A stretch of 64,000 nt of DNA, taken from Candidatus Peregrinibacteria bacterium GW2011_GWF2_43_17 (GTDB taxonomy: Bacteria > Patescibacteriota > Gracilibacteria > UBA1369 > UBA12470). Positions 1 to 64,000 of the stretch are shown piece by piece (within the stretch, counting starts at the first letter, position 1; the number at the start of each line of letters is the position of its first letter). Where the stretch lies: positions 62,001 through 126,000 of the forward strand of contig LCFW01000001.1 of assembly GCA_000999315.1 (NCBI GenBank), given 5' to 3'. The notes under the pieces were generated by a model. It ran no database searches. It had not been told where the DNA came from and saw nothing but the letters and a program-made list of their open reading frames with translations. A program made the position numbers and the translations under genes.

Positions 1-102
1 TAATCGTATTATTATACCATAGAAAGCGGAATTACAGAAGACAGAATTACAGAAAAAAGATAAAAATCCCTTTCGGCTACAAACAGCTACGTAATTCAGA
101 GT
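1..102. repeat. intergenic degenerate short direct repeats
   Basis: No gene is seen in the first 100 bases. Near-tandem copies of GAATTACAGAA occur at about 29-53. A similar tract (GAGTTACAGAAAGCAGAATT) lies near 51474-51495. These look like the degenerate TAGAC/TTACAG micro-repeats that fill other gaps in this window. Function is unknown. Confidence 0.5.
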
Positions 103-1062
103 TTAATCCCTTATTTCCGCGAAAATCTTCTTTATATCGTCATAAGATTCAACTTGGACCAGTTTACTTCTGTATTTTGATGCGTCTTTGAATCCTTTGA
201 TGTATGCGGCGAGATGTTTTCGCATTTCAAGAAGTCCTCTTCGGCCGCGCATTTTTATGTCTATTTTTGCGTGTTTGAGAATAAGCGGGATTTTTTCTTC
301 GAGAGAGGTTGGTGGAGTATATTTCTTTCCTGTTAATGCGGATGCGATTTCGGCCATAATCCACGGATTGCCGAAAGTTGCTCTGCCGACCATGATGCCA
401 TCGAGTTTTTTGAGCCTTTTTAGGGCGATTTCGGCTGACGTGATGTCGCCGTTGCCGATGACCGGGATTTTCAGGTGTTTTTTTGCGAGGTAAATCGGTT
501 CCCAGTCGGCTTTGCCCGAGAAGCCTTGCGCGGTTGTTCTGCCGTGGATTGTTAGCGCTTGTATGCCCGTTTGTTCCAGCATTTTTATGAAATCCAGAAA
601 TTGTTTTTCGTTGTAAGTTTTAAATCCGATGCGCATTTTTACGGATACGGGGAGCCTGGTTGCTTTTACGGTTGTGCGGGCGATCTCTTCAGCGAGTTTC
701 GGTGTAGTCAAGAGAGCCGAACCGTGCATTGAGTTCACAACTTTTCTTGCCGGGCAACCCATGTTTATGTCTATTCCGTCGGCGCCTTGGCTTGCTACGA
801 TTTTTGCGGCTTCGCTGAAAAAATCCGGGTTTTTGCCGAAAAGTTGGACTATAAACGGGCGTTCTTTCTTTTTGTTAAATTCTAAAAATTCCAGAGTTTT
901 CTCACCTCCGAATTTTATGCCATCAGCGCTTATTAATTCTGTTACGCAAATGGTTTCCGGTGCGATTTCTTTTACGATTTGTCGAAAAGGGGAGTCGGTG
1001 TATCCTGCCATCGGGGCGAGGAGGAGCATGGGTTTTTTATATTTCGACCAAGAAAACGGCAT
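103..1062 (-). CDS. dus: tRNA-dihydrouridine synthase (Dus family)
   Basis: FMN-dependent enzyme that reduces uridine to dihydrouridine in tRNA D-loops, acting in the cytoplasm. The protein shows the family's N-terminal APMAGYTDSPFR, the NMGCPARKV segment with the catalytic Cys, the KMRIG and HGRT phosphate/FMN motifs, GNGDI, and GIMVGRATFGNPW near the end of the TIM barrel. The open frame reaches an upstream ATG at 1092. Its first ten codons, however, are made of the repetitive AGTCTATTAGTCTATTCGTCTAT tract typical of intergenic DNA here, so the ATG at 1062 (MPFSWSKY, 319 aa) is preferred. The gene is last in a minus-strand run. Which Dus subgroup it belongs to (DusB-like is my guess) cannot be settled by eye. 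Confidence 0.93.
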   Translation of the reverse strand: MPFSWSKYKKPMLLLAPMAGYTDSPFRQIVKEIAPETICVTELISADGIKFGGEKTLEFLEFNKKKERPFIVQLFGKNPDFFSEAAKIVASQGADGIDINMGCPARKVVNSMHGSALLTTPKLAEEIARTTVKATRLPVSVKMRIGFKTYNEKQFLDFIKMLEQTGIQALTIHGRTTAQGFSGKADWEPIYLAKKHLKIPVIGNGDITSAEIALKRLKKLDGIMVGRATFGNPWIMAEIASALTGKKYTPPTSLEEKIPLILKHAKIDIKMRGRRGLLEMRKHLAAYIKGFKDASKYRSKLVQVESYDDIKKIFAEIRD

Positions 1063-1106
1063 AGACGAATAGACTAATAGACTTATAGCCACATAGTACC
1101 ATGGTT

Positions 1107-1865
1107 TTATTTCTTGACCTTAACTTTCGGTTTGGACTCTTCCGCGTTTGTGATGAAAATTACGTTTTCGGATGCCTCGTCTCTGTAGTCCGGATGATCG
1201 TTGACGCTTGCGCCGGTTGTAAGGATTGTATTTTCGGTTTCTTCTTCAAAAAGTCCCGCCAAGATGTATTCGGTTTCATATCCCGCGTAAGAATAAGCAA
1301 ATACGTTCCCGGCAGAGTCGGTTTGTCCGTCCATCGGATCGTATGGCATTTCATCTCCAAGCAATGCAACCAGTTCGTTCGTATCCGGATATGAGCTGTT
1401 TTCCTCGAAATATTTTTCAACCGACTCTTCGATGATTTGTAAATCCGCAAGCCTTTGGTTGTTTCTGATTTCGGTTTCCGATACCTCTTCCTTGGGTTGT
1501 TCTTCGGTGACAGGTTCTTTTTCCGGTGCTGTTTTTTCGATTTTATTTCCGAAAATCTTGAAATATATGAAAACTCCGCCTCCGATTATCGCGGCGATCA
1601 ATATTATGGCTATCAAATTAAGCAAAATTCCGTGAGAAGGTTTTTTTGCTATTGGTGTTTCTGTCGAAATTATCGTTTCTTCAAGTTTCGGCGTTTCGAG
1701 TTCCGCCAATATGGTTTTCGCTGATTGGTTTGTCGGATCTATTTCGAGAACTTCTTTGCATCCCGTGATGGCATCATCTTTTTTGCCTTGAGCTTGCCAT
1801 TCTTTGATTTGAGTAATGGCGTCTTGGATGGTTGCGTTTTGAGGTTGTTGATTTATTGGGTCCAT
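1107..1865 (-). CDS. membrane protein with TPR-like N-terminus and pilin-like C-terminal domain
   Basis: 252 aa, no named family recognised. Residues 1-60 form a helical, TPR-like segment (QGKKDDAITGCKEVLEIDPTNQSAKTIL). Residues about 83-107 are one transmembrane helix, followed by a Glu/Pro-rich linker. The C-terminal part (RLADLQIIEESVEKYF...YPDTNEL...DPMDGQ...YAGYETEYIL) resembles the globular domain of GspG-type pseudopilins and the many pilin-like proteins of CPR bacteria. It lacks an N-terminal prepilin peptidase site, so the domain is probably an anchored, surface-exposed sensor or structural part rather than a pilin subunit. It lies 6 bp from the next minus-strand gene, suggesting co-transcription. 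Confidence 0.75.
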   Translation of the reverse strand: MDPINQQPQNATIQDAITQIKEWQAQGKKDDAITGCKEVLEIDPTNQSAKTILAELETPKLEETIISTETPIAKKPSHGILLNLIAIILIAAIIGGGVFIYFKIFGNKIEKTAPEKEPVTEEQPKEEVSETEIRNNQRLADLQIIEESVEKYFEENSSYPDTNELVALLGDEMPYDPMDGQTDSAGNVFAYSYAGYETEYILAGLFEEETENTILTTGASVNDHPDYRDEASENVIFITNAEESKPKVKVKK

Positions 1866-1871
1866 AATTTT

Positions 1872-2438
1872 TTAAAATAAATTGTCGGATTTTTCGGAGC
1901 CGAGTTTGGGGATTACGTTCTCGATAGCTCCCCATTCGCTCTCGCCGTGATCGGGTACCACAAGGGTGATTTCGTCGCCGGATTCGGCTTTGAAATATGT
2001 TACCGATGCGAGAAGTACGTTGTATGCATGTCCTTCGGCCAATACTTTGTATTTGCCATCTTCGTATGTCAGGACGCCTTTAATTTTCTTTCTTTCGATC
2101 GGACCGATTTGTTTATAAAGGAACGTGCCGTCTTCTTTGATTGTTAATTTAAGGACATCACCCGGTATCAGTTTCGATTTGGATGCGTAATTTGCCGGGA
2201 CGGGATAAGTTTTTTGGTTCGGACCTATCATATTTTGCCCGTCAAAAACTCCTTCAATAATTTGGTCCTCTCCGTCTTCGCCGACAGAAAGTTCGGCCGC
2301 GGCTTTTTCGAGTTTTTCTTTTGCACCGGACTTGCCTCCGGCGATTTCGTTTAAGATTTTTTTCGCCGATTTCAAATTGCTTTCCGCCGTTTCCAGCATT
2401 TCTTTAGCCAAAGCAATTTTTGCCACTTGAGATGCCAT
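1872..2438 (-). CDS. conserved hypothetical protein, coiled N-terminus and beta-rich C-terminal domain
   Basis: 188 aa of unknown function. Residues 1-50 are an Ala/Lys/Glu-rich amphipathic helix. The rest (from IIEGVFDGQNMIGPNQKTYPVPANYASKSKLIPGDVLKL) is beta-rich with a small barrel-like character: alternating strands, PGDVLKLTI, and a repeated Lys-Tyr pattern. I recall similar proteins in Peregrinibacteria-type genomes but know no function. No signal peptide or membrane helix is seen, and the domain could bind nucleic acid or a partner protein. A TTGAAA-17-TATAAT promoter lies upstream at 2470-2498 on the same strand. Confidence 0.8.
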   Translation of the reverse strand: MASQVAKIALAKEMLETAESNLKSAKKILNEIAGGKSGAKEKLEKAAAELSVGEDGEDQIIEGVFDGQNMIGPNQKTYPVPANYASKSKLIPGDVLKLTIKEDGTFLYKQIGPIERKKIKGVLTYEDGKYKVLAEGHAYNVLLASVTYFKAESGDEITLVVPDHGESEWGAIENVIPKLGSEKSDNLF

Positions 2439-2469
2439 AAATTATTTGTTTTTATTTTTGTATCTGTAA

Positions 2470-2498
2470 ATTATACCAAAAAAACGTTCGACTTTCAA
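2470..2498 (-). promoter_or_regulatory. sigma-70-type promoter, TTGAAA-17 bp-TATAAT
   Basis: Read on the minus strand, TTGAAA (2493-2498) and TATAAT (2470-2475) are separated by exactly 17 bp. Transcription should start near 2463 and give a leader of about 24 nt to the ATG at 2438. The leader is A/T-rich with no Shine-Dalgarno-like purine block. Confidence 0.75.
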
Positions 2499-2524
2499 TG
2501 CCAATATTCGAGGGGTGTTTTTAA

Positions 2525-3436
2525 CTAGTTTAACATATAGACAACCTTGTCTCCCGTTTGACCGGATATCCGGAGGTCTATGTATTTCAAATCCTCCTCA
2601 TAAATATCGAGCTTTGGGAGTGATAATTTGAGCTTGAGGAGTTGTTCGTCTACCGTAAGTTCCGTGTCCAGCCACACATAAAAATATCTTTCGGTTTGCA
2701 GGTGTACTTCGCGTGCGATTTTGTAGTAAGTGGTGTCCAAAATTTGCATGCCGAATTTGCTTTCAAAATCGTTTATCGCTTCAAGGATAAATTGTAAAAT
2801 CTCGGGTTTTATCACTTCTTGATTCTCGGTCGGGACCTTATCCGTTTCGAAATAGACGTAGGGGAGTGAAAGGTCTTCCGTATCCGTATTTATGGCGATC
2901 CCGTTTTCATTTATTATGAATTTTCTGCTTATGCCGTCTTGTTCATATATCAGGTTTGCAACCATCGCGTATTCTTCAAGTTCAAGGATGAGCGTGCCCG
3001 GCAGGGATTTCTTAATATTGACTTTTTTGTATTGCGGGTAGGTTGATTTCAAATAATTTTCTTCGTCGGCTTCGTTTAACAAAAAGATGTTTGTGCCTTT
3101 GAAGTTTTGCATGTAGGCGAGTATCGGATTTTCGTCTTCGACTTGAATTTGGTCATGGTCGTAATCCGTTTTTTTTATCGCGAAAATATCGGAAATTATA
3201 AATATGTAAGAAATGCCGTAGAGGGTTAACCCTATTAATATGAGGACGATCGGTCTTAATATTTTCGAGAAACGTCTTTGAGTGAGTCTGTTTTTCAGAA
3301 TTTTCTTTTCGGTGTTTGTTTCGAGAAATCCGGTTTTTTTAATCGGTTTCTTTCTTGTTATATTCGAAAGATTCGGGCGGTAATGCCCCATAGTGCCCAT
3401 GGTTTTTCCGATTCTTTTCTTTTTGAAAAAAAACAT
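2525..3436 (-). CDS. ftsQ: FtsQ/DivIB-like cell division protein
   Basis: 303 aa with a basic cytoplasmic N-terminus (KKKRIGK...RKKPIKK), one transmembrane helix at about residues 61-83, and an extracytoplasmic part. The latter begins with a POTRA-like segment (LKSTYPQYKKVNIKKSLPGTLILELEEYAMVANLIYE), the classic FtsQ/DivIB pattern where the Tyr/Pro-rich strand precedes VxxxxPxTLxIxxxE. It probably links septal FtsL/FtsB to the divisome. No mur or fts neighbours are present, so the dcw context is missing. Alternative starts exist at residues 13 and 16 (MGTMGHYRP). Confidence 0.8.
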   Translation of the reverse strand: MFFFKKKRIGKTMGTMGHYRPNLSNITRKKPIKKTGFLETNTEKKILKNRLTQRRFSKILRPIVLILIGLTLYGISYIFIISDIFAIKKTDYDHDQIQVEDENPILAYMQNFKGTNIFLLNEADEENYLKSTYPQYKKVNIKKSLPGTLILELEEYAMVANLIYEQDGISRKFIINENGIAINTDTEDLSLPYVYFETDKVPTENQEVIKPEILQFILEAINDFESKFGMQILDTTYYKIAREVHLQTERYFYVWLDTELTVDEQLLKLKLSLPKLDIYEEDLKYIDLRISGQTGDKVVYMLN

Positions 3437-3460
3437 TCGTGTTTGTTTTGCTCAAAACAG

Positions 3461-3628
3461 CTAGCAGTTCTCGAGAAACGCTTGTTTTGCCGCCTTAATG
3501 GCGTCTTGTCTTGCCACGCTTTTTATTCTTGCCTTGGCTTTATTCTTCTTGACCCTTTGTTTGCTCTTGGGTCTCGTGATGTTTACTTTTGTGTAGCCGT
3601 GTTGATGGCTTGCCAATCCGCTTGTCAT
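3461..3628 (-). CDS. small basic protein of 55 aa, unknown function
   Basis: The gap between the FtsQ-like gene and the Fe-S carrier holds an ATG-initiated frame on the minus strand that stops with TAG at 3461. It starts MTSGLASHQHGYTK and continues with a Lys/Arg-rich helix (KSKQRVKKNKAKARIKSVAR) and an Ala/Lys-rich tail ending FLENC. It carries about 17 Lys/Arg and very few acidic residues, as expected for a ribosome- or nucleic-acid-associated protein, but I do not recognise a family. It fills the gap almost exactly and is co-oriented with both neighbours. Confidence 0.6.
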   Translation of the reverse strand: MTSGLASHQHGYTKVNITRPKSKQRVKKNKAKARIKSVARQDAIKAAKQAFLENC

Positions 3629-3661
3629 AGGGGTAAAATTAATAGATAGTAGATAGTAGGT

Positions 3662-4000
3662 TTAGTGGCATCCGCCGTCGCAGTTTCCGCAACAACCTCC
3701 GCATCCTCCGTCTTCTTTTAGGTTGGGGTTGTTTATTTTAAACCCGTCGGCTTCTTTAATAAAGTCTATTTCGCATCCGTCTATTAAAGGGATGCTTTCT
3801 TTCGGTACCGCGATCGTGATTTCGCCTGATTTGGTCGTGACAGAGTTTTTTTCACTTTTCTCGATGAAATCCATGTAATATTGGAAGCCCGCGCACCCTC
3901 CCGGGAATACGTCGAACTTCAATATATATCCGATTTTCTTTTCCGCTTTTTGCATCTTTTTAACCTCGCTTGCCGCCGTTTTGGTGAGTTTTATTTTCAT
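3662..4000 (-). CDS. A-type iron-sulfur carrier (IscA/ErpA/HesB family)
   Basis: 112-aa HesB-fold protein that holds or delivers Fe-S clusters. The three canonical Cys positions are visible: Cys36 in PGGCAGFQY and the C-terminal group starting at Cys100. The tail is unusually Cys-rich (DGGCGGCCGNCDGGCH, with Cys100, 103, 104, 107 and 111), compared with the usual CGCG. This suggests a modified metal site. The ATG overlaps the stop of the upstream gene by 4 bases (ATGA), which implies translational coupling. Confidence 0.9.
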   Translation of the reverse strand: MKIKLTKTAASEVKKMQKAEKKIGYILKFDVFPGGCAGFQYYMDFIEKSEKNSVTTKSGEITIAVPKESIPLIDGCEIDFIKEADGFKINNPNLKEDGGCGGCCGNCDGGCH

Positions 4001-4449
4001 GAGAATGATGATTCAAGAATATGTGTTTCGTTTGGAATTGCGATGTCCGTTGCCACTTCTTTTGTTACGATGATCTCGGTGTAGCTCTCGAAATCTATGG
4101 TCGTGTCCGTGGATTGATAATCAAATGTCCAAGAGGTTTCGTTTTTCTGAAGAGTGCCCAAATTCATGGTTGAGAAAGGGCTCAATCTTACCAGCCAAAT
4201 TATATACGAGGATCCTTCTTCCGGATCGGGGAGCGTGGTTTCCAGGGTTAAGTCGTATGCGCCATTTTCGAAATATCGTGAAGCCGTACCTTTTACGCTT
4301 GAATCCAAAGGATCCGTCAGGTTGGCTTCACTGTCGAATTGGGTTTTCATCATGTTTGCCGACAGGAAAGGCGTGATTGCGGTTCCCAAGAACAGCATTA
4401 CGAGAATTAACGGGATTGCGGACGACATTATTTTTTTGCTTGATAACAT
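3997..4449 (-). CDS. membrane-anchored protein with anti-sigma-K-like extracytoplasmic domain
   Basis: 150 aa. A basic start (MLSSKK) and a hydrophobic helix at about residues 9-31 form a signal anchor. The exported part has YIIWLVRLSPFSTMNLGTLQKNETSWTFDYQS and ends ...IPNETHILESSF. This resembles the beta-sandwich of RskA/anti-sigma-K domains and related CPR surface proteins (W-L-V, L-G-x-L and terminal P-xx-H-I-L-E), but no cytoplasmic anti-sigma helix is present, so a regulatory role is not supported. It overlaps the Fe-S carrier start by 4 bases. Confidence 0.7.
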   Translation of the reverse strand: MLSSKKIMSSAIPLILVMLFLGTAITPFLSANMMKTQFDSEANLTDPLDSSVKGTASRYFENGAYDLTLETTLPDPEEGSSYIIWLVRLSPFSTMNLGTLQKNETSWTFDYQSTDTTIDFESYTEIIVTKEVATDIAIPNETHILESSFS

Positions 4450-4504
4450 GGTTTCCGATGATTTAAATTTACATGCCTCGCAAGCTTAATTTTTTTTAAT
4501 CCAT

Positions 4505-4533
4505 TTGTAAATGGAATCTGATGTGAGTATACT
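4505..4533 (+). promoter_or_regulatory. promoter TTGTAA-17 bp-TATACT giving a leaderless adaptor mRNA
   Basis: TTGTAA (4505-4510) and TATACT (4528-4533) are 17 bp apart. The ATG at 4544 begins 10 nt after the -10 box, so the predicted +1 falls about 3 nt before the start codon. The more upstream ATG at 4511 lies inside the promoter and cannot be the start. Confidence 0.75.
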
Positions 4534-4543
4534 TTTTTTACTT

Positions 4544-6364
4544 ATGGGGATTTTAAAGAATAAAAAATTCTTGGGTTTGGTGGCGGTTGTCGCAGTACTT
4601 CTGTTTGGATATTTCAAGTGTTCCTCGAATGGTGATTCGACGGAGTATGAATTTGCGGATGCTTCTTATCGGGATGTTCTTCAAGAGGTTTCCGTGACCG
4701 GTACGGTGGAGGCCGATCCGAAGATAGAATTAAGATTTCAGATTTCGGGAGAGGTTAGCGCTGTGAATGTCGAAGTTGGGGATAGCGTTTTGGCGGGGAA
4801 TACTTTGGCGGCGCTGGATGCCACTTCTTTATCCATTAAAAAACAGTCGGCCGAGGCGGATTTGGCTTTGGCGCAAGCGAAATATGATCAGGCAATTGCC
4901 GGCAGTACCGATGAAGCGATAGTTGTTGCGCAGGCATCTTTGGATAAGGCGCAGGCGGATTTTGATAAAGCGAATCAAGATTATGAAAGTACTCAGGTTT
5001 TGGCTGAAGAGTCTTTGAATTCTGCGCAGTTGGTTTATGATTCGGCTTTGACCGATTATGATAATGCGTTGGCTACTTATGGCGAAGATGTTGTTCATGC
5101 GTATGAGGATTTATATAACAAAGTTGACTCTTCTTTGAGCGAGGTGAATGACGCAATGCGCGATCTTGATAATATATTGGGAGTTGATGATGAGGATGTG
5201 AATGATGATTTTGAATTGGCGCTTGAGACTGCAAGTGCTGGACAATATGAGAGTGCTCAATCGGAATATGAAGATGTTTCGTGGAGTTATGATGCTTTGT
5301 TTGCCGATTTTGCCTTGGCTGATATGAGCGATTATACAGGTATAGACTCTTTTGCCGATAGGGCCTATGCGTTACTTTCCGATTTGGATAATTTGCTTGA
5401 TGATGTTGATGCGCTTTTGGTTGATACTCCCGCAATTGGCGGATATTCGCAGACTGTTAAGGATTCAAAAAGGACCATAGTTGCATCTGAAATTACGGAT
5501 ATTGCCAATGCTATTTCCGGATTGTCTTCCGCGATGCAAACTGCCGAGTCGGCAGTTACATCCGAAGATACGAGTTTGAAAAGTGCGGAAGATGCTTTGT
5601 TTTCTGCGGAACAAGCTTTGAGCGAGGCGCAAGTACAGGCCGATTCCAATGTTGCTTCTGCCGAGGCGTCTCTCGCGGTTTACGAAGCGTTGGTTGCACA
5701 GGCGCAGGCGAGCTTGGATGAGGTTGAAGCTGGGCCGAGGGATGTGGATTTGGCTGGTCTCCAAGCTTCAATAGATAGTGCGCAGGCGGCGTTGGATTTG
5801 GCGCAGTATAATTTGTCTTTGGCTTATTTGACCGCTCCGGTTTCGGGAATAATTACCGAGGTTAGTTATGATATTGGTGAAAATATTTCAAGCGCGGATG
5901 TATTTTTGGTCATGGTTTCGAGCGATTATCAAGTGACCGCAAATGTTTCGGAGACCGATATTGCGAATGTGAAGGTTGGAGATAAGGTGAGCATGACTTT
6001 GGACGCTTTTTCTTATGATAAAATTTTTGATGGCGAAATTATTCAAATAGACCCGGCGGAAACAGTTGTGCAGGGCGTGATTTATTATCAAGTGAAGGCG
6101 GCTTTCGTATTGCAGGATTCGGAGATAAAGCCTGGGATGACTGCGAACATGGATATTGTTACCGCGGAATTGGCGGATGTGTTAGCGATACCTGTGAAAG
6201 CGCTTAAATATGATGAGGCGAGGACTTATGTTTTACAGGTTAATTCGTTGACTGGCGAGATGTATGAGGCCGATGTTGAGGTTGGAGTGAAGGGTGATCA
6301 ATATGTTGAGGTGTTAAGTGGGCTTGCGGATGGGGATCAGGTGGTGACGTACGTGAGGGAGTAG
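4544..6364 (+). CDS. HlyD/MacA-type membrane fusion (adaptor) protein with extended coiled coil
   Basis: About 606 aa from the ATG at 4544 (MGILKNKKFLGL), chosen because the preceding ATG is inside the promoter. One N-terminal transmembrane anchor (residues about 8-24) is followed by a first lipoyl half-motif (ISGEVSAVNVEVGDSVLAGNTLAALD). Then comes a very long Ala/Ser/Asp/Gln-rich alpha-helical hairpin of about 350 residues, the second lipoyl half (TAPVSGIITEVSYDIGENISSAD), and beta-barrel and membrane-proximal domains. Typical MacA/HlyD proteins are 370-480 aa, so the hairpin is enlarged. It should act outside the membrane with an ABC transporter. The MacB-like genes at 17.9-19.9 and 24.4-25.7 kb are candidate partners. 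Confidence 0.88.
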   Translation: MGILKNKKFLGLVAVVAVLLFGYFKCSSNGDSTEYEFADASYRDVLQEVSVTGTVEADPKIELRFQISGEVSAVNVEVGDSVLAGNTLAALDATSLSIKKQSAEADLALAQAKYDQAIAGSTDEAIVVAQASLDKAQADFDKANQDYESTQVLAEESLNSAQLVYDSALTDYDNALATYGEDVVHAYEDLYNKVDSSLSEVNDAMRDLDNILGVDDEDVNDDFELALETASAGQYESAQSEYEDVSWSYDALFADFALADMSDYTGIDSFADRAYALLSDLDNLLDDVDALLVDTPAIGGYSQTVKDSKRTIVASEITDIANAISGLSSAMQTAESAVTSEDTSLKSAEDALFSAEQALSEAQVQADSNVASAEASLAVYEALVAQAQASLDEVEAGPRDVDLAGLQASIDSAQAALDLAQYNLSLAYLTAPVSGIITEVSYDIGENISSADVFLVMVSSDYQVTANVSETDIANVKVGDKVSMTLDAFSYDKIFDGEIIQIDPAETVVQGVIYYQVKAAFVLQDSEIKPGMTANMDIVTAELADVLAIPVKALKYDEARTYVLQVNSLTGEMYEADVEVGVKGDQYVEVLSGLADGDQVVTYVRE

Positions 6365-6371
6365 AGCCGAG

Positions 6372-6599
6372 GTGTTAAAGATAATTCTGAAACTTGCGGA
6401 TCTTGATGTTGCCGAGTTATACGGTGATGAACTCTTGGATTATTATTTCCTACCTTCAAACCTGTTTCTTGATATGAACGATCGAGCATGGTATGCGCCT
6501 GATGTTACTTATTCATACATGCAAGGAATCGTTCCGGAACAACAAGTCACCCTCGGTGAAATGGCGAAAATATTGGTGTTGGTGGGGAGGTTGTGGTAG
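6372..6599 (+). pseudogene. remnant of an S-layer homology (SLH) domain protein
   Basis: The frame reads VLKIILKLADLDVAELYG...MNDRAWYAPDVTYSYMQGIV...VTLGEMAKILVLVGRLW. This matches the SLH repeat pattern (xRAExLKIIL ... D...WYAPYVxYAxxxGIV ... TRxExAKILV). The SLH signature even continues upstream in frame through S-R-A-E at 6360-6371, across the stop codon of the adaptor gene, before a TGA. The only start available is GTG at 6372 and there is no signal peptide. I read it as the tail end of a larger SLH-domain gene that lost its 5' part, with the adaptor gene now abutting it. A small expressed protein is the alternative. Confidence 0.6.
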
Positions 6600-6671
6600 T
6601 TGCAATCGCTCTTGTTTATTTTTCGGCGAATTGATACTCTTTTTGAGTAAAAAATCTTAACAAAAACTACC

Positions 6672-7139
6672 ATGTCTATGGAAAAAACATTAGTGCTCGT
6701 GAAGCCGGATGCTATTCAGAGAGGGTTGATAGGGGAGATAGTTTCAAGATTTGAGAAGAAGGGGCTGAAGCTTGTTGGGATGAAAATGATGACGCTTGAT
6801 GAGGCTATTTTGAGGGAACATTATGCGCATTTGGCGGACAAGCCGTTTTTCGGCAGTTTGAGCAAGTTTATGATGAAAAATCCTGTTATTGCGATGTGCT
6901 GGGAGGGGCTTGAATGCGTGAACGCGGTCAGGTTGCTTTGCGGTATTACAAAGGCGAGATCGGCTGAGGCCGGCTCAATCAGAGGCGATTTGGCGATGAG
7001 TGTCAGTTGTAATGTCGTGCACGCTTCGGACTCGGTTGAAAATGCTGGGAAAGAGGTGAAGAGGTTTTTTAAGGATGGTGAAATTTTTGATTACAAAAAG
7101 ACGGAGTTCGAACATGTGTATGCGGAGGATGAGATGTAG
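6672..7139 (+). CDS. ndk: nucleoside diphosphate kinase
   Basis: 155 aa. Transfers the gamma phosphate between NTPs and NDPs through a phospho-His intermediate. TLVLVKPDAIQRGLIGEI at the start, the Kpn-loop region and the active-site segment SCNVVHASDS (His followed by A-S-D rather than the usual G-S-D) identify the family. Length is normal. The leader is AACAAAAACTACC with no Shine-Dalgarno motif. The start may be MSMEK (6672) or MEK (6678). The gene converges with the glycerate kinase, and a hairpin at 7155-7180 may end both transcripts. Confidence 0.95.
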   Translation: MSMEKTLVLVKPDAIQRGLIGEIVSRFEKKGLKLVGMKMMTLDEAILREHYAHLADKPFFGSLSKFMMKNPVIAMCWEGLECVNAVRLLCGITKARSAEAGSIRGDLAMSVSCNVVHASDSVENAGKEVKRFFKDGEIFDYKKTEFEHVYAEDEM

Positions 7140-7154
7140 GAAAGGGTGATGATT

Positions 7155-7180
7155 TTACAAAAAACGACGACGTTTTGTAA
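7155..7180. terminator. convergent hairpin overlapping the glycerate kinase stop codon
   Basis: TTACAAAA (7155-7162) and TTTTGTAA (7173-7180) form perfect 8-bp arms around a short GC-containing loop. The first three bases are the TAA stop of the minus-strand kinase. The T-tract on either strand is inside the stem, so it is not a textbook intrinsic terminator. Its position between convergent genes supports a bidirectional transcript end. Confidence 0.5.
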
Positions 7181-8360
7181 TTCCCCCCAGGTGTAAAGTT
7201 GCCAGTACTAAATCCCCCAAGTTCGTACCTGTTGGGCCGGTTATGATTAAGCCGCCGGTTTTTTTGAAGAAGTGGTAAGAGTCGTTGTTTTTCAAGTACG
7301 GGAGAGGGGAGACGCCTTGTTTGAGCGTGTCTGAGTTGGCGATTGCGCCTGCGACTTTTTCGGGGCAAAAGCCGTCGACACCGTCGGTGCCGATTGAGAG
7401 GATTTCGATTTTCGGGTTTGTGTGGATTGCGGCGAGGACGAACTCTTGGTTTCGGCCGCCTGCGCCTTTGCCTTTGACCGTTACGGTCGTTTCACCGGTC
7501 AGGATGTAGATCGCTTTCGGGTCGGTGATTTTGCGGGCGATTTCTGCGGCTTTGATGCGACATTCGCCTTTCAGGTTTGTGTCGAGAATTATTGGTTTCA
7601 GGCCTTTTTTCTTGATGATTTTTGCGACAGTGTTGGCTGTGGTTTCGTGGTTTGCGAGGATTTTTGATTTTATGTTTTTAAAAATTTTGTCACCAGGTTT
7701 TGGGGTTTCGACGAGTAGTTTTCCATATTTTTTCAAAATCTTAAAAGCGTCTTCGCGAGTTGTCGGATCGGGAGAGAGTGGGCCGGAAGCGATCGAGCTT
7801 AAATCGTCACCGAGGACGTCGGAGATGACGAGGTTTAGGCAGGTTGCGGGGTAGAGAGCTTTTGCCAAGAACCCGCCTTTTATTTGTGAGAGATGTTTTC
7901 TGACGGTGTTGATTTCCTGGATGGTTGCTCCGGACTTGAGGAGAGAGGAGGTGATTTTGATTTTATCTTTTAAAGAGATGCCTTTTGCGGGAAGCGGCAT
8001 GAGGGCTGAGCCGCCACCTGATATTAGGCTGATTACGAGATCGTTTTTGTCGGCTTTTTTTGCGATTTTTAAAATCTCTTTTGCGCCTTTTACGCCGTTT
8101 GCGTTTGGCAGTGGGTGAGAGGCGTTTAAGTATTTGATTTTTTTGAGTTTTGGAGGCGTTTCGCCTTCGGGGATCGTTATGAAGCCTTCGGTGATTTCCA
8201 GGTGTTTCTCGACAGCTTCCGCCATTTTTGATGCGCCTTTTCCCGTTCCGATTACAAAAATTCGTTCGTAAGAGCCGAACGAGTGTTTTTTAAGTTCGGT
8301 TGTTACCAAATGCGCCGGATTTATTTTTTTCAAAACCTCTTTTGCGATTTTAACGAGCAT
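7155..8360 (-). CDS. gckA: glycerate 2-kinase (class II, MOFRL-domain family)
   Basis: 401 aa. ATP-dependent phosphorylation of D-glycerate, in this family normally yielding 2-phosphoglycerate. The N-terminal half shows VIGTGKGASKMAEAVEKHL and VISLISGGGSALMPLP. The C-terminal MOFRL domain shows TGETTVTVKGKGAGGRNQEFVLAA and GTDGVDG. The gene overlaps the hydroxypyruvate reductase start region by 11 bp and follows it, so the pair turns hydroxypyruvate or glyoxylate-derived glycerate into a glycolytic intermediate. The stop codon is part of a hairpin. Confidence 0.93.
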   Translation of the reverse strand: MLVKIAKEVLKKINPAHLVTTELKKHSFGSYERIFVIGTGKGASKMAEAVEKHLEITEGFITIPEGETPPKLKKIKYLNASHPLPNANGVKGAKEILKIAKKADKNDLVISLISGGGSALMPLPAKGISLKDKIKITSSLLKSGATIQEINTVRKHLSQIKGGFLAKALYPATCLNLVISDVLGDDLSSIASGPLSPDPTTREDAFKILKKYGKLLVETPKPGDKIFKNIKSKILANHETTANTVAKIIKKKGLKPIILDTNLKGECRIKAAEIARKITDPKAIYILTGETTVTVKGKGAGGRNQEFVLAAIHTNPKIEILSIGTDGVDGFCPEKVAGAIANSDTLKQGVSPLPYLKNNDSYHFFKKTGGLIITGPTGTNLGDLVLATLHLGGITKRRRFL

Positions 8361-9333
8361 TGAGGAATTCTTTATTTACCAAATATTGAGGTTCTTTGCC
8401 TGATAAGACATCTACGATATTTTGGACGGCGATGAGGCCCATGTTGGTTCTCGTGCCGGTTGTTGCCGATCCTACGTGAGGTGCGAGGATAATATTGTGG
8501 AGGTCTTTTAAGCCGGGTTTCATTTTCGGTTCGTCTTCAAAAACATCCAAGCCCGCGCCGAAAATTCTCTCAGCTTTTAGGGCTTCCACCAGCGCAACTT
8601 CGTCTACTACGGGTCCTCGGGATGTGTTTACCAAGATTGCGGTTTTTTTCATCCAGCTTAAGTTTTTCTCGTTAATTAAATGGTGTGTTTCGGGATAATA
8701 ATTCACATGAACCGAAATGAAGTCACTTTCGCGACAAAGCGTCTCCATGTCGACTTTTTTAGCTCCGGTTTCTTTTTCGAGCGTTTCGTTGCCCTTGAGA
8801 TCCGTATAAAGAATTTTCATACCAAATCCATGTGCCATTTTTTTTGCAACATTTTCACCGATCCTGCCCGCTCCGACTATGCCGAGAGTTTTTCCAGTGA
8901 TGTCTTGTCCCAAAAGTAACATTGGTCCCCAACCTGTAAATTTTTCTTGACGCATCATGGTGTCCGATTCGACGACTCTTCTTGCCATTGCGAACATCAG
9001 CGTGATTGCCATGTCGGCGGTTGCGTCATCAAGAACGCCCGGAGTGTTTGTGATCATAACTCCTCTTTCACCGGCAGCTTTTAGGTCTATGTTGTTGAAG
9101 CCGACTGCGTAGTTTGAGAATATTTTGCAGTTTTTTCCTGCGGCATCGAGGACTTCGCCATCAATTTTATCTGTCAAAAGACAAAGTACCGCGTCGCGAC
9201 CTTTTACTTTTTCTAAAAGTTCTTCGCGAGTTAAAACGCGATCATCCGGATTTATTTCAAACTCTCCCAGTTTTTCTTTCAAAAGATCGAGTGCGCCTTG
9301 TGGTATTTTTCTTGTGACGTAGATGTTGGGCAT
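8350..9333 (-). CDS. D-glycerate dehydrogenase / glyoxylate-hydroxypyruvate reductase
   Basis: 327-aa D-isomer-specific 2-hydroxyacid dehydrogenase. NAD(P)-binding motif GIVGAGRIGENVA, catalytic Arg in NTSRGPVVDE, Glu in DVFEDEP and His in LAPHVGSATTGTR are all present. The family member GyaR reduces glyoxylate and hydroxypyruvate, and the adjacent glycerate kinase makes hydroxypyruvate to glycerate the likely reaction here. Upstream at 18 bp lies the aminotransferase that could supply hydroxypyruvate from serine. The substrate is an inference from context. Confidence 0.92.
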   Translation of the reverse strand: MPNIYVTRKIPQGALDLLKEKLGEFEINPDDRVLTREELLEKVKGRDAVLCLLTDKIDGEVLDAAGKNCKIFSNYAVGFNNIDLKAAGERGVMITNTPGVLDDATADMAITLMFAMARRVVESDTMMRQEKFTGWGPMLLLGQDITGKTLGIVGAGRIGENVAKKMAHGFGMKILYTDLKGNETLEKETGAKKVDMETLCRESDFISVHVNYYPETHHLINEKNLSWMKKTAILVNTSRGPVVDEVALVEALKAERIFGAGLDVFEDEPKMKPGLKDLHNIILAPHVGSATTGTRTNMGLIAVQNIVDVLSGKEPQYLVNKEFLNAR

Positions 9334-9350
9334 AGATTGGAGATTTGAGA

Positions 9351-10535
9351 TTAGAGATTTAAGAGGTAATCTTTGATTTTTGTGAGACCGTCTTTAATTT
9401 GTTCCGGGGTTGAGACGTAAGACATTCTTACGAAGTCGTCGCCATAGAGTCCGAATACTGTTCCCGGGAGGATTAAGACGTGAGCTTCGCGCATGATTTT
9501 GTCGCAAAGTTCGGCTGAGGTTATTCCCAGCTTGTCTAAGATTTTTCTAACATTGATCATTAAGTAGAAAGCGCCTTTCGGAGATTTACAGCTCATGCCC
9601 GGAATTTCGTTGACCATGGAGACCATTAAATCTCTGCGAGCTTTGTACTCTTTTAACATTTCGTCGACTGCCGTTTGTGGGCCGGTTAGTGCTTCAACTG
9701 CGGCGTACTGAGCCATTGTGTTTACGCATGAAATGTCGTTGCAAGCGAGTTGCTCCAAGTATTTCGCCATTTCGCGATTTTTGGTGACTCCCCATCCGAT
9801 TCTGTAACCTGTCATTGCGTATGTTTTCGAGCATCCGTTAAGGATTACTGTTCGATCCGGCATGCCTGCGAATTTTGTGATCGAAACGTGTTTCCCTTCG
9901 TGGACCATTCTGTCGTAAATTTCGTCAGAGAGAACCCAAAGATCGTGTTTTACCGCTAATGCTGCGATCTTTTCAAGAAGTTCTTCTGTCAAAACTCCTC
10001 CAGTTGGATTTTGAGGAGAGTTTATAATTATGAGTTTCGTTTTCGGAGTAATTAATTTCTCGAGGTCTCCGGCGGTGAAGTTGAAATCGTTTGCTTCGGT
10101 TAGTTGTATTGGGATGATTTTGCCTCCCAAATATTCGGTTACAGATCCGTAGATTGGGTAAGCCGGATTTGGGACGATAACCTCGTCGCCTTCGTCTATC
10201 AATGCGTTGATGGTGTAGAACATTATCGGTTTTCCGCCTGCGACTACTACGGTGTCTTCTGCGGCGTAAGGCGTGTAAGAATATTGTGAATGATATTTTG
10301 CGATAGCCTCTCTAAGCGCAGGGATGCCCGGAGTTGCCGTGTAGTGTGTTTGGTTGTCGTTGACCGCTTTGATTGTTGCGTCTTTGATGTTTTTTGGCGT
10401 GTCGAAACCCGGTTCGCCTATTTGCAGGTATACGAGTTTAATTCCGGAATCTTTTTCGAACTGTTTGGCTTTCGTTATAACGGAGAAAGCATTTTCGGTG
10501 CCGAGTCGCGGCATGCGTTTGGAGAAGGGTTTCAT
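9351..10535 (-). CDS. class I PLP-dependent aminotransferase
   Basis: 394 aa, fold type I. The PLP lysine motif NGCSKTYAMTGYRIGWG, the NPQNPTGG segment, SDEIYDRMV and the C-terminal Arg region (FVRMSYV) are present. It resembles bacterial aspartate/alanine/aromatic aminotransferases of the AspC Ib type. Its place at the head of an aminotransferase, hydroxypyruvate reductase, glycerate kinase cluster raises the possibility of serine:pyruvate or serine:glyoxylate activity. The sequence alone does not settle the substrate. Confidence 0.9.
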   Translation of the reverse strand: MKPFSKRMPRLGTENAFSVITKAKQFEKDSGIKLVYLQIGEPGFDTPKNIKDATIKAVNDNQTHYTATPGIPALREAIAKYHSQYSYTPYAAEDTVVVAGGKPIMFYTINALIDEGDEVIVPNPAYPIYGSVTEYLGGKIIPIQLTEANDFNFTAGDLEKLITPKTKLIIINSPQNPTGGVLTEELLEKIAALAVKHDLWVLSDEIYDRMVHEGKHVSITKFAGMPDRTVILNGCSKTYAMTGYRIGWGVTKNREMAKYLEQLACNDISCVNTMAQYAAVEALTGPQTAVDEMLKEYKARRDLMVSMVNEIPGMSCKSPKGAFYLMINVRKILDKLGITSAELCDKIMREAHVLILPGTVFGLYGDDFVRMSYVSTPEQIKDGLTKIKDYLLNL

Positions 10536-10547
10536 ATGATGGGGTAG

Positions 10548-11504
10548 TTAACTATTTGATTTTTTGCGGAGTATGACTTTTAGGGATTTCTCAATGATAT
10601 CTTTCGAGGTGATGCCGTATTTTCGCATCAATTCTTTTGGTGTGCCGGATTCCCCGAATGTGTCGTTGATTCCGACCATTTCGACGGGGACGGGGAGGTT
10701 TTGTGCGAGTACTTCTATAACTGCGCTACCCATGCCGCCCGCGAGTTGATGTTCTTCGGCGGTGACGACGCATTTCGTTTTTTTAACCGAATTTAATATT
10801 GTGTTTTTGTCTAACGGTTTTATTGTATGTAAATTTATGACTTCTGTCGATACTCCTTTTGTTGCCAAGAATTCTGCCGCGTTGAGTGATTCCGCCACCA
10901 TCGTTCCGCAAGCTATTATTGTTATATCTTCTCCTTCTTGCATGATATTTGCTTTTCCTATCTCGAAAGGCGAGTCCGGTTTGGTCACTGCCGGTGTTTT
11001 TTCTCTGCCGAATCTGATGTAAACCGGACCGTTTATTTCAACCGAAGCCAAGACGGCTTTTTTGGTTTCGTAATAGTCCGCCGGTGCCAAAACCGTCATA
11101 TTTGGAAGAACACGCATTATTGTTAACTCTTCAAGCGCTTGGTGTGTTGCGCCGTCAGGGCCTACCGAAATTCCGCCGTGCGCGCCTCCGAATTTCACGT
11201 TTAATTGTCCGTAGCAAATCGAGGTTCTGATCTGTTCCCATGCTCTGCCCGATACGAAAACGCCGTATGTTGCAACGAACGGTATGAGACCGGTTAGCGA
11301 TAGTCCGCCCGCGACGTTTATCATGTTTTGTTCCGCGATTCCCATGTCGAAAAATCTTTTCGGGAATTTGTCTTTGAAAAGACAGGTTAGGGTTGATTTC
11401 GCCAGGTCTGCGTCGAGGACTACCACTTTAGGATTTTTTTCTCCTAGTTCGAGGAGTGCGTCCGCCCAGCCTTGGCGTGCCAACATTAATTCTCTTTCGG
11501 CCAT
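10548..11504 (-). CDS. transketolase, C-terminal section
   Basis: 318 aa covering the pyrimidine-binding and C-terminal domains of transketolase as a separate polypeptide. Visible are DADLAKSTLT, FDMGIAEQNMINVAGGLSLTG (the Glu that activates TPP), GAHGGISVGPDGATHQALEELTIMR and TAEEHQLAGGMGSAV. It works as a complex with the N-terminal section encoded just upstream (4 bp gap). Split transketolases are common in archaea, thermophiles and CPR bacteria. It interconverts pentose and triose/hexose phosphates. Confidence 0.93.
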   Translation of the reverse strand: MAERELMLARQGWADALLELGEKNPKVVVLDADLAKSTLTCLFKDKFPKRFFDMGIAEQNMINVAGGLSLTGLIPFVATYGVFVSGRAWEQIRTSICYGQLNVKFGGAHGGISVGPDGATHQALEELTIMRVLPNMTVLAPADYYETKKAVLASVEINGPVYIRFGREKTPAVTKPDSPFEIGKANIMQEGEDITIIACGTMVAESLNAAEFLATKGVSTEVINLHTIKPLDKNTILNSVKKTKCVVTAEEHQLAGGMGSAVIEVLAQNLPVPVEMVGINDTFGESGTPKELMRKYGITSKDIIEKSLKVILRKKSNS

Positions 11505-11508
11505 ATTA

Positions 11509-12345
11509 TTAATTTTTAAGTTGTAGTTCAGCTAGTGCTTTTTCCATCTCTTCTTTAGATGGCGCTTTGCCGTGCCAGCCCGCTTGGTTTTCCATAAATG
11601 ATACGCCTTTGCCTTTTATCGTGTGGGCGATTATTGCGGTTGGTCTGCCTTTTAGAGTTAGAGCTTTTTTGAGCGCTTGTCTGATTTGATCAAAATTATG
11701 ACCGTCTATTATGAGGACGTTCCAGTTGAAACTTTTAAATTTCTCATCTAGAGGATGGACTCCCATGACATCTTCGACGTTGCCGTCTATTTGCAGTTTG
11801 TTGTAATCAACCAATGCGCATAAATTGTCGAGTTTGTAATGTGCCGCCGACATTATTGCCTCCCAGCTTTGACCTTCTTGTAAGTCGCCTTCACTTGTCA
11901 TTGCGAAAACTCTGTTCGGTTTGCCCTGATGTTTTAAGCCGAGGGCCACTCCTGTTGCGATTGACAAGTTTTGACCGAGCGAGCCGCCGGACATTTCGAT
12001 TCCTCTCGGGGAGAATCTCGAAGGATGTCCTTGAAGTTCGGATCCCAGTTTTCTGAATGTGAGAAGCATTTTCGGATCGAAATATCCGACTCTTGCCAGA
12101 ATCGAATATATTGCCGGAGTGATGTGGCATTTGCAAAAAATCATTCTGTCTCTTTCTTCCCATTCCGTGTCCTCGGTATCGTGTTTTAAGAATTCGTTAT
12201 ACAGAACTACGAGCATGTCCACCGCCGATAAAGATCCGCCGGGATGGCCGGAACCTGCGGCGCAAGTCATTTCGACTATGTCGCGGCGCATTTGAAGCGC
12301 CTTTTGTTGAAGCTCGAGTTCGGTGAGTCGAATTGGGTATTTCAT
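11509..12345 (-). CDS. transketolase, N-terminal section
   Basis: 278 aa carrying the thiamine-diphosphate-binding domain. AAGSGHPGGSLSAVDMLVVLY, the TPP motif SEGDLQEGQSWEAIMSAAHYKLDNL...DYNKLQIDG and IAHTIKGKGVSFME are diagnostic. Length is normal for a split N-terminal subunit. The downstream gene supplies the missing half. The upstream gap (12346-12565) holds degenerate GTAG-type repeats and the divergent promoter of the next gene. Confidence 0.94.
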   Translation of the reverse strand: MKYPIRLTELELQQKALQMRRDIVEMTCAAGSGHPGGSLSAVDMLVVLYNEFLKHDTEDTEWEERDRMIFCKCHITPAIYSILARVGYFDPKMLLTFRKLGSELQGHPSRFSPRGIEMSGGSLGQNLSIATGVALGLKHQGKPNRVFAMTSEGDLQEGQSWEAIMSAAHYKLDNLCALVDYNKLQIDGNVEDVMGVHPLDEKFKSFNWNVLIIDGHNFDQIRQALKKALTLKGRPTAIIAHTIKGKGVSFMENQAGWHGKAPSKEEMEKALAELQLKN

Positions 12346-12500
12346 ATGTTAGGGGGTAGGAGGTAGTTCGTAGGGTATAGTGAACGAGAGATTTTCGTTT
12401 TGCAACTTTTATCCTGTATTTCGCGTTGATTTGTTTGCTGAAATAAGGTGGGGAATAAGACTGTAGACCGTAGATAGTAGACGGCAGATTGTAGATTTCC
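12346..12500. repeat. degenerate GTAG/GTAGAC micro-repeat tracts between divergent genes
   Basis: GGGGGTAGGAGGTAGTTCGTAGGG (given here only as its period, GTAG at 4-8 bp intervals) occurs at about 12350-12378. A second tract with GTAGACC, GTAGATA, GTAGACG and GTAGATT units lies at 12470-12497. Similar tracts occur at 1066-1090, 3643-3660 and 16289-16308. No gene is seen here. Confidence 0.5.
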
Positions 12501-12532
12501 GAGAACAGATGGAGTTTCTCTGTAAAATTTGG

Positions 12533-12538
12533 TATAAT
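12533..12538 (+). promoter_or_regulatory. extended -10 box TGGTATAAT
   Basis: A perfect TATAAT preceded by TGG (extended -10) lies 27 bp before the ATG at 12566. The 17-bp-spaced -35 position reads TGGAGT and is weak. The leader is A-rich without a Shine-Dalgarno motif. Confidence 0.65.
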
Positions 12539-12565
12539 TAGAAGATAAAAAAACAATAAAAAAAC

Positions 12566-14254
12566 ATGACGGCTCCTACGCCCGAGAAAAAAGAGAGTAA
12601 GTCTGATAAATCGTTGTCTTCGAAAACGGTCGAGCAACTTTTTATGGAAACCGTTGATGCGATGGAGGAGACCGGGATGACGCCAAAGGAGCAGGCAGCT
12701 TTGACCGAACTTAAGAGAGGTTATGATGAAAAAAAGCTTAAATTGACCCTAGATACTCTCTCAGAGGTTGACGGGATGAAGGCCGAGATTGATGAGTTTT
12801 TGACCGATAAGATTTTGACTCCTGGAGAGAAAATGAAACTTGATTCGAATATCGCGGATGATTTGGCGAGAGAAACGGTTGAAGAAGCTATTAATGGACA
12901 GGTTTCGGATGTTGAGAAAATTTCCGATTTGCGAGCGCTTTCTCTAGATCAACTTAGGGATTTGGAATCCAAACATGAAGGGATTTTATTTTATGCTTTT
13001 ACGGATTTTGTTTCGTCGGATACAAAAGTTGATTTCGCGAATTATAAAAGTTGGTATAAGGCACCTAAAGATGGAGATGAGTTTAAAATAAATTTTCATG
13101 GTAATCAGGAGGCTTATTGGAAGCTTGGGGCCGGAGATATACTCCCGCCTACGGTTAGAGGAGTCACGGTTTATGTCGGAGGAGATAAGAGTAATGTTCG
13201 TGCAAGCGAAAGGAGAGTTGGTTTAAAAGGTGGCGGTTTTTTTGATGAGCAGGGGTATATACCGGTTTTTACTTCCGATGTTGTTAGGGTTGGCGCGATA
13301 CAGATGGATTTTGATCAAAAATATAGGAAGGCTGATGGTGGTTTAGATTTTGATAAATATGATGCCGAGGTTGGTGTTTCCGATCGAGAATATGTTGATG
13401 AAAAAAGGGCTGAAGGTGTTCCTGTTTCCAAATATCATTCCGGAGATTCGTTAAGTGATTCCGACAAAGAGGGGATGGGTTTGGATAAAAAAGTTAAAGG
13501 TAGAAAAATAGATGATATTATAAGAAATCAGCCTGATTTGTATTATTATGCACATTCGGCGCGCGAGAAGTATTCTGCGCAGACAGGTATCGATGTTCCG
13601 GAAAGTATTATGTTCTCGATAATGAAACATGAGTCCGGATTTAGAGTCGATGTTTTGAACAAGCAGGGAAGTGGCGCAGGTGGACTTTTTCAATTTATAC
13701 CATCCACTTGGAACGAGTTTTTGAAAGATAATCCGTGGGTTTATCAAAAGATGGCGGAGTCTCCAAAGTGGAAAAATAAAGATCAAATGGAGTGGAGGTT
13801 TAACCCCGAGATTATGATTTATGCCGGATATTGGTTGGCGACAAAGAGTTTGAAATATGTTTATGCGAAAAAAGAGCAGATTACTTATAGCAAGTTTGCG
13901 GAAAGCGGTTTCGCAAAAACCGGGAAGATTGAGGCTAACGAAGCGTGGATTTTGTATCTAACTCATCATGACGGGTATGACGGTGCGGTTAGAAGGTTTA
14001 AATATCTCGGCTGTAAGGAGAAAGGCATGAGTGAATCCGAGGCGGCGCGTACGGCGGAACTGACGAAATTTCAAATGTATAATTATACGTTTAAGAACGG
14101 CAAGACAGTTTACGATACCAGCAAAATTGTTGCCGATAAAAAGGCAAAATGGATTATGGGGATTTGCAAAGATACGATGAAAACCGCCGTGAAATATGAT
14201 GAGGATTTGAAAGGGGTGGAGGTGCCGGAAGAGGGGACGGGGTGGGGATGGTAG
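12566..14254 (+). CDS. cytoplasmic-looking protein with a C-terminal lytic transglycosylase (SLT) domain
   Basis: 562 aa. Residues about 335-480 carry the lysozyme-like SLT fold: the catalytic Glu356 in SIMKHESGFR, GAGGLFQFIPSTW, and a long helical tail with AWILYLTHHDGYDGAVRRFKYLG. The N-terminal 330 residues (helical 20-130, then beta-rich with GGDKSNVRASERRVGLKGGGFF) match no family I know. No signal peptide is visible, so how it would reach peptidoglycan is unclear. A holin-like or lysis-independent export route, or a role in phage-like particles, is possible. The start is set by the extended -10 at 12533. Confidence 0.8.
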   Translation: MTAPTPEKKESKSDKSLSSKTVEQLFMETVDAMEETGMTPKEQAALTELKRGYDEKKLKLTLDTLSEVDGMKAEIDEFLTDKILTPGEKMKLDSNIADDLARETVEEAINGQVSDVEKISDLRALSLDQLRDLESKHEGILFYAFTDFVSSDTKVDFANYKSWYKAPKDGDEFKINFHGNQEAYWKLGAGDILPPTVRGVTVYVGGDKSNVRASERRVGLKGGGFFDEQGYIPVFTSDVVRVGAIQMDFDQKYRKADGGLDFDKYDAEVGVSDREYVDEKRAEGVPVSKYHSGDSLSDSDKEGMGLDKKVKGRKIDDIIRNQPDLYYYAHSAREKYSAQTGIDVPESIMFSIMKHESGFRVDVLNKQGSGAGGLFQFIPSTWNEFLKDNPWVYQKMAESPKWKNKDQMEWRFNPEIMIYAGYWLATKSLKYVYAKKEQITYSKFAESGFAKTGKIEANEAWILYLTHHDGYDGAVRRFKYLGCKEKGMSESEAARTAELTKFQMYNYTFKNGKTVYDTSKIVADKKAKWIMGICKDTMKTAVKYDEDLKGVEVPEEGTGWGW

Positions 14255-14260
14255 AAATTT

Positions 14261-14266
14261 TATAAC
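14261..14266 (+). promoter_or_regulatory. -10 box TATAAC placed 6 nt before an ATG
   Basis: TATAAC at 14261-14266 is followed after 6 nt by the ATG at 14273. The predicted +1 would be at the start codon itself, giving a leaderless mRNA. No convincing -35 is seen, so this call is tentative. Confidence 0.4.
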
Positions 14267-14272
14267 TAAATT

Positions 14273-15277
14273 ATGGAAAGGCTTCCTACAAAAAGAAAAG
14301 TTCTTAATCCGACATTAAGTGATCGGGATTATGTCGAAGCTCTGACTGCTGGATTTCCGAGGGTGGCTTTGATTAAGATCCAAATAAAGTCTGGATGTAC
14401 GTCAAGTGTTCTCGTTGGTACTCAACTTGATGGGATATTGCAGGTTCCAATCGTTGTGGGTGGTCGTGTTCGATTCGATGAGGGCAAGAGTTCGGTAAGC
14501 GAGATTGTCGAGGTTAGAGTTGAAGCGGACGGCAAGATCTTTTTGGAAACCGCGACATCGGTTTATAGATTGCGTATTGATCAAACTCACGCCGGCAGAT
14601 TTCGTTCTTTGCAATATTTGAGGCGCGGATATTTGGATTTTGATGAACAAATACCGAACGGTTTTTATGACGGAGGGCACAAAATGCAATTTGCCATTGA
14701 TTCCGATGGGCGATTGGAATGCGAATCGTCCGACAGAGAACTTATTTTCGTTGATGCAATTCGTGACACATGTTTGCAATCCAAAGTCGAAGGTGCCCGC
14801 AAATTTATTGAATCGGCTCCCACCACACAGGCGAAGATCCAAATGCTTGCCATGTTTGTTTCCAATGCGCTTGGAGGTTCCCAGATGGTGGCGGACGGAT
14901 ATGGCGATATTGTTCAATTGACCGAGGCGAATATTCAACGTTGCAAGATTTCCAGGGCGAATGTTGACGATGTTGTTCTCCTGGGTTATTTGAATCATGG
15001 TGTTTGCAGGCATAGAGCGATACTTTTTAAATATCTTGCTGATCGTTTAGGTATTCAATCGAGACTTGTTAGAGGTAAACAAGCCAGAGATCAATGGCAC
15101 TGTTGGAATGTGGTCGAACTCGATGGTAAAAATTATATTGTTGACGTTATGCAACAGCCGTGGAAACTTATCGAAGAGGGGAGTCCCGAGGTTGATATTT
15201 ATAGGAGAGCGACTCATGAAAAAGGCAGGCGTATTTTTGCGGGTATGGGTGGTGGAAGTATCGTTATAGGCAAGTAG
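14273..15277 (+). CDS. transglutaminase-like protein of the EDR1/CTR1 N-terminal domain type
   Basis: 334 aa. The segment LNHGVCRHRAILFKYLADRLGIQSRLVRG...WHCWNVVELDGKNYIVDVM matches the papain-like transglutaminase-like fold found at the N-terminus of plant CTR1/EDR1 kinases and in some bacterial proteins. The Cys245-His276-Asp291 triad is intact, so peptidase or deamidase-type activity is plausible. The first 150 residues are beta-rich and unrecognised. No kinase domain, signal peptide or membrane helix follows. It sits 18 bp after the SLT gene and 42 bp before uridine phosphorylase. Substrate is unknown. Confidence 0.7.
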   Translation: MERLPTKRKVLNPTLSDRDYVEALTAGFPRVALIKIQIKSGCTSSVLVGTQLDGILQVPIVVGGRVRFDEGKSSVSEIVEVRVEADGKIFLETATSVYRLRIDQTHAGRFRSLQYLRRGYLDFDEQIPNGFYDGGHKMQFAIDSDGRLECESSDRELIFVDAIRDTCLQSKVEGARKFIESAPTTQAKIQMLAMFVSNALGGSQMVADGYGDIVQLTEANIQRCKISRANVDDVVLLGYLNHGVCRHRAILFKYLADRLGIQSRLVRGKQARDQWHCWNVVELDGKNYIVDVMQQPWKLIEEGSPEVDIYRRATHEKGRRIFAGMGGGSIVIGK

Positions 15278-15281
15278 CTAC

Positions 15282-15310
15282 TTGCCAATTAACATTGACC
15301 GGTTTAGAAT
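15282..15310 (+). promoter_or_regulatory. promoter TTGCCA-17 bp-TAGAAT, leaderless
   Basis: TTGCCA (15282-15287) and TAGAAT (15305-15310) have a 17-bp spacer. The ATG at 15320 follows the -10 box after 9 nt, so +1 is expected within a few bases of the start codon. Confidence 0.7.
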
Positions 15311-15319
15311 CCGGCTCCT

Positions 15320-16300
15320 ATGGAGAATCTCAATCCGCATATCGAAGAATTGGACCCTGATGTTTTGTATCATTTGGGGTTGGATTCGAGCATAGATTTG
15401 AAGGCGATGTTCGGGAATGTGAAATATGTTTGTATGGGTGGAAGCGCCGATAGGGCGGAAGATTTTTTGGTAAAAGCTGCCGAACAGTTGGAATTGGATT
15501 TGGGAGAAATCGAGCATGGACCGCTGGTTGACGATTTGCCAAAAAAGATTGGGCGCATTATGGGGACCACTGCGTTTCGTGTTTTGCGCGCTCTCGGTTT
15601 GCATCCGGAGCGAAATCGTGTTTTGCGCAAGTTGATAGTTCAACCGATAGGGAAGAAGGAGCGCTTCTCGATGTTTAAACTCGGTCCGATTATATTTGTA
15701 AATCATGGGATGGGGATGCCTTCTTTGTCTATTCTTCTTCATGAAATTACGAAATTATTGTATCATGCCGGGGTTGAAGATCCGATTTTTATAAGAGTTG
15801 GGACTTCCGGTGGTGTGGGAGTTGAGGGGGGTGATGTCGTTGTGACTATCGGAGCGTTGAATGGCGAGTTGGAACCTTTCAGGGAGCATATTGTGTTGGG
15901 GGAAAGGAGAAGATGGCCTGCGGATATTGACCCCGAATTGGCTCAGGAAATTTTGTCTTGCGCAGGGAGATTTCATGTTGTGCTGGGTAAAACTCTCGGA
16001 ACCGACGATTTTTATGAAGGGCAGGGAAGACTGGATGGTGCGCTTAATCCCGGGTATACTGAAGCGGATAAGATGATTTTCTTAAGAAAAGCTCATGAGG
16101 CCGGAGTTAGAAATATAGAGATGGAAAGCACCGAATTTGTCGTGTTTTGTCGCAGGGCGGGGATAAAATGCGCCATTGTGTGCGCGGCTTTGTTGAATAG
16201 GCTTAATGGTGATCAGGTGAAGGCTACTCCAGTGCAGTTGGCTCGGTTCTCCGATAATGCCGAGAGTGTTGTTTTGAATTTCATTAAGAGTAGACAGTAG
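15320..16300 (+). CDS. uridine phosphorylase, eukaryote-like (UPP1-type)
   Basis: 326 aa. Phosphorolysis of uridine to uracil and ribose-1-phosphate. The protein follows the animal UPP1/UPP2 sequence rather than E. coli Udp: LNPHIEELDPDVLYHLGLDS, VKYVCMGGSADRAEDF, MFKLGPIIFVNHGMGMPSLSILLHEITKLLY, IRVGTSGGVG, TDDFYEGQGRLDGAL, GVRNIEMESTEF and LLNRLNGDQV. An insertion of about 35 residues (around 76-110) sits where animal enzymes are shorter. Ribose-1-phosphate from this step could feed a ribose-1,5-bisphosphate route to the RuBisCO at 28.5 kb, but the connecting enzymes are not in this window. Confidence 0.9.
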   Translation: MENLNPHIEELDPDVLYHLGLDSSIDLKAMFGNVKYVCMGGSADRAEDFLVKAAEQLELDLGEIEHGPLVDDLPKKIGRIMGTTAFRVLRALGLHPERNRVLRKLIVQPIGKKERFSMFKLGPIIFVNHGMGMPSLSILLHEITKLLYHAGVEDPIFIRVGTSGGVGVEGGDVVVTIGALNGELEPFREHIVLGERRRWPADIDPELAQEILSCAGRFHVVLGKTLGTDDFYEGQGRLDGALNPGYTEADKMIFLRKAHEAGVRNIEMESTEFVVFCRRAGIKCAIVCAALLNRLNGDQVKATPVQLARFSDNAESVVLNFIKSRQ

Positions 16301-16310
16301 ACTGTAGGGT

Positions 16311-16363
16311 GTCCGAGAATGAATTTTTTTTAAAAAATTCATTCTCATTGTCGGACGGTCTGG
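16311..16363. repeat. palindromic element with GTCCGA...TCGGAC ends (copy 1)
   Basis: GTCCGA (16311) pairs with TCGGAC (16351-16356). Inside, GAGAATGAATTTTTT and AAAAAATTCATTCTC form perfect 15-bp arms with a 2-nt loop. Nineteen bases (TCATTGTCGGACGGTCTGG, 16345-16363) recur exactly at 59975-59993. It begins 11 bp after the uridine phosphorylase stop codon. It is MITE- or REP-like, with no transposase visible. Confidence 0.7.
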
Positions 16364-16386
16364 GGGTTGGTGTATCATTGTTATGC

Positions 16387-17568
16387 ATGCTAATCAAAAA
16401 TTTCGAAAATCAGGAGAGGTTCGGGGATTTTTTGGCTTCGGTTGGGGTTACGAGTCCCGGAGTGATGATGATGAGCGGGAAAGGTATTTTAAGGGTAATC
16501 GATATCCCCGAGATGGATTTGCGGGCGGCGAATATTTTCAAACAGGAGGCTTTGTCGATCGGGGCGGAGTTGGCTCTACCACGGGAGGCGGCTGGCTTGA
16601 AGGCGAAAAAGGTTAGGGGGGTTTTAATCGCGACTAATAAACAGCTTGAAGTTCTTTATATGAAATTGAAGATGCAGCCTTTTGGGCTTCGGAAAATTGG
16701 GGATGAGTTGATGCGCGTTTGTTCGGTTTATGGGAGGACCGAGTTTTCACTTCGGTCTCCGCATGGGCGCGAGGTTGTTCTTGGGCATGCGGTTATGGGG
16801 ATTTTGAATGTGACGCCGGACAGTTTTTCCGATGGTGGAAAAATTTTTGATATTAAAAAAGCTGTTAAAAGGGCGAAAGAGATGGTGGCCGAAGGGGCTC
16901 GGATTATAGATATAGGAGGGGAGTCTACGGGACCGAATTCCAAAAATGTTTCGGCTGGCGAGGAGCTTAAACGAGTTTTGCCGGTGTTGAAGGCGGTGAG
17001 GAAAGCTCTGCCGGAAATTTTTATATCAATAGATACTTATAAATCTTCGGTTGCGAAGGTGTGTGTTGAGGCCGGGGCGGATATGGTTAACGATGTGACT
17101 GCCGGGAGAGGTGATAAAAAAATGTTTAAAGTCTTGGCCGAGTTGAAGGTGCCGATGGTGTTGATGTATGCGAAAGATGCGACTCCGAGGACGAGTGTGC
17201 GTGCGGTGGAATATAAGGATGTGGTGAGGACCGTTTATGATTTTTTGAAAGATAGGATCGAGGTTGCGATTGCGGCCGGGGTGAATTTTGAGAATGTGGT
17301 TGTGGATCCGGGGATGGGCATGTTTGTGAGTGCGGAGCCCGGGTATAGTTTTGAAATAGTGAAAAGATTGGCGGAATTGCGAGGGCTGGGCAGGCCGATT
17401 TTGGTTGGGGCGTCGAGGAAAAGTTTTTTGGGAGGGGAGATGAGTCAGCGGCTTTGCGGTTCTGTGGCTTGTGCTTGCGCTGCATTGATGAATGGTGCGA
17501 AAATTGTCAGGGTGCATGATGTGGGGGAGAGCGTTGGGGCTTTAAATGTAATTAAAAAGTTATGTTAG
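16387..17568 (+). CDS. folP: dihydropteroate synthase with N-terminal extension
   Basis: About 393 aa from the ATG at 16387. The longer open frame (from 16309) would translate the palindromic repeat and is rejected. A TATCAT -10 at 16373-16378 places +1 next to this ATG. The enzyme condenses pABA with hydroxymethyl-dihydropterin pyrophosphate. DHPS motifs are complete: MGILNVTPDSFSDGG, IIDIGGESTGP, ISIDTYKSSVA, DMVNDVTAG, VVDPGMGMF and ILVGASRKSFLGG. The first 110-120 residues precede the TIM barrel and match no pterin-pathway domain I recognise. It overlaps the PTPS gene by 7 bp. Confidence 0.92.
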   Translation: MLIKNFENQERFGDFLASVGVTSPGVMMMSGKGILRVIDIPEMDLRAANIFKQEALSIGAELALPREAAGLKAKKVRGVLIATNKQLEVLYMKLKMQPFGLRKIGDELMRVCSVYGRTEFSLRSPHGREVVLGHAVMGILNVTPDSFSDGGKIFDIKKAVKRAKEMVAEGARIIDIGGESTGPNSKNVSAGEELKRVLPVLKAVRKALPEIFISIDTYKSSVAKVCVEAGADMVNDVTAGRGDKKMFKVLAELKVPMVLMYAKDATPRTSVRAVEYKDVVRTVYDFLKDRIEVAIAAGVNFENVVVDPGMGMFVSAEPGYSFEIVKRLAELRGLGRPILVGASRKSFLGGEMSQRLCGSVACACAALMNGAKIVRVHDVGESVGALNVIKKLC

Positions 17569-17927
17569 TATCGAGAGAGTTCAAATTCGATTCGGCGCAT
17601 TTTTTGCCCGCATATAAGGGAAAGTGTGAAAATTTGCACGGGCATACTTATAAATTGAGGGTGACGTTTGAAGGTGAGCCCGATAAGGAGGGAATGGTGG
17701 TGGATTTTGCGAGAATTAAAGAGATCGTTGGGGGAAAAGTTCTTGCGGAATTGGATCATAAAAATCTGAATGATGTTATCGCGAATCCCTCGGCGGAAAA
17801 CATTGCTGCGTGGATTTGGGGGAAGCTTGAGGGCGGGATTGATGGGGTGAAGTTGTATGCGGTGAGAGTGTGGGAGACGGAAGGGTGCTTTGTCGAGGTG
17901 CTCGCGCGGGACCGTGAGGCATGTTAA
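17562..17927 (+). CDS. 6-pyruvoyl-tetrahydropterin synthase family (COG0720), CExxHGH type
   Basis: 121 aa. Zn ligands are His13 (FDSAHFL), His26 and His28 in LHGH. The catalytic motif reads Cys22-Glu23-N-L-H-G-H, i.e. CExxHGH. In the published classification of COG0720, CxxxHGH is QueD/PTPS-I, ExxHGH is PTPS-III (replacing FolB), and CExxHGH marks proteins able to do both. Overlap with folP supports a folate role in making 6-hydroxymethyl-dihydropterin. A queuosine role remains possible, since a queuosine-precursor transporter is encoded at 31.9 kb. Confidence 0.88.
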   Translation: MLVSREFKFDSAHFLPAYKGKCENLHGHTYKLRVTFEGEPDKEGMVVDFARIKEIVGGKVLAELDHKNLNDVIANPSAENIAAWIWGKLEGGIDGVKLYAVRVWETEGCFVEVLARDREAC

Positions 17928-17937
17928 AATTTGCCTC

Positions 17938-18636
17938 GTGGAAAGCACTCTTATAGAAATCAGCAATGTCTCCAAAGTTTATGGAGTCGACGGGGCGCAG
18001 ACGCATGCGCTTCGCGGGGTTGGTTTTGAGATACATGTTGGTGAATTTGTTGCGATAATCGGACAGAGCGGTTCCGGCAAGTCTACGCTTATGAATATTA
18101 TCGGATTTCTCGATACCGTTACGACCGGGCATTATAAATTCAAAGGGCAAAATGTTACGACTTTTACCGATGATCAGCTCGCTCATATCAGAAACAGAGA
18201 GATTGGGTTTGTTTTTCAATCCTTTAATCTTTTGCCGAGAACCAGCTCACTTGATAATGTTAGGATGCCGCTTGTGTATGCGGGAGTTTCGGATTCCGAG
18301 CAGATCGAGAGAGGAAAAGAGGTCCTTAAAATGGTCGGGCTTGAGCATAGAATGGGGCATATGCCGAATCAGCTTTCGGGTGGTCAACAACAGAGGGTTG
18401 CGATTGCGAGAGCGCTTATCAATAAGCCGAGTTTGATTTTGGCGGATGAGCCGACGGGTAATCTCGATACCGAGTCCGGGAAAGATGTTATGAAGATTTT
18501 TGATAAACTCAATAAAGATGGGCATACGGTTATTTTGGTTACGCATGAGAAAAATATAGCGGCGCACGCGAAAAGGGTTATTGAGGTTTTGGATGGTAGG
18601 ATTGTTAGAGATGAAAAAAACGGACACAATGTATGA
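17938..18636 (+). CDS. ABC transporter ATP-binding protein (MacB/LolD type)
   Basis: 232 aa from GTG 17938 (VESTLIEISNVSKVYG). A TAAAAT -10 at 17925-17930 lies 7 nt upstream, and an alternative frame start would run inside the preceding gene. Walker A GQSGSGKST, Q-loop, signature LSGGQQQRVAIARAL, Walker B LILADEPTGNLD and the H-loop (VTHE) are all intact. The gene overlaps the permease start by 8 bp (ATGTATGA). It energises the permease encoded next, probably with a HlyD-type adaptor such as that at 4.5 kb, for export or extraction of envelope molecules. Confidence 0.93.
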   Translation: MESTLIEISNVSKVYGVDGAQTHALRGVGFEIHVGEFVAIIGQSGSGKSTLMNIIGFLDTVTTGHYKFKGQNVTTFTDDQLAHIRNREIGFVFQSFNLLPRTSSLDNVRMPLVYAGVSDSEQIERGKEVLKMVGLEHRMGHMPNQLSGGQQQRVAIARALINKPSLILADEPTGNLDTESGKDVMKIFDKLNKDGHTVILVTHEKNIAAHAKRVIEVLDGRIVRDEKNGHNV

Positions 18637-19873
18637 TTTCGTTCAATCATTTAAGGTAGCTTTTGCCTCTCTTGTAAAAAATAAAATGAGGGCTTTTTTG
18701 ACCAGTTTGGGGATAATGATCGGGATTGCGTCGGTTATTATGGTGGTTTCTATCGGGTCGGGTGCTCAAAGTTTAATTTTGAATCAAATAAAAAGTGTCG
18801 GGAGTAATTTGATAAGCATATTGCCGGGTGGAAGAATTGAAGATGGGCCTCCGGCGGCTGTTTTGGGGGTGACGATCACGACTTTGAATTTGGATGATTT
18901 TGAGGCGCTGAGTGATTCTGCAAATGTGCCTAACGCGGTTGCCATTACTCCTTATGTGAAAGGGAATGCGACTATGACTTATAATGGAAATACGATGGAT
19001 GCTTTTTTCAATGGTGTTTCTTATATGTTTCCCGAGGTTGAGGATATTACGGTTGCCAATGGGAGATTTTTTACCGAAATCGAGCAAGACGGGATGCAAA
19101 AGGTTGTGGTTATAGGGAGCCAAGTTGCGGAAGAGCTTTTTAACGGGACTGATCCGATCGGGCAAAATATAAAAATTAAGAGAGAGTCGTTTCAGGTTAT
19201 CGGGGTGATTGAATCGAGAGGCGTGACAGCTTTTCAAAATAGGGATGATCAGGTTTATGTTCCCGTGACGGTCGCACAAAAGATTCTTCTCGGTATAGAT
19301 TATGTAAGTTTGATAAGAGTAAAAGTTGATAGCGATCAAAATATTGAGCGAGCGATTTATGATATAGAGCAAACTATTCGAGTTACTCATAATGTTAGAG
19401 ATCCGAAGGATGATGATTTTATGGTTGAAAGTCTTGATACGGCGGTTGCGATGCTTACCACCATTACCGATGTTCTTAAGTTTTTTTTGGCGGCGATAGC
19501 GGCGGTTTCTTTGATTATCGGAGGGATAGGAATAATGAATATCATGTTGATATCCGTGACGGAGAGGACTCGTGAAATTGGGCTGAGGAAAGCGCTTGGG
19601 GCGAAGAGGAGGAGGATCCTTGAGCAGTTTTTGTTTGAGTCTATCGTTGTGACTCTTGTCGGTGGTATCGCCGGGATTGTTTTGGGGAGTGCGATATCGG
19701 CCTCGGTGGCTTTTGGAGCCAGAAGTGCGGGGTATGATTGGGATTTGGTAATCTCTTTACGGGCTATATTTGTGGCATTCGTGGTGTCGTGTTTTGTGGG
19801 GGTTGTGTTTGGTTATTATCCGGCGCAAAAGGCGGCGAGGTTGAATCCGATAGAGGCGCTGAGGCACGAATAG
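18629..19873 (+). CDS. MacB-type ABC transporter permease
   Basis: About 414 aa, topology 1+3: a first transmembrane helix (FLTSLGIMIGIASVIMVVSIGSGAQ), a MacB periplasmic core domain of about 220 residues, then three helices. ERTREIGLRKALGAKRRRIL, the FtsX-family motif, and the C-terminal YYPAQKAARLNPIEALRHE are diagnostic. Start codons at 18611 and 18629 are both possible. The latter sits on the stop of the ATPase gene, which is consistent with coupling. A close paralogue is encoded at 24.4 kb. Confidence 0.93.
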   Translation: MYDFVQSFKVAFASLVKNKMRAFLTSLGIMIGIASVIMVVSIGSGAQSLILNQIKSVGSNLISILPGGRIEDGPPAAVLGVTITTLNLDDFEALSDSANVPNAVAITPYVKGNATMTYNGNTMDAFFNGVSYMFPEVEDITVANGRFFTEIEQDGMQKVVVIGSQVAEELFNGTDPIGQNIKIKRESFQVIGVIESRGVTAFQNRDDQVYVPVTVAQKILLGIDYVSLIRVKVDSDQNIERAIYDIEQTIRVTHNVRDPKDDDFMVESLDTAVAMLTTITDVLKFFLAAIAAVSLIIGGIGIMNIMLISVTERTREIGLRKALGAKRRRILEQFLFESIVVTLVGGIAGIVLGSAISASVAFGARSAGYDWDLVISLRAIFVAFVVSCFVGVVFGYYPAQKAARLNPIEALRHE

Positions 19874-19936
19874 CTGGACAAAAAAAACGTTTATGATATT
19901 TTTAGGTTGGATTTTATTTTTTAATAAAAACAAAAC

Positions 19937-20488
19937 ATGGCAGATGGGAAAAAATGTTCTTGCGAATCGTCCTGTAAGGGGATTGTGGTTTTTCTTGTTG
20001 GGTTGGTTGTCGGAGGCGTGATAATGGGCGTTTTCGCGATGTTCGGGAAGTTGGATTTTCTGAGTGATGCGATAACGAAATCGCAGCTTACAGGTACGCA
20101 ACCGGGTGTTTTGATACAACAAGATGCTAGCGGGAATTGGTATCAGAGTTCGGAGCCAACCGTTACGGGTACTTGGGTAAAAGTTGAGACCGGTTCGTTG
20201 GTTAAGCTCGTAAGCGGACAAACTTTCCAAACTCAAGATGGTCGAGAGGTGTCACTTCAGGCTGACGCTTGGTTGCAGACCTATGATATATCTTGGGTTC
20301 AATTTTCCGATGCCACCACTACGGTTTTGAAACAGGGTGCTTGGGTGAAATTGCCGAACGATATGGTCTTCAAGGCTAAGGCGGGTGGTGTTGTAAATCT
20401 TCCGAAAGATACGGTTGTACAACTTTTGTCCAATGCGAATGTTGAATTGGAGGAGAGAACGTCCGATGCGGAAATAATGCCGTTATAA
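19937..20488 (+). CDS. single-pass membrane protein of unknown function
   Basis: 183 aa. A short Cys-containing head (MADGKKCSCESSCKG) precedes one transmembrane helix (residues about 15-38, IVVFLVGLVVGGVIMGVFAMF). The rest is an exported, beta-rich region with repeated G-x-W-V-K and V-K-L patterns (GTWVKVETGSLVKLVSG, GAWVKLPNDMVFK, GVVNLPKDTVVQL) suggesting a small repeat-built beta solenoid or FecR-like sandwich. Function unknown. Its 3' end overlaps the end of the convergent cyclase-like gene by 6 bp. Confidence 0.75.
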   Translation: MADGKKCSCESSCKGIVVFLVGLVVGGVIMGVFAMFGKLDFLSDAITKSQLTGTQPGVLIQQDASGNWYQSSEPTVTGTWVKVETGSLVKLVSGQTFQTQDGREVSLQADAWLQTYDISWVQFSDATTTVLKQGAWVKLPNDMVFKAKAGGVVNLPKDTVVQLLSNANVELEERTSDAEIMPL

Positions 20489-23400
20489 AGACTCTTGAAA
20501 TCCTTGTATGATTGGGTCAACGTATACCCGGAATGTTTCCAATTCCGGGTGTGTGGTAAAATAGTCCGAGATTGTTTTTACCGTTTCGTGTCCTCTGACG
20601 ATATTGATGGTGCGTTCTTCATTTCGTGAATGCTTGAGGTTTTCTATGATTATTTCCAATCTGGTTGCGTGCATGAATAGAATTTTTTGTGCCGTAAATC
20701 TTATTTCGTCGGGCGATATGGATCCGATCATTTCCACTGTGTTTTGATATTCGTCTTCGCCTCTTCTGAATAATTCCATGTTGTTCAGGAGGGTGCCGCC
20801 AAGGTGCAAGAAGTTTATTAAAAATACGCGACCTTGCAGTTCCAATCCGAAATAGCCGTTTTCAGATGCTGTTTCGATTAATTCTCGGGTAAATTGTATG
20901 ATCCCGTCTAGCCGTTCCGGTTCGATTTTTCCGCCGATTGATGCTCTGGTTATTCCAGTTCTTGGCAAGTATAATGCCCTTTCGATATAACTTTTTTGTT
21001 TTCTTTTTTCTGCGGGAGTTTCTTCGAGATTTGTTTTAAGTTCATCTTCGTATTCCGAAAGCGCTTGTTCGCGGGTTTTATCTCCGAGGTCGCCTTCTTT
21101 CAGGAGCCCTCGCAGTAATTTGTATCCTCGCGTGAGCAGTTTTAAAGTTGCGAACTCTTCTTTGAGTTTTTCATCCGTGATTTCTTCGGAGTTTATGGAT
21201 TCCAGTATGGCTATCGAAGCGTCTATCTCTTTAATCCTCTCGTTAGGCGGAACTTCGTCGGATTTGTGGAAGTGCAAACTGGCGGTGTAAATTCGAAGTT
21301 CGATGTCGCTTTCCGGTACTTCGCGGCTTAGTTTTTCCAAGCTTGCCGTGGCGAGATTAATATCTTTATTGGCATAGTGAACTTTGCATGTGAGCTTGAG
21401 CAGTGCGATTTTTTGAGCTTGAGATTGCGGTAGACTTGCGGCTCTCGAGAGCGCTTCTTTGTTATCTCTGCCGATTGTAAGATTGTTCTCTATCAGGAGA
21501 AGATATGCGTCCAGGATTTGGCTTGGGTCTTGCGGCTCACGGATTGATTTTAAAAATCTTTCAAGCAAATATGTCGCTCTTGTCAGTTCTCCTTTGGCGG
21601 TAAGAGTTTTTACATGCGATATTACGGTTTCGATTACCGCTGGTCGTGAAGTTAAATCGAGTCGTTCGCAAATTTGGACATATTTTTCCGGGGTATCTGT
21701 GCCTGTTCGCGCGTTGATTTCGATCTCGTCTATTTCGTTCGGTGTCGGTTTCAAGTTGTCCAACGCTATCGCTGTTTGTGCGAAGAAAGAATTTTTGAAT
21801 CTTAGCGGTGGTGGTCCGGGTTCCAATATTTCGTTGCGATATAGCATCCTCAAGGGTACCGTAATATTTGTGCCGGCTATTTTTGCAAGTTCTTTTATGC
21901 TACATTCCGCGCCGATTGCTACCAGGATTTTGAGCAGTTTTCTTGCGGGTTCCGATTTTTCCACTTCTTGTGTTTTTTCTCTTACGATTCCTTCTTGAAA
22001 TTCCGTCATTGTGGCTCTTACGGTTATTTCCGCGGCTTTGCTTTCATCAAAAGCGGCTGAGCCTTTGTTGATGGCTGAAGCTTTTAATAAATCCGACAGA
22101 AGAGCTCGAACAAGCGTTGGGTTGCGCCTGCCGTTTGTTTCCGGAATTTCTCTTTGTATGTAGTTTATTAGATGTATGTCCGGTTCGGTTTCTATCTGTA
22201 ATATGTTTTGTATTGTTGAGGTGATCTCTTCCGAAGTTACTCCTCTGATTTTAAAAGTATCGCACGTATTTCCCGTTTTTCCTGTGGATATTAATATTAT
22301 GCGTGCTCTGTAAAGTATCTTTTGAGAATATTCGTCCATTTTGTGTATGTTGGGGCATGCGATTCCCAAATTTTCTATCAGATTAAGTATGGTCGTGAGT
22401 TCGTTTTCCACGGTTGTCGGTTCCGTTGGTATTTTCGACTTTTCGGCAAGTTCTTTATATATGCTTGCCCATATTTTTTGTTGATTTGCGGCGATTCCCA
22501 TTTTTTCCATCCAGCTTTCAAAATCTTCTTTTGACGGGAATAATTTTCGGAGTATTTCCGATATGCCTCTGAAAGGGATATCTTCCTGATATTCATCCGT
22601 GACAATCATGTATTTGTTTGTTCGAATTGCCGTTTCTCGTAGAATCGAGTGTTTGCCGACTCCGGTTTCGCCTTCGAGGTGTATATGTTTGCCAGCTGTT
22701 AATGTCGAAATAGTTTCTACAAGGTTGATTACTTCGGATTCGCTGGCTGTAAACGGCGGGGTTTCCGGCAGTTCGAAACTGTCGCATGTTGTTACCTGAT
22801 GAACTCCGATTCTTCGCAAATTCAAAGGGCCTTCGATTTTGATTCCGCGCGGGCTTATTCGTGCCGTTTCCAGTCTTTCCTTGGCGTTTCTCCCGATTCG
22901 AATTCGTCCCATCGTTCTTTCTCCGATGTCGATTCCTTCCGGTATGTTTGCGGTTGTCGCGTGTCCCAATCTTGCAGTTACGTTTATGGCGTCCGATATG
23001 TCGGCGGTAAGTGTGTCCGGCGTGAGAATTCTTCCGCTTTCGGTTCCTATTTGCAGTACTTCTCCGAGTTCTTCGGTCAATCTGTTTACAAATCTTGCCA
23101 ATCTTTCTTCTTGCTTGAATGGGCTTGAACCTTGCGCGCCGAGTATGACGATTGCTCTTTTCTCCCCTTTTTCTATTTCTATGTGTAAAACTTTCGCATC
23201 GAATTGATCGGCGAGGCTTTCCAAATATCGTTCCCATGTAAGGATCGTATCTCCCGATTTTGCCGGTGTTTTGATATAGATTGAAGTTGCTCTTCTTTCG
23301 GTTGGTTCTTCGAGTTGTACTGCGGCCGGGGTTATGGTTGATGCGACGACCGCCATCTGTTTTTTCACCTCATCTATAAGTCTTGTCATGTCGTTCGGTG

Positions 23401-24337
23401 GACGTGTGTTTTTGAAAAAATGTATTGCCGATGGCGGCGGTTCTCCCAGTGTGACTGATTCGGGTGTCGGGTAACCTTCGGTTTTTTGACCGTTGTCGAG
23501 ATATATGCTGACATCGCCGCCGTGTTTTTTATGTCCGTCTTGCGCCGAGAGGGCTTGATCGGATGCGGGTCCTTCCACGACAACTTTTCCGTAAGGGGTC
23601 TTTGTTATCGTATATTTGCCTCTGCCTATTCCTATGTGCGATCTTTTGCCGGCGTTTATCAAATTTCTCGATAATGTTTCGGCGAATCTTATGTCTTCGT
23701 TGTTTTCCGGATTTTCGCATACGCATATGATTTCATCTCCGATGGTTTTTATGAATTTTACTTTTGGGAAGTATCTTATTGTTTCAAAAAACGGTTCAAA
23801 AAAGGTTTCGCCGAAATTTCTTGCCGTTTCAGCTTCTCCGAGTTCGTGCGTTATTCCCGAGAAGCCTTCGGCATCTATTCTTATCACGCTTCCTTGATAC
23901 TCTTTTGTGCCTACGAACTCTTTTTCTTCGGCCGATTCGAGAAGATGGACTATTCCGTTTATACGGGTTGTGAATTTTTGTTCAAAAAGTATCAAAAGAT
24001 CTCTTAATTGCGGGAAATCCGGGTGGTTTAGAATTGCCGTTGTTGCCGTTTTGTCCAGGAAGGGGAGCCTGAGTTTTAATAGTGCGCGATATAAGCCGTG
24101 TTCTTGCGCGACAGCTTCTTTGACGACTGGACGTTCTCTGATTTCGCATTCCGCTTTTCTTATGTCGAAAAATTTTGATGGGTTTTCTAGAAGTGCAAGC
24201 CATGTTAGATAGCCTCGGGGTTTGCCGAGCACATCCGCCGTTCTTTCCGCCGTTTCTTCCCTTAGAGGTAGTGGCGAAGTTGGTGTGGGTGTTGTTGTTG
24301 CGACTGTTTCTTGCTGCGGAGTTTCGTTTGGGCCCAT
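20483..24337 (-). CDS. soluble-adenylyl-cyclase-like protein: tandem class III cyclase domains, AAA/STAND ATPase, TPR region
   Basis: 1284 aa from ATG 24337 (an upstream TTG at 24358 lies in the -10 box). Domain order matches ADCY10-type soluble adenylyl cyclases. A first class III cyclase domain (about 148-265) has both metal-binding Asp: Asp155 in VIRIDAEGFSG and Asp201 in KTIGDEI. A second (about 350-470) lacks them but holds the catalytic Asn452/Arg456 pair in AINVTAR. The two halves thus complement each other to build one active site, as in mammalian sAC. A P-loop ATPase (GETGVGKHS, with His where Ser/Thr is usual) follows. The remaining roughly 500 residues are helical repeats. Product (cAMP or cGMP) is inferred, not shown. 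Confidence 0.82.
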   Translation of the reverse strand: MGPNETPQQETVATTTPTPTSPLPLREETAERTADVLGKPRGYLTWLALLENPSKFFDIRKAECEIRERPVVKEAVAQEHGLYRALLKLRLPFLDKTATTAILNHPDFPQLRDLLILFEQKFTTRINGIVHLLESAEEKEFVGTKEYQGSVIRIDAEGFSGITHELGEAETARNFGETFFEPFFETIRYFPKVKFIKTIGDEIICVCENPENNEDIRFAETLSRNLINAGKRSHIGIGRGKYTITKTPYGKVVVEGPASDQALSAQDGHKKHGGDVSIYLDNGQKTEGYPTPESVTLGEPPPSAIHFFKNTRPPNDMTRLIDEVKKQMAVVASTITPAAVQLEEPTERRATSIYIKTPAKSGDTILTWERYLESLADQFDAKVLHIEIEKGEKRAIVILGAQGSSPFKQEERLARFVNRLTEELGEVLQIGTESGRILTPDTLTADISDAINVTARLGHATTANIPEGIDIGERTMGRIRIGRNAKERLETARISPRGIKIEGPLNLRRIGVHQVTTCDSFELPETPPFTASESEVINLVETISTLTAGKHIHLEGETGVGKHSILRETAIRTNKYMIVTDEYQEDIPFRGISEILRKLFPSKEDFESWMEKMGIAANQQKIWASIYKELAEKSKIPTEPTTVENELTTILNLIENLGIACPNIHKMDEYSQKILYRARIILISTGKTGNTCDTFKIRGVTSEEITSTIQNILQIETEPDIHLINYIQREIPETNGRRNPTLVRALLSDLLKASAINKGSAAFDESKAAEITVRATMTEFQEGIVREKTQEVEKSEPARKLLKILVAIGAECSIKELAKIAGTNITVPLRMLYRNEILEPGPPPLRFKNSFFAQTAIALDNLKPTPNEIDEIEINARTGTDTPEKYVQICERLDLTSRPAVIETVISHVKTLTAKGELTRATYLLERFLKSIREPQDPSQILDAYLLLIENNLTIGRDNKEALSRAASLPQSQAQKIALLKLTCKVHYANKDINLATASLEKLSREVPESDIELRIYTASLHFHKSDEVPPNERIKEIDASIAILESINSEEITDEKLKEEFATLKLLTRGYKLLRGLLKEGDLGDKTREQALSEYEDELKTNLEETPAEKRKQKSYIERALYLPRTGITRASIGGKIEPERLDGIIQFTRELIETASENGYFGLELQGRVFLINFLHLGGTLLNNMELFRRGEDEYQNTVEMIGSISPDEIRFTAQKILFMHATRLEIIIENLKHSRNEERTINIVRGHETVKTISDYFTTHPELETFRVYVDPIIQGFQESL

Positions 24338-24357
24338 ATTGTTTTTCGAAGGGCGCA

Positions 24358-24408
24358 ATTCTGACAGGAATGTGGTGTTTTGTCAATCGGTAACGGATGT
24401 GGTAAGAT
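24358..24408. promoter_or_regulatory. back-to-back divergent promoters sharing overlapping -35 boxes
   Basis: Plus strand: TTGTCA (24380-24385), 17 bp, TAAGAT (24403-24408), then ATG 24417 after 8 nt. Minus strand: TTGACA (24381-24386), 17 bp, CAGAAT (24358-24363), leading to the cyclase ATG at 24337. The two -35 hexamers share five base pairs, so the polymerases must exclude each other, which links the permease and the cyclase-like gene in regulation. Confidence 0.7.
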
Positions 24409-24416
24409 AGGAATTG

Positions 24417-25661
24417 ATGATTTCTTCGTATTTAAAGTTATCTCTGACGGCTCTTCGTGCGAATAAGATGCGAACGCTTTTGACGACTATAGGTATAGTT
24501 ATCGGGATGATGATGGTGATTGTGGTTTTTTCTCTCGGACATGCGACGCAGGCGATAGTTACCGCACAACTTGAGTCTTATGGTGCCAATACGATTGTTG
24601 TCGAGGTTAAAACGCCGGGTGTTTCGGAAATGAGTCCCGGGTCGGCTACGGCGATGATGGAAGGCGTTACGGTTGCGACTTTGAAAGAAGAAGATATGGA
24701 AGATGCGTTTTTGATTCCCGGGGTGACCGATGGTTATGCCGCAGTAATGGGGCTTGAACGCATTGTTTCGGTTTATGATGATCAGCAATATATGATTCAG
24801 GGGGTTTCGGCATCTTTTATAGATATAGATCAAAGCGATGTCGAATACGGGAGATTTTTTACTGCGTCGGAGGATAAAAGTTTGGCTCGGGTTGTCGTTC
24901 TCGGGAAAGGTGTTGCGGAGGAATTATTTCCCGATGTGGATCCCTTGGGGCAGAGTGTGAGGATAGGGGAGCTGAATTTTAAAATTATAGGAGTGATGGA
25001 GTCGCTCGGAGTGGTCTTTTTTCAAAACATGGATGATATGGTTTACTTGCCACTGAATACGACGCAGAAATTGATTATGGGTATAGATTATGTTCCTTAT
25101 TTTTTGTTGCAGGTTGAAAATGAAGAGATGGTGGAGGCGATTAAAAACGATGTTATCGCACTTCTCGATCAGAGGCATGATATTGTCGGTGAAGATAAGA
25201 GAGATTTTCGTGTGACGACGATGGATGAAGCGATTTCTATGATGGATGGCGTTACCGGAGCTTTGCAGATTTTATTGATAGTTTTGGCAGGAATTTCGTT
25301 GGTGGTCGGTGGAGTGGGGGTGATGAATGTGATGTTTGTCGCCGTTACCGAACGTACGCGCGAAATAGGGCTTAGAAAAGCTGTCGGTGCTACGTCGCGC
25401 GCCGTGCTTTGTCAGTTTCTGTGCGAGTCGGTTTTGGTAACTTTCGTTGGCGGGGTGCTTGGGATTTTGCTCGGGCTGATGGTGGTTTGGTTGTCTGTCG
25501 TTGTTGCCGGCTTGGTTGGAGTTGAAATCGAGTTTTTTGTGCCCGTCGGAGGAATTATTTTGGCGATAGGGGCGGCTTTCGCGGAAGGAATTTTGTTCGG
25601 TGTTTATCCTGCGAAAAAGGCGGCGGGGTTGAATCCGATTGAGAGCTTGAGGTACGAGTAG
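24417..25661 (+). CDS. MacB-like ABC transporter permease (second copy)
   Basis: About 414 aa. The preferred start is ATG 24417 rather than the in-frame TTG 24414. Topology is 1+3 helices with a large extracytoplasmic core. FtsX-family motif ERTREIGLRKAVGATSRAVL and C-terminal GVYPAKKAAGLNPIESLRYE are present. It is closely related to the permease at 18.6 kb, but no ATPase gene is adjacent, so it probably shares the ATPase at 17.9 kb or another in the genome. It is transcribed divergently from the cyclase-like gene. Confidence 0.92.
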   Translation: MISSYLKLSLTALRANKMRTLLTTIGIVIGMMMVIVVFSLGHATQAIVTAQLESYGANTIVVEVKTPGVSEMSPGSATAMMEGVTVATLKEEDMEDAFLIPGVTDGYAAVMGLERIVSVYDDQQYMIQGVSASFIDIDQSDVEYGRFFTASEDKSLARVVVLGKGVAEELFPDVDPLGQSVRIGELNFKIIGVMESLGVVFFQNMDDMVYLPLNTTQKLIMGIDYVPYFLLQVENEEMVEAIKNDVIALLDQRHDIVGEDKRDFRVTTMDEAISMMDGVTGALQILLIVLAGISLVVGGVGVMNVMFVAVTERTREIGLRKAVGATSRAVLCQFLCESVLVTFVGGVLGILLGLMVVWLSVVVAGLVGVEIEFFVPVGGIILAIGAAFAEGILFGVYPAKKAAGLNPIESLRYE

Positions 25662-25754
25662 GAAAATTTTGAGTTCTTCGCAAACGGCATCGCTTACTGT
25701 TTCGGGTATTGAAACAGTATCGCTGCTGAAGTTTGCTCAAAACTCAAAATTTTC
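25662..25754. repeat. 93-bp nested palindrome directly after a stop codon
   Basis: GAAAATTTTGAGTT (25662-25675) pairs with AACTCAAAATTTTC (25741-25754). Inside, GCAAAC/GTTTGC (25680, 25731) and ACTGTTTC/GAAACAGT (25696, 25711) pair in register. The element starts on the base after the permease TAG. It contains the first copy of a 27-bp repeat (25677-25703). Confidence 0.75.
25677..25703. repeat. 27-bp direct repeat, copy 1 (copy 2 at 25897-25923)
   Basis: The 27 bases beginning TTCGCAAACGGCATCG and ending TACTGTTTC are identical at 25677-25703 and 25897-25923. The second copy ends on the stop codon of the minus-strand LysM/SLT gene, while the first is inside the palindrome that follows the plus-strand permease stop. 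Confidence 0.85.
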
Positions 25755-25785
25755 TTTTGATTGGGTGGATAAATTCTTCATGAAC

Positions 25786-25882
25786 GGCTTCGCTTTCTGA
25801 TTTTTTCAGGCTACATGCCTGCCTGCCGGTAGGCGGGTACGCCTTCAAAAATCCGGAAGCGCTGCAGATGTTCACTCTGAAT
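25786..25882. repeat. second imperfect palindrome with CCTGCC-type GC-rich tip
   Basis: Nested pairs GAAC/GTTC, CGCTTTC/GGAAGCG, GATTTTT/AAAAATC and GGC/GCC flank a tip GCCTGCCTGCCGGTAGGCGG. Similar CCTGCC/GGCAGG tips occur at 32548-32581 and 52866-52881. No coding region is seen between 25662 and 25922. Confidence 0.55.
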
Positions 25883-25896
25883 ATTGATTTAAGATT

Positions 25897-25923
25897 TTCG
25901 CAAACGGCATCGCTTACTGTTTC
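25897..25923. repeat. 27-bp direct repeat, copy 2
   Basis: Identical to 25677-25703. Its last base is the first base of the stop codon (read on plus as CTA, 25923-25925) of the LysM/SLT gene, so the repeat lies directly at that gene's 3' end. Confidence 0.85.
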
Positions 25924-26996
25924 TAATACCTTCTCCTCGCTTCCTCAAAGCAAACTTCTCTTTCGCAAACTTCTTCTTCGGCGGCGGATTCGTCCAGTAT
26001 TTCCTCTTCGAAAGAGTCGTAGAAGAAGTTTTTTAGATTTTGTCCGGCGGGGAAGTAGATTGTTGTTTCGGGGATGCCTTTTTTGTCTCGCGTGATGTCG
26101 GGTCCCAAGTGCGGATTCAGTTCGTCGAAGTCTCGTTTGGATATTGCGAGGTTGTTTGTTACGGTCGAGTATTTTAGTGTTGCAACGGGGATTTGAGGGA
26201 TCAGAATTTCTTGGTTTATGGAAAGGTTGTCGGGATTGAATTCAGGATCTTTTTGCAGGTTGAATGCGATTAACCCGGCAACGGTTTTGTTATGGGCGAG
26301 TGAGATGCTTGTGAGAGTATCTCCTTCTTTGACGACGTATGTTATGGGTTTTTTTTGTCGTTTGTATACGATATGCGCCGATTCCAATTGTGGCGCTTGC
26401 GGTTCTGTTTCTCCCATGTTCCGGAAAATTTCTCTTGCGGTGAAAAATTTGTGTAGGTAGTTTTTTTGTTCTTCGGTTGCGTCTTGCGATTCCAGATATG
26501 CTTTTACATCGCCGCGATATTTTTCATATTGTTTTTGAACACCTTCTTTCCCCAGATTGAAGCCCAATATCGCCCAGCTCCATGCCAATGTTAGATCGTA
26601 AATTTCCGAGAGGATTTTTGCCGTGGTTTCGGCGGCGCGAAGGACCGATTTCCTTTCATCTATGTAATTTGGTACCACTTTTAATCCCAATCTTTCTGCG
26701 GTTGATTCTTTCAATTGAAAAATCCCGACCGCTTCGCCATTTACGGCAGTGGGATCACAGCAAGATTCAGTATACGCGAGATATACCAGCTCGTCCGGGA
26801 TGCCGTGATCTTTGAAAATTTGTCTGACTTGCGGAAGATATTTGCCGAATTTGCGCCATTCGGTTTTTTCTTCCGGCGTGGCGTGTTTTTCGGATTGGCG
26901 TATCCAAGCGGGGATTGCTATCGGAGACCTCTTGAGTTCCTCCGGAGTTGGTTCGGTTTGCGGCAGGTCTTCTGTTGTTTTTTCAAAAAATTTCAT
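25923..26996 (-). CDS. LysM-domain lytic transglycosylase (MltD-like)
   Basis: 357 aa. The SLT domain (about residues 50-170) has the catalytic Glu in YLAYTESCCDPTAVNGEAVGIFQLKESTAERLGL. A LysM module follows (ITYVVKEGDTLTSISLAHNKTVAGLIAFNLQ, about 215-260), then a second LysM-like stretch and an acidic tail. No signal peptide is visible at the annotated start (MKFFEKTTEDLPQ), so export is unclear. It would cut or bind peptidoglycan during wall remodelling. It overlaps the HflX gene by 14 bp, so the two are co-transcribed. Confidence 0.87.
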   Translation of the reverse strand: MKFFEKTTEDLPQTEPTPEELKRSPIAIPAWIRQSEKHATPEEKTEWRKFGKYLPQVRQIFKDHGIPDELVYLAYTESCCDPTAVNGEAVGIFQLKESTAERLGLKVVPNYIDERKSVLRAAETTAKILSEIYDLTLAWSWAILGFNLGKEGVQKQYEKYRGDVKAYLESQDATEEQKNYLHKFFTAREIFRNMGETEPQAPQLESAHIVYKRQKKPITYVVKEGDTLTSISLAHNKTVAGLIAFNLQKDPEFNPDNLSINQEILIPQIPVATLKYSTVTNNLAISKRDFDELNPHLGPDITRDKKGIPETTIYFPAGQNLKNFFYDSFEEEILDESAAEEEVCEREVCFEEARRRY

Positions 26997-28107
26997 AAAA
27001 TTTATTTTTAATCGCCGTTTTCAGTTCTTGAAATCCTTCTTTTTGCAAAGCGGAGATGGTGACCGGATTTAGGTATGCGTATGTTTTCAAAATCTTCTGT
27101 TTGTCTTTTACCATATCCATTTTGTTCAGAACATAGAGTTGAGGTTTTTTGTCACATTCGAGATCTTTTAAGATTTTTTCAACTGTGTCGATTTTTTCGT
27201 AAATTTTGAGGTCCGCGGCGTCTATTATATGCAAAACCAGATCCGCTTCGGTGACCTCTTCGAGTGTTGTGATAAAAGATTCAAAAAGCAGTGGTGGAAG
27301 GTCTTGGATGAATCCGATTGTGTCGGCAAGCAAAACGGTGCGTGGGAAATCTTCTATGTAAAGTGAGCCGAGTTTGGTTTCCAGTGTCGCGAAAAGTTTA
27401 TTCGCCGTGTAGGCGTTTTTCTTGTGAGTGATTTGTTTTAACAGGGTTGATTTTCCGGAGTTTGTGTAGCCTACGATTGCAACCGTTAGGAAGCCTTGGC
27501 GTTTTCTTCTTTGGCGTTGGCCGGAGTGGACTTTTTGTATCGATTCCAGTTTTTTCTCGATTGCTCGGATTTGATCTCTCAGGTGTTCGCGTTTGAGCTC
27601 GAGGAGTTTTTCACCTTTACCTCTTGTTACTGTTCCCGTGCCGCCTCTTTGTTGGGCGTGGCCGGCTTGTTTTCCGAATAATCTTGGGAATTCGTATTTC
27701 AAGAAAGCCAGCCTGATTTGTAGTCGAGCTTTTTCCGTGCGTGCGTGTTTGGCGAAAATTTTCAGAATTAACTCGAATCGATCCATAACTTCACAATCTA
27801 TCATCAAGGTAAGGTTGTGGAACTGATTGGCTTTCATGAATCCATTTATCACTACCATTGTTGCCCCGAGTTCTTTTTGAAGTTTCACTACCTCTTCGGC
27901 TTTGCCCGATCCGATATATGTTTTTGCAGATGGTCTGCCGCGTTTTTGGATTATTTTTAAAATCGTGACTCCGCCGAAAGTGTCTATCAGCCTTTCAAGC
28001 TCCTCGAGTCTTTCGAGTGCCTCTCTTTTGTTCATTCCGGGAGGAATCACATCTATTATGATGGCCTTTTCTCCTCCGGGTGTCAGCGGGTGTTCGTAGT
28101 CGCGCAT
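26983..28107 (-). CDS. hflX: GTPase HflX
   Basis: 374 aa. Ribosome-associated GTPase that splits stalled or hibernating 70S ribosomes. The N-terminal HflX domain (GGVTILKIIQKRGRPSAKTYIGSGKAEE) is followed by a coiled-coil linker, G1 GYTNSGKSTLL, G3 DTIGFIQDLPP and G4 NKMD. A basic Gly/Gln/Arg-rich stretch before the linker (GKQAGHAQQRGGTGTVTRG) is typical. Length is normal. The -10-like TAAACT lies 6 nt before the ATG, again suggesting a leaderless start. Confidence 0.95.
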   Translation of the reverse strand: MRDYEHPLTPGGEKAIIIDVIPPGMNKREALERLEELERLIDTFGGVTILKIIQKRGRPSAKTYIGSGKAEEVVKLQKELGATMVVINGFMKANQFHNLTLMIDCEVMDRFELILKIFAKHARTEKARLQIRLAFLKYEFPRLFGKQAGHAQQRGGTGTVTRGKGEKLLELKREHLRDQIRAIEKKLESIQKVHSGQRQRRKRQGFLTVAIVGYTNSGKSTLLKQITHKKNAYTANKLFATLETKLGSLYIEDFPRTVLLADTIGFIQDLPPLLFESFITTLEEVTEADLVLHIIDAADLKIYEKIDTVEKILKDLECDKKPQLYVLNKMDMVKDKQKILKTYAYLNPVTISALQKEGFQELKTAIKNKFYEIF

Positions 28108-28142
28108 AGATTAAGTTTATCGCGTTTGGTACAGATATCTAG

Positions 28143-28171
28143 TTGTCAGCCCGAGCCTTTCGTGTTATAAT
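28143..28171 (+). promoter_or_regulatory. near-consensus promoter TTGTCA-17 bp-TATAAT
   Basis: TTGTCA (28143-28148) and TATAAT (28166-28171) have the optimal 17-bp spacer. +1 is expected near 28178 and the ATG of the 99-aa ORF is at 28200. This is one of the best promoters in the window and may also read into RuBisCO. Confidence 0.8.
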
Positions 28172-28199
28172 TGTATGATTATTTTTAATAAAAATCTCT

Positions 28200-28499
28200 A
28201 TGGATGCAAATCAAGATGCGACCTTGGCGGGTGCGATGACGAATGTCGGTAAGAAATCGGGAGATGCTTCTTCTCAAGTGGTTCCCGATGTGCGATTAGC
28301 CGATGGTGGTTTGGCTTGGTACGCTTTATTGGATCAAAATCCGCAAGAGGGCGCAGGTGTGATTCTTAGAGAGCGAGATGCGCGGCAAGCTTATTCGGAA
28401 TGTCTTGCGAGAGATTCTCAGGCCGTTGAGTCATGTCGCGGGAAAACATGGGAAGAGGCCAGAAAGGTTCTCAGCGGAATTCTTCACCGTGACAATTAG
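28200..28499 (+). CDS. 99-aa protein of unknown function upstream of RuBisCO
   Basis: Soluble, mixed-charge protein with no transmembrane segment. The first 35 residues are low-complexity and the rest is helical (GGLAWYALLDQNPQEGAGVILRERDARQAYSECLARDSQ...SCRGKTWEEARKVLSGIL). I recognise no family. The cyclase-like protein at 20.5 kb carries a similar-looking segment near residues 42-83 (GYLTWLALLENPSKFFDIRKAECEIRERPVVKEAV), a W-x-A-L-L-x-x-N-P pattern followed by charged helix. This could reflect a shared small domain. It has a strong promoter of its own and ends 36 bp before RuBisCO. Confidence 0.65.
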   Translation: MDANQDATLAGAMTNVGKKSGDASSQVVPDVRLADGGLAWYALLDQNPQEGAGVILRERDARQAYSECLARDSQAVESCRGKTWEEARKVLSGILHRDN

Positions 28500-28518
28500 T
28501 CGTGGTGTCTTATATACT
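28489..28518 (+). promoter_or_regulatory. RuBisCO promoter GTGACA-18 bp-TATACT
   Basis: GTGACA (28489-28494) overlaps the end of the 99-aa ORF. TATACT lies at 28513-28518 and the RuBisCO ATG at 28536 leaves a leader of about 11 nt, AT-rich and without a Shine-Dalgarno motif. Confidence 0.6.
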
Positions 28519-28535
28519 TTAAATATAAAATAAAA

Positions 28536-29852
28536 ATGCAAAAGGAGTATATCAATTTGAAATTAAACCCTTTAAAAGGTGGCAAGTATATGCTTGCAGT
28601 TTTCCACTTGGTTCCGAAGCCCGGAGAAGATTTTTTGAGTTGTGCGTCTGAAGTTGCGTCGGAGTCCAGCACAGGTTCAAATTTGAGAGTCGGTACGGCG
28701 ACGAAATTCTCGGACAATTTGAATGCAATAGTTTATAAAATCGATAAGAAGAAAAATCTGGTTTGGATCGCTTTTCCGTGGAAGATTTTTGATAGGGGAG
28801 GGAATGTGCAAAATATTCTTACTTATGTTGTTGGGAATGTTTTCGGGATGGGTGATTTATCGGCTTTGAAAGCGCTTGATTGTTGGTTCCCGAAGGAGAT
28901 GCTTGAACATTATGATGGTCCTGCGACTACGATTCATGATTTGAAAAAATATTTAGGTGTTAAGGGGCGTCCGGTTTTGGGTACGATTGTTAAGCCGAAA
29001 ATAGGCTTGAAGCCGAAACAATTCGCTGATGTTTGTTATAAGTTCTGGAAAGGCGGAGGCGATTTCGTGAAATTCGATGAGCCGCAAGCCGATCAAGAGT
29101 TTTGTCCTTTTAAGGAAGCTATTGATGAGATAGTTAAGGCTATGGCCAAAGTCGAGAAGGAGACCGGTAAGAAAAAAGTTATGTCGATTAATATTTCCGC
29201 GGCAGATTTTATGACTATGCAAAAGAGGGCCGAATATGTGATCAAAAAGATGAAAAAGGGAAGTTATGCTTTCTTGGTTGACGGACTTACTGCCGGGTGG
29301 ACTGCCGTGCAGACCGCTCGAAGGATGTGGCCTGGTGTTTTTCTCCATTTTCATAGGGCCGGGCATGGTGCTATGACAAGACCCGAGAATCCTATCGGAT
29401 ATACCGTGCCATTTATGACCAAAATGGGAAGATTGGCCGGGGCGTCGGGTATGCATACCGGTACTGCAGGGATAGGGAAGATGGAAGGAAGTGCGAAAGA
29501 GGATGTAATGGCGGCTCATCATGCTTTGTTTGCCAAGTCCGAGGGTGATTTCTTTGATCAGGATTGGTATGGGATGAAGCCGATGTGTCCGATTGCGTCC
29601 GGTGGATTGAATCCTATTTTGCTCAAACCTTTTGCCGATGTCGTTGGCACGACGGATTTTATTACAACTATGGGTGGAGGTGTTCATTCGCATCCGGGTG
29701 GAACGGAGAAAGGCGCTATGGCTTTAGTGCAGGCGTGTGATGCATGGAAGAAAGGAATTTCGATTAAAGAGTATGCTAAAAATCATAAAGAGCTTGCGCA
29801 GGCGATCGGGTTTTATAAGGAGAAGGTGGGGTATTCGAAGAAGTACCTGTAG
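28536..29852 (+). CDS. ribulose-1,5-bisphosphate carboxylase/oxygenase, form II/III
   Basis: 438 aa. Carboxylates RuBP to two 3-phosphoglycerates. Active-site residues are intact: catalytic Lys153 in GTIVKPKIGLKP, carbamylated Lys179 with metal ligands Asp181/Glu182 in GGDFVKFDEP, His273 in HFHRAGHGA, loop-6 Lys315 in TGTAGIGKMEG, SGGLNP and TMGGGVHSHPGG. The KFDE variant (Phe where form II has Asn) and the overall sequence fit the hybrid form II/III known from Peregrinibacteria and methanogens. There it works in a nucleoside/AMP salvage route, not a Calvin cycle. No phosphoribulokinase is nearby. Residue numbers count from the ATG used here. Confidence 0.95.
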   Translation: MQKEYINLKLNPLKGGKYMLAVFHLVPKPGEDFLSCASEVASESSTGSNLRVGTATKFSDNLNAIVYKIDKKKNLVWIAFPWKIFDRGGNVQNILTYVVGNVFGMGDLSALKALDCWFPKEMLEHYDGPATTIHDLKKYLGVKGRPVLGTIVKPKIGLKPKQFADVCYKFWKGGGDFVKFDEPQADQEFCPFKEAIDEIVKAMAKVEKETGKKKVMSINISAADFMTMQKRAEYVIKKMKKGSYAFLVDGLTAGWTAVQTARRMWPGVFLHFHRAGHGAMTRPENPIGYTVPFMTKMGRLAGASGMHTGTAGIGKMEGSAKEDVMAAHHALFAKSEGDFFDQDWYGMKPMCPIASGGLNPILLKPFADVVGTTDFITTMGGGVHSHPGGTEKGAMALVQACDAWKKGISIKEYAKNHKELAQAIGFYKEKVGYSKKYL

Positions 29853-29877
29853 AATGCGTAATGTTTTGATGTTTCTC

Positions 29878-29927
29878 TTGACTTCGATTTCAATCGCCTA
29901 TAACATATCAATGCTCATTGATATGTT
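29878..29927 (+). promoter_or_regulatory. arsR promoter with 12-2-12 ArsR/SmtB-type operator
   Basis: TTGACT (29878-29883) and TAACAT (29901-29906) are 17 bp apart. A perfect palindrome covers the -10 and +1: AACATATCAATG (29902-29913), CT, CATTGATATGTT (29916-29927). The 12-2-12 layout is that of SmtB/ArsR-family operators, so the downstream regulator probably represses itself and the permease. Confidence 0.85.
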
Positions 29928-29932
29928 TCTCC

Positions 29933-30211
29933 ATGAAGAATTTTAAAAAACTTGCAAGGCAATTCAAGGTTCTCTCCGACCCCAACAGATTAAAAATACT
30001 TCATTTGTTGTCGTCGGGGGAGAAGTGTGTTTGTCATATCGAAGGGGCGTTGGGGCTTGATCAAAATTTGGTTTCTCATCACTTAAAGGTTTTGAAAAAC
30101 GAAGGATTTATAAATGTTTGCAAATGTGGGAAGTGGAGGCATTATTCTTTAAATAAAAAATCTATTTTATGTTTAAATACATTGCGGATTATATCTCGTA
30201 CGACTTGTTAA
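29933..30211 (+). CDS. arsR: ArsR/SmtB-family metal-responsive repressor
   Basis: 93 aa from ATG 29933. The earlier in-frame ATG at 29918 lies inside the operator palindrome and is rejected. A winged helix-turn-helix with FKVLSDPNRLKILHLLSSGEKCVCHIEGALGLDQNLVSHHLKVLKNEGFI carries the alpha3 Cys pair (KCVCHI) that binds As(III)/Sb(III) or other thiophilic metals in ArsR. Two further Cys follow at VCKCGKW. The 3' end overlaps the permease by 43 bp. Confidence 0.9.
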   Translation: MKNFKKLARQFKVLSDPNRLKILHLLSSGEKCVCHIEGALGLDQNLVSHHLKVLKNEGFINVCKCGKWRHYSLNKKSILCLNTLRIISRTTC

Positions 30212-31125
30212 ATCTCGTTTCTGGCGTGCATTTGGCGGATAGTGTGAATTTTTTTGTTTATGACATGCTGAAGATTTCGTTTTTGGTTTTAGTGGTGGTG
30301 TCGGTGATAGCCTTTTTCAGGACTTATGTCAGACCGGAGAAGATTAAGGATATGATGGCGCATCTCAGGTTCGGATTGGGAAATTTGATTGCGGCGATGT
30401 TTGGGGCGGCAACACCCTTTTGTTCGTGTTCGTCAATTCCGTTGTTTATCGGTTTTGTGAAGGCGAAAATTCCTCTTTCGATAGCGTTTTCTTTTTTGGT
30501 GACGTCGCCACTTGTGAACGAAGTTGCGTTTGTGATTATGGGCGGACTTTTCGGGTGGAAAGTCGCGATCGCTTATGCTATGGCGGGGATTACTTTAGGG
30601 GTGGTTTCAGGGTTGATTATTGGGATTTTCAATATGGATTCGGAGCTGATTTTGGAGAAGGGGAGCTTTGCTTCATGTGTTACTCAAAAAGATCTGCCGC
30701 GTGATTTTGAAAGTAGAGTTAAATATGCCGTTTCCGACGGGTGGGATACTTTTAAAAATATTTTCCCATATTTGTTTCTGGGTGTGTTTATCGGAGCCGC
30801 GATACATGGCTTTGTGCCACAAGAGTTTTTTATGAATTATGTCGGCAAATACGAATTGCTTTCGGTGCCGATTGCCGTTTTGATAGGGGTGCCGATTTAT
30901 GCCGGTTGTTCGACGATCGCTCCGACGATTTTTACAATTACCGCCGGAGGTGTGCCGCTCGGGACGTCGTTGGCTTTCATGATGGCGATTGCCGGACTTT
31001 CTTTGCCCGAAGCCGTCATGCTTAAAAAAGTTATGAGCATGAAATTATTGGCTTTGTTCTTCGGGGTGGTGGCGGTTGGGATAACTATAATCGGGTATTT
31101 GTTCAATTTTCTATTCCCCAATTAG
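30169..31125 (+). CDS. ArsP-type permease (UPF0718/YraQ family)
   Basis: 318 aa with about eight transmembrane helices in two similar halves. The family motif FGAATPFCSCSSIPLFIGF and its counterpart GVPIYAGCSTIAPTIFT, plus SPLVNEVAF, are clear. ArsP proteins export trivalent organoarsenicals. Relatives may move other metal(loid)s or thiol conjugates. Overlap with the ArsR gene and the shared operator support a metalloid-efflux operon. The first 30 residues overlap the regulator's 3' end, and a later start (MLKISFL) would remove one helix. It overlaps the convergent ZIP gene by 15 bp. Confidence 0.88.
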   Translation: MFKYIADYISYDLLNLVSGVHLADSVNFFVYDMLKISFLVLVVVSVIAFFRTYVRPEKIKDMMAHLRFGLGNLIAAMFGAATPFCSCSSIPLFIGFVKAKIPLSIAFSFLVTSPLVNEVAFVIMGGLFGWKVAIAYAMAGITLGVVSGLIIGIFNMDSELILEKGSFASCVTQKDLPRDFESRVKYAVSDGWDTFKNIFPYLFLGVFIGAAIHGFVPQEFFMNYVGKYELLSVPIAVLIGVPIYAGCSTIAPTIFTITAGGVPLGTSLAFMMAIAGLSLPEAVMLKKVMSMKLLALFFGVVAVGITIIGYLFNFLFPN

Positions 31126-31860
31126 CAATAACATCATTAGTCCGATTCCCATCAATATTGCAATAAATTGAACGAATGATTTTGAGAGTTTTACTTCTTT
31201 GTGAAGCTCGGGGATTAAGTCCGATCCCGCGATGTAGATAAATCCGCCGGCCGTCAGGGGTACTATTATCGAAGTAAAATTTTCGGCGTGTGAGCCTATT
31301 GCGAGCGCGATTATCGCTCCGATGATTGCGGAAAGTGCCGAGATGAAGTTGTAAATTATGGCTTTCTTTGGTTTAATTCCCGCGTATAAAAGAACTCCGA
31401 AGTCGCCGATTTCCTGGGGAATTTCGTGGAGGATTACGGCGATTGTCGTGGCGATTCCAAGTTCTATACTGACGCTGTAACTTCCCGCGATTACCATGCC
31501 GTCTATTAAATTGTGGACTCCATCTCCGACCAAATTCATTGTGGCAAGGTGATGTGGGTGAGAGTCGCATGAAATTTCGTGGCAGTGGCGCCAATGGACG
31601 ATTTTTTCAAGAATGAAAAATATTAAAATTCCTGCGATTACGTATAGCGAGATTGAATTTGAGAAACCATTTTCTTCAATGGACTCCGGTATCAAGTGGA
31701 GCAGAGCATCTCCGAGCAATGCTCCTGCGGAAAATGCAACCATGAATAACAAAATGGATTTGAGTTTTTCTTTTGTAAAAAGTACCGCCACGACTCCTAT
31801 TACGGATATGATGCTGACTATCAGCACGCTACCGATTGTGTAGAGCCAAATTGAGTTCAT
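31111..31860 (-). CDS. ZIP-family divalent metal transporter
   Basis: 249 aa, about eight helices. Core motifs HNLIDGM in helix 4 and LHEIPQEIGDFGVLL in helix 5 form the binuclear metal site. A cytoplasmic His/Cys-rich loop (HWRHCHEISCDSHPHH) precedes helix 4. It should import Zn, Fe or Mn. The eukaryotic SLC39-like HEIPQEIGDF motif is normal for the bacterial GufA/ZIP branch too. It converges with the ArsP permease with a 15-bp overlap of coding ends. Confidence 0.92.
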   Translation of the reverse strand: MNSIWLYTIGSVLIVSIISVIGVVAVLFTKEKLKSILLFMVAFSAGALLGDALLHLIPESIEENGFSNSISLYVIAGILIFFILEKIVHWRHCHEISCDSHPHHLATMNLVGDGVHNLIDGMVIAGSYSVSIELGIATTIAVILHEIPQEIGDFGVLLYAGIKPKKAIIYNFISALSAIIGAIIALAIGSHAENFTSIIVPLTAGGFIYIAGSDLIPELHKEVKLSKSFVQFIAILMGIGLMMLLLIGE

Positions 31861-31874
31861 GGAAGAGGATTTTA

Positions 31875-31889
31875 AGTCGTTTCGCGACT
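31875..31889. repeat. small hairpin next to the transporter stop codon
   Basis: AGTCG (31875-31879) and CGACT (31885-31889) flank a TTTCG loop, one base beyond the stop codon of the minus-strand transporter (31891). It fits the window-wide pattern of hairpins attached to stop codons. Confidence 0.4.
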
Positions 31890-31890
31890 G

Positions 31891-32508
31891 CTACATCTCG
31901 TTCATGTCCACTTTTCTCGGAACTAATTTTATGGATGGGATTGAGATCAGCGTGATCACGAATTTTATCAAAATATTGCTGATAATTATTTGCAGTACGA
32001 TGTCGAATGGCATGGCGCCGTAGAATGCGATTAAGCTGAAGAGGATGCTGTCCACAACCAATGCGATTCCGTTTGATGCGAGAACGGCTGTCATGTCGCC
32101 GACTTTTTTATAAATCATACTGAAGATTTCCGTGTCTATCAGTTCGGCAATGATTTGGGCGACGATTGAACCGATTGTTATGCGCCAAATCGGGAGAAGG
32201 ATTTTTTCAAAAGCCTCTTGGTACGGCCACGTTGGGTCAGCCGGTAAAGCGGCTACTGCGATGAAAAGCAGAACCATGACGAGGTTAAGCAGACCGGCGA
32301 TGACAACAACTTGGCGTGAGTTTTTTTTGCCCCAAGTTTTATGAACGAAGTCTCTTAAAGTGAATGTGAATGGATAGATTATTGTTCCGCCGTCAACCGC
32401 GAGGTTAAGGAGGGGAAGTATCGCGATTTTCGTGGAAAGTATGTTCGCGAAAATCTGAAAGGAGACGTACAAGGAGGCACTGAGAAGACCGAGGTTGAGT
32501 TTTTTCAT
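31891..32508 (-). CDS. queuosine precursor transporter (VUT/YhhQ family)
   Basis: 205 aa, about six helices. Family signatures are FQIFANILSTKIA near the start, YPFTFTLRDFVHKTWGKKNSRQVV, IVAQIIAELIDTEIFS and ALVVDSILFSLIAFYG. YhhQ-type proteins take up queuine/preQ1-type bases. CPR bacteria commonly salvage rather than make queuosine, which would fit this gene. Together with the PTPS at 17.6 kb it leaves a queuosine link open. Confidence 0.9.
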   Translation of the reverse strand: MKKLNLGLLSASLYVSFQIFANILSTKIAILPLLNLAVDGGTIIYPFTFTLRDFVHKTWGKKNSRQVVVIAGLLNLVMVLLFIAVAALPADPTWPYQEAFEKILLPIWRITIGSIVAQIIAELIDTEIFSMIYKKVGDMTAVLASNGIALVVDSILFSLIAFYGAMPFDIVLQIIISNILIKFVITLISIPSIKLVPRKVDMNEM

Positions 32509-32591
32509 TTGGGTATGAGGTTAGTAAGGAGATTGTGTTCCTGTCTGCCCTGCCTTTGCCGGCAGGCAGGCGGTAGGCAGGCGCAATCGGT

Positions 32592-32640
32592 TTGAATGTA
32601 TTGCGCATGGAGCGTCCCGTCAAGCGGGACTTCCTTGCGC
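32592..32640. repeat. REP-like hairpin element, copy A
   Basis: TTGAATGTATTGCGCATG (32592-32609) is identical to 38658-38675. The following hairpin GCGCATGGA...TCCTTGCGC (32603-32640) holds a core GTCCCG/CGGGAC. In the other copy (38669-38704) the arm changes to GCGCATGAA...TTCTTGCGC and the core to CCCCGC/GCGGGG, both compensatory. The element ends 2 bp from the stop codon of the next gene. A GCGCAAT/ATTGCGC hairpin (32581-32606) and CCTGCC/GGCAGG repeats (32548-32581) adjoin it. Confidence 0.75.
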
Positions 32641-32642
32641 TA

Positions 32643-33647
32643 CTATCTTCCGAAAATTACCGTGTCAGCCAATACTCCGTTTTCGTAAGTTTGCATGGTG
32701 GTTCCGATCAAGAGATATAGTTCCGATTTATCTGTCGAGACTCCGACGTAGGCTCTCGAACCTGCCGTAAAAGTTGTGGTTGTTGTATCGCCGCTTATGT
32801 AGGTGATAAGCAAGGTGCCTTTTCTGATATTTAGCGAATAAGATGAGATTGTGCTGTAATCGGGTGTTGGTTCCGATTCGGTTATGCTCGATACGGTTGG
32901 AAATCCCGTATAATAATAAATTCCGGCGTCATCTTCCATGATGTAGATCGTGGTGCCGTTTAGTGAAACCCCTTCTTGGTTGTCTCCCGTGAGAGTGTAG
33001 TGGTGGATTTCTGTGTACGCGAGTGTTGTCGGGTCATAAGTTCCGAGTGCGATTCTGTCCGGGCTGTCCCAAATTTGATATAAAGTGCCGTCTTGCATAT
33101 ACATCCCTGCTAAGTCGGTGTAACCGTTTAATGGTGCGAAAGAGCCTATGTAAGTTACGCTACTGCCGGTTCCGAGTTTTGTGACGTGGGTGTAGCCGGT
33201 TCCTTGATGCCCGATTAGGAAATTATCATTTGCAGGGTCGTATACAAGCGCTTCGAGGCACGAGCCGGTTGTTGGACAACTGATGGATGAAAGGTTCCAT
33301 GTATTTCCCGTAAGAGTTCTTGTTGTCGGGTTGAATTCGGCAATTGATTGAGGGTATTCGTATAGCAGGTATAGGTATGAACCTTTTGAGGTGATACCTT
33401 CCAGGTCCCCTCCGACGTATGTGCCGGATTTGCTACTTCCGTCTGAGTTCATTGACCATACATATCCGTTATCGCTTACCACCCATAATTGGTTTCCATA
33501 GATTGTTGAGCCGCTGGGTTCGGTTACCGAGCCGCTGTTTATTTCCGTGCCCGAAGATGCCGGCCATGCGTCGGCCGCGATTGCGAGCGGGATTGAGATT
33601 ATGAGTCCCAATGTGAGTATGATTGATGAAAACTTGAAGATTTTCAT
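32643..33647 (-). CDS. secreted propeller-like protein of unknown function
   Basis: 334 aa. Sec signal peptide (MKIFKFSSIILTLGLIISIPLAIAADA, cleavage near ALA/IAA-DA). The mature part is Ser/Thr/Gly/Tyr-rich, with repeated strands of the form LWVVSDNGYVWSMN, YLYLLYEYPQSIAEFNP, NFLIGHQGTG and TLYQIWDSPDRIALGTYDPTT. Each reads as a blade of a beta-propeller resembling esterase-like or SdiA-regulated propellers. Two Cys (SCPTTGSC) could form a disulfide. No catalytic motif is evident, so it may bind a surface ligand. Confidence 0.75.
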   Translation of the reverse strand: MKIFKFSSIILTLGLIISIPLAIAADAWPASSGTEINSGSVTEPSGSTIYGNQLWVVSDNGYVWSMNSDGSSKSGTYVGGDLEGITSKGSYLYLLYEYPQSIAEFNPTTRTLTGNTWNLSSISCPTTGSCLEALVYDPANDNFLIGHQGTGYTHVTKLGTGSSVTYIGSFAPLNGYTDLAGMYMQDGTLYQIWDSPDRIALGTYDPTTLAYTEIHHYTLTGDNQEGVSLNGTTIYIMEDDAGIYYYTGFPTVSSITESEPTPDYSTISSYSLNIRKGTLLITYISGDTTTTTFTAGSRAYVGVSTDKSELYLLIGTTMQTYENGVLADTVIFGR

Positions 33648-33786
33648 GTTTGTTTTTTGGTTAGGATATATTAGCTGGTTGATTTTAGCATGAATTTATG
33701 GTGACGCGTACAATTTATTCTTTGCTAATCTATTGAATATGGTTTATAGTCTCCGCCGTTTCGGATTTTTCTAAATTTTAATAGAA

Positions 33787-35589
33787 GTGAATATTTATAA
33801 TATCGCTATTGTCGCTCACGTAGATCACGGCAAAACGACGCTTGTTGATGCGCTGCTTAAGGCGAGTGAGACTTTTGATGCTCGTAAAGGTATTGAAGAG
33901 CGTGCGATGGATACGAATGATCAGGAGAAGGAGAGGGGGATTACGATTTACGCCAAGAATGCGTCGATTGTTTATAAAAATTCGAAAATAAATATAGTTG
34001 ATACGCCGGGTCATGCCGATTTCGGATCGGAAGTGGAGCGTGTTCTTAGGACGGTCGATGCCGTTATTTTGGTTATTGATGCTTATGAAGGGCCGATGCC
34101 TCAGACAAAGTTCGTTTTGAAGAAGTCTCTTGAGTTGGGGCATAAGGTTTTGGTTTTGATAAATAAAATCGATAAGCCGACTGCCAGACCGAATAAGGTT
34201 GTGGATTTGACTTTCGATTTGTTTGCAAAGCTTGGAGCTTCGAACGAGCAGCTGGATTTTCCTTATATGTATGCAAATGCGAAGGCTGGAGTTGCGATTC
34301 GAAAACTTGCCGATAAACAAGTGAATATAAATCCGTTTTTAGATTTTATTCTGGAATATGTTAAGCCGGCTACTTCAAAGATTGATGCACCTTTCAAGAT
34401 GCAACCTGCGACTCTTTCTTATGATAATTTTCTTGGTCGTATAGTGGTTGGACGTGTTTTCGAAGGTGTTTTGAAGGTGAATCAAGATGTGACGATTATT
34501 CGTCCAAATGGGGAAAAGAGGTTCGGTCGTGTTACGAAATTATTTACTTTTGAAGGGATGAATAGAGTGGAGGTGTCCGAAGTTAGTGGTGGAGATATCG
34601 TTGCGATTGCCGGATTGCCCGATGCTTATGTTGGCGAGACGATTACGACCGATTCCGACAGCAAGCCGTTATCTGCAATCAGGGTTGATCCGCCGACGCT
34701 TGCTGTGGAGTTTCGAGTTAACGATTCGCCTTTTGCCGGCAGGGAAGGGACTATGGTTACCGGTAGGCATATCAAAGAACGACTTGAGAGAGAATTGCAG
34801 ACGAATGTGGGTCTTAGAATTGAGCTTCAAAGCGATAGCGATGCGGTTCGTGTTTACGGGAGAGGGGAGATGCATATTGCAGTTTTAATAGAGACTATGC
34901 GCAGAGAAGGTTTTGAACTTCAAATATCTCAGCCCGAGGTAATTATGAGAGATATTGATGGTGTTCAGCATGAGCCGATCGAGCTTGCGATTGTCACTGT
35001 GCCTGACGAGATGTCCGGTATGGTTATTGAAAAATTGGCTAAGCGAAAAGGGGTGATGATCAATATGCAATCCGAGAATGGGAATACGCAGATGGAGTTC
35101 GAAATTCCTACGAGAGGACTTCTTGGTTTCAGGTCGCAATTTCTCGTTATGACGCGAGGAGAAGGGACGCTTTATCATTCTTTTGATCGTTTTGAGCCTT
35201 ATAAAGGTAAAATCAACAAACGTACCGTGGGTTCGATTATTTCCGGTGAAACCGGTGGGGCTATGGCTTATTCTCTTTGGAAATTACAGGAGAGAGGTCC
35301 GCTTTTTATCAAACCTCAAACGCAAGTTTACGCCGGTATGGTGATCGGCGAGCATAATCAGGGGACCGATATTACCGTGAATCCGATTAAAAACAAGAGG
35401 CTTACAAATATGCGCGCTTCTTGCGCCGATGAGGCGATTTATTTGGTGCCTATTGTTCCTATGACTCTCGAAAAGGCGATCGAGTATATTTCCGCCGATG
35501 AGTATGCCGAAATTACACCTATTCATATCAGGCTTAGGAAGAAATTGTTGACGGAGAATGATAGGAAGATTGGGAGGAGAGAGGAATGA
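33787..35589 (+). CDS. typA: ribosome-binding translational GTPase BipA/TypA
   Basis: 600 aa starting with GTG (VNIYNIAIVAHVDHGKTTLVDALLKA). G1 HVDHGKTT, switch I ERGITIYAKN, G3 DTPGHADFG and G4 NKIDKP are intact. The C-terminal BipA-specific domain shows FEIPTRGLLGFRSQFLVMTRGEGTLYHSFDRF and ISGETGGAMAYSLWKLQERG. It helps 50S assembly and stress adaptation. Length is normal. Upstream 140 bp hold no other gene. Confidence 0.96.
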   Translation: MNIYNIAIVAHVDHGKTTLVDALLKASETFDARKGIEERAMDTNDQEKERGITIYAKNASIVYKNSKINIVDTPGHADFGSEVERVLRTVDAVILVIDAYEGPMPQTKFVLKKSLELGHKVLVLINKIDKPTARPNKVVDLTFDLFAKLGASNEQLDFPYMYANAKAGVAIRKLADKQVNINPFLDFILEYVKPATSKIDAPFKMQPATLSYDNFLGRIVVGRVFEGVLKVNQDVTIIRPNGEKRFGRVTKLFTFEGMNRVEVSEVSGGDIVAIAGLPDAYVGETITTDSDSKPLSAIRVDPPTLAVEFRVNDSPFAGREGTMVTGRHIKERLERELQTNVGLRIELQSDSDAVRVYGRGEMHIAVLIETMRREGFELQISQPEVIMRDIDGVQHEPIELAIVTVPDEMSGMVIEKLAKRKGVMINMQSENGNTQMEFEIPTRGLLGFRSQFLVMTRGEGTLYHSFDRFEPYKGKINKRTVGSIISGETGGAMAYSLWKLQERGPLFIKPQTQVYAGMVIGEHNQGTDITVNPIKNKRLTNMRASCADEAIYLVPIVPMTLEKAIEYISADEYAEITPIHIRLRKKLLTENDRKIGRREE

Positions 35590-35604
35590 TATTATTTTTT
35601 TGTC

Positions 35605-36381
35605 ATGAAAAAAATTCTCAAAACTTTTCTTATTTTCGGTCCAATTTTTATTGTATTTCTGATGCTTTTTGTCAGATTCGCTTATGGTTTTGTGCTTTAT
35701 CCGGCTCCTAATGATGAAGGTCCGATTCTTCTCGAGGGTTTTGAAATTATTAATACAGAAGGGGTTGAGTTTCTTTATTCTCCTGCTGAAGGTGGTTTGC
35801 AGACGATTGTCTATTTTCATGGGAATAACGAGACTTTGAAAGATATTACTTATATTGCTGAGGAGTATGTTTCATATGGGCTTGGGATTGCGATGATGGA
35901 GTATCCCGGTTATGGGGATTTGGATGGCGATCCGAGTGAGGAGTTGATTTATGCTTCTGCGAATACGGTTTTTGATTATTTGAACGAGCAGGGGATTGCG
36001 AATGATGAGATTGTTGTAATCGGGTATTCTCTCGGAACCGGAGTTGCGACGGAGATGGCTTACAGGGGTTTTGGAATGAAACTTGTTTTAATAGCTCCCT
36101 ATACGTCAGTTCCCGATGTTGCCGAAAGGTTCTTGCCATTTTTGCCCGTGGATTTTCTTATACCGGAACATTTTGATACATATGAAAAATCTGCGAGTAT
36201 CGTTGTTCCGACATTGATAATTCACGGTACTGCCGATAAAACTATTCCGTATGATATGGGGGTTACTTTAAGTCAGATATTTCAAAATGCCGAGTTCGGT
36301 GGTCAGCAAGGGAAGGGACATCATGATTATTTCGATGACGAGACGATCGGGGTGGTTGCGGAATTTGTGACACGCTTATAA
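35605..36381 (+). CDS. membrane-anchored alpha/beta hydrolase
   Basis: 258 aa. An N-terminal signal anchor (ILKTFLIFGPIFIVFLMLFVRFAYGFVLYP) precedes an ABHD13/BEM46-like hydrolase domain. It has the oxyanion segment YFHGNNE, nucleophile Ser in VIGYSLGTGVA, Asp in IIHGTADKTIPY and His in GKGHHDYF. The product could be an esterase or acyl hydrolase at the outer face of the membrane; the substrate is unknown. A TATTAT -10-like box lies 9 nt before the ATG. The 3' end overlaps the small minus-strand zinc-ribbon ORF. Confidence 0.88.
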   Translation: MKKILKTFLIFGPIFIVFLMLFVRFAYGFVLYPAPNDEGPILLEGFEIINTEGVEFLYSPAEGGLQTIVYFHGNNETLKDITYIAEEYVSYGLGIAMMEYPGYGDLDGDPSEELIYASANTVFDYLNEQGIANDEIVVIGYSLGTGVATEMAYRGFGMKLVLIAPYTSVPDVAERFLPFLPVDFLIPEHFDTYEKSASIVVPTLIIHGTADKTIPYDMGVTLSQIFQNAEFGGQQGKGHHDYFDDETIGVVAEFVTRL

Positions 36382-36538
36382 AAGGACGTGTATTATGTGC
36401 TTGTTTAATAAATGGTTCCCCTAAATAGCATTTCTCGCAATAAACGATCTCGGGTCTTTCCGGTGCGTAAGTTGTGTACATTTCTTCATCACTTATCTCA
36501 AATGGCTGATAGCAGTTTTTGCAGGTTTGTTGGGGCAT
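36263..36538 (-). CDS. small zinc-ribbon protein, C-terminus running antisense into its neighbour
   Basis: 91 aa. The first 45 residues form a treble-clef-like zinc site (TCKNCYQPFEI...IVYCEKCYLGEPF, two CxxC knuckles). This kind is common in CPR proteins of the form CxxCxxxFEIsdeD. From about residue 50 on, the frame is antisense to the hydrolase's C-terminal codons and looks non-natural (Arg/His/Pro-rich). I read it as a zinc-ribbon gene that has lost its original 3' end. A short functional protein is still possible. Confidence 0.45.
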   Translation of the reverse strand: MPQQTCKNCYQPFEISDEEMYTTYAPERPEIVYCEKCYLGEPFIKQAHNTRPFISVSQIPQPPRSSRHRNNHDVPSLADHRTRHFEISDLK

Positions 36539-36566
36539 GGATGTTGTTTGACGAACTCTGAATTTT

Positions 36567-37049
36567 TCAATTTATCTGTGCGAAAAGCACGACGTAATTT
36601 TTTCCGTATGCCTTGGCGCATTTCGGGCAGGTGGTGTAAGAAAAATATATTTTCTTTAATTCTTTCCCTTTGTTTTTCACGTACTCTTCCACTTCTTTTG
36701 CCCACTTGCCGGCATTTTGATAGGGGCCTTCGAAAACTTTTGTTAAAAAGGTGCCGGAAATCGTTGCTATTTGCGTGCTTGGAACTTCCTTGGAAACATC
36801 AATGTAAATATCAGAACCCCAGAGCGAATTTTCATCTGTTAACATTAGTTGATGTTCCGATTCTGCGCTCGCCGTTTCGATCAACTTCATGTTTTTTACC
36901 ACTTTCCGGCCAAAATTTAGCGGGATATGCAAGAAACTTGTGACGTGATCTTTCACAAAAATTTTATCTTTCCACGTAATTTCTTTATCTTGCCATGGTT
37001 CGGGATTGAATTGTTCGCAACAGCCGGTTGGGGTGATCGATTGGGGCAT
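36567..37049 (-). CDS. conserved hypothetical protein, 160 aa, GyrI-like size with C-terminal CxxC
   Basis: Soluble protein. The N-terminus has a Cys pair (TGCCEQFNPEPWQDKEITWKDKIFVKDHVTSFLHIPLNFG). The middle (LSD/TDENSLWGSDIYIDVSKEVP...ISGTFLTKVFEGPYQNAGKW) and the end (SYTTCPKCAKAYGKNYVVLFAQI) fit a conserved bacterial family I remember only as uncharacterised. The CxxC and Cys pair could bind metal, and the fold looks like a small-molecule-binding GyrI/SRPBCC-type beta barrel. Function unknown. Confidence 0.75.
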   Translation of the reverse strand: MPQSITPTGCCEQFNPEPWQDKEITWKDKIFVKDHVTSFLHIPLNFGRKVVKNMKLIETASAESEHQLMLTDENSLWGSDIYIDVSKEVPSTQIATISGTFLTKVFEGPYQNAGKWAKEVEEYVKNKGKELKKIYFSYTTCPKCAKAYGKNYVVLFAQIN

Positions 37050-37127
37050 GGGTTTATTTATTTAAATTTAAACATTCTTATTTTACTATTTTCTGTAAAT
37101 TTATCATACGACAAACTATTTGTTTTA

Positions 37128-37182
37128 TTGACTTTCCGGGTAAATTTCGCTATTATTATTCTGTAAAGGGACAATAATGTCC
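37128..37182 (+). promoter_or_regulatory. AbiE-type toxin-antitoxin promoter with downstream palindrome
   Basis: TTGACT (37128-37133), 17 bp, TATTAT (37151-37156) is a strong promoter. The palindrome GGACA-ATAA-TGTCC (37169-37182) lies just after the expected +1 and 16 bp before the antitoxin ATG. This is a natural site for autorepression by the AbiEi-like antitoxin. Confidence 0.7.
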
Positions 37183-37197
37183 TATTAGGGAAACGAT

Positions 37198-37821
37198 ATG
37201 TTGTTTATAGACTTTCAAAATCAGTTCTCCGTTTATCCTGTATTTTCTCTGCAAGATATAAGAAAAGTTGTTGATAATTTTTCTTATCGTCAGTTAGATC
37301 GTTGGGAAAAGAAGGGCTATTTAAAGAAGATAAAGAGAGGTTTTTATTGTTTCAGTACTCAAGATGTTAATCGGGATTTTCTCTTTTATGTGGCAAATAA
37401 GATTTATGCGCCTTCGTATGTTTCTCTTGAGATGGCTTTGAAGCATTATGGATTTATTCCGGAAGAGATTTTCCAGATAACTTCCGTCGGTACCAAAAAG
37501 ACAACCGGTTTTGAAATTCCTGTTGGGAATTTTAGTTATAGGCAAATTAAGCCGAGTCTTTTTTGGGGCTATCGGTTGGTGGAATTTGGTCGACAAAAGA
37601 TGCTTTTAGCCGAACCGGAGAAAGCCGTTTTGGATTACTTATACATTCATTCCAATCTCAAGACTCCCGAGGATTTCTTGGGGATGCGTATCAATGTTGA
37701 TGAATTCAAGATGCAAATTAGTATTGATAGATTTCAAAAGTATTTAGAGGTTTTTGACAATAAGACGCTTTCCAAGCGTGCGAAAATATTTTTAACAACT
37801 ATCCAACGTGATAACGCTTGA
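37198..37821 (+). CDS. abiEi: AbiEi-like antitoxin (type IV toxin-antitoxin)
   Basis: 207 aa. The N-terminal winged helix (FSLQDIRKVVDNFSYRQLDRWEKKGYLKKIKRGFYCF) is the classic AbiEi DNA-binding head. The C-terminal part (ANKIYAPSYVSLEMALKHYGFIPE...AEPEKAVLDYLYI) is the antitoxin domain. Members counter the cognate nucleotidyltransferase toxin and repress their own operon. The ATG follows a strong promoter with a palindrome. The toxin gene overlaps it by 14 bp. Confidence 0.88.
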   Translation: MLFIDFQNQFSVYPVFSLQDIRKVVDNFSYRQLDRWEKKGYLKKIKRGFYCFSTQDVNRDFLFYVANKIYAPSYVSLEMALKHYGFIPEEIFQITSVGTKKTTGFEIPVGNFSYRQIKPSLFWGYRLVEFGRQKMLLAEPEKAVLDYLYIHSNLKTPEDFLGMRINVDEFKMQISIDRFQKYLEVFDNKTLSKRAKIFLTTIQRDNA

Positions 37822-38587
37822 TCAAATATTGGCTACATATCCGGAGGATTTACGAGCTTTCAAGGAAAGTATTTTGAAGGAATATTTGCAGTACAAGATT
37901 TTAAATAGCATTTTTAATAGCAAATATGCGGGCAAGTTGGCCTTTTTGGGTGGTACCGCTTTAAGGATTATTTATGGGAGTACGAGATTTTCAGAGGATT
38001 TGGATTTTGACAGTTTTGCGCTGACCGAACAGGAATTTACGGATTTAAGTAAGGTTATTCAGAAGGATCTTTCGCTTGAAGGGCTCGGAGTAGAGGTGAG
38101 CACGGTTACTAGGAATGCCTATCGGATTAAGATTCGCATTCCGAAGTTGCTTTTTGATTCAGGTCTTTCGGCGATGAGTGAACATAAAATTCTCATTCAG
38201 GTTGATACCGTTCCACAAAATTTCGAATATGCGCCGGAGAAGCCACTTCTCAATAAGTTTGATGTTTTTACGCAAATTAATGCGGTTCCAAAGGATATAC
38301 TCCTTGCTCAAAAGATTTTTGCTTCGGTCAATCGCAAGCGCATTATGGGGCGCGATTTTTTCGATATTGTTTTTTTGCATGGTATTGGTGCCAAGCCGAA
38401 TTTTGATTATTTGAAAAAGAATATTGGGGTTGGGAGTGCGTCTGAATTAAAGAACTATATGCTAAAAAAGATTGCCAATTTCGATTTTGAAGAGTTGGCG
38501 CAAGATGTCGAGCCACTGCTTTTCGACCCTAGGGACAAGAAGAAGGTCGTGATGTTTCGGGAGTTTGTGGGATTGCTTTCGCAATAA
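37808..38587 (+). CDS. abiEii: AbiEii-like nucleotidyltransferase toxin
   Basis: 259 aa, start GTG 37808. The polymerase-beta-like nucleotidyltransferase motif is seen as LGGTALRIIYGSTRFSEDLDFD (Gly48-Gly-Thr and acidic Asp64/Asp66). Downstream, the DUF1814-type Lys/Asp motifs (KDILLAQKIFASVNRKRIMGRDFFDIVFL) are intact. AbiEii/MenT-type toxins transfer nucleotides to tRNA 3' ends or other targets, giving growth arrest or phage abortive infection. It lies directly before REP-like repeats and tRNA-Asn. The catalytic residues look complete, so the toxin is probably active. Confidence 0.88.
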   Translation: MITLDQILATYPEDLRAFKESILKEYLQYKILNSIFNSKYAGKLAFLGGTALRIIYGSTRFSEDLDFDSFALTEQEFTDLSKVIQKDLSLEGLGVEVSTVTRNAYRIKIRIPKLLFDSGLSAMSEHKILIQVDTVPQNFEYAPEKPLLNKFDVFTQINAVPKDILLAQKIFASVNRKRIMGRDFFDIVFLHGIGAKPNFDYLKKNIGVGSASELKNYMLKKIANFDFEELAQDVEPLLFDPRDKKKVVMFREFVGLLSQ

Positions 38588-38592
38588 TTGTA

Positions 38593-38704
38593 TTTCGCAT
38601 TCGCGAAACGGCTTAATGTAGAGGACCAAATGAGCGTCCCGCTAGGCGGGACGAGGCTTGAATGTATTGCGCATGAAGCCCCCGCTTAGCGGGGTTTCTT
38701 GCGC
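38593..38704. repeat. cluster of three hairpins including REP-like element copy B
   Basis: Hairpins TTTCG...CGAAA (38593-38608), GTCCCGC-TAG-GCGGGAC (38636-38652) and GCGCATGAAG...TTTCTTGCGC with core CCCCGC/GCGGGG (38669-38704) follow each other. TTGAATGTATTGCGCATG (38658-38675) is identical to 32592-32609. The last hairpin ends 3 bp from the tRNA-Asn CCA end. Confidence 0.75.
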
Positions 38705-38706
38705 TG

Positions 38707-38781
38707 TGGCTCCGCGGACTGGGCTCGAACCAGTAACCTACCGATTAACAGTCGGTTGCTCTACCATTGAGCTACCGCGGA
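38707..38781 (-). tRNA. tRNA-Asn (GTT)
   Basis: 75 nt including an encoded CCA (38707-38709). Acceptor stem TCCGCGG/CCGCGGA, anticodon loop CTGTTAA with GTT, T-loop TTCGAGC, discriminator G. D-loop AGCTCAATGGTAGAGC is normal. REP-like hairpins lie immediately downstream. Confidence 0.97.
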
Positions 38782-38792
38782 ATGTTATTTGT

Positions 38793-38956
38793 GAGGTTCC
38801 TGCAAAAGTATTCTTTCTACTGCATTTTATAAATTTTCGCTGCAAATCGTTCATTACTCGTTGTCGTATCTAATTTGATACGTCTTCCTCGTGCTTCACG
38901 ATTTTCGCTGAAAATTTATAAAAATCGTATTGAAATTATACTTTTGCAGGAACCTC
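38793..38956. repeat. 164-bp near-complete palindrome with perfect 19-bp ends
   Basis: GAGGTTCCTGCAAAAGTAT (38793-38811) is an exact inverted copy of 38938-38956. Centred on the same axis are TTATAAATTTTC/GAAAATTTATAA (38827, 38910), AAATCGT/ACGATTT (about 38844, 38897) and CGTATC/GATACG (38865, 38877). As RNA or single-stranded DNA it would fold into one long hairpin. The right end supplies the last codons and the TAA of the methylase gene. Confidence 0.85.
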
Positions 38957-40090
38957 TTTTTTAAAGATCAGAATCATACGTCCCACAATCTGGTTTTTGC
39001 GAGCGTAGAAAAGTCCTTTTTGCGTAAGAGCGGGAATACTATATCCAAGACCTTCCGCCTTGTAAATGAGACTTGCAAGGATTACGGGGGATGGTTTTAA
39101 GTTGAAAAACGGGATTGCCAGTACGACAGTTGTTCCTTTTGGTATTTCTGTCTTCAGAAAATCCAAGTAAATGTTTTCGAGATCGTCCAATGTTTTTTGC
39201 GCTTCTGTCGGTGTAGGGATGTGTCTTTGCGGTGGACCCAAATAAGATTCTGTTACGATTGCGATGTTCTTGCCGAATTTGGTGTAATCCGTTGCGGTAA
39301 GCTTGGTCGCATCTTTTTGGCTTATTTCAAGAAGATTGCCTTTTGGTTGGAATTCTTTTTTAAACCATTCGATATTTATCTTTGTGTCGAAGACCGCTTT
39401 TTCACTTATGTCGTATGCGGTCGAATCGAAGCCCATTAGGATTGTTTCTTGTGAAATTGTGCCGGAGCCACAGAATGGATCGATGACGATTGTGCCTTTT
39501 TTAGGTTTTGCGAGATTTATCATCACTTGTGCCAGTTTTGGAGGGAGCATGCCCGAGAGTCCGTCTCTTTTTGGGCGGCCGTAATCTCTTTTACTGTATG
39601 CGTCTATATTTTGGACTGCGATTGTTTCCGTGAGGTAGTTTTTTTCTTCTCCAAACACGACGTTTATGTCTTGGCAGTGGGCTGAGCCGGCGCTTGAGAG
39701 GTTTTCTGCATCTTGATTCAAGTAGCGCGAGCTTATATCTTCCGCTTTCAGTGTTTCTTTTGCGGCCTTAAGAAGTTTTTTTAACAGGTTTGTTTGTGAT
39801 GGATAGACGTTAATTCCATATATGAACTTTCCTTCACCTTTCTCGATATCTTGGATCTCTTTTTTAATTATTTCGGTAAAATTTACCGGCATTTTTTTCG
39901 GGAGTTCTTGTACGATTTTACTGATTTTGATGGTGCCTCCCAAGTGATCTATTATACCCGGGTTTACATCTTCTTCGACTAGCGCGAACCCGTATTTTTC
40001 GACATTGAAAGATTTTAAATTCGGGTAAAAAGATTGAAGCTCCGCTATGCAGATTTCAGTTTCACGACCGAGATGGAAGAGGTAGGGCAT
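38936..40090 (-). CDS. TRM11/TrmG10-like SAM-dependent methyltransferase
   Basis: 384 aa. N-terminal THUMP-like part (residues 1-150), then a Rossmann methylase domain with VIDPFCGSGTISQETILMGFDSTAYDIS (SAM motif) and TESYLGPPQRH in the place of the usual DPPY catalytic motif. YGRPKRDGLSGMLPPKLAQVMINLA is typical of tRNA guanine-10-N2 methylase relatives. The Leu-Gly-Pro-Pro variant makes target and activity uncertain. The last six codons plus stop (E-V-P-A-K-V-TAA) are the arm of a palindromic element, so the original C-terminus may have been replaced. Confidence 0.82.
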   Translation of the reverse strand: MPYLFHLGRETEICIAELQSFYPNLKSFNVEKYGFALVEEDVNPGIIDHLGGTIKISKIVQELPKKMPVNFTEIIKKEIQDIEKGEGKFIYGINVYPSQTNLLKKLLKAAKETLKAEDISSRYLNQDAENLSSAGSAHCQDINVVFGEEKNYLTETIAVQNIDAYSKRDYGRPKRDGLSGMLPPKLAQVMINLAKPKKGTIVIDPFCGSGTISQETILMGFDSTAYDISEKAVFDTKINIEWFKKEFQPKGNLLEISQKDATKLTATDYTKFGKNIAIVTESYLGPPQRHIPTPTEAQKTLDDLENIYLDFLKTEIPKGTTVVLAIPFFNLKPSPVILASLIYKAEGLGYSIPALTQKGLFYARKNQIVGRMILIFKKEVPAKV

Positions 40091-40213
40091 TAGGATATTA
40101 GGTTTTAGCTGTGACTATCTATAACAGAATTGTCTTTAAGCGCAAGGTGGAAATTTTTGTTTTTTTGAAATATTTTGGTAACTTTAAACTCCAATAATTT
40201 TAACAAAATAAAC

Positions 40214-40708
40214 ATGGCTTATTCATTGAACAGAGCACAAGTTATCGGAAATCTTACTCGCGATCCTGAACTTAGAACTATCCCGAGCGGGACTGCGGTT
40301 TGCGGTTTTGCGGTTGCTACCAATGCGGTTTGGACAGATGCGAGCGGACAGAAACAAGAGAGAGCCGAGTTCCACAATATCGTTTGCTGGAGTCGAATGG
40401 CAGAAATTGCCGGACAATATCTTAAAAAAGGAAGCAAGGTTTATGTTGACGGTAGGTTGCAGACTCGCGATTGGACGGGTGATGACGGAGTTAAAAGGTA
40501 TAGAACGGAAATAGTTGCCGAGAATTTGATCATTCTGGACTCGAAAGGTGGTCATTCCGGCGCGCCAATTTCATCTTCAGAGAGGAAACAGTCCAGTATA
40601 AAAGAGGATAAGGAAGATCAGGTTGAAGATTTTGAGGATGCTAAGAAAGTTAAGAAAGCGAAAAAAGAGGTTGAGGAAGAGGTGACGGTGGATGATTTGC
40701 CGTTCTAG
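40214..40708 (+). CDS. ssb: single-stranded DNA-binding protein
   Basis: 164 aa from ATG 40214 (MAYSLNRAQVIGNLTRDPELR). The 13-residue upstream extension comes from an A-rich leader. The OB fold is clear (VCGFAVATN, QERAEFHNIVCWSRMAEIAGQYLKKGSKVYVDGRLQTRDW...TEIVAENLIIL). A charged linker ends in the acidic tail DDLPF used to bind partner proteins. It forms tetramers in replication and repair. Confidence 0.96.
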   Translation: MAYSLNRAQVIGNLTRDPELRTIPSGTAVCGFAVATNAVWTDASGQKQERAEFHNIVCWSRMAEIAGQYLKKGSKVYVDGRLQTRDWTGDDGVKRYRTEIVAENLIILDSKGGHSGAPISSSERKQSSIKEDKEDQVEDFEDAKKVKKAKKEVEEEVTVDDLPF

Positions 40709-40762
40709 AGTTACAGAAACGCTCTCTGGCTGAATCCATTAGACCATTAGGCTGTTTTATGG

Positions 40763-41080
40763 TACAATTATCTGATCCCTACTTTTCTTGGGCGTCCGGC
40801 TTGCCCATCAAAAGTTCCCTCTCTTTGCCACGGCATTCATGAGGGACAAAAAATAAAAACAAATTGGACAAAAACGCTTCACTTTTCAAGAGTAGAAGCA
40901 TAAAAAAATCCAAAATAAAAAGTGACCGGTGGCGATCCTGTCAAAAAACATTACTCGCCAAAGAACGGTAGAGGATCAAGGGCTCAAAAAACCCAGAAAG
41001 CCGGTAATAGTCCACCGCTCTTTATACACTTAAAGAGCATACGGAGGAGGTTCGCAGTAATGTGAGCCTCTTTCTTTTTG
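40763..41080 (+). ncRNA. structured RNA candidate with own promoter and intrinsic terminator
   Basis: The 410-bp gap before gmk holds no ORF. An extended -10 (TGGTACAAT, 40760-40768) gives +1 near 40775. Predicted helices in order: ACTTTT/AAAAGT with GGGC/GCCC (40781-40815); TCCCTC/GAGGGA enclosing TGCC/GGCA (40816-40846); GCTTC/GAAGC (40876-40899); ACCGG/CCGGT (40925, 41001) enclosing GATCCT/AGGATC and GGG/CCC; GCTCTTT/AAAGAGC (41017-41038). The RNA ends in a terminator, GAGGTTCGC/GTGAGCCTC plus a T-rich tail (41047-41079). It does not fit RNase P, tmRNA, 6S or SRP RNA by their conserved motifs. About 305 nt. Confidence 0.55.
41047..41079 (+). terminator. intrinsic terminator of the ncRNA candidate
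   Basis: GAGGTTCGC (41047-41055) and GTGAGCCTC (41062-41070) pair over 9 positions, three of them G-U, with a 6-nt loop. TTTCTTTTT follows. Confidence 0.75.
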
Positions 41081-41109
41081 TTGATTCCCAGGTGTCGCGG
41101 ATGTTAAAG
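41081..41109 (+). promoter_or_regulatory. gmk promoter TTGATT-17 bp-TTAAAG
   Basis: TTGATT (41081-41086) starts right after the terminator T-tract. TTAAAG (41104-41109) follows after 17 bp and the ATG at 41120 after a further 10 nt. The -10 is weak, so this is a moderate call. Confidence 0.5.
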
Positions 41110-41119
41110 TTCTCTTAGT

Positions 41120-41686
41120 ATGAAAGGAAAACTTTTTTTAATCTTGGGGTCGTCGGGGTCCGGGAAGGGCGTTGTTCTTTCCGCTTTGAGGGAGAAACAT
41201 CCCGAGTGGATTTTTCCATTGTCTTGTACTACTCGTGAAAAAAGACCTTATGAAAAAGATGGCGAGGTTTATAATTTTATATCTAAAGAAGAGTTTAAGA
41301 AGAAAATTGATAGGGGAGAGTTTCTTGAGTATGCGGTGGTGCATCAGGATAATTATTATGGAACGCTTAAGGAGCCTATTCTTGATGCATTAGGAGCTGG
41401 TAAGACAGTCGTGAGAGAGGTTGATGTTCAAGGTTTACGCTCGATAAGAGAGATTATTTTGAAAGATCAGCTTGTATCTATATTTTTGATTGTAAAATCG
41501 TGGGATGTTTTAAAGTTGCGGATTTTGGGTAGAAGCAAGATGAGTGATGAGGAGCTTGAGCGCAGGCATCAGAGTTATATGATTGAAAAAGAGTGGGAAA
41601 AAGAGTGCGACTTTGTGATTGAAAGTGTGAGTGGTGAACAGGAGACGGTGACTTCCGAAGTTGAGAAGGTGATATCGGGGGAGTAG
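41120..41686 (+). CDS. gmk: guanylate kinase
   Basis: 188 aa. Phosphorylates GMP to GDP. P-loop GSSGSGKGVVL (Gly replacing the usual Ser/Thr after Lys, as also in some Firmicutes enzymes), LSCTTREKRPYEKDGEVYNFIS for GMP binding, FLEYAVVHQDNYYGTLK, and REVDVQGL. Length is slightly short, with no omega extension. It lies between the ncRNA candidate and tRNA-Gln. Confidence 0.94.
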   Translation: MKGKLFLILGSSGSGKGVVLSALREKHPEWIFPLSCTTREKRPYEKDGEVYNFISKEEFKKKIDRGEFLEYAVVHQDNYYGTLKEPILDALGAGKTVVREVDVQGLRSIREIILKDQLVSIFLIVKSWDVLKLRILGRSKMSDEELERRHQSYMIEKEWEKECDFVIESVSGEQETVTSEVEKVISGE

Positions 41687-41733
41687 TTGAAAAAAGTCGC
41701 GTTTTCCGTTAGGATTTCCATGCTTTTTGATGT

Positions 41734-41808
41734 TGGGGAGTAGCCAAGTGGTAAGGCAGTGGACTCTGAATCCACCATTCGTAGGTTCGACCCCTACCTC
41801 CCCAGCCA
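41734..41808 (+). tRNA. tRNA-Gln (CTG)
   Basis: 75 nt with encoded CCA (41806-41808). Acceptor TGGGGAG/CTCCCCA, anticodon stem GTGGA/TCCAC with loop CTCTGAA (anticodon CTG), T-arm GTAGG-TTCGACC-CCTAC, discriminator G. Typical bacterial Gln D-arm (TAGCCAAGTGGTAAGGCA). Confidence 0.96.
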
Positions 41809-41888
41809 GTTAGGGCAGTCAGCTAATTCTATATATGCGGATTCATGGTTGCTTGGCTGTATCCAATAATGTCTCATTAAAAACTTAC

Positions 41889-43808
41889 TTATTTCATAGC
41901 TGCCGTTGTTCCCCAATCGCATGCAGTTTTTTCACGAGCCAGTTGTTCAAAAAATTCTACAGGGACTGTATGTTCAGCCCCACGACCTTCACAACCATCC
42001 GTTATGCAGGAAGCATATAAACGTGTGCCGCCCCCGGTATCGCTAAATCCAAGTATACGATCGACTGTTGGCTTGAATCCTTTCTCCGCCGTGCAAAATC
42101 CGACGGTCATTGCCTCCAAGTCACCTAAGACAGCCAATCTTTCATCTGTGCGAGCAAACCACCTTCTTCCACCCGGATAAAGTGGCAACTCATCAGGAGT
42201 ACAATAGTTGAAAGTTACATGTCTGAACAGCTGAGGATCATAGTAAGTCGTTTCACATTTTTCAGGTTCAGCGCTGTGAAATCCTTCAAAGACAATCGGG
42301 AAATGCCATTCGTCGTGACCACTTGTCCCATAAGAATAATAATGAGTACCCATATTAGGGGTAAAGCTATAGGGATTTCTAATCTGCTCACAATAAGCCG
42401 GGAAAACCAAGTCTTCATCGGCAATGTTTAATGTCGTCTCTCGTCCGCCTACATGATATGAGTGGACCACAATGGAATACGTAGGAAAATCAAAATCGAC
42501 TCCGGTACTGCGATAGATGGGAGGCTCTGTTGGAGCAAAACGATCGATATCTTGAATTGGATTATCGTCAATCAGAGCTTGCTGTGCGAAGAGTAGGCTA
42601 TCTGTCCAGGCTTCGATGGGATCAAAGGGCACATTCGCACAATTGCCATGCTCGTAGTATGTACAATCTGCATGTTCAAGTCCTTGCTGTGTGGCCTCGG
42701 CGCGTTGTTTATCGAAATGGCGCATTGCCAAGTAGTAAAAGGTCGTGCTGTACCATTCGGCCCACTTAGACCACTGCCCGGAATAAACATCACTTGAGCC
42801 ATCGGTTTCAGTTTCCCAAGTCGAGGGGTTTACTTCCAACTCAAAACGTCCATGAGGAGTATGAGGAGCTTTTAAGATGATTTCAAATTCATTCCCAACT
42901 ATGGTGGCTCCTTGAACATCCGGTGTACCCACTTGATCCAAGACCATGCTCGTTAGCCGCGTTTGAAGTTCCATAAGCATCATGATGGCTTGAAGCATGT
43001 CGTCATATTCGGCACAATTGGGAGCATATTGATCCAGTCTTTTTTGATATTCATCCAGCTTACCGCTTACCTCTTTTAAAATAGGAGTGGCTTTTTCTAA
43101 AGTATTCGGAATTTTTAATGTTTTGGAATAATGAGCGACTTCCTCTTGGGCGGTTGTCACTTCCTCAAACTGCTCGCGTTCAATTCCCAAAATTTGTGCA
43201 AAATCAAGATATTGGAAAAGCATAAACCGTTCCTCCAAAGCATCGAAATCAGTTTTGAAAGCTTCAAATTCTACCAAAGCCTGCGGATTACCTCTCAGAA
43301 CATAGGGAGCGATCGGTTTCAATTGTGTTTCAAAAAGTCGTTCCATATCAACGCGAAGACCTGTTGACGTTCGGTATCGGTAATCTTCGAGAACCTTCCG
43401 ACAGTCAGTAGGACTAAGTTCCATTCCTCGAACAATAGGAACGATCATTTCAGTAAAAATAGGATCTTTCGTAGGTTCGGTCGGAAGAATCAACGACGTG
43501 CCCCGGGCTCTGGCTTGATTGGATGTGTTTACATGGTCCCACCATTGATCTGAAAAAGAGCGATAACGCACGAGCATCCCTTGTGCTACTCCCCTTTCAC
43601 TAAAGAATCGAATTTCGGTGGTCATAGGTTCCACACGCCCTTCGCTTTCTGACAATTTAGCCAAAAAAGTTTGCAAGCGATCTGTGACTTTATCGGTTTC
43701 AGCTACAAAAGAGATGGCCTCAGTTGTTTGTTCTTGATTACCCATTGCAAGAGCGGGTGGTAATAGACTGGTAGCTGCAAGGCCTAAAGCTAAGGGTCGT
43801 AAAGACAT
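41889..43808 (-). CDS. large exported protein of unknown function
   Basis: 639 aa. Signal peptide MSLRPLALGLAATSLLPPALA, then a mature protein with a helical first half (KVTDRLQTFLAKLSESEG..., ETQLKPIAPYVLRG...). The second half is Tyr/His/Cys-rich and beta-like (CTYYEHGNCANVPFDP, GTHYYSYGTSGHDEWHFPIVFEGFHSAEPEKC). About ten Cys suggest disulfides. No family recognised. Codon use is visibly more even (more C-ending and CGA/CGT codons, fewer GAT/TTT runs) than in neighbours, and it lies next to tRNA-Gln, so recent acquisition is likely. No att duplication of the tRNA end is seen. Confidence 0.75.
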   Translation of the reverse strand: MSLRPLALGLAATSLLPPALAMGNQEQTTEAISFVAETDKVTDRLQTFLAKLSESEGRVEPMTTEIRFFSERGVAQGMLVRYRSFSDQWWDHVNTSNQARARGTSLILPTEPTKDPIFTEMIVPIVRGMELSPTDCRKVLEDYRYRTSTGLRVDMERLFETQLKPIAPYVLRGNPQALVEFEAFKTDFDALEERFMLFQYLDFAQILGIEREQFEEVTTAQEEVAHYSKTLKIPNTLEKATPILKEVSGKLDEYQKRLDQYAPNCAEYDDMLQAIMMLMELQTRLTSMVLDQVGTPDVQGATIVGNEFEIILKAPHTPHGRFELEVNPSTWETETDGSSDVYSGQWSKWAEWYSTTFYYLAMRHFDKQRAEATQQGLEHADCTYYEHGNCANVPFDPIEAWTDSLLFAQQALIDDNPIQDIDRFAPTEPPIYRSTGVDFDFPTYSIVVHSYHVGGRETTLNIADEDLVFPAYCEQIRNPYSFTPNMGTHYYSYGTSGHDEWHFPIVFEGFHSAEPEKCETTYYDPQLFRHVTFNYCTPDELPLYPGGRRWFARTDERLAVLGDLEAMTVGFCTAEKGFKPTVDRILGFSDTGGGTRLYASCITDGCEGRGAEHTVPVEFFEQLAREKTACDWGTTAAMK

Positions 43809-43914
43809 TGATCAAAGTTAAAAATAGGGTATTAATTTAGCATGTTTTACAAAAAATGTCCAAAGGATTGGGAGCTTCATTGATAGATCGGTGATAGCGA
43901 AGCAAACGGCTATT

Positions 43915-45657
43915 TTATAGCACTTCCTTATCCGGAGGTGGTACGATTGTGAGCCAACTTTCTTGTTCGGAGAGCTGTCTTTCAAGATTTGCGATTCCGG
44001 TCGGATTTGTTGTGGCTTTTAACCTTGCGCGCATCTCCTTTTGCGCCTTGCCGGATTTGACAGCCATGATTGCTTGAAATATTTCCATACTGACGGGGCC
44101 TCTGCAGTCTTCGCCTTCGTGGGAGATTTTGATTAACTCGCCATCTTCATGGATTTCATTTGTTTCCGGATCTACCGAGCCCACTTGAATTTCGTGTATC
44201 GGAGCGATTGCGGCGGCGGTGCCGACTGCGACAGCTTCCATATCTCCTTCTTTTGTCATTGAGGCCAGTTCATTCGGCGATATATCTCGTTCTTCCACTG
44301 TCCATCCTTTTTCTCGCGCCAAATCCAATATTGTTCTCCTCGTTATGCTGTTTAAAAGTGTTCCATGTGCGAGAGATGGCGTGATGATTCGGTGTTTTCC
44401 GTCGGGGCTTCTTTTGATAAATATGACGCTGGATGCGTTTGTTTCTTCGATTCTATCTCCGGCGGAGTTGGTGAAAATTACGCCGGCCATGCCTTTCTTT
44501 CCGGCTTTTCCTATCAAATCTATTGTTCCCGAGTAGTGACCATCTGCTTTAAGTTTTCCGGCGTTTCCGCCTTCCGCGACTCTTGCTCTTCCCTTTGCCA
44601 TGAAGAATTTTTTTCTGCCGCGAGTGAAATAACTTTCGGCACTGCCTATCGGAATTGCGCACATCAGAAGCGTGAATCTTCCGGAATTGCCGACTTTTAA
44701 TTGCGGACCGTGATCGAACCAATCTGGTCTAACGTACAATCTTCCTTTCCCCGCGGGAGGGATGTAAGCCCAGTTCGCTTGAATTGTTTCCATAACCATT
44801 TTTTCGAAAAGAGCGTATGGGATTTTGGGCATTCCAAGCCATTCTCCGCCTTGAGACATTCTGTTCCAGTGTTCTTTCAGTCTGAAAACCGTTACTTCAC
44901 CATCATCATTCATTTCGACTCCGATACCTTCGAAAAGTCCCGTTCCGTATTGTTTGATCTGTTCGAGCGGGTTGCAGGCGTAATCCATGTTCGGGACTAC
45001 GACTTCGCCGTCCCAATCTCCATTGGGTTTTTCTATTTTTTCTCCTGTTGCAGGATCGCTATCCGCCGTGTCGCACGTTGCGATTACGAGGTGACTTGTT
45101 CTTGAGTAAAAAGGTCCGAATCCCAAAGCGTCGGCTTCCGCCGCGTCTACCATTTCTTGCGGATCCATTGGTTTTCTGAATCCTGCGGCGTGCATATTTC
45201 TCGGCATTCTTACCAAAGCGATGAAGCGACCTTCTTCATTAACCGGTTCCGATTCTCCGATTGTATTCCACGGATATATCGGCGTGCCGAATCTGTCGAA
45301 GGCATCTTTTCTTATTGTAGGGACCCATCCACGAGCGAACAATTCAGGTGCCAATTGTCTGAAAATTGGCAAAGTATCCATTGAAAATGTTTCTATTTTT
45401 CTTGGGTCTGTACCTAAAACCGCTTTTGCGATTCTTGCCATTATTCCCCCGCGTTCATTTGTGCCGAGAGCAGGGAAAGATTCGAATCTGTTTGTCGTAG
45501 TGTCCGTTGCAGGGTCGTATTCATGTATCATTCTTTCACTGTCGTTTAGTATTCTATTTGTCGCTCTTCTGTCTGGATTTATTCCTCTTTGTTCGTCTGT
45601 CAACGGAGTTGGTATGTCCAATGTGGCGGGGCGATTGATGTGGTCGGATGGTTCCAT
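43915..45657 (-). CDS. branched-chain-aminotransferase-family protein with long N-terminal extension
   Basis: 580 aa. The C-terminal 350 residues form a class IV PLP aminotransferase of BCAT group II: YGTGLFEGIGVEMNDDGEVTVFRLKEHWNRM, GRLYVRPDWFDHGP, the PLP-Lys region VAEGGNAGKLKADGHYSG, and TNASSVIFI plus TLLNSITRRTILDLA. The usual size is about 300-360 aa. The first 200 residues (ERMIHEYDPATDTTTNRF...IETFSMDTLPIFRQLAPELFARGWVPTI...) match nothing I know. It probably transaminates Val, Leu or Ile, or glutamate partners, but the extension argues for a specialised role. Confidence 0.85.
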   Translation of the reverse strand: MEPSDHINRPATLDIPTPLTDEQRGINPDRRATNRILNDSERMIHEYDPATDTTTNRFESFPALGTNERGGIMARIAKAVLGTDPRKIETFSMDTLPIFRQLAPELFARGWVPTIRKDAFDRFGTPIYPWNTIGESEPVNEEGRFIALVRMPRNMHAAGFRKPMDPQEMVDAAEADALGFGPFYSRTSHLVIATCDTADSDPATGEKIEKPNGDWDGEVVVPNMDYACNPLEQIKQYGTGLFEGIGVEMNDDGEVTVFRLKEHWNRMSQGGEWLGMPKIPYALFEKMVMETIQANWAYIPPAGKGRLYVRPDWFDHGPQLKVGNSGRFTLLMCAIPIGSAESYFTRGRKKFFMAKGRARVAEGGNAGKLKADGHYSGTIDLIGKAGKKGMAGVIFTNSAGDRIEETNASSVIFIKRSPDGKHRIITPSLAHGTLLNSITRRTILDLAREKGWTVEERDISPNELASMTKEGDMEAVAVGTAAAIAPIHEIQVGSVDPETNEIHEDGELIKISHEGEDCRGPVSMEIFQAIMAVKSGKAQKEMRARLKATTNPTGIANLERQLSEQESWLTIVPPPDKEVL

Positions 45658-45774
45658 ATTTTTGATTTAAAAAATAGGGGGTTATAATATCCGTGAATTT
45701 GTTGGTGAGTCAAGGTATTGGTTATATAATGATTGGTGAGGTTTTCGTAAAAGTGTTCTTTTATCCTTTACAAT

Positions 45775-45888
45775 ATGGATTATTTAATTGGTATCGGGAT
45801 TATGGTCGCATTTTTTGCGCTTTTGACTTTTTTCGGCAAAAAAAGAATTAAACAGGGGAAGGCGGAGAAGCATTGGAAGGATTACTAA
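45775..45888 (+). CDS. small single-pass membrane protein (37 aa)
   Basis: ATG-initiated frame reading MDYLIGIGIMVAFFALLTFF, then a basic tail GKKRIKQGKAEKHWKDY. One transmembrane helix with a positive C-terminus suggests an inside-facing tail. It sits 9 bp before the DedA gene. A TACAAT box directly abuts the ATG, which argues against transcription of the full frame from that site. A start at Met10 is possible. Confidence 0.4.
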   Translation: MDYLIGIGIMVAFFALLTFFGKKRIKQGKAEKHWKDY

Positions 45889-45897
45889 AAATTTGTC

Positions 45898-46470
45898 ATG
45901 ATTGAATCTTTTCTGGATATTTTTCGGTCTTGTCCTCCACTTCTATTTTTCATAGGGTCGGTTTTGGGTGGGGAAGAGGTGATTCTGACTTTTGCGTTCA
46001 TGGTTGCGCAAGGGTTTGCGACCGAGATAGATTTGTTTATTTATTGTTATTTGGGGACATTGTTTTCGGATATATGCTGGTTTTTATCGGGGAGGCATTA
46101 TTTCAAGAAGCTCTCTTTTTTCGAAAAGTTGTCGGTGAAATATAATCGTATCGTGAGGTTTCTCAAGAAGGTTTCCGGGCGTCCGTTTGTTCTTTTATTT
46201 ATTACGAAATTCATTTACGGGACGCGAATTTTTACCATTATTTATGTCGGGCTCGAAGGGCTGAAATTATCGAAATTTATCCTTTATAATATATTCGTGA
46301 TTTCGGCTTGGTTGCCTGTGGTTTTGGCTGTCGGATGGCTTGCCGGCAGGGGAATGTCGGGTGTTGTAAATATTTATGAAAATACGGGGCTTGCGCTTTT
46401 GGGTATTTTGGTATTTATTATCGTTACTGTTTTGATAAGGAGTTTTATCAGTAAGAAAGCCATTAAATGA
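45898..46470 (+). CDS. DedA/SNARE-associated family membrane protein
   Basis: 190 aa, four to five helices. GGEEVILTFAFMVAQG near the start and GRPFVLLFITKFIYGTRIFTIIYVGLEGLKLSKFILYN in the middle are the re-entrant-loop and Arg motifs of DedA proteins. These act as undecaprenyl-phosphate or lipid flippases/recyclers. It overlaps the glycosyltransferase gene by 4 bp (ATGA), linking it to envelope polymer synthesis. Confidence 0.87.
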   Translation: MIESFLDIFRSCPPLLFFIGSVLGGEEVILTFAFMVAQGFATEIDLFIYCYLGTLFSDICWFLSGRHYFKKLSFFEKLSVKYNRIVRFLKKVSGRPFVLLFITKFIYGTRIFTIIYVGLEGLKLSKFILYNIFVISAWLPVVLAVGWLAGRGMSGVVNIYENTGLALLGILVFIIVTVLIRSFISKKAIK

Positions 46471-47408
46471 AGAAAACAGCGGCTATTGTACCCGCTTATA
46501 ATGAAGCTACTCGAATAGGCAAGGTGCTTGAAGTTTTGATTAAGACAAAAGGATTGGACGAGATAATAGTTATAGATGACGGTTCCGCCGATGATACTTT
46601 CGAAGAGGCAAAAAAATTTCCCGTCAGATGTTTTAGAAATGAAAAAAACATTGGCAAGGCGGCGACTATGCAAAGAGGAGTGGATTTGACTTCTGCCGAA
46701 TGTTTTTTCTTTTGCGATGCGGATTTGAGGGGGCTCCGCCCCGAAATAATAGAAGAAACGATTAAGCCTGTTGCGAGCGGTAGAACGGATATGTTTATTG
46801 CCGTTAGGGCCCATGCGAGTCATAGGTATATTAAATCCGTAGGTTTATTGTCCGGGGAGAGGGTTCTTACTCGTGAACTTTGGGACATGACGCCGAGTTT
46901 TTATAAATACAGATTCAGGATTGAGTTCGGGCTTAACAGGTTTGCTGAATTTTATGGAAAAGGTTTTGATTACAAAGTCTTTGAGAATTATTATTGTACG
47001 CTTAAAGAGGTTAAGTATGGTTTTTGGAAAGGGTTTTCGAGGAGGATGTGGATGTATTTTGATATCTTGAGTGCGTATTTGTTTTTTTATCTTTTGCATG
47101 TGCCGAAAACGGTTAAACTTTTCAGAAGATATATTATCGGGTCGTTTTGTTCGCTTTTGATGTTTTTGATGGGTACGTTTTTTATATTTACCGCTACGAA
47201 AAAAGGGTATTGGCTCGTGATTGGATTTATAAGGAGGGAATTGTTGGAAGATCCGAATGCTTCATTATCTTTGTTTGTGTTGCGTCATTTGAGAGATTTT
47301 ACGATAAATATTTCCGTCGTTTTGGCGATTGTGTTCTTGGTGCTTGGAACGGGAATATTGCTTCTGAATTTGTTAAAAATCTTCTGGTTGAGGCGACTGA
47401 AAGCGTAA
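46467..47408 (+). CDS. family 2 glycosyltransferase with C-terminal membrane helices
   Basis: 313 aa. GT-A fold: VPAYNEATRIGKVLEVLI, IIVIDDGSADDTFEEA, NIGKAATMQRGVDLT, and the metal motif FCDADLRGL (DxD-like D-A-D). Two hydrophobic segments follow residue 200 (SAYLFFYLLHV, FCSLLMFLMGTFFIF) and one is at the C-terminus. It resembles polyprenyl-phosphate mannosyl/glucosyl transferases. Coupled to the DedA gene by an ATGA overlap. Confidence 0.9.
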   Translation: MKKTAAIVPAYNEATRIGKVLEVLIKTKGLDEIIVIDDGSADDTFEEAKKFPVRCFRNEKNIGKAATMQRGVDLTSAECFFFCDADLRGLRPEIIEETIKPVASGRTDMFIAVRAHASHRYIKSVGLLSGERVLTRELWDMTPSFYKYRFRIEFGLNRFAEFYGKGFDYKVFENYYCTLKEVKYGFWKGFSRRMWMYFDILSAYLFFYLLHVPKTVKLFRRYIIGSFCSLLMFLMGTFFIFTATKKGYWLVIGFIRRELLEDPNASLSLFVLRHLRDFTINISVVLAIVFLVLGTGILLLNLLKIFWLRRLKA

Positions 47409-47425
47409 GTTAGTGTGCACAGGCT

Positions 47426-48907
47426 CTAGGCGCTAAGTTTTTTGATTGTTTCGATCGTTAGCATTGTATTTGCTCCCGTTGCTCCGTATGGGCAACATAT
47501 TTTGTCTGTTGTTTCGGCCCATGCGGTTCCGCCCATATCGAGGTGGGCGAATGGTGTGTTTTTGACGAAAGCTTTTAAGAATGCGCCGCCCATGATTACG
47601 CCGGCGCGGATATTTACGTGTTTCGATGAATTTGTGATGTCGGAGATCGTGCCTTTTACTTTTTCGCAATAATCTTCGTAAAGAGGAAGTTCCCAAACCG
47701 GTTCGTCAACTTCTTTGGCTGACTCTTCGATGGCTTTCTTGAGGGTTTTGTCGGTTACCATGAATGGTGTTATGTCGTAGCCGAGCGCTACAGTTGCCGC
47801 ACCTGTTAGCGTCGCGATTGAAATTATGTGCGATGGTTTCAATTCTTTTTCCGTGTAAGCGATAGTGTCTGCGAGAATCATTCTGCCTTCGGCGTCCGTG
47901 TTAAGTATTTCTATGGTTTTTCCGTTGTATGCGGTAATGATGTCACCCGGGCGGATTGACTTTGAGCCTATGAGGTTTTCAGCGAGGCCGAGTACGCCTA
48001 TGACGTGACCCTTGAAGTTGTTTTGCGAAAGCCATCTGATGATTCCAAGAACCGTGCATGCGCCGGCTTTGTCCAAGTGCATTGTTTCGATGTGGCCGGT
48101 CGGTTTAAGGTTTAGCCCGCCGCTATCGAAAGTTATACCTTTGCCGATAATGGCGATCGGTTTTGTGTTCGGCTTCGGATCGTTTTTGTATTCGAGAGTT
48201 ACGATGTACGGACCGTCTTGGCTGCTTTTGCCGATTGCCATGAGTGCGCCCATTCCCATTTTTTCGAGCTTGGAGCGATCGAGAATGTTGATTTTTATAT
48301 TTTTAAATTCTTTCGCGATTTTTTTCGCGGTTTCGACCATGTTTTTTGGGCCCATGTCGTTTGATGTCGTGTTGACGAGATCTCTTGTGTAGATTGTCGC
48401 CCCTACCATTGTTTGAAGTTCCGTTGCTTTGGCGGCGAGAGCTTTTGCGTTTTTATCACATATGGTTACCGACGTCAGTTTGTGACCTTTTTTCTTCGGA
48501 TTTGTTATGTATTTGTCAAATTTATATCCTTTTAAAATCATTGCTGCCGCAAGCCAAACGCCCTCGTCGTTTTTCGTATTTATTATCGCGATCGTTTTAG
48601 ATTTAGTCTTTTCAATGGGTTGGGCAAGCATGGATCCCGCTTTTTTGATTTTGTGCAGGTCGCATTTTTTTTCATCCCCGAGTCCGATTAATATTGCGAT
48701 TTTATATTTGCCGTTTTTTTGATTGCAAAGCATTAATGTTTGTCCGAATCCGCCTTCAAAAATTTTCCTGTCGATTGCGCTTGTCGTTTCTTGCAAATTG
48801 CATTTCGACAGGTGCTTTTTGATTTCCGCAAGTATGGTTTTCGATTTGTAAATGGGTAAAATCAGCATATCCGCCGATTCGATTTTTACTGATGTTTTGA
48901 ATAACAT
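47426..48907 (-). CDS. pepA: leucyl aminopeptidase (M17, cytosol aminopeptidase)
   Basis: 493 aa. Removes N-terminal residues from peptides, with two catalytic metals. IGKGITFDSGGLNLKPTGHIETMHLDKAGACTVLG (Lys/Asp ligands), the family signature NTDAEGRMILADTIAY, GAATVALG and HLDMGGTAWA are intact. The N-terminal macro-like domain is present. Length is normal. Confidence 0.95.
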   Translation of the reverse strand: MLFKTSVKIESADMLILPIYKSKTILAEIKKHLSKCNLQETTSAIDRKIFEGGFGQTLMLCNQKNGKYKIAILIGLGDEKKCDLHKIKKAGSMLAQPIEKTKSKTIAIINTKNDEGVWLAAAMILKGYKFDKYITNPKKKGHKLTSVTICDKNAKALAAKATELQTMVGATIYTRDLVNTTSNDMGPKNMVETAKKIAKEFKNIKINILDRSKLEKMGMGALMAIGKSSQDGPYIVTLEYKNDPKPNTKPIAIIGKGITFDSGGLNLKPTGHIETMHLDKAGACTVLGIIRWLSQNNFKGHVIGVLGLAENLIGSKSIRPGDIITAYNGKTIEILNTDAEGRMILADTIAYTEKELKPSHIISIATLTGAATVALGYDITPFMVTDKTLKKAIEESAKEVDEPVWELPLYEDYCEKVKGTISDITNSSKHVNIRAGVIMGGAFLKAFVKNTPFAHLDMGGTAWAETTDKICCPYGATGANTMLTIETIKKLSA

Positions 48908-48967
48908 GGTAATGTGTAAAATTAGTAGTATGGAAAATATACGACTTTATTATCGGGTTCCGCAAGT

Positions 48968-48995
48968 GTGATTTTTTTGCGCGCAAAAAAATCAC
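48968..48995. repeat. 28-bp perfect palindrome after the nrnA-like gene
   Basis: GTGATTTTTTTGC (48968-48980), GC, then GCAAAAAAATCAC (48983-48995). It lies 2 bp beyond the stop codon of the DHH gene. A related hairpin (ATGATTTTTTG ... CAAAAAATCAT) follows the agmatinase gene at 57383-57408. Confidence 0.8.
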
Positions 48996-48997
48996 CA

Positions 48998-49969
48998 CTA
49001 CCCTCTTTTTATTTTCCAAACCACTTCCTGTATCAATCTGCCCGGGATGGTGAAGCCGGCGGCTTTTTTATGGCCTCCGCCTCCGAACATACCCGCAAGT
49101 TGAGTGAGGTCTATCATGTCGTCTTGAGTTCTAAACGATCCTTTTATGTTGCCTTTTCTGTCTTCGGCGAGAAGAATTGCGAATTTGCTGTCGGGTACGG
49201 AGTTCAAATAATCTATCACTCCGCTCAAATCTTCCGGCGATGCGTTCAAGTCGTCGAAATCGTTTTCGGTGACGGCGGAAACGGTGGCGTTTTTATCATT
49301 CAATCTGGCTCTCGATAGAACGCGTCCCCAAAGTTTCAATTGATTGATTCTGTTGGAGTGGAATTGATTTTTTACTATTGATTTATAATCAGCACCCTTT
49401 GCTGTCAGATTCGATGCTATTTTGAGCGTGAGCGAGTTGGTGTTTGAATGTCTGAAGCTTCCGGTATCTCCGTAAAGTCCGTTTAGGAGGCATGTTGCGA
49501 TATCTCGTGTTATTTGTATGCCGAGATATTCAAGTAGGAAATAGATTATGGAAACGGTTGCGGAGGCGGTTGTGTCTACGATATTGATTACTCCAAAATT
49601 TTCATTTGACGGATGATGATCTATGTTTATAAGAATTGTTTTGGACGGATCCAGGATTTCGGGATAATCTTTTTCAAATTTCATCATGTATGCGGCTCCA
49701 CAGTCTATTGCGAAAATTATGTCGAATGAAGAAGGATTTATGGCGTTTTTTATCGTGTCGGCTTTGGGAAGAAATTGCAGGTTTGTCGGGATCGGGTCTT
49801 TCGCGAAAGATTCGACGTTTTTGCCGATGCTTTCCAGTCCCATTTTGAGGGCAAGGCTTGCGCCGATCGTGTCGCTGTCGGGACCTTTATGTGAAATTAT
49901 GGCGATATTGCTTGATCTCGCGATCAGCTCTTTTATTTGCGCGAATTCTTGTAAATAGGCGTTTGACAC
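48998..49969 (-). CDS. DHH/DHHA1 phosphoesterase (NrnA-like)
   Basis: 323 aa. Catalytic motifs: IISHKGPDSDTIGASLAL (motif I), DCGAAYM (II), NIDHHPSNENFGVIN (III, DHH), LYGDTGSFRH (IV) and the DHHA1 glycine-rich FGGGGHKKAAGF. NrnA degrades nanoRNAs and dephosphorylates pAp. GdpP-type sensory domains are absent. Length is normal. Confidence 0.92.
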   Translation of the reverse strand: MSNAYLQEFAQIKELIARSSNIAIISHKGPDSDTIGASLALKMGLESIGKNVESFAKDPIPTNLQFLPKADTIKNAINPSSFDIIFAIDCGAAYMMKFEKDYPEILDPSKTILINIDHHPSNENFGVINIVDTTASATVSIIYFLLEYLGIQITRDIATCLLNGLYGDTGSFRHSNTNSLTLKIASNLTAKGADYKSIVKNQFHSNRINQLKLWGRVLSRARLNDKNATVSAVTENDFDDLNASPEDLSGVIDYLNSVPDSKFAILLAEDRKGNIKGSFRTQDDMIDLTQLAGMFGGGGHKKAAGFTIPGRLIQEVVWKIKRG

Positions 49970-50053
49970 TTTTTAGCTTTTAAAAGGATATTTAAATATA
50001 TCTTTCCCGTGATGTCGTCAATAGGGGAGAGCGTATTTTTGTTGACAGTGAAA

Positions 50054-50566
50054 TTATTCCAGCATTTTTATTATCTTTTGTCCGAAATCTTTTGCCGATG
50101 TCGGGCCGTCTGCGGTAACGAGGTCGATGTCTTCTACAACGGGTTCTTGGATGCGTATTACTTCTTGATTTACAAATTCCGTTATGGCCGGTTCGCTCGG
50201 GAACGATGTAGCTTTTTTACCTGTTAAAACCCCGGATTTTGCCAGAATATATGGCGCGATGCAGATTGCGGCAAGTTTTTTACCGAGTTCTTTGGCCCTT
50301 TTGACCAGGTCGATAACCTCTTTGTAGTCGGCAAGTGCGACCGCTCCCGGTCCGCCGATTAGTATAAGGATGTCGTAATCTTCAATATGGACGTTGCGTA
50401 TAGGTAAATCTATTTGTGCGGTTCTGCCTCGGCTTCCTTTGGCGGTTCCGGATTCGGTGCTTGTTATTACTGTTTTAATCCCTGCTGTTTCAAGTATTTT
50501 TTTAGGCTCGAAAAGTTCTTCGTCACGGAAGTTTTCTTTTGCGATGAGGAAGAGGGCGGTTTTCAT
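50054..50566 (-). CDS. DJ-1/PfpI family protein
   Basis: 170 aa with the flavodoxin-like fold. Nucleophile-elbow Cys in KLAAICIAPYILAKSG and the conserved Glu in LIAKENFRDEELFEP are present, as well as LIGGPGAVALADY. Members include glyoxalase III/deglycase-like and peptidase-like proteins. No His follows the Cys (I-C-I-A rather than C-H), so classic PfpI protease activity is unlikely. It overlaps trxB by 4 bp (ATGA), suggesting a shared redox or carbonyl-stress role. Confidence 0.88.
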   Translation of the reverse strand: MKTALFLIAKENFRDEELFEPKKILETAGIKTVITSTESGTAKGSRGRTAQIDLPIRNVHIEDYDILILIGGPGAVALADYKEVIDLVKRAKELGKKLAAICIAPYILAKSGVLTGKKATSFPSEPAITEFVNQEVIRIQEPVVEDIDLVTADGPTSAKDFGQKIIKMLE

Positions 50567-51465
50567 TGGGAGATTAGAGTTTTTATATAGTTATATGCGC
50601 TGTAGGCGGCTTTTACGCCTTCGGCGACTCCGGTTATCGCTTGTTTCCATTCGCTGTCCGTAACGTCTCCTGCTGCGTAAAATCCTTCGATGTTGGTTTT
50701 ACTCATGCGGTCTATTTTGATTTCATTTTTTTCGTTCATAGTGATCCCGAGGTCTTTTACCATTTCGGTTTGTGCGACTCGTCCGATTTCGACAAACAGT
50801 CCGTCGAGTTCGAGTTCTTTGCCGGTATCGAATTTAACTTTTCTAAGTTTTGTGTCTCCGATGATTTCTATGATGTTGGTTTTGGTGATTACTTCGATTT
50901 TTGGACTTTCTTCCATTCGTTTTCGGTTTATCGGTTCGGGTCTTATGTTTTCTCCTCTGTAGATTATGTAAACTTTGCTTGCGAATCCGGCGAGCATGAT
51001 TGATTCTTTGACAGATGAATCCGATCCGCCGACAACGGCGACGATTTTGTTGCGGAAAAATGGTCCATCGCATGTGGCGCAATATGATACGCCTTTGTTT
51101 GCGAACTCTTCTTCGCCTTTAACTCCGAGTTTGCGATGATGAGTGCCGGTTGCGAAAATGATTGTTTGTGATTCGTAGGTGTTTTTATCTGTTGTTACCT
51201 TGAATCCGTTTTCTGTTTTTTCTATGCTTTTAGCTGCTTCGTCTTTCATTTCCGCTCCGACAGATTTCGCGTGGCTCAAAATGTTTTCCGCGAGTTCGAA
51301 GCCGGATAGGCTTTTAAATCCGGGGTAGTTCTCTACAAGATGAGTTTTGGTGATTGTGCCTCCGAAAAAGTCACTTAAAATCAGAGTGTTTAAGCCGAAT
51401 CTTTTGGCGTAAATTGCCGCTCCAAGGCCGGAAACGCCGCCGCCGATAATGATTGTTTGGTACAT
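50563..51465 (-). CDS. trxB: thioredoxin-disulfide reductase
   Basis: 300 aa. FAD-binding GGGVSGLGAAIYAKR, redox CATC in VSYCATCDGPFFRN, NADPH-binding VVGGSDSSVKESIML and the C-terminal GFYAAGDVTDSEWKQAITGVAEGVKAA are all intact. Reduces thioredoxin. It leads the two-gene unit with the PfpI protein. Confidence 0.95.
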   Translation of the reverse strand: MYQTIIIGGGVSGLGAAIYAKRFGLNTLILSDFFGGTITKTHLVENYPGFKSLSGFELAENILSHAKSVGAEMKDEAAKSIEKTENGFKVTTDKNTYESQTIIFATGTHHRKLGVKGEEEFANKGVSYCATCDGPFFRNKIVAVVGGSDSSVKESIMLAGFASKVYIIYRGENIRPEPINRKRMEESPKIEVITKTNIIEIIGDTKLRKVKFDTGKELELDGLFVEIGRVAQTEMVKDLGITMNEKNEIKIDRMSKTNIEGFYAAGDVTDSEWKQAITGVAEGVKAAYSAYNYIKTLISQ

Positions 51466-51527
51466 GTTTTAGAGTTACAGAAAGCAGAATTACAGAATGC
51501 AGATTTGATTATAGTTTTATTTTCAGA

Positions 51528-51557
51528 TAAAAAAAAGCCCCCTCATGGCGGGGGCTT
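51528..51557 (-). terminator. intrinsic terminator of the lipoprotein gene
   Basis: On the minus strand AAGCCCCC and GGGGGCTT pair over 8 bp with a 7-nt loop, followed by eight T (plus-strand A-run 51528-51536). It lies 17 bp beyond the lipoprotein stop codon. One of only two textbook intrinsic terminators in the window. Confidence 0.9.
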
Positions 51558-51573
51558 ATGTGTGTTGCGGGTT

Positions 51574-52074
51574 TTACTCGCAAGTTTTCGTGTATTCTCC
51601 TTTTGATATTACTTTTTCAAGTTTTACATCATTTACGTCGTCGGTTTCCGGTTTGCCGGCCTCGAAATTGGAAAATTCTATAGTGGCTGTTCCTTCTATT
51701 CTACATTCAATTTGAGCCTCGTCTTCTGCCGTGAACAGTTCTTCATCGTTAAGTTCGAACATTGCTTTTGCATCTTCTTGGTTTGAGAATCTTACGTTGT
51801 TGAAGCCTGCCAAGATCGATGGTGCCATCTCCTTATCTATTGAGAAAAATAAACTTTTATTATACATAACTCCTTCACCGGTCATTTCGAAATATTGTCC
51901 GGTGACAGTGTATGTTTCGACTTCAGGTGTGACCGTTGCCGTGTCCGGTTCCGGGATGATGATTTCCGCAGGGGTATCTTCTTCTGTCGGCATATTGTTT
52001 TCACTTGAGGTACAGCCCGTCATAAGGCTCGTTGTGGCAATAAGTAATAATATTGCCGGGATGATTCTTTTCAT
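51574..52074 (-). CDS. lipoprotein of unknown function
   Basis: 166 aa. Lipobox in LLIATTSLMTGCTSSE (Cys21). An acidic, Pro/Thr-rich linker (about 25-55) is followed by a beta-rich domain (YTVTGQYFEMTGEGVMYNKSLFFSID...) with two Cys (QIECRIEG and the terminal TKTCE) that could pair. No family recognised. Membrane-anchored at the outer face. Ends at a strong terminator. Confidence 0.82.
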   Translation of the reverse strand: MKRIIPAILLLIATTSLMTGCTSSENNMPTEEDTPAEIIIPEPDTATVTPEVETYTVTGQYFEMTGEGVMYNKSLFFSIDKEMAPSILAGFNNVRFSNQEDAKAMFELNDEELFTAEDEAQIECRIEGTATIEFSNFEAGKPETDDVNDVKLEKVISKGEYTKTCE

Positions 52075-52116
52075 GTTTTTTGGGTTAAAAATACAACTTG
52101 GATTGTACAGTTGTTT

Positions 52117-52239
52117 TTACTGTAGCGCCAATGCGTAGTTTGCGCCTGCAGTTGCCAGGGCAAAAAGAGAGACGATGCATCCTGTTGTTATCGTTGATAC
52201 AAACAGGATGGTGAGAGTTGTTGCAAGTGTCTTGGCCAT
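52117..52239 (-). CDS. small hydrophobic protein (40 aa)
   Basis: ATG frame reading MAKTLATTLTILFVSTITTG, C-I-V-S-L-F-A-L-A-T-A-G, ending ANYALALQ. It looks like one or two closely spaced membrane segments or a signal peptide with little mature sequence. A Cys after TTG could be a lipobox (I-T-T-G-C). It lies directly upstream of the lipoprotein gene on the same strand. Too short to judge by homology. Confidence 0.4.
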   Translation of the reverse strand: MAKTLATTLTILFVSTITTGCIVSLFALATAGANYALALQ

Positions 52240-52291
52240 TTTTGGTATTGTTAATAGACACTTGTATAATACAAAAGATGGCTTTTATTAC

Positions 52292-52311
52292 ACGAAAAGT
52301 CGACTTTTCGT
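52292..52311. repeat. 20-bp perfect palindrome
   Basis: ACGAAAAGTC followed by its exact inverse GACTTTTCGT. It lies 4 bp beyond the corrinoid adenosyltransferase stop codon and upstream of the 40-aa ORF. It could be a 3' hairpin or an operator. Confidence 0.6.
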
Positions 52312-52315
52312 TGTT

Positions 52316-52831
52316 TTAAAATTCCAAGCCTTCTTTCGCCCTTATCCCTTTTTGGAATGGATGTTTAATCTCTTTCATTTCGGTGACAAGATCTCCGATT
52401 TCAGTGAATTCTTTGGGGGCGTTTCTGCCGGTAAGGATGAAATCCGTGTTCGTGTGTTTTTCGGTGATTTCGATTATTTCTTTCGGATTTAAAATTCCAA
52501 GCGAACAAGCCACATTTATTTCGTCTAAGATGGTCAGATCGGGGGAGAAGGATTGAAGTTCTTTTTTTAATATTTCTAATCCGTTTTTTGCGGCTTTTTG
52601 ATGTTCTGCTTTTTTGGTGTGGTCTCCTTTTATTTGATAAAAACCTTTTCCGCAAAGGTGAAGTTTTAAGTTTCGGTTTTTGAGTGTTTTTAGAAATAAA
52701 ATTTCGCCCGACTGTTCTTCTTTTATGAATTGAATAATGAGGACTTTTTTATCACGTCCTAATGTTCGAATGGCGGTTCCGATTGCGGAAGTTGTTTTGC
52801 CTTTGCCGTTGCCTGTGAGGACGAGGATCAT
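52316..52831 (-). CDS. cobO: cob(I)alamin adenosyltransferase (CobO/BtuR family)
   Basis: 171 aa. Makes adenosylcobalamin from cob(I)alamin and ATP. P-loop LTGNGKGKTTSAIGTAIRTLG at the N-terminus (the reversed-orientation ATP site of this family), FIKEEQSGE, ILDEINVACSLGIL and ILTGRNAP are diagnostic. No cobalamin-synthesis genes are nearby, so it probably activates scavenged corrinoid for the B12-dependent NrdJ encoded 2.1 kb upstream on the same strand. Confidence 0.94.
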   Translation of the reverse strand: MILVLTGNGKGKTTSAIGTAIRTLGRDKKVLIIQFIKEEQSGEILFLKTLKNRNLKLHLCGKGFYQIKGDHTKKAEHQKAAKNGLEILKKELQSFSPDLTILDEINVACSLGILNPKEIIEITEKHTNTDFILTGRNAPKEFTEIGDLVTEMKEIKHPFQKGIRAKEGLEF

Positions 52832-52853
52832 TTTGTTTTTGTTTTGGAGTCTC

Positions 52854-52892
52854 GCTTAGAGTGAGGCCTGTCGACAGGCAGGTTTTCTAAGC
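52854..52892. repeat. hairpin attached to the coiled-coil gene stop codon
   Basis: GCTTAGA (52854-52860) and TCTAAGC (52886-52892) enclose the perfect palindrome GCCTGTCGACAGGC (52866-52879). It lies 2 bp after the stop codon of the gene ending at 52895. The CCTGCC-like tip recalls 25810 and 32550. Confidence 0.6.
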
Positions 52893-52894
52893 GC

Positions 52895-54889
52895 TTAAGC
52901 CGCTTTCTTCATTGTTGACAACCCTTCCAAGTGGAATTTTTGTTTTGTCATTTCTTGATATTTACCCAATAGGGCCGCTGATTTTCTTTCCGCCATTTCG
53001 GCGAGATCCTTCTCTTTTTCGCCGCTGATTTTTTGGCCTGTCATGGCTTCTATTGTCATTAAGAGGGCTTGTACGATTTTGTCTTGAACCATCTGTTCTA
53101 TATTGCTCTTTTGTTGTGTTTCGGTTGCCAAATTCACTTCCCTTTCGCCGGCTTTGTTGACGAATCTTGCGCGATTGTAACGGTCGTTTTTATTGCTACT
53201 TATCGTTCTTTCTTGCAACAGCTCGGTTTTGATATTGTCTATTTCGCTTTTTTCGACTCCGCCGCGTCGAAGTTGTGCCATATCCATTGTGTGGAACTCC
53301 TCTTCTTTTGCCGTTCTTTGATCTACAGTTACCTCTCCATCGGTTAAGTCATGAATCATCGTTGCTTTTTCTTCTGCTTCTTTGCCGGCTTTTGCTCCGA
53401 GTGTTTTCGCTTGTCTTTTCCCGGCGTCGGTTACTCCGAGTACCATTTGCGCTTCGTAAGTTTTCTTTGCCATGATGTCTGCCAACATTACCGCTTCGCC
53501 CGACTGAGTCCCGCCGAATACCATCCTGAGTTTGTCTCCGAATATCGACATGCCTTTTTCTGTTTCCAGGACGTCTTCCCATTCTTTTGTGCCGGATTCG
53601 TTTTTGGTATCTTTTTCGAGAGCTTTCAAGAGGACGATTTTGTCTTCCTTGTCCAAATTGAAAAAGTCATTATTGGCATCTTTTGTTTTTTGCGGCAAAG
53701 CTTCGTATCTGTCTGCGAGATTTTTACGATCTTTGCCTTCCATCAAATGGTATGCTTTCAAATAATTCGCCTGTTCGTCGTAGCTTAAGTGTATGAACTC
53801 TTCCATCATTTTCGGCCACTCTTTTGCAGATATTTCTCTAGGTGAGTTTGTAATGAGTTTTAAGTATTCCTGAGCAATAGGGTTGTCTTTTTGGTGCTCC
53901 ATTTTCTCGAATGAAGCCATTAAGGCTTTTCTTTCGCTGTATCCCAAATCTTCATGCCATTTTTGTTCGTGATCTTGAGTCAAAGATTTTGGCAGTGCTT
54001 CGAATTTGGCTTGCAGTTGTCTTCTTTCGGGCAGGTATTCGGTTTCCAGTACATGTTGCGCGTATTTTATCTCGTCAAAGTTTTTTCTTTCGCGTATCCA
54101 TTTTTTAAATTCAGCCGCCGGTTTTTTGCCGAAAAGTTTTTCGTTTTGGTCTATTCCTTCTTCGTAAGCTTTTATCATTTCATCGTACTCTTTTTGCAAT
54201 TTATCCAAAGTTTCCCTGAAAGAGTCTTTTTCGAGGTCGCCTTTGTCCACCATTTTGAAAAATTCTCCTTGTACGGCTATCGGAGCTTTTATGGCGTCTT
54301 TGTAAGTCGTTTCGGTATCTTTTAGAACATCATATCTTGTTTTACCCAGAGAGGCTCTGCCCATCTCTTTTTGTATCGCTTTTATATATGCTTTAAATGT
54401 GCGGGGGGATTGCGATTTCAACTTCTCGACTCTTTTTTTATGTTTCATCTCTTCCGGTTTGATCTTATCCATGTGTGCCAGTTCCTTGGCGCCTTCTTTC
54501 GGACTCAAAGTTTTTATATGCTTGAGCCATCCTTGCGATAAATCATTCCCCAAAATTTCATCTTCATCCTTGTCCCTCATCCCTGTAAGTTTTTTCTCCG
54601 CTTCTTTTAAAATAATCTCTTTTAATAGTGCCTCCGCGCGTTCAATTTGAGAGTCGTTTTTCAATTCTCTTGTCTGTATTGCTCGGTCCAATTGGTCAAG
54701 CTCGGCACTTTCTCCCTTGAGCGCTTTTTGGGTTGCCCTGATGGAGCTAGATAAATCGGCTAGTTTTTCTTGTCGAAAACCATCGTTATTGTTTGCGGCT
54801 TCCAAATGCTTGCCAAGTCCGCGGAGAATGCCGTCTTCTCTCCTGATAATATCGTTGGAATCGCGATCTTCGAGGGCTTCTGCGGGCAT
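52895..54889 (-). CDS. large helical coiled-coil protein of unknown function
   Basis: 664 aa, highly charged (Lys/Glu) and almost entirely helical, without signal peptide or membrane segment. Recurrent motifs of the type KAYxxAIQKEM, SFEKMEHQKDNPIAQEYLKLI, W-P-K-M-M-E-E-F and LADRYEALPQKTKDANNDFFNLDKEDK suggest degenerate helical repeats of about 35-45 residues. The C-terminal third contains KKTYEAQMVLGVTDAGKRQAKTLGAKAGKEAEEK. No family recognised. It may be a scaffold protein. It lies between cobO and nrdJ on the same strand. Confidence 0.75.
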   Translation of the reverse strand: MPAEALEDRDSNDIIRREDGILRGLGKHLEAANNNDGFRQEKLADLSSSIRATQKALKGESAELDQLDRAIQTRELKNDSQIERAEALLKEIILKEAEKKLTGMRDKDEDEILGNDLSQGWLKHIKTLSPKEGAKELAHMDKIKPEEMKHKKRVEKLKSQSPRTFKAYIKAIQKEMGRASLGKTRYDVLKDTETTYKDAIKAPIAVQGEFFKMVDKGDLEKDSFRETLDKLQKEYDEMIKAYEEGIDQNEKLFGKKPAAEFKKWIRERKNFDEIKYAQHVLETEYLPERRQLQAKFEALPKSLTQDHEQKWHEDLGYSERKALMASFEKMEHQKDNPIAQEYLKLITNSPREISAKEWPKMMEEFIHLSYDEQANYLKAYHLMEGKDRKNLADRYEALPQKTKDANNDFFNLDKEDKIVLLKALEKDTKNESGTKEWEDVLETEKGMSIFGDKLRMVFGGTQSGEAVMLADIMAKKTYEAQMVLGVTDAGKRQAKTLGAKAGKEAEEKATMIHDLTDGEVTVDQRTAKEEEFHTMDMAQLRRGGVEKSEIDNIKTELLQERTISSNKNDRYNRARFVNKAGEREVNLATETQQKSNIEQMVQDKIVQALLMTIEAMTGQKISGEKEKDLAEMAERKSAALLGKYQEMTKQKFHLEGLSTMKKAA

Positions 54890-54955
54890 TTCGTATGATT
54901 AAATATAGAGCGTTACAATACCTCTTTTTGCCAATAAGTCAAGCGTTGTTTCAGG

Positions 54956-57151
54956 TTAGGCAACGGAACAAGCCGAGTAGCTACATTGTGGGCAGTGCAT
55001 GCAGCCTTCATTCATTATCAATTTGCTTCCGCAGTCCGGGCATTTTCCTTCCTTTTTGACTTCCGCTTTTGATTGCGCGATATAGGTTGAGGTTTTGATT
55101 GTCTGATGTTCTCTTTCGGAGATTTTTTTGCCTTTCACCTCTCCGATATTCAAAACTTGGTTGTCGCGACTTCCATCTCTGTAAACTGTGATACCCTTAC
55201 ATCCCATTTTGTAAGCCATTATGTAAGATTTCTCGATGTCTTTGGTGGTGGCGTAATGCGGGAAGTTGACCGTTTTGGATACCGCTGAATCTATATATTT
55301 TTGTGCCAATCCTTGAATTTCGACATGCCATTCCGGTGTTATGTCTTGCGCCGTTACGAAAACCTTTTTTGTGGATTCCGGTATCCCTTCTATGTCTTGT
55401 ATAGAGCCGAGTCTTGCGATTTCCCTCATGAGATCTTCAGAGTAAAATCCTTTTTCTCTGGCAACTTTTTCAAAATATTTGTTTGTGTAAATCAATTCTG
55501 TGCCGTCCATGACGTTTTTGATGTATGAAATTGCGAAGTTCGGTTCGATTCCGCCCGATGCCTCGGCGATCATGCCGATTGTTCCTGTTGGAGCTATCGT
55601 TGTTTGACATGCGTTTCTGATTTTTATGCCTTTTTTCTCGTAAGAACTGCCTTTCCATGTTGGGAATACGCCTCTTTTTTCGGCAAGTTCGACAGATTTA
55701 TTTTCAGCTTCATCTCTCATGAATCCCAAGATCTTTTCCGTCATTTTCATCCCTTCTTCGGAGTTGTATGGAATATCCAATCTATATAGAAGATCTGCGA
55801 ATCCCATGATCCCAAGTCCTATTTTACGTGAGTTTCTGCTGACTTCTGCGATCTTGGGGATTGGGAAGTTGTTCATGTCTATTACGTTGTCCAAGAAATG
55901 TACCGACGTGTGTATTATTTCTCTGAATTTGTCCCAATCGATGTCATCTCCCGCTACGATTTTGTTTAAGTTTACCGAGCCCAAGTTGCATGATTCGTAA
56001 GCTTTCAAAGGTTGTTCTCCGCATGGGTTGGTGCTTTCGATCGGACCGGTGTGCGGGATTTTGTCCGCTTTGTTCATCGTATCTATAAAAATCACTCCCG
56101 GATCGCCGTTTTTCCATGCCATGTCGAGGATCAGATCAAAAACATGTCTTGCAGGTAAAGTTCGGATCGGTTGACCGTTTCTTGGATTGCAAAGCTCATA
56201 TTCGGTGCCTTTTTCAAGTGCCTCCATGAATTTATCCGTGATCGCTACCGAGATGTTGAAGTTCGTCAAGGTCACCATGTCCGATTTCATCGTGATGAAG
56301 TCCAAAATATCCGGATGATCTATTCGAAGTATGCCCATATTTGCTCCTCGTCTTTTCCCGCCTTGCTTGATTACATCTGTTGCAATGTCGAATACTCTCA
56401 TGAATGAAAGTGGGCCGGACGAGACGCCCGTTGTTGATTTAACGCAGTCGTTTCGCGGGCGTAGGCGTGAGAATGAGAAGCCTGTGCCGCCCCCGCTTTT
56501 GTGAATGAGAGCGGCATTTTTTACGGCTTCAAATATCTCCTCCATTGAATCTCCCACGGGTAATACGAAACAAGCTGAAAGTTGTTGAATATCTGTTCCT
56601 GCATTCATCAAGGTTGGTGAATTTGGCAAGAATTCCAAGTTAGTCATCAATTTGTAAAATTTCTCTTCCGTTTCCTCTTGATTCCCGGTTTTGTAATTTT
56701 TCTCCGCCGTTGCGATATTTTTTGCTACTCTTCTGAACATATCTTCCGGAGACTCTTTTATTTTTCCGTTCTCGTCTTTTAAAAGGTATCTTCTTTCCAA
56801 AACCTGTAGAGCGTTCAAGCTTAATGGTAGGGAAGTGGTTTTCCCCATGATTGCTTTCTGCTGTTCCCTTATTTCAGACCTTTTTTGTCTATAAAGTATG
56901 TAGGCTTTTGCGGTTTTGGCGTGTTTGCGTTCGATCAACATGTTCTCAACCAAGTCTTGTACTTGTTCGACAGTTGGGTTGCTTTTGCCCTTGAAAAGGA
57001 TGTTTAAAAGTTTCTCGATTTCGATTGATATGTTTTCCGCGATCGTTCTGTCTTGTCCGCCAACTGACTCCGCCGCTTTCCAAATCGCCTCCGTGATTTT
57101 CTCGCGGTTAAAATCCGTAACGCTACCATCTCTTTTGATGATTTTTTTCAT
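54956..57151 (-). CDS. nrdJ: class II (adenosylcobalamin-dependent) ribonucleotide reductase
   Basis: 731 aa. Reduces ribonucleotides to deoxyribonucleotides. The N-terminal ATP-cone (KKIIKRDGSVTDFNREKITEAIWKAAE) is followed by the 10-stranded barrel: LMNAGTDIQQLSACFVLPVGDSMEEI, GGGTGFSFSRLRPRND, the finger-loop Cys and Glu in ESTNPCGEQPLKAYESCNLGSVNL, and TTIAPTGTIGMIAEASGGIEP. The C-terminal Zn ribbon (CPDCGSK...CMHCPQCSYSAC) re-reduces the site. Regulated by two NrdR boxes upstream. Residues look complete. Confidence 0.96.
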   Translation of the reverse strand: MKKIIKRDGSVTDFNREKITEAIWKAAESVGGQDRTIAENISIEIEKLLNILFKGKSNPTVEQVQDLVENMLIERKHAKTAKAYILYRQKRSEIREQQKAIMGKTTSLPLSLNALQVLERRYLLKDENGKIKESPEDMFRRVAKNIATAEKNYKTGNQEETEEKFYKLMTNLEFLPNSPTLMNAGTDIQQLSACFVLPVGDSMEEIFEAVKNAALIHKSGGGTGFSFSRLRPRNDCVKSTTGVSSGPLSFMRVFDIATDVIKQGGKRRGANMGILRIDHPDILDFITMKSDMVTLTNFNISVAITDKFMEALEKGTEYELCNPRNGQPIRTLPARHVFDLILDMAWKNGDPGVIFIDTMNKADKIPHTGPIESTNPCGEQPLKAYESCNLGSVNLNKIVAGDDIDWDKFREIIHTSVHFLDNVIDMNNFPIPKIAEVSRNSRKIGLGIMGFADLLYRLDIPYNSEEGMKMTEKILGFMRDEAENKSVELAEKRGVFPTWKGSSYEKKGIKIRNACQTTIAPTGTIGMIAEASGGIEPNFAISYIKNVMDGTELIYTNKYFEKVAREKGFYSEDLMREIARLGSIQDIEGIPESTKKVFVTAQDITPEWHVEIQGLAQKYIDSAVSKTVNFPHYATTKDIEKSYIMAYKMGCKGITVYRDGSRDNQVLNIGEVKGKKISEREHQTIKTSTYIAQSKAEVKKEGKCPDCGSKLIMNEGCMHCPQCSYSACSVA

Positions 57152-57248
57152 GATTTATATTTGTTTAGGTGGTTTTAGGTAGATTTTTTGTCACAACAAA
57201 CCAGGGCTCCTTTCGAGCTTTCCTGTAGAGTGGTTTCTTATCCCTTGG

Positions 57249-57296
57249 CCACTATATATTGTGTGTCTTTGTCTGACGAGCCACAATATATTGATG
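57249..57296 (-). promoter_or_regulatory. pair of NrdR boxes upstream of nrdJ
   Basis: Box 1 (57249-57264, CCACTATATATTGTGT) and box 2 (57281-57296, CCACAATATATTGATG) match the NrdR consensus acaCwAtATaTwGtgt at nearly all core positions. The centres are 32 bp apart (three helical turns), the spacing usual for paired NrdR sites. They lie about 100-145 bp upstream of the ATG. Between them and the gene, an AAACCA/TGGTTT and GCTC/GAGC leader hairpin (57203-57233) can form. nrdR itself is not in the window. Confidence 0.88.
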
Positions 57297-57382
57297 TTGG
57301 TCCGTGCTTGCAAGACTTATTTTGAAAAGCGAATTTACAGTTTTTTGGAATGGGGTTTGAAATAACTTGCAACCGGTAGTTG

Positions 57383-57408
57383 ATGATTTTTTGTACGCAA
57401 AAAATCAT
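57383..57408. repeat. T6/A6 hairpin downstream of agmatinase
   Basis: ATGATTTTTTG (57383-57393), 4-nt loop, CAAAAAATCAT (57398-57408). It is the same design as the palindrome at 48968-48995 and starts 13 bp after the agmatinase stop. Between 57152 and 57421 no gene is seen; the NrdR boxes and a leader hairpin account for most of the gap. Confidence 0.7.
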
Positions 57409-57421
57409 TACTATGCGACCA

Positions 57422-58261
57422 TTATCGTACCATCCCCATTATCTGATAAATCAACTTTGCCGCGGCGAAGTCGGAAGATTTCTCGTTTTTGTTCGGGGCC
57501 AATTCGACGATGTCGAAGCCGACGATTTTTTTTGTTTTTGCAACTTCTTTTATGAAATCTAAAACTTCGTACCATGTTAGTCCTCCCGGTTCAGGGGTGC
57601 CGGTTGACGGGAGTACTGATGGATCGAATACGTCGAGGTCTATTGTCAGGTAAATTTTGTCGGTTAGAAGAGAGATGGCTTTTTTAATCCAATCTTTTTT
57701 GCCGTGAATATCTTTTGCGAAGAATACTCTTTTCTCATCAATTTTTTCGGAAGTGTCCATGCTGCGAATTCCAACTTGAACGACTTGTGCGACTTCTTTG
57801 GCGCGAGCCATTATGCATGCGTGATTGTGAGATGATCCCAGGTATGTGTCTCGCATGTCGCTGTGTGCGTCCAGTTGTAATACCGAGATTTTTTGTTTTT
57901 TCGCGTGCGCTCTTATTGCTCCTATACTTACCGAATGTTCGCCTCCGAGTAGAACCGTTGTTTTATTGTTTTTCAAATGATCCGAAACTCTTTTTTCGAC
58001 CTCTTTTGACATTTTTTCGGGAGAAGATTTTTCGCTAACCGGCTTATCCGTAAAAATACCTTTTTTATAAGGTTCAGAGCCGGTGTCTATGTCGTAAAGT
58101 TCCATGTTGCACGATGCGTCTATAATCGCGGCAGGTCCTTTGTTGGCGCCTTTGCCCCAAGTGCTTGTTCCGTCATATGGGACAGGTACGACTACGAATT
58201 TCGCGGCCTTATAAGATGCGAAATTTTCCGGGATACCTCCAAAATTTGATTGTTTGGTCAT
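57422..58261 (-). CDS. speB: agmatinase (ureohydrolase)
   Basis: 279 aa. Hydrolyses agmatine to putrescine and urea using a Mn2 centre. Metal-ligand motifs: LLGGEHSVSIGAIRAH, LQLDAHSDMRD, and LTIDLDVFDPSVLPSTGTPEPGG. Length is normal. It lies 83 bp downstream of the arginine decarboxylase-like gene on the same strand, completing arginine to putrescine. Two hairpins lie in that gap. Confidence 0.94.
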   Translation of the reverse strand: MTKQSNFGGIPENFASYKAAKFVVVPVPYDGTSTWGKGANKGPAAIIDASCNMELYDIDTGSEPYKKGIFTDKPVSEKSSPEKMSKEVEKRVSDHLKNNKTTVLLGGEHSVSIGAIRAHAKKQKISVLQLDAHSDMRDTYLGSSHNHACIMARAKEVAQVVQVGIRSMDTSEKIDEKRVFFAKDIHGKKDWIKKAISLLTDKIYLTIDLDVFDPSVLPSTGTPEPGGLTWYEVLDFIKEVAKTKKIVGFDIVELAPNKNEKSSDFAAAKLIYQIMGMVR

Positions 58262-58282
58262 GTGAAAGTGATTTTTATTTGG

Positions 58283-58346
58283 AGTTTCGTTGGCACGAAA
58301 CTAACTTATTTATATAAGTCACGGAATCGCTTCGCTTTCCGTGACT
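58283..58346. repeat. two hairpins between arginine decarboxylase and agmatinase genes
   Basis: AGTTTCGT-TGGC-ACGAAACT (58283-58302) and AGTCACGGAA (58317-58326) with TTCCGTGACT (58337-58346). The second includes part of the decarboxylase stop codon. Neither has a T-tract on the minus strand, so they may trim or stabilise the mRNA rather than terminate it. Confidence 0.55.
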
Positions 58347-59739
58347 ACCACCCAAATAGTTTTCCTACATCATCGGGCGTTTCTCGTTTTCTTATTAAGG
58401 TTACGTCGCCATTTTGTACGATAACTTTTGCCGGGGCGGCGTTGAGGCAGTGATGATTCGTGAAGCTGTCTTGATAGTTTCCGGTGTTTAAGAACGCTAT
58501 ATATTGAGGAGTGCCGTTTTCCAGGTCTTCAAGTCTTGGAAGCAGAATGTAATTGCCGCCGGCGGTATATTTGTCGTCGGAATCGCATGAAAGTCCTGCC
58601 AGCCAGGTTCTTGTAAGTTTTTTGTTTCTCGCGTTATTGACCGGTACGAGGTGCCATTGTTTGTGGATTGCCCAGGTGTCTAGCATGTGAGTTTGGAAGC
58701 TGCCGTCTATTATGTACCATTTTTTTGCCGATGCTTTTGGAATAAGTTTTTCCGAGACGATTGAGAATACTGTGATTTGCGCCGGTGCCGCTACGTGACT
58801 GCCCCATTCGCATATTATGTTTGGTGGTTGCAGTTCGTTTTCCGTGCAATATTTTTCTAAAAATCTTACTATCCTGTATACGATGCTTTTCATCGGAAAT
58901 AATTTTTTCTTGTGAAAGTTTCCCGGGAATCCTCCGCCAATATCTATCGTGTCCAACGATGGGTTGGTTTTCTTAAGTACGCTGAAAATTTCCATTGCCT
59001 TTTGAAGTGGTCTTATAACGTCTTGCTCTTTTCTTATTTCAGATCCGGTGTGGTAGTGAAGCATTGTTAGATTTCTGATTTTTTCCGCCGAGAAAAGTTC
59101 GTCGATTGAAATACCGTGTCGTTCGAATTTTTTGTCCCAATATGAATCAACTTTTACTCCAAGATCTACACGTAGACCGATTTGTCCGCGGAATTTTCGT
59201 AAAAGTTCCAATTCGGAAAGATCTTCAATGATCGGGACGATGTCGAGTCCGTTGCTTTTCAGTTCCGCGATTAGTGCAAGGTATGGTTCCGTTTTCGGGC
59301 CGTTGCAGACAACTTTTATATGAGAATTGAATCTGTGTTGTTGCCAAAGGCGTTTAACCACCCAAAGTTCGTTTGCGGATGTGATTTCAAGATTGCCGCC
59401 TTCGCTTATGATTGGTAATACAAATTCCCGGTTTTGGTTAACCTTCATCGGGTAGTGGTAGTAGAACTGTCCTTTATATTTGTATTCGCGGATTGCGTCG
59501 TCGAATGTGTCTATCAAATCTTCCACTCTTTGTTCGATGACGTAAGGCATCATGATTTTGAGCGGTGTGCCGAACTTTTCCGCGATTTCGCGGACGTTGT
59601 ATTGATAATTGCCTTCGTTAATTAGCAGGTCGCCGTCTTTTGATATGTCGAAGTATTGAGTGTTTAATTCTTTTCGTCCGAGCTTCCAGAACTTTCTGAA
59701 GTTGTTCGAATTTTTCTTCCGGGCAGATTTATTTCCCAC
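58345..59739 (-). CDS. speA: arginine decarboxylase-like PLP enzyme (fold III, SpeA type, short)
   Basis: 464 aa, start GTG. PLP-Lys in FYYHYPMKVNQNREFV is the SpeA signature. HYHTGSEIRKEQDVIRP, IDIGGGFPGNF and GLSCDSDDKYTAGG (the Cys-Asp that completes the site across the dimer) follow. Biosynthetic SpeA is usually about 630 aa, so this version lacks the helical insert and C-terminal domain. Agmatinase downstream supports arginine as the substrate. A distinct but related decarboxylase cannot be excluded. Confidence 0.88.
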   Translation of the reverse strand: MGNKSARKKNSNNFRKFWKLGRKELNTQYFDISKDGDLLINEGNYQYNVREIAEKFGTPLKIMMPYVIEQRVEDLIDTFDDAIREYKYKGQFYYHYPMKVNQNREFVLPIISEGGNLEITSANELWVVKRLWQQHRFNSHIKVVCNGPKTEPYLALIAELKSNGLDIVPIIEDLSELELLRKFRGQIGLRVDLGVKVDSYWDKKFERHGISIDELFSAEKIRNLTMLHYHTGSEIRKEQDVIRPLQKAMEIFSVLKKTNPSLDTIDIGGGFPGNFHKKKLFPMKSIVYRIVRFLEKYCTENELQPPNIICEWGSHVAAPAQITVFSIVSEKLIPKASAKKWYIIDGSFQTHMLDTWAIHKQWHLVPVNNARNKKLTRTWLAGLSCDSDDKYTAGGNYILLPRLEDLENGTPQYIAFLNTGNYQDSFTNHHCLNAAPAKVIVQNGDVTLIRKRETPDDVGKLFGW

Positions 59740-59838
59740 CTGCTTATATTTTTTTTAGAACAGAATTGATATAGCAGTTTTATTTTTTCAGTGCAAGAAG
59801 ATTTTTTTGAAATAGTCTAAACGTTGAAATGACAGGCT

Positions 59839-59993
59839 GTCCGACAATGAACCTTTTAAAGAAAACTCATTGTTTTTAAATTTGCTTAATGATTCGCTAT
59901 GCTTTTTGCTATCTGTTCCACAGAATAACATTTTACGCGTCAATCCTTCGCTTGTTTAGGACCGTCCTCCAATTTCATTGTCGGACGGTCTGG
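59839..59993. repeat. MITE-like element with 13-bp inverted ends (copy 2)
   Basis: GTCCGACAATGAA (59839-59851) and TTCATTGTCGGAC (59974-59986) are exact inverse repeats, bounding 148 bp of AT-rich noncoding DNA. Nineteen bases at its right end (59975-59993) equal 16345-16363. It ends 1 bp before the lamin-tail gene stop. No transposase is inside. The rest of 59740-59994 shows no gene. Confidence 0.75.
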
Positions 59994-59994
59994 C

Positions 59995-60861
59995 TTATTT
60001 CCGCATAATCTTTTCGTATGCGGTTAAAGTTCCGATTATCAGTGCGGATGCAAAATAGGGGAGAATATCTGTGAGTTTTTTTTCTTCTTCTGTGTTTTCT
60101 ATTTCGATTAGAGCGGGTGTTTGTGTTTCCAGGTCTGTCGTGGCCTCTTCTTGTGTTGTGTTTGCCGTGCCTTTTGCTGGAAGAGTCCATTGCCATCCGT
60201 TTTCTGTCAGTGTGAAGCTTTTATCTTCTTTGGAATCTTCGTATGCGATTTTTTCGATCTCTTCGTCTTGGGAGATAATTCTCACTTCATCGGCGGTGTT
60301 GTTTAAAGTTATTCCCGATTCGGAGTCGGTGATTATTTTATATTCGGACGGATATAAAATTCCGGACAATGCGTACGGCTTGCTTCCTTCTTTGCCGTCA
60401 TCCAAAAAATAGCCGGCAAGATCGATTGCGGTGTCGGATGTGTTTGCAATTTCTATCCATTCTAATCCGTCGTCGGATCCTTCCGGATTCGGGAATACTT
60501 CCATTATGGTCGGCGGCGAGCCGCTTGCGTTGTTCCAAGCGAGTCCTTCATATGATTTTGCGATTTGGATTGTGATTGCCGGGTCAAGATTTTCATCCAA
60601 AATTCTTACCTCATCATTTTCGTTGTTTATTGAAATTTCTGTTTCCGAGGATTTTAAAATTATCTCGCCGAGAGGTTGGATCGAGATTTCGTTTAGGCTA
60701 TATGGGCTATTTTCGCCTTCTTTGTCGTCCAAAAAAAGGTCGTCGAGATGGACTTCTTCGTTCGATGTGTTTTTAATTATAACGTACTCTTCTCCGAAAT
60801 CTTTGCCTTCGGGATTTGCCATAATTTCAACAATTTCGATTTGCGCGGGAATGTCGAGCAT
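59995..60861 (-). CDS. lamin-tail-domain (LTD) protein with C-terminal membrane anchor
   Basis: 288 aa. Two lamin-tail Ig-like repeats: residues 6-80 (IEIVEIMANPEGKDFGEEYVIIKNTSNEEVHLDDLFLDD) and 115-200 (TIMEVFPNPEGSDDGLEWIEIANTSDTAIDLAGYFLDDG). The NPEG...E.I.I.NTS pattern is repeated. A Thr/Glu-rich linker and a C-terminal transmembrane helix (DILPYFASALIIGTLTAY) ending in K-I-M-R-K follow. No signal peptide is present at the start MLDIPAQIE, so either the 5' part was lost or it is inserted by its tail. LTDs in bacteria are usually on secreted nucleases or surface proteins. Confidence 0.8.
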   Translation of the reverse strand: MLDIPAQIEIVEIMANPEGKDFGEEYVIIKNTSNEEVHLDDLFLDDKEGENSPYSLNEISIQPLGEIILKSSETEISINNENDEVRILDENLDPAITIQIAKSYEGLAWNNASGSPPTIMEVFPNPEGSDDGLEWIEIANTSDTAIDLAGYFLDDGKEGSKPYALSGILYPSEYKIITDSESGITLNNTADEVRIISQDEEIEKIAYEDSKEDKSFTLTENGWQWTLPAKGTANTTQEEATTDLETQTPALIEIENTEEEKKLTDILPYFASALIIGTLTAYEKIMRK

Positions 60862-60917
60862 ATCCGTTTACTAACATACGGATGTTAAAATTAGGTTAAA
60901 AAGCGAAGTTGCGGGTT

Positions 60918-63521
60918 TTATCGAAGTTTGACAACCAAATGGCCGCGGAAATAGTCCGGGATTACGATATCGGTGTAATTCAAAATGTAATCCAACGCGG
61001 CATCATATTTCGCTCTCAGAGTGCTTTCCGGGTCTGGACTTAACGAATATGTGTAGTAGTCGAAAATAATATATCCGTATCCCAATGCTTTCAATCTTGT
61101 TGTCAGAAGATCCGGATCCCTTTCAATATATAAACAGTTGAAGTCGTCCAAATATTGATCGTTGTAAGTTCTCCAAAAATTGTCTTCGATGTAGTAATTT
61201 AATGCGGTGCCAACTTTCCATATCAAGTCGTTTTGTCCGTCTTGATCGGTTTCGAAAAGGTCGTGGACGTCGAGAGCGTATGTGAAAATACTGGTTATGG
61301 CCTGATCTTTGTTAACGGTATCGGCTGTGTAAAGCAACAATGTAGCTTTGCCCAAGTTATCCAATCTGAACATCAAAGACGAGATGAGAAAGATTGTCAC
61401 GATTATTTTTATCGCTTTGTTCCCGAATTTGAAGTCTTTTTCATAGTTATCTGTCAAAACCGCCACGAGAAGCGCAAGCAGTGCAAATCCGCTTATGCCG
61501 TACCAAATCACTCCGTTTGCGGTTATCAGCCAAATGAACCAATAGATTGCGGTTCCCATGGCGAGGAGTTTCACTTCATGATTTTTAAAGTGGTCTCTTT
61601 TTACAAATAAAATCAATCCCGGTATCAATGCCAAAAAGATCCATCCGATATCAACGTAGATTCCTGATACTCCGTCGTCATTCATGGTGAGATGCCATGG
61701 CAGGGTAATGATTCTTTGTACAATTGGTGAGTAGCCGATATATCTGTCCATTTCCTCATGCAGACCGGTGTTTTCGCATAAGTCCCTATCGAGACCGTAC
61801 TCTTCTTCCAACATTTGATAATCTATTGTCGGTTGCGCCGATTTTCCGCCCACCAAGAGTCCCGGATTTAACGAATGGTTTTCGGTGTAGTTTTTTATCA
61901 TCCACGGCATGAAAACCAGCAAGCTTGTTGCGACCATGATTCCCGGGAAGGTCAGTTTTTTAATTGAGCTTCTGTCCGTGATGAATTTTATTATTAGCGG
62001 TATTAAAGATATTCCCGCTAAGGCGAGACCGATTATTTGAGCATATTCTCCCGTGATTCCGTAATCACTTCCTATGTTGACTGTGCCTTGAGTTATAAAC
62101 AGGCCGATTGCCAACATGATGCCGCTTATCAAGCCCGAAATTTTAAACTCTTTATATAAAAGGATAACAAACAGGGTCATGATTAACATCATCGATGTGA
62201 TTTTTATTCCGAAACAAAATCCCAAAAGAGCGCCGGCTATGCCCAGGTAGACCAGTTTTTCTCGTTTGTCCGACGAATTCAACGCTTTTATAAAGCTTAT
62301 TATCGAAATCGTTCCGATTGCGAGATGGGCGAGGTCCACCTTGTTATCTTCGGCGGAGTGAAATAGCATCATCGGAGTTAAATAAATCGCCGCAATTGCC
62401 ATTAATGTTGAACCGAACGAAGAGTATTTTCTTATGAGTATGTAGAGTGCAACGAGAGCTATAAGCGATGGATAAAATCCCGTGAGGTTGAGTGCGATTG
62501 TGATCCAATCAAACATGACAAATCCGAGGTTTGTGATAAGTTCCCAATAATATACGCCGCCGGTTTGAATCAAGCTTCCCGATTCGGAGACTCTTTTTGC
62601 GATGTTTACATATTGGTTCATGCCGTCCCAGCCTCTCGGTAGCGGGGAGATGTTGTCTATGAAATTTGCGGATATCGCTACCGCTAAAATTGCCAATGTC
62701 AGGAGGCTGAAATTGAGAGCTTTTGTTTCCGCGATATATTCGTATTTGAAAGTTTTCTTGAGGATTTCGAAGGAGGATTTCCAACTTATTGCCGTTAATA
62801 TTATGAAAGCCGTTACGGTTGCGACTTGGTTATATTGTCCGACGCTTGCGAGTATAAAAGTTATAATTGCGGTTATCGCGAGCCCGAGTCCCAGAGAAAT
62901 TATCAATGTTTCTTTATCGAGTTCGTTTTTCTTTATTAAAAATTTGAGCAGAGTGTTGCCGATAGACATTGTTACCAAAGTTATCAACGAAAGAATCAGG
63001 ATGATTGCGACACTTTTTGTTATAAGACCAAATTGGATATCCCAGAAAGTCGGCATTACGAAATATTTTTGCAGTTCTTGCGGGATCCAGTCGAAAGATT
63101 CCCTTGTGCCTTCCAATGAAGATTGACTTACCGCAATAAGCGTTTGATCATCTTCTATGACGGATGTGTCGGCGACCATGACGAGCTCTTCTTCGGATTG
63201 ATCATAAAAAAGGTTATCGCCGGTATAAAAAGACGGAGATACAACATAAAAAGCGAAATTTCCCATTATATATATCAAAATTCCCAATATTGCGACGATT
63301 CGTAATGCGGTTAATTTAAACCTTAATATCGTTTGATCGTTGTTGAACCATTTGTATAAGGCGTAGCAACCGTATGTCAGAGGTATCAGAAGTATGAAAA
63401 ACACCCATTTCTCAAAAGATAACCAGCTTCCTTTGAAGTAGGCGTGATTTGTGAAGTAATAGTATATGACAGCAGAAATCCACGATAACGCAACTACATT
63501 TTTAACGATTTTTAGATACAT
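60918..63521 (-). CDS. large polytopic membrane protein, glycosyltransferase-like (GT-C)
   Basis: 867 aa with about 18-20 predicted helices. After two helices there is a soluble stretch (90-160), then a long membrane region with SPLPRGWDGMNQYVNIAKRV in an early loop. This D-containing segment is reminiscent of the loop-1 Asp in GT-C enzymes. A C-terminal extracytoplasmic domain (GTALNYYIEDNFWRTYNDQYLDDF...) ends DIVIPDYFRGHLVVKLR. It fits CPR mannosyl/oligosaccharyl-transferase-like proteins with a lipid-linked sugar donor; specificity is unknown. Confidence 0.78.
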   Translation of the reverse strand: MYLKIVKNVVALSWISAVIYYYFTNHAYFKGSWLSFEKWVFFILLIPLTYGCYALYKWFNNDQTILRFKLTALRIVAILGILIYIMGNFAFYVVSPSFYTGDNLFYDQSEEELVMVADTSVIEDDQTLIAVSQSSLEGTRESFDWIPQELQKYFVMPTFWDIQFGLITKSVAIILILSLITLVTMSIGNTLLKFLIKKNELDKETLIISLGLGLAITAIITFILASVGQYNQVATVTAFIILTAISWKSSFEILKKTFKYEYIAETKALNFSLLTLAILAVAISANFIDNISPLPRGWDGMNQYVNIAKRVSESGSLIQTGGVYYWELITNLGFVMFDWITIALNLTGFYPSLIALVALYILIRKYSSFGSTLMAIAAIYLTPMMLFHSAEDNKVDLAHLAIGTISIISFIKALNSSDKREKLVYLGIAGALLGFCFGIKITSMMLIMTLFVILLYKEFKISGLISGIMLAIGLFITQGTVNIGSDYGITGEYAQIIGLALAGISLIPLIIKFITDRSSIKKLTFPGIMVATSLLVFMPWMIKNYTENHSLNPGLLVGGKSAQPTIDYQMLEEEYGLDRDLCENTGLHEEMDRYIGYSPIVQRIITLPWHLTMNDDGVSGIYVDIGWIFLALIPGLILFVKRDHFKNHEVKLLAMGTAIYWFIWLITANGVIWYGISGFALLALLVAVLTDNYEKDFKFGNKAIKIIVTIFLISSLMFRLDNLGKATLLLYTADTVNKDQAITSIFTYALDVHDLFETDQDGQNDLIWKVGTALNYYIEDNFWRTYNDQYLDDFNCLYIERDPDLLTTRLKALGYGYIIFDYYTYSLSPDPESTLRAKYDAALDYILNYTDIVIPDYFRGHLVVKLR

Positions 63522-63530
63522 GTTGTTTGT

Positions 63531-63692
63531 TTAGGCTGGGGCAACTTTATTTCCTTCTGTTCCGGAAGTCAATGCGGCCGTATTGACATTGGGATGTGCG
63601 TAGTCTAGATTTTCATTGTAATTTATTAAATCAAAACTTTTAGACGAGAGTTCGATAAACTTAAACCATAGTCTTATAGTGCTAAGTTCATA
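63531..63692 (-). pseudogene. open frame without start codon, possible gene remnant
   Basis: A 53-codon minus-strand frame between a TAG and the TAA at 63531-63533 has protein-like composition (LWFKFIELSSKSFDLINYNE, then LDYAHPNVNTAALTSGTEGN, ending KVAPA) but no ATG, GTG or TTG at a sensible place. It ends 9 bp before the polytopic membrane protein gene. It may be the 3' end of a lost gene, or chance. Beyond it, 63660-63715 holds TAAGTTC-type degenerate repeats. Confidence 0.25.
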
Positions 63693-63773
63693 GTTCTAAG
63701 TTCCAAGTCCTAAGGCATAAGTTTCAAACAGAGACCGTTCTCTTGTTCTAGGGGTGGTAACCGAAAAATCAAA

Positions 63774-64000
63774 ATGGGTACAACCGCGTATATTGTATTG
63801 CTGGCTATAGGGCTGGCTGTTGGTGGAGGGGTGGGTTTTTATATCAGAAATAATCAGAAAAAACAGGAGGAGATGAAGGCCGAGGAGGAAAAGCAACGCA
63901 TACTTCGTGATGCCGATGCAAAGGTTAGGGAGTTGCTTTTCGAAGCCAAAAATGAAGCTTGGAAAATCCAAGAAGATGCCAAAAAAGAAGAACGTGAACG
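63774..64000 (+). CDS. rny: ribonuclease Y, N-terminal part (runs off the window)
   Basis: 75 codons are visible from ATG 63774. An N-terminal transmembrane helix (TAYIVLLAIGLAVGGGVGFYI) is followed by a highly charged coiled coil (KKQEEMKAEEEKQRILRDADAKVRELLFEAKNEAWKIQEDAKKEERE). That is the start of membrane-anchored RNase Y, which initiates mRNA decay. The KH and HD domains would lie beyond 64000, so this is an identification from the N-terminal pattern only. Confidence 0.85.
   Translation, partial: MGTTAYIVLLAIGLAVGGGVGFYIRNNQKKQEEMKAEEEKQRILRDADAKVRELLFEAKNEAWKIQEDAKKEERE

Follow-up and report, generated by a model that had tools for sequence, protein, structure and literature searches.

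Closest described systems

In human soluble adenylyl cyclase (sAC, ADCY10), two class III cyclase domains, C1 and C2, are followed by an NTPase-like domain (PMC6023465). The metal-binding aspartates D47 and D99 are located on C1, N412 and R416 on C2 (PMC12867704, Table 1), and the residues of the bicarbonate site are K95 and R176 (PMC12867704). A sAC-like domain structure has also been described for bacterial class III cyclases, to judge by the title of a 2004 report by Kobayashi, Buck and Levin that PMC6023465 cites. In our literature search, no paper was found that connects Peregrinibacteria, or the Candidate Phyla Radiation together with cyclic AMP, to adenylate cyclase.

We analyzed a 64,000-nucleotide stretch of a Peregrinibacterial genome (the window) that encodes a large soluble protein of this general type:

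20483..24337, minus strand, sAC-like protein of 1284 aa, from the ATG at 24337 to the stop; no predicted membrane span

Comparison with the described systems identifies three features shared with human sAC: (i) a C1-C2 tandem, (ii) metal-binding Asp residues on C1 and the Asn/Arg pair on C2, and (iii) a putative, degenerate NTPase-like domain placed next. The initial annotation had described this order as that of animal ADCY10; the C1-C2 tandem with a P-loop region behind it is present, but the order is not peculiar to animals, because bacterial proteins with a sAC-like architecture have been described (PMC6023465, by the cited title). The Peregrinibacterial family differs from human sAC by an identity of only 12-15% in structural alignments, by the absence of the Walker Lys in most members, and by the lack of conservation of the adenine-recognition Lys (sAC K334). 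It resembles the bacterial sAC-like cyclases in domain structure, as far as the title of that report goes; unlike them, it falls below Pfam recognition and is found only in a few Peregrinibacteria. The CHASE2-Guanylate_cyc membrane cyclases of the same order (e.g. L084:6888-8894) have the class III machinery, the lineage, and the likely effectors in common with the window protein; they differ in having a CHASE2 sensor, a clear Pfam match, and a single cyclase domain per chain with all catalytic residues, and thus act as homodimers.

We propose that the window protein is probably a divergent, soluble C1-C2 class III nucleotidyl cyclase of the soluble adenylyl cyclase type, with predicted activity. 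It is of interest not for its split active site but for the lineage that carries it, for a divergence so great that databases fail to recognise it, and because the standard cyclase has apparently been lost from the genome.

The gene and its homologs

The large open reading frame reported initially, with its 1284-aa product, is present: the minus-strand frame spans 20483-24358 and has 1291 codons if counted from a TTG. Translation more likely begins at the ATG at 24337, since the -10 box of the upstream promoter-like site reaches to 24358, which would place a TTG start ahead of the transcript.

24386-24358, minus strand, promoter-like site of the cyclase gene, TTGACA-17-CAGAAT, with consensus-level boxes

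The source genome is 1.2 Mb long, with a completeness estimate of 100%.

Four homologs were identified: two belong to the taxonomic family of the window genome, and the other two to a different family of the order. They are 22-31% identical to the window protein over the whole length and 26-37% over the cyclase region. A class-wide search of 353 genomes gave no hits beyond these five proteins, and an even sample of the phylum (380 genomes) yielded the window genome plus a single weak, distant relative of 585 aa. No members of the family were found in the viral contigs searched, and a three-member query against genome contigs matched only the two known relatives. Other Peregrinibacteria encode proteins of 820-1080 aa with weak class III cyclase matches (L086:3718-6960, L087:3605-6859, and L088:4677-7148); two of them adjoin a gyrB-like gene, and all are unlike the window protein.

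Two class III cyclase-like domains

The N-terminal half of the protein comprises two cyclase-like domains, each assigned with a domain-only profile and hhalign:

23438..23935, minus strand, C1 class III cyclase-like domain, residues 135-300, containing D155 and D201
22763..23305, minus strand, C2 class III cyclase-like domain, residues 345-525, containing Asn-x3-Arg and lacking the metal Asp

The window protein alone has no significant Pfam or NCBIfam match and no cyclase match in a single-sequence search of PDB, so the assignment rests on family profiles. With a five-member profile of residues 100-548 searched against 177,635 PDB sequences, the best seven matches are class III cyclases, headed by the guanylyl cyclase 3et6 (E 2.8e-7), and the bacterial Cya is matched at E about 1e-4. 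In these alignments C1 falls on the first half of the PDB cyclases, with the metal Asp, and C2 on the second half, with Asn/Arg. A class III cyclase also ranks first in PDB for the C1-only profile (E 7.6e-4), and all six matches of the C2-only profile are class III cyclases.

Comparison with 15 canonical Peregrinibacterial class III cyclases by hhalign gave a probability of 90.7 (E 1.2e-6) for C2; C1 is weak when tested alone (probability 6). The scores of both domains exceed all 100 column-shuffled controls, that of C1 being 24.5 vs a maximum of 20.2, and the catalytic residues are placed at the right columns without being imposed. PF00211 weakly matches C2 of one homolog (G024, E 0.0016-0.0018) and C1 of another (G002, E 0.03 and 0.19), in each case at the expected place. 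No similarity between C1 and C2 themselves was detectable.

Two AlphaFold models were built from three sequences, leaving out two more distant homologs. Their confidence is low (pLDDT 51-53, pTM 0.35-0.44), and the end of C2 is essentially unmodelled; both domains nevertheless have the strand and helix order of the cyclase fold. Human sAC accounts for the best 21 Foldseek matches of model 1 and the best 24 of model 2, with E-values down to 2.1e-11. Aligned over both domains, model 2 (pTM 0.44) and human sAC give a TM-score of about 0.49 at an rmsd of about 11 A, and single-domain structures reach about 0.26-0.28 against the same model. The two-domain alignment of this model thus suggests a sAC-like domain arrangement. 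Of the structural comparison proposed earlier, human sAC as the first Foldseek match stood, and the models are too poor to fix the arrangement of the domains or to place residues 155, 201, 452, and 456 in one pocket. Residues 350-470, singled out beforehand as the place where a fold other than a cyclase would speak against the annotation, match cyclases both by Foldseek on the low-confidence models and by profile. The two class III cyclase domains proposed from the sequence are thus supported by the family profiles and by the Foldseek matches led by human sAC, and the homology itself is directly supported.

It is very unlikely that the protein is instead a large regulator of the STAND type, with N-terminal domains similar to palm-fold proteins (e.g. 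GGDEF) by chance or through deep homology only. The lack of a Pfam cyclase match and the weak GGDEF_2 and DosC matches of C1 would fit such a regulator, but in every profile and fold comparison the top rank goes to class III cyclases rather than to GGDEF proteins, and the Asn-x3-Arg motif of C2 has no GGDEF counterpart.

Predicted catalytic residues

The residues aligning with the catalytic positions of class III cyclases are divided between the domains:

23873..23875, minus strand, D155 codon, metal Asp 1; invariant, aligns to a metal Asp
23735..23737, minus strand, D201 codon, metal Asp 2, in the motif KTIGDE; invariant, aligns to a metal Asp
22970..22984, minus strand, N452 to R456 codons, catalytic Asn and Arg; invariant, aligned to N/R of the canonical motif GD-x-VN-x2-[AS]R

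The positions given initially, D155/D201 on the first domain and N452/R456 on the second, are exact and complementary, and all four residues are invariant in the five family members. For randomly placed catalytic positions, all four would be among the 37 invariant positions (of 449) with a probability of 4e-5. C1 lacks Asn-x3-Arg and reads GPASDQALS where C2 reads SDAINVTAR; C2 lacks both metal Asp residues. This residue pattern is observed directly. One split site is the rule for C1-C2 tandem cyclases such as sAC and the tmACs. The complementarity singled out as noteworthy is therefore real at the level of sequence but expected, being the normal arrangement of human sAC and of tandem class III cyclases generally.

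Other positions of the site are less typical. The GD of the canonical catalytic loop is SD here. The base-recognition Lys position of C2 (K334 in human sAC) is variable across the family and lies in a gappy stretch of the alignment, so ATP specificity finds no support in this residue. K197, which is four residues before the second metal Asp and is Lys in four of the five members, presumably occupies the position of human sAC K95; at what we take to be the R176 position, the family has no conserved Arg.

C-terminal region

Behind the cyclase domains, the following features were identified:

22148..22750, minus strand, degenerate AAA_16/STAND-like P-loop region, residues 530-730, with sub-cutoff AAA_16 matches
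22646..22672, minus strand, P-loop GETGVGKHS (residues 556-564), with a Lys that the four homologs do not conserve
20486..21700, minus strand, helix-rich C-terminal tail covering residues 880-1284, with low conservation (15-25% identity)

AAA_16 matches are below cutoff in four of the five family members, the best being that of L006 (E 4.1e-6). The P-loop reads GKHS, as annotated, vs the consensus GxxGxGK[ST]; the region, however, is degenerate across the family and not merely a GKHS variant. The Walker A Lys is found only in the window protein, and in the homologs its place is taken by Q, L, Q, and V; the domain is therefore probably a degenerate ATPase, judging from sequence. The tail, annotated as a helical repeat, is helix-friendly, but no repeat family was confirmed: the only match is a weak one to TPR_hemY (E 0.0026), and the tail profile matched nothing in PDB.

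The main alternative, which we regard as unlikely, is a catalytically dead class III cyclase-like nucleotide sensor, in which C1C2 would bind ATP without cyclising it and report the nucleotide state to the C-terminal module. The degenerate P-loop domain, the lack of conservation at the base-specifying positions, and the SD in place of GD agree with such a sensor. The fold matches also include PDB 6yii of Pseudomonas aeruginosa, likewise a two-domain class III-like bacterial protein, which differs in that its PDB title says ATP-binding. Against a dead sensor, the metal Asp pair and the catalytic Asn/Arg have remained invariant in five members that are only 22-31% identical, with the probability of 4e-5 given above if these residues were free to drift.

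For an active cyclase of the C1-C2 type, the following mechanism may be proposed. C1 (about 135-300) and C2 (about 345-525) would fold back on each other as a head-to-tail pseudo-heterodimer, in which D155 and D201 of C1 would coordinate a pair of metal ions and the C2 residues N452 and R456 would act on the alpha-phosphate side, together forming one active site. The mirror site, without both residue sets, would be only regulatory. The product would most likely be cAMP from ATP, a base specificity that we infer. The P-loop NTPase-like domain, whose Walker Lys is lost in most members, and the helical tail may serve for regulation or as a scaffold, and not as a working ATPase. The likely outputs would be the two cyclic-nucleotide-binding proteins of the genome, one of them encoded directly behind a PilT-type pilus ATPase.

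Cyclic-nucleotide machinery of the genome and its relatives

A signalling protein of this size was initially considered unexpected in a reduced genome. This view does not hold: cAMP machinery is common in the relatives. Among 99 of them, 52 carry a canonical class III cyclase that passes the Pfam cutoff, and a cyclic-nucleotide-binding (cNMP-binding) domain occurs in 73; cyclic-nucleotide signalling is thus normal in this order. Both components are present in 48 of these relatives and neither in 22 (n=99, counted by hand from tables; Fisher p 9e-6). All four other carriers of the sAC-like protein also have a canonical class III cyclase; for these four of the five carriers, the sAC-like protein is therefore not the only source.

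The window genome has no PF00211 match and no match to the CHASE2 cyclase of a relative. In that relative (L084), the CHASE2 cyclase gene is located beside leuS and close to a cNMP-binding gene; the window genome (L083) keeps leuS, the same cNMP-binding gene, and its membrane-protein neighbour, without the CHASE2 cyclase. The standard cyclase has thus apparently been lost from the window genome, and the sAC-like protein is plausibly the only class III cyclase of the cell. A possible second cAMP source is the CYTH protein at L096:1345-1887 (minus strand) of the same genome, which has a sub-cutoff match to the class IV adenylate cyclase CyaB (E 3e-9, 36.9 bits vs a cutoff of 57.95).

The search for cAMP-binding, CRP-type effectors suggested initially was productive: the window genome encodes two cNMP-binding proteins with FGE..R.A cassettes, at L010:1420-2322 and L083:8667-9074, which resemble CRP-type domains (sub-cutoff CRP matches). 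These effector genes, like the absence of a canonical class III cyclase, are observed directly. One of them, a cNMP-GAF gene, directly follows a PilT-type ATPase gene (L097:5922-7884). A PilT-type ATPase paired with a cNMP-binding protein, often with GAF, was found in all five carriers (L097, L098, L099, L100, and L082) and in some other genomes; in G013, only a motif identifies the ATPase. This gene pair suggests cyclic-nucleotide control of type IV pili.

The effectors also bear on the nucleotide used. A guanylyl cyclase, or another nucleotidyl cyclase that is not an adenylyl cyclase, would agree with 3et6 as the best PDB profile match and with the variable base-recognition Lys position of C2, but it is improbable given that the cNMP-binding proteins of the genome resemble CRP-type domains and that relatives carry CHASE2 class III cyclases close to CRP-type-like cNMP-binding genes.

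Returning to the C1-C2 cyclase of the sAC type, we tentatively put forward a broader interpretation, which we hold to be possible rather than probable: the sAC-like proteins may form a subfamily of class III cyclases that has so far gone unrecognised in Peregrinibacteria, with a pseudo-NTPase regulator attached to C1-C2. In the window genome, its member would have become the sole class III cyclase once the membrane CHASE2 enzyme was lost, and it would feed cyclic-nucleotide-binding proteins, of which one would be linked to the ATPase of type IV pilus retraction. If active, the protein would provide soluble-type cyclic nucleotide synthesis, and a possible link between cAMP and pili, in bacteria of the Candidate Phyla Radiation. 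A signalling enzyme with intact catalytic residues can be situated wholly below Pfam and NCBIfam recognition, and surveys of reduced genomes may therefore undercount such enzymes.

Divergent promoter-like sites and gene neighborhood

The cyclase gene is divergent from a permease gene, and the -35 boxes of their promoter-like sites overlap:

24380..24408, plus strand, promoter-like site of the MacB-like permease gene, TTGTCA-17-TAAGAT; its -35 overlaps the minus-strand -35
24414..25661, plus strand, divergent MacB-like ABC permease, PF12704 and PF02687

The two promoter-like sites, compared with 0.3 expected, bear out the overlapping divergent promoters proposed for this pair. The divergent partner gene differs in relatives. 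In one family (three genomes), MacB-like permeases adjoin the cyclase gene, and in another (two genomes) they do not; a functional tie was thus rejected, and the adjacency is treated as inherited gene order. A defence reading was also dropped, PADLOC having given no convincing defence-system match. A RuBisCO large chain gene (28536-29852) is located near the cyclase gene in the window, as in one relative (L008). Elsewhere in the window, 14273-15277 encodes a protein with a clear match (E 4e-30) to the EDR1/CTR1/ARMC3 peptidase-like domain, which takes its name from eukaryotic proteins.

Follow-up and report, generated by a model that had tools for sequence, protein, structure and literature searches.

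We have found, between the genes ssb and gmk in the window (by which we mean the whole stretch of DNA analysed, 64,000 nt), a structured RNA that recurs in related genomes, where its stems are kept by compensatory changes. The reading we favour, to which we give a slightly better than even chance of being correct, is that a gene standing by itself encodes a structured RNA of the housekeeping type, which acts in trans, belongs to a family absent from Rfam and has as its core a putative protein scaffold. In broader terms, the Gracilibacteria group probably possesses here a functional RNA that had escaped recognition, the class having been taken as Gracilibacteria because TGA is read as glycine in flanking genes of some same-class genomes (up to 19 such codons) and the closest named relatives of gmk include a Peregrinibacteria MAG. 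The family is new, its kind is not: other large structured RNAs of unclear function are already known.

The flanking genes ssb (PF00436, E 4e-37) and gmk (PF00625, E 1e-30) both lie on the plus strand and leave a noncoding stretch between them at 40709–41119, with the gmk start at 41120. The original prediction had described an ORF-free, structured RNA of at least seven helices, preceded by an extended -10 and closed by an intrinsic terminator, and in all of these points it stands. Specifically, there is no ORF of at least 50 aa in 40771–41082, the sequence TGG-TACAAT (40760–40768) forms the second hexamer of a promoter match scoring 9/12, a 14-bp hairpin with a U-tract is found at 41043–41074, and the minimum-energy fold contains well over seven helices. 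The energy of this fold, -98.2 kcal/mol, is far beyond the -67.9 ± 5.1 kcal/mol of 100 dinucleotide shuffles (0/100 as good), and the reverse strand of the locus reaches a z of only -2.61. Both ends of the gene have been placed from the promoter and the terminator. A separate promoter for gmk had also been proposed; the promoter scan of 40600–41200, a region for which shuffles give a mean of 0.6 matches, detected none between the terminator and gmk. The features assigned to the locus are the following.

40740–40768, plus strand: promoter, TAGACC, 17 nt, TACAAT, with TGG as extended -10 (9/12 match)
40771–41082, plus strand: structured RNA gene, about 305–312 nt (fold z -5.94; DNA relatives; covariance model match)
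40774–40782, plus strand: 5' strand of helix P1, GAUCCCUAC, partner at 40968–40977 (covariation, 42 sequences)
40781–40815, plus strand: P2, ACUUUU/AAAAGU (40781–40786/40810–40815) around UGGGC/GCCCA (40789–40793/40803–40807)
40816–40846, plus strand: P3 hairpin, UCCCUC/GAGGGA (fold; variable among relatives)
40847–40923, plus strand: A/C-rich single-stranded linkers AAAAAUAAAAACAAA, ACAAAAAC and AAAAUAAAAA (A columns nearly invariant in alignment A2)
within 40847–40923, plus strand: P4 hairpin interrupting the linkers, UUGGA/UCCAA and GCUUC/GAAGC (fold)
40924–40929/40937–40942, plus strand: pseudoknot stem 1, GACCGG/CCUGUC (covariation, 42 distinct sequences)
40931–40935/40955–40959, plus strand: pseudoknot stem 2, loop GGCGA with UCGCC (covariation)
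40960–40968, plus strand: conserved linker AAAGAACGG from the pseudoknot to P1 (alignment A3)
40968–40977, plus strand: 3' strand of P1, GUAGAGGAUC, with one bulged A in the window copy (covariation)
41002–41017, plus strand: P6, CGGU AAUAGUCC ACCG (read in the sequence; scripted comparison with relatives)
41017–41038, plus strand: P7 hairpin, GCUCUUUA/UAAAGAGC (fold; script)
41043–41082, plus strand: intrinsic terminator, 14-bp stem, GUAA loop and U-tract, where relatives have the 3' hairpin with CACCUCU

The anatomy that comparison brings out is that of a domain closed by P1, with hairpins set on A/C-rich strands and an H-type pseudoknot at its end, followed by a 3' domain. In relatives the 5' strand of P1 reads CUCCCUAC, followed by UUUUC, and the 3' strand reads GUAGGGAG. 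For P2, the GGGC/GCCC arm appears in the computed fold, both helices can be read in the sequence and an equivalent arm is present in the family members L002 and L003. The UAGUYGG-like loop of P6 is kept in relatives while its stems change, as judged by a scripted search and by reading, and is based on the loci where the anchor search worked, this search having been misplaced in many loci. The original prediction had further drawn a multibranched unit closed by ACCGG/CCGGT. Both strings are present, and the helix was rejected: in the sister genome (L002) one side alone is altered, GACCAG against a kept GCCGG, and ACCGG is one half of the covarying pseudoknot stem.

The structure is supported by covariation. 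The scripts worked on 50 loci chosen by script and by eye from 89 scanned, so that fractions over them are not population frequencies, as the counts obtained with the R1 model (see below) are. Alignment A2 holds 42 of the 50, having left out L004, L031, L032, L033, L061, L079, L086 and L104 as distant, inserted or misplaced, and alignment A3 adds L004 to these 42; the helix search retained a wrong 3' partner for L004 and L104. Over the 42 sequences of A2, 92.8% of the cells of P1 and the two pseudoknot stems are paired, against 35–48% with slid partners, and changes on both sides were found in 14 of the 18 pairs, against 4–5 when slid. The covariation score was 0.277 compared to 0.128 in shuffled alignments (0/500 shuffles). 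Taken separately, P1 has 95.5% of its cells paired and both-side changes in five of eight pairs (42 sequences), stem 1 has them in all seven pairs (42 distinct sequences), and stem 2, of five pairs, in four, with 85.7% of cells paired. For the pseudoknot core (43 sequences, 42 distinct) none of 500 shuffles reaches the observed values on any measure, and RNAalifold recovered most of P1 and of stem 1 unaided. By eye, the named and more distant gmk loci L031–L033 have an identical P1 sequence and an H-type pseudoknot written in other letters. The prediction that the stems would be conserved in relatives is thus borne out. We define the family by P1 plus an H-type pseudoknot, both with covariation, and the window RNA possesses the two.

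When 99 related genomes were searched at the DNA level, the family's two other genera gave strong matches (72% and 75% identity, E 2e-45 and 1e-39) and G076 a weaker one (E 1.6e-6), and the gmk-upstream DNA of 80 genome regions presented a similar pattern in many cases. R1, a covariance model made from 43 sequences of the pseudoknot core and spanning 71 positions, matched 95 of 386 genomes at E ≤ 0.01. Its E-values, like those of a second model, R2, are approximate given the short calibration, and stricter filters were applied in the runs over 386 and 379 genomes; the covariance model match to the window RNA scores 58.6 bits. Counted by hand from the match listing, the R1 matches comprise 56 of the 89 genomes of the order (the window's own included), 37 same-class genomes, code-25 Gracilibacteria among them, and two same-phylum genomes. 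R2, run on an even draw of 379 genomes of the phylum, produced 12 matches, ten of them in the window's own or same-order genomes, the remainder being one plausible match in another class and one within an ORF (G577/L197). The two same-phylum matches of R1 are of different quality: that in G355 (L173) also lies inside an ORF, and both of these ORF-borne matches were taken as false, whereas that in G372 (L172, E 6e-4) lies outside the listed ORFs and displays by eye a CCCCUAC/GUAGGGG helix with A-rich linkers. By these models, the RNA characterises this order and some families of its class, and members beyond them are rare at most. The remaining 33 of the 89 order genomes gave no R1 match, and some of these carry, ahead of gmk, elements that are reduced or of quite another kind, for which reason the demand on sequence looks loose for a universal housekeeping RNA.

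The genes around the RNA bear directly on the simplest alternative, a cis-acting leader or attenuator of gmk, which we consider very improbable. Its appeal is that the window copy sits directly upstream of gmk on the same strand. However, of the 57 genomes counted for orientation (the 56 order genomes with an R1 match plus G098), 54 have the RNA and gmk on one contig, and in 53 of these the RNA lies on the opposite strand and reads away from gmk, the window having the sole copy that reads towards it. Even there the intrinsic terminator stands between the two. In the order the RNA is found near ssb and gmk, in two relatives converging on ssb, and in G120 between gmk and the gene of ribosomal protein S20; same-class copies adjoin instead ligA (PF01653) and a DHH-family gene. 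Because of the divergent arrangement in 53 of 54 genomes, the RNA is not tied to gmk, and for the family a cis role on this gene is excluded by orientation; at most, an effect acquired in the window's genome alone might exist. Another reading, that some known housekeeping family, SRP RNA in the first place, has here a diverged member, we hold to be quite improbable. The Rfam 15 covariance models, applied at their gathering cut-offs to the whole window, detected two tRNAs only, and applied permissively (E ≤ 10) to 40650–41150 gave ten matches, the best being PyrR (E 0.21), whose 25.5 bits fall short of the cut-off of 54. The loci of eight relatives and twelve class- or phylum-level loci returned only tRNAs and sub-threshold miRNA-like matches, so that neither the window nor these 20 loci offer a confident match, in agreement with the initial impression that the RNA fitted no known class. 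Two options had been left, a new RNA or a divergent one of the housekeeping type, and this alternative is a sound one, with no known family matched and stems conserved through compensatory changes. A divergent RNase P, 6S or tmRNA was rejected because the genome's own copies are located elsewhere, each above its cut-off: RNase P RNA type A (RF00010) at C1:45076–45466 with 178.5 bits, 6S RNA (RF00013) at C7:39670–39827 with 56.3 bits and tmRNA (RF00023) at C7:46977–47381. The RNA shares with RNase P its size and a long-range closing helix, with tmRNA a length of about 300–400 nt, a pseudoknot and an A-rich segment, and with 6S RNA the character of a stand-alone housekeeping-type RNA, but it gives no match to the tmRNA model and does not form the rod of 6S.

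The slot of SRP RNA, an RNA to be expected in the genome, is unfilled: RF00169, the bacterial SRP RNA, matched 0 of 386 relatives (control genomes positive in 11 of 14), and RF01854 matched 0 of 30 genomes (controls positive in 8 of 14). The SRP RNA of these Patescibacteria has either diverged beyond the models or is missing. Against placing our RNA in that slot, the window RNA has no SRP match at E ≤ 10 and its relatives none at E ≤ 1, and genomes lacking an R1 match lack an SRP match too, so there is no correlation between the two. A string test was also performed with the S-domain pattern of SRP RNA (conserved loop and GNRA cap); the string occurred in 28 of the 50 loci, its position varying among them, compared to 46.5% of shuffles, which is near chance. 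With two Rfam models and this string test negative, and no conserved S-domain string, an identity with SRP RNA is unsupported. A chance structure, a repeat or an assembly artefact has a practically negligible probability. The low complexity of the A/C-rich linkers would fit such an origin, but conservation across genera, synteny and compensatory changes speak against it, the covariation having already refuted it.

Outside the core, most of the relatives examined differ from the window copy at both ends. At the 5' side, P1 is preceded at about 80–220 nt by a promoter-like TATAAT, after which comes GYUCYUURAAA. In the 250 nt ahead of P1, 32 of the 50 loci have a boxA-like motif with at most one mismatch, as do 1.4% of shuffles; for the class-level copies the figures are 14 of 17 and 3.9%. 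BoxA together with Nus factors protects the transcription of rRNA. The 16S leaders of ten relatives carry the group's boxA, e.g., GTTCCTTAACA in the window's genome, perfect or with one mismatch near the 16S gene in seven of the ten and as looser variants, by eye, in the others. Like rRNA leaders, most relatives of our RNA have a boxA-like sequence after the promoter and a leader strand able to pair with the core; unlike them, no rRNA follows. The role of boxA and Nus factors in rRNA transcription is treated in PMC4807359 and PMC10250234. The relatives' leader contains a strand complementary to the 5' half of P1, for which at most five of 100 shuffles were as good in 37 of 50 loci, and none of 100 in 21 of 50, so leader strand and 3' strand compete for the same half of P1. 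No boxA is found between the promoter and P1 in the window's copy or its family. The window, two members of its family and L120 also lack the competing leader strand and have the promoter directly before P1, with 5 nt from the end of the -10 to the helix in the window and a TATAAT at the equivalent place (-16 to -18 of P1) in L002, L003 and L120. As a separate observation on the 16S leaders (L185 and other 16S loci), a GTAATAGAGAA-like word is conserved about 10 nt beyond boxA.

At the 3' side, CACCTCT was found in 31 of 50 loci, compared to 1.7% of shuffles. The alignment of this hairpin, A5, contains 29 of the 31 (L004 and L090 were left out, the stored stretch being too short) and has both-side changes in 13 of 13 outer pairs, with 89.5% of cells paired against 34–57% with slid partners. 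Further in, the CAC/GUG and UG/CA pairs hardly vary, and the helices are 97.7% and 90.8% paired. CACCUCU itself (C14–T20) is invariant in these hairpins, the loci having been selected by that string. A hairpin with the UAGUYGG-like loop precedes the 3' hairpin. Where the relatives have the CACCUCU hairpin, a simple terminator hairpin stands in the window's family, and the window copy, compared with them, reads as a shortened form of a longer RNA. As its family lacks boxA, competing strand and CACCUCU hairpin alike, none of the three can be essential to the core.

Returning to the scaffold reading, a possible course of events can be sketched. In relatives, the nascent leader would pair first with the 5' strand of P1 and hold it until the 3' strand has been made, when it would be displaced and then possibly cut away; its removal would give the P1-closed core that the window's family may transcribe directly. 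BoxA would enable the polymerase to traverse a long RNA that is not translated, as happens in rRNA operons. The folded core could then serve as a scaffold for one or more proteins bound on the A-rich linkers and on the CAC-CUC-UG/CA-U-GUG internal loop, which is the weakest step, and the scaffolded protein or proteins would serve a general cell process. The main rival, which we judge unlikely, sees in the RNA a trans-acting antisense regulator whose exposed pyrimidine-rich segments (CUCCCUACUUUUC, CACCUCU and CACCGCUCUUU) pair with the ribosome-binding sites of mRNAs. The invariance of CACCUCU where the 3' hairpin was found (in loci picked by that string), its resemblance to CACCUCC, the anti-Shine-Dalgarno end of the group's 16S rRNAs, and the ability of the P1 5' strand to pair with two partners all point in that direction. 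However, CAC pairs with GUG and UG with CA in the hairpin, leaving only CUC free, and the window's family has lost this hairpin altogether. A bolder form of the housekeeping proposal seems improbable to us: a core RNA of Gracilibacteria combining boxA antitermination, strand exchange at P1 and a ribonucleoprotein acting in translation or protein targeting, possibly in replacement of SRP RNA.

The RNA can further be compared with OLE, GOLLD, ROOL and raiA, which are large structured bacterial RNAs. It resembles them in being a stand-alone large structured RNA with many helices and a function not evident from sequence, and differs in its host lineage, its A-rich linkers, its boxA-like leader and the lack of an Rfam match. 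PMC12286853 and PMC11706538 deal with such large RNAs. Neither PMC11109978 nor PMC8632094 was found to mention Patescibacteria, Gracilibacteria or Peregrinibacteria, a literature search combining "Peregrinibacteria" with "structured RNA", with preprints and most subscription journals outside its scope, found no report, and a search of phage DNA with the locus gave no match. It is uncommon for an RNA to be conserved across a bacterial order, and into other orders of the taxonomic class, and yet to be absent from Rfam; this one is testable in existing metatranscriptomes, since its structure is backed by covariation and it has both a model for searches and syntenic neighbours. If it were the RNA of a core ribonucleoprotein, the short list of bacterial housekeeping RNAs would gain a member, and this in a branch for which genomes are almost the sole source of knowledge. 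A leader competing for P1 would clearly exemplify how a non-ribosomal RNA can have refolding or processing built into it.

Some loci presented further variants. Three same-class genomes (loci L161, L162 and L174, in G234, G225 and G152) have the RNA in two copies, some 600–800 nt apart. By eye, L067 (G040), L077 (G017) and L097 (G034) have apparently reduced forms at the equivalent place upstream of gmk, consisting of the closing helix, one or two hairpins and A-rich linkers, without the pseudoknot. In family f3, L109 (G004) and L111 (G030) have a different element of about 200 nt upstream of gmk, which follows a promoter and contains repeated GGUUACU or AGUAC-like words. Lastly, upstream of gmk in L074 (G011) there are repeated GGUUAGUAGUA-like words, followed by an element with a P1-like helix and A-rich linkers.
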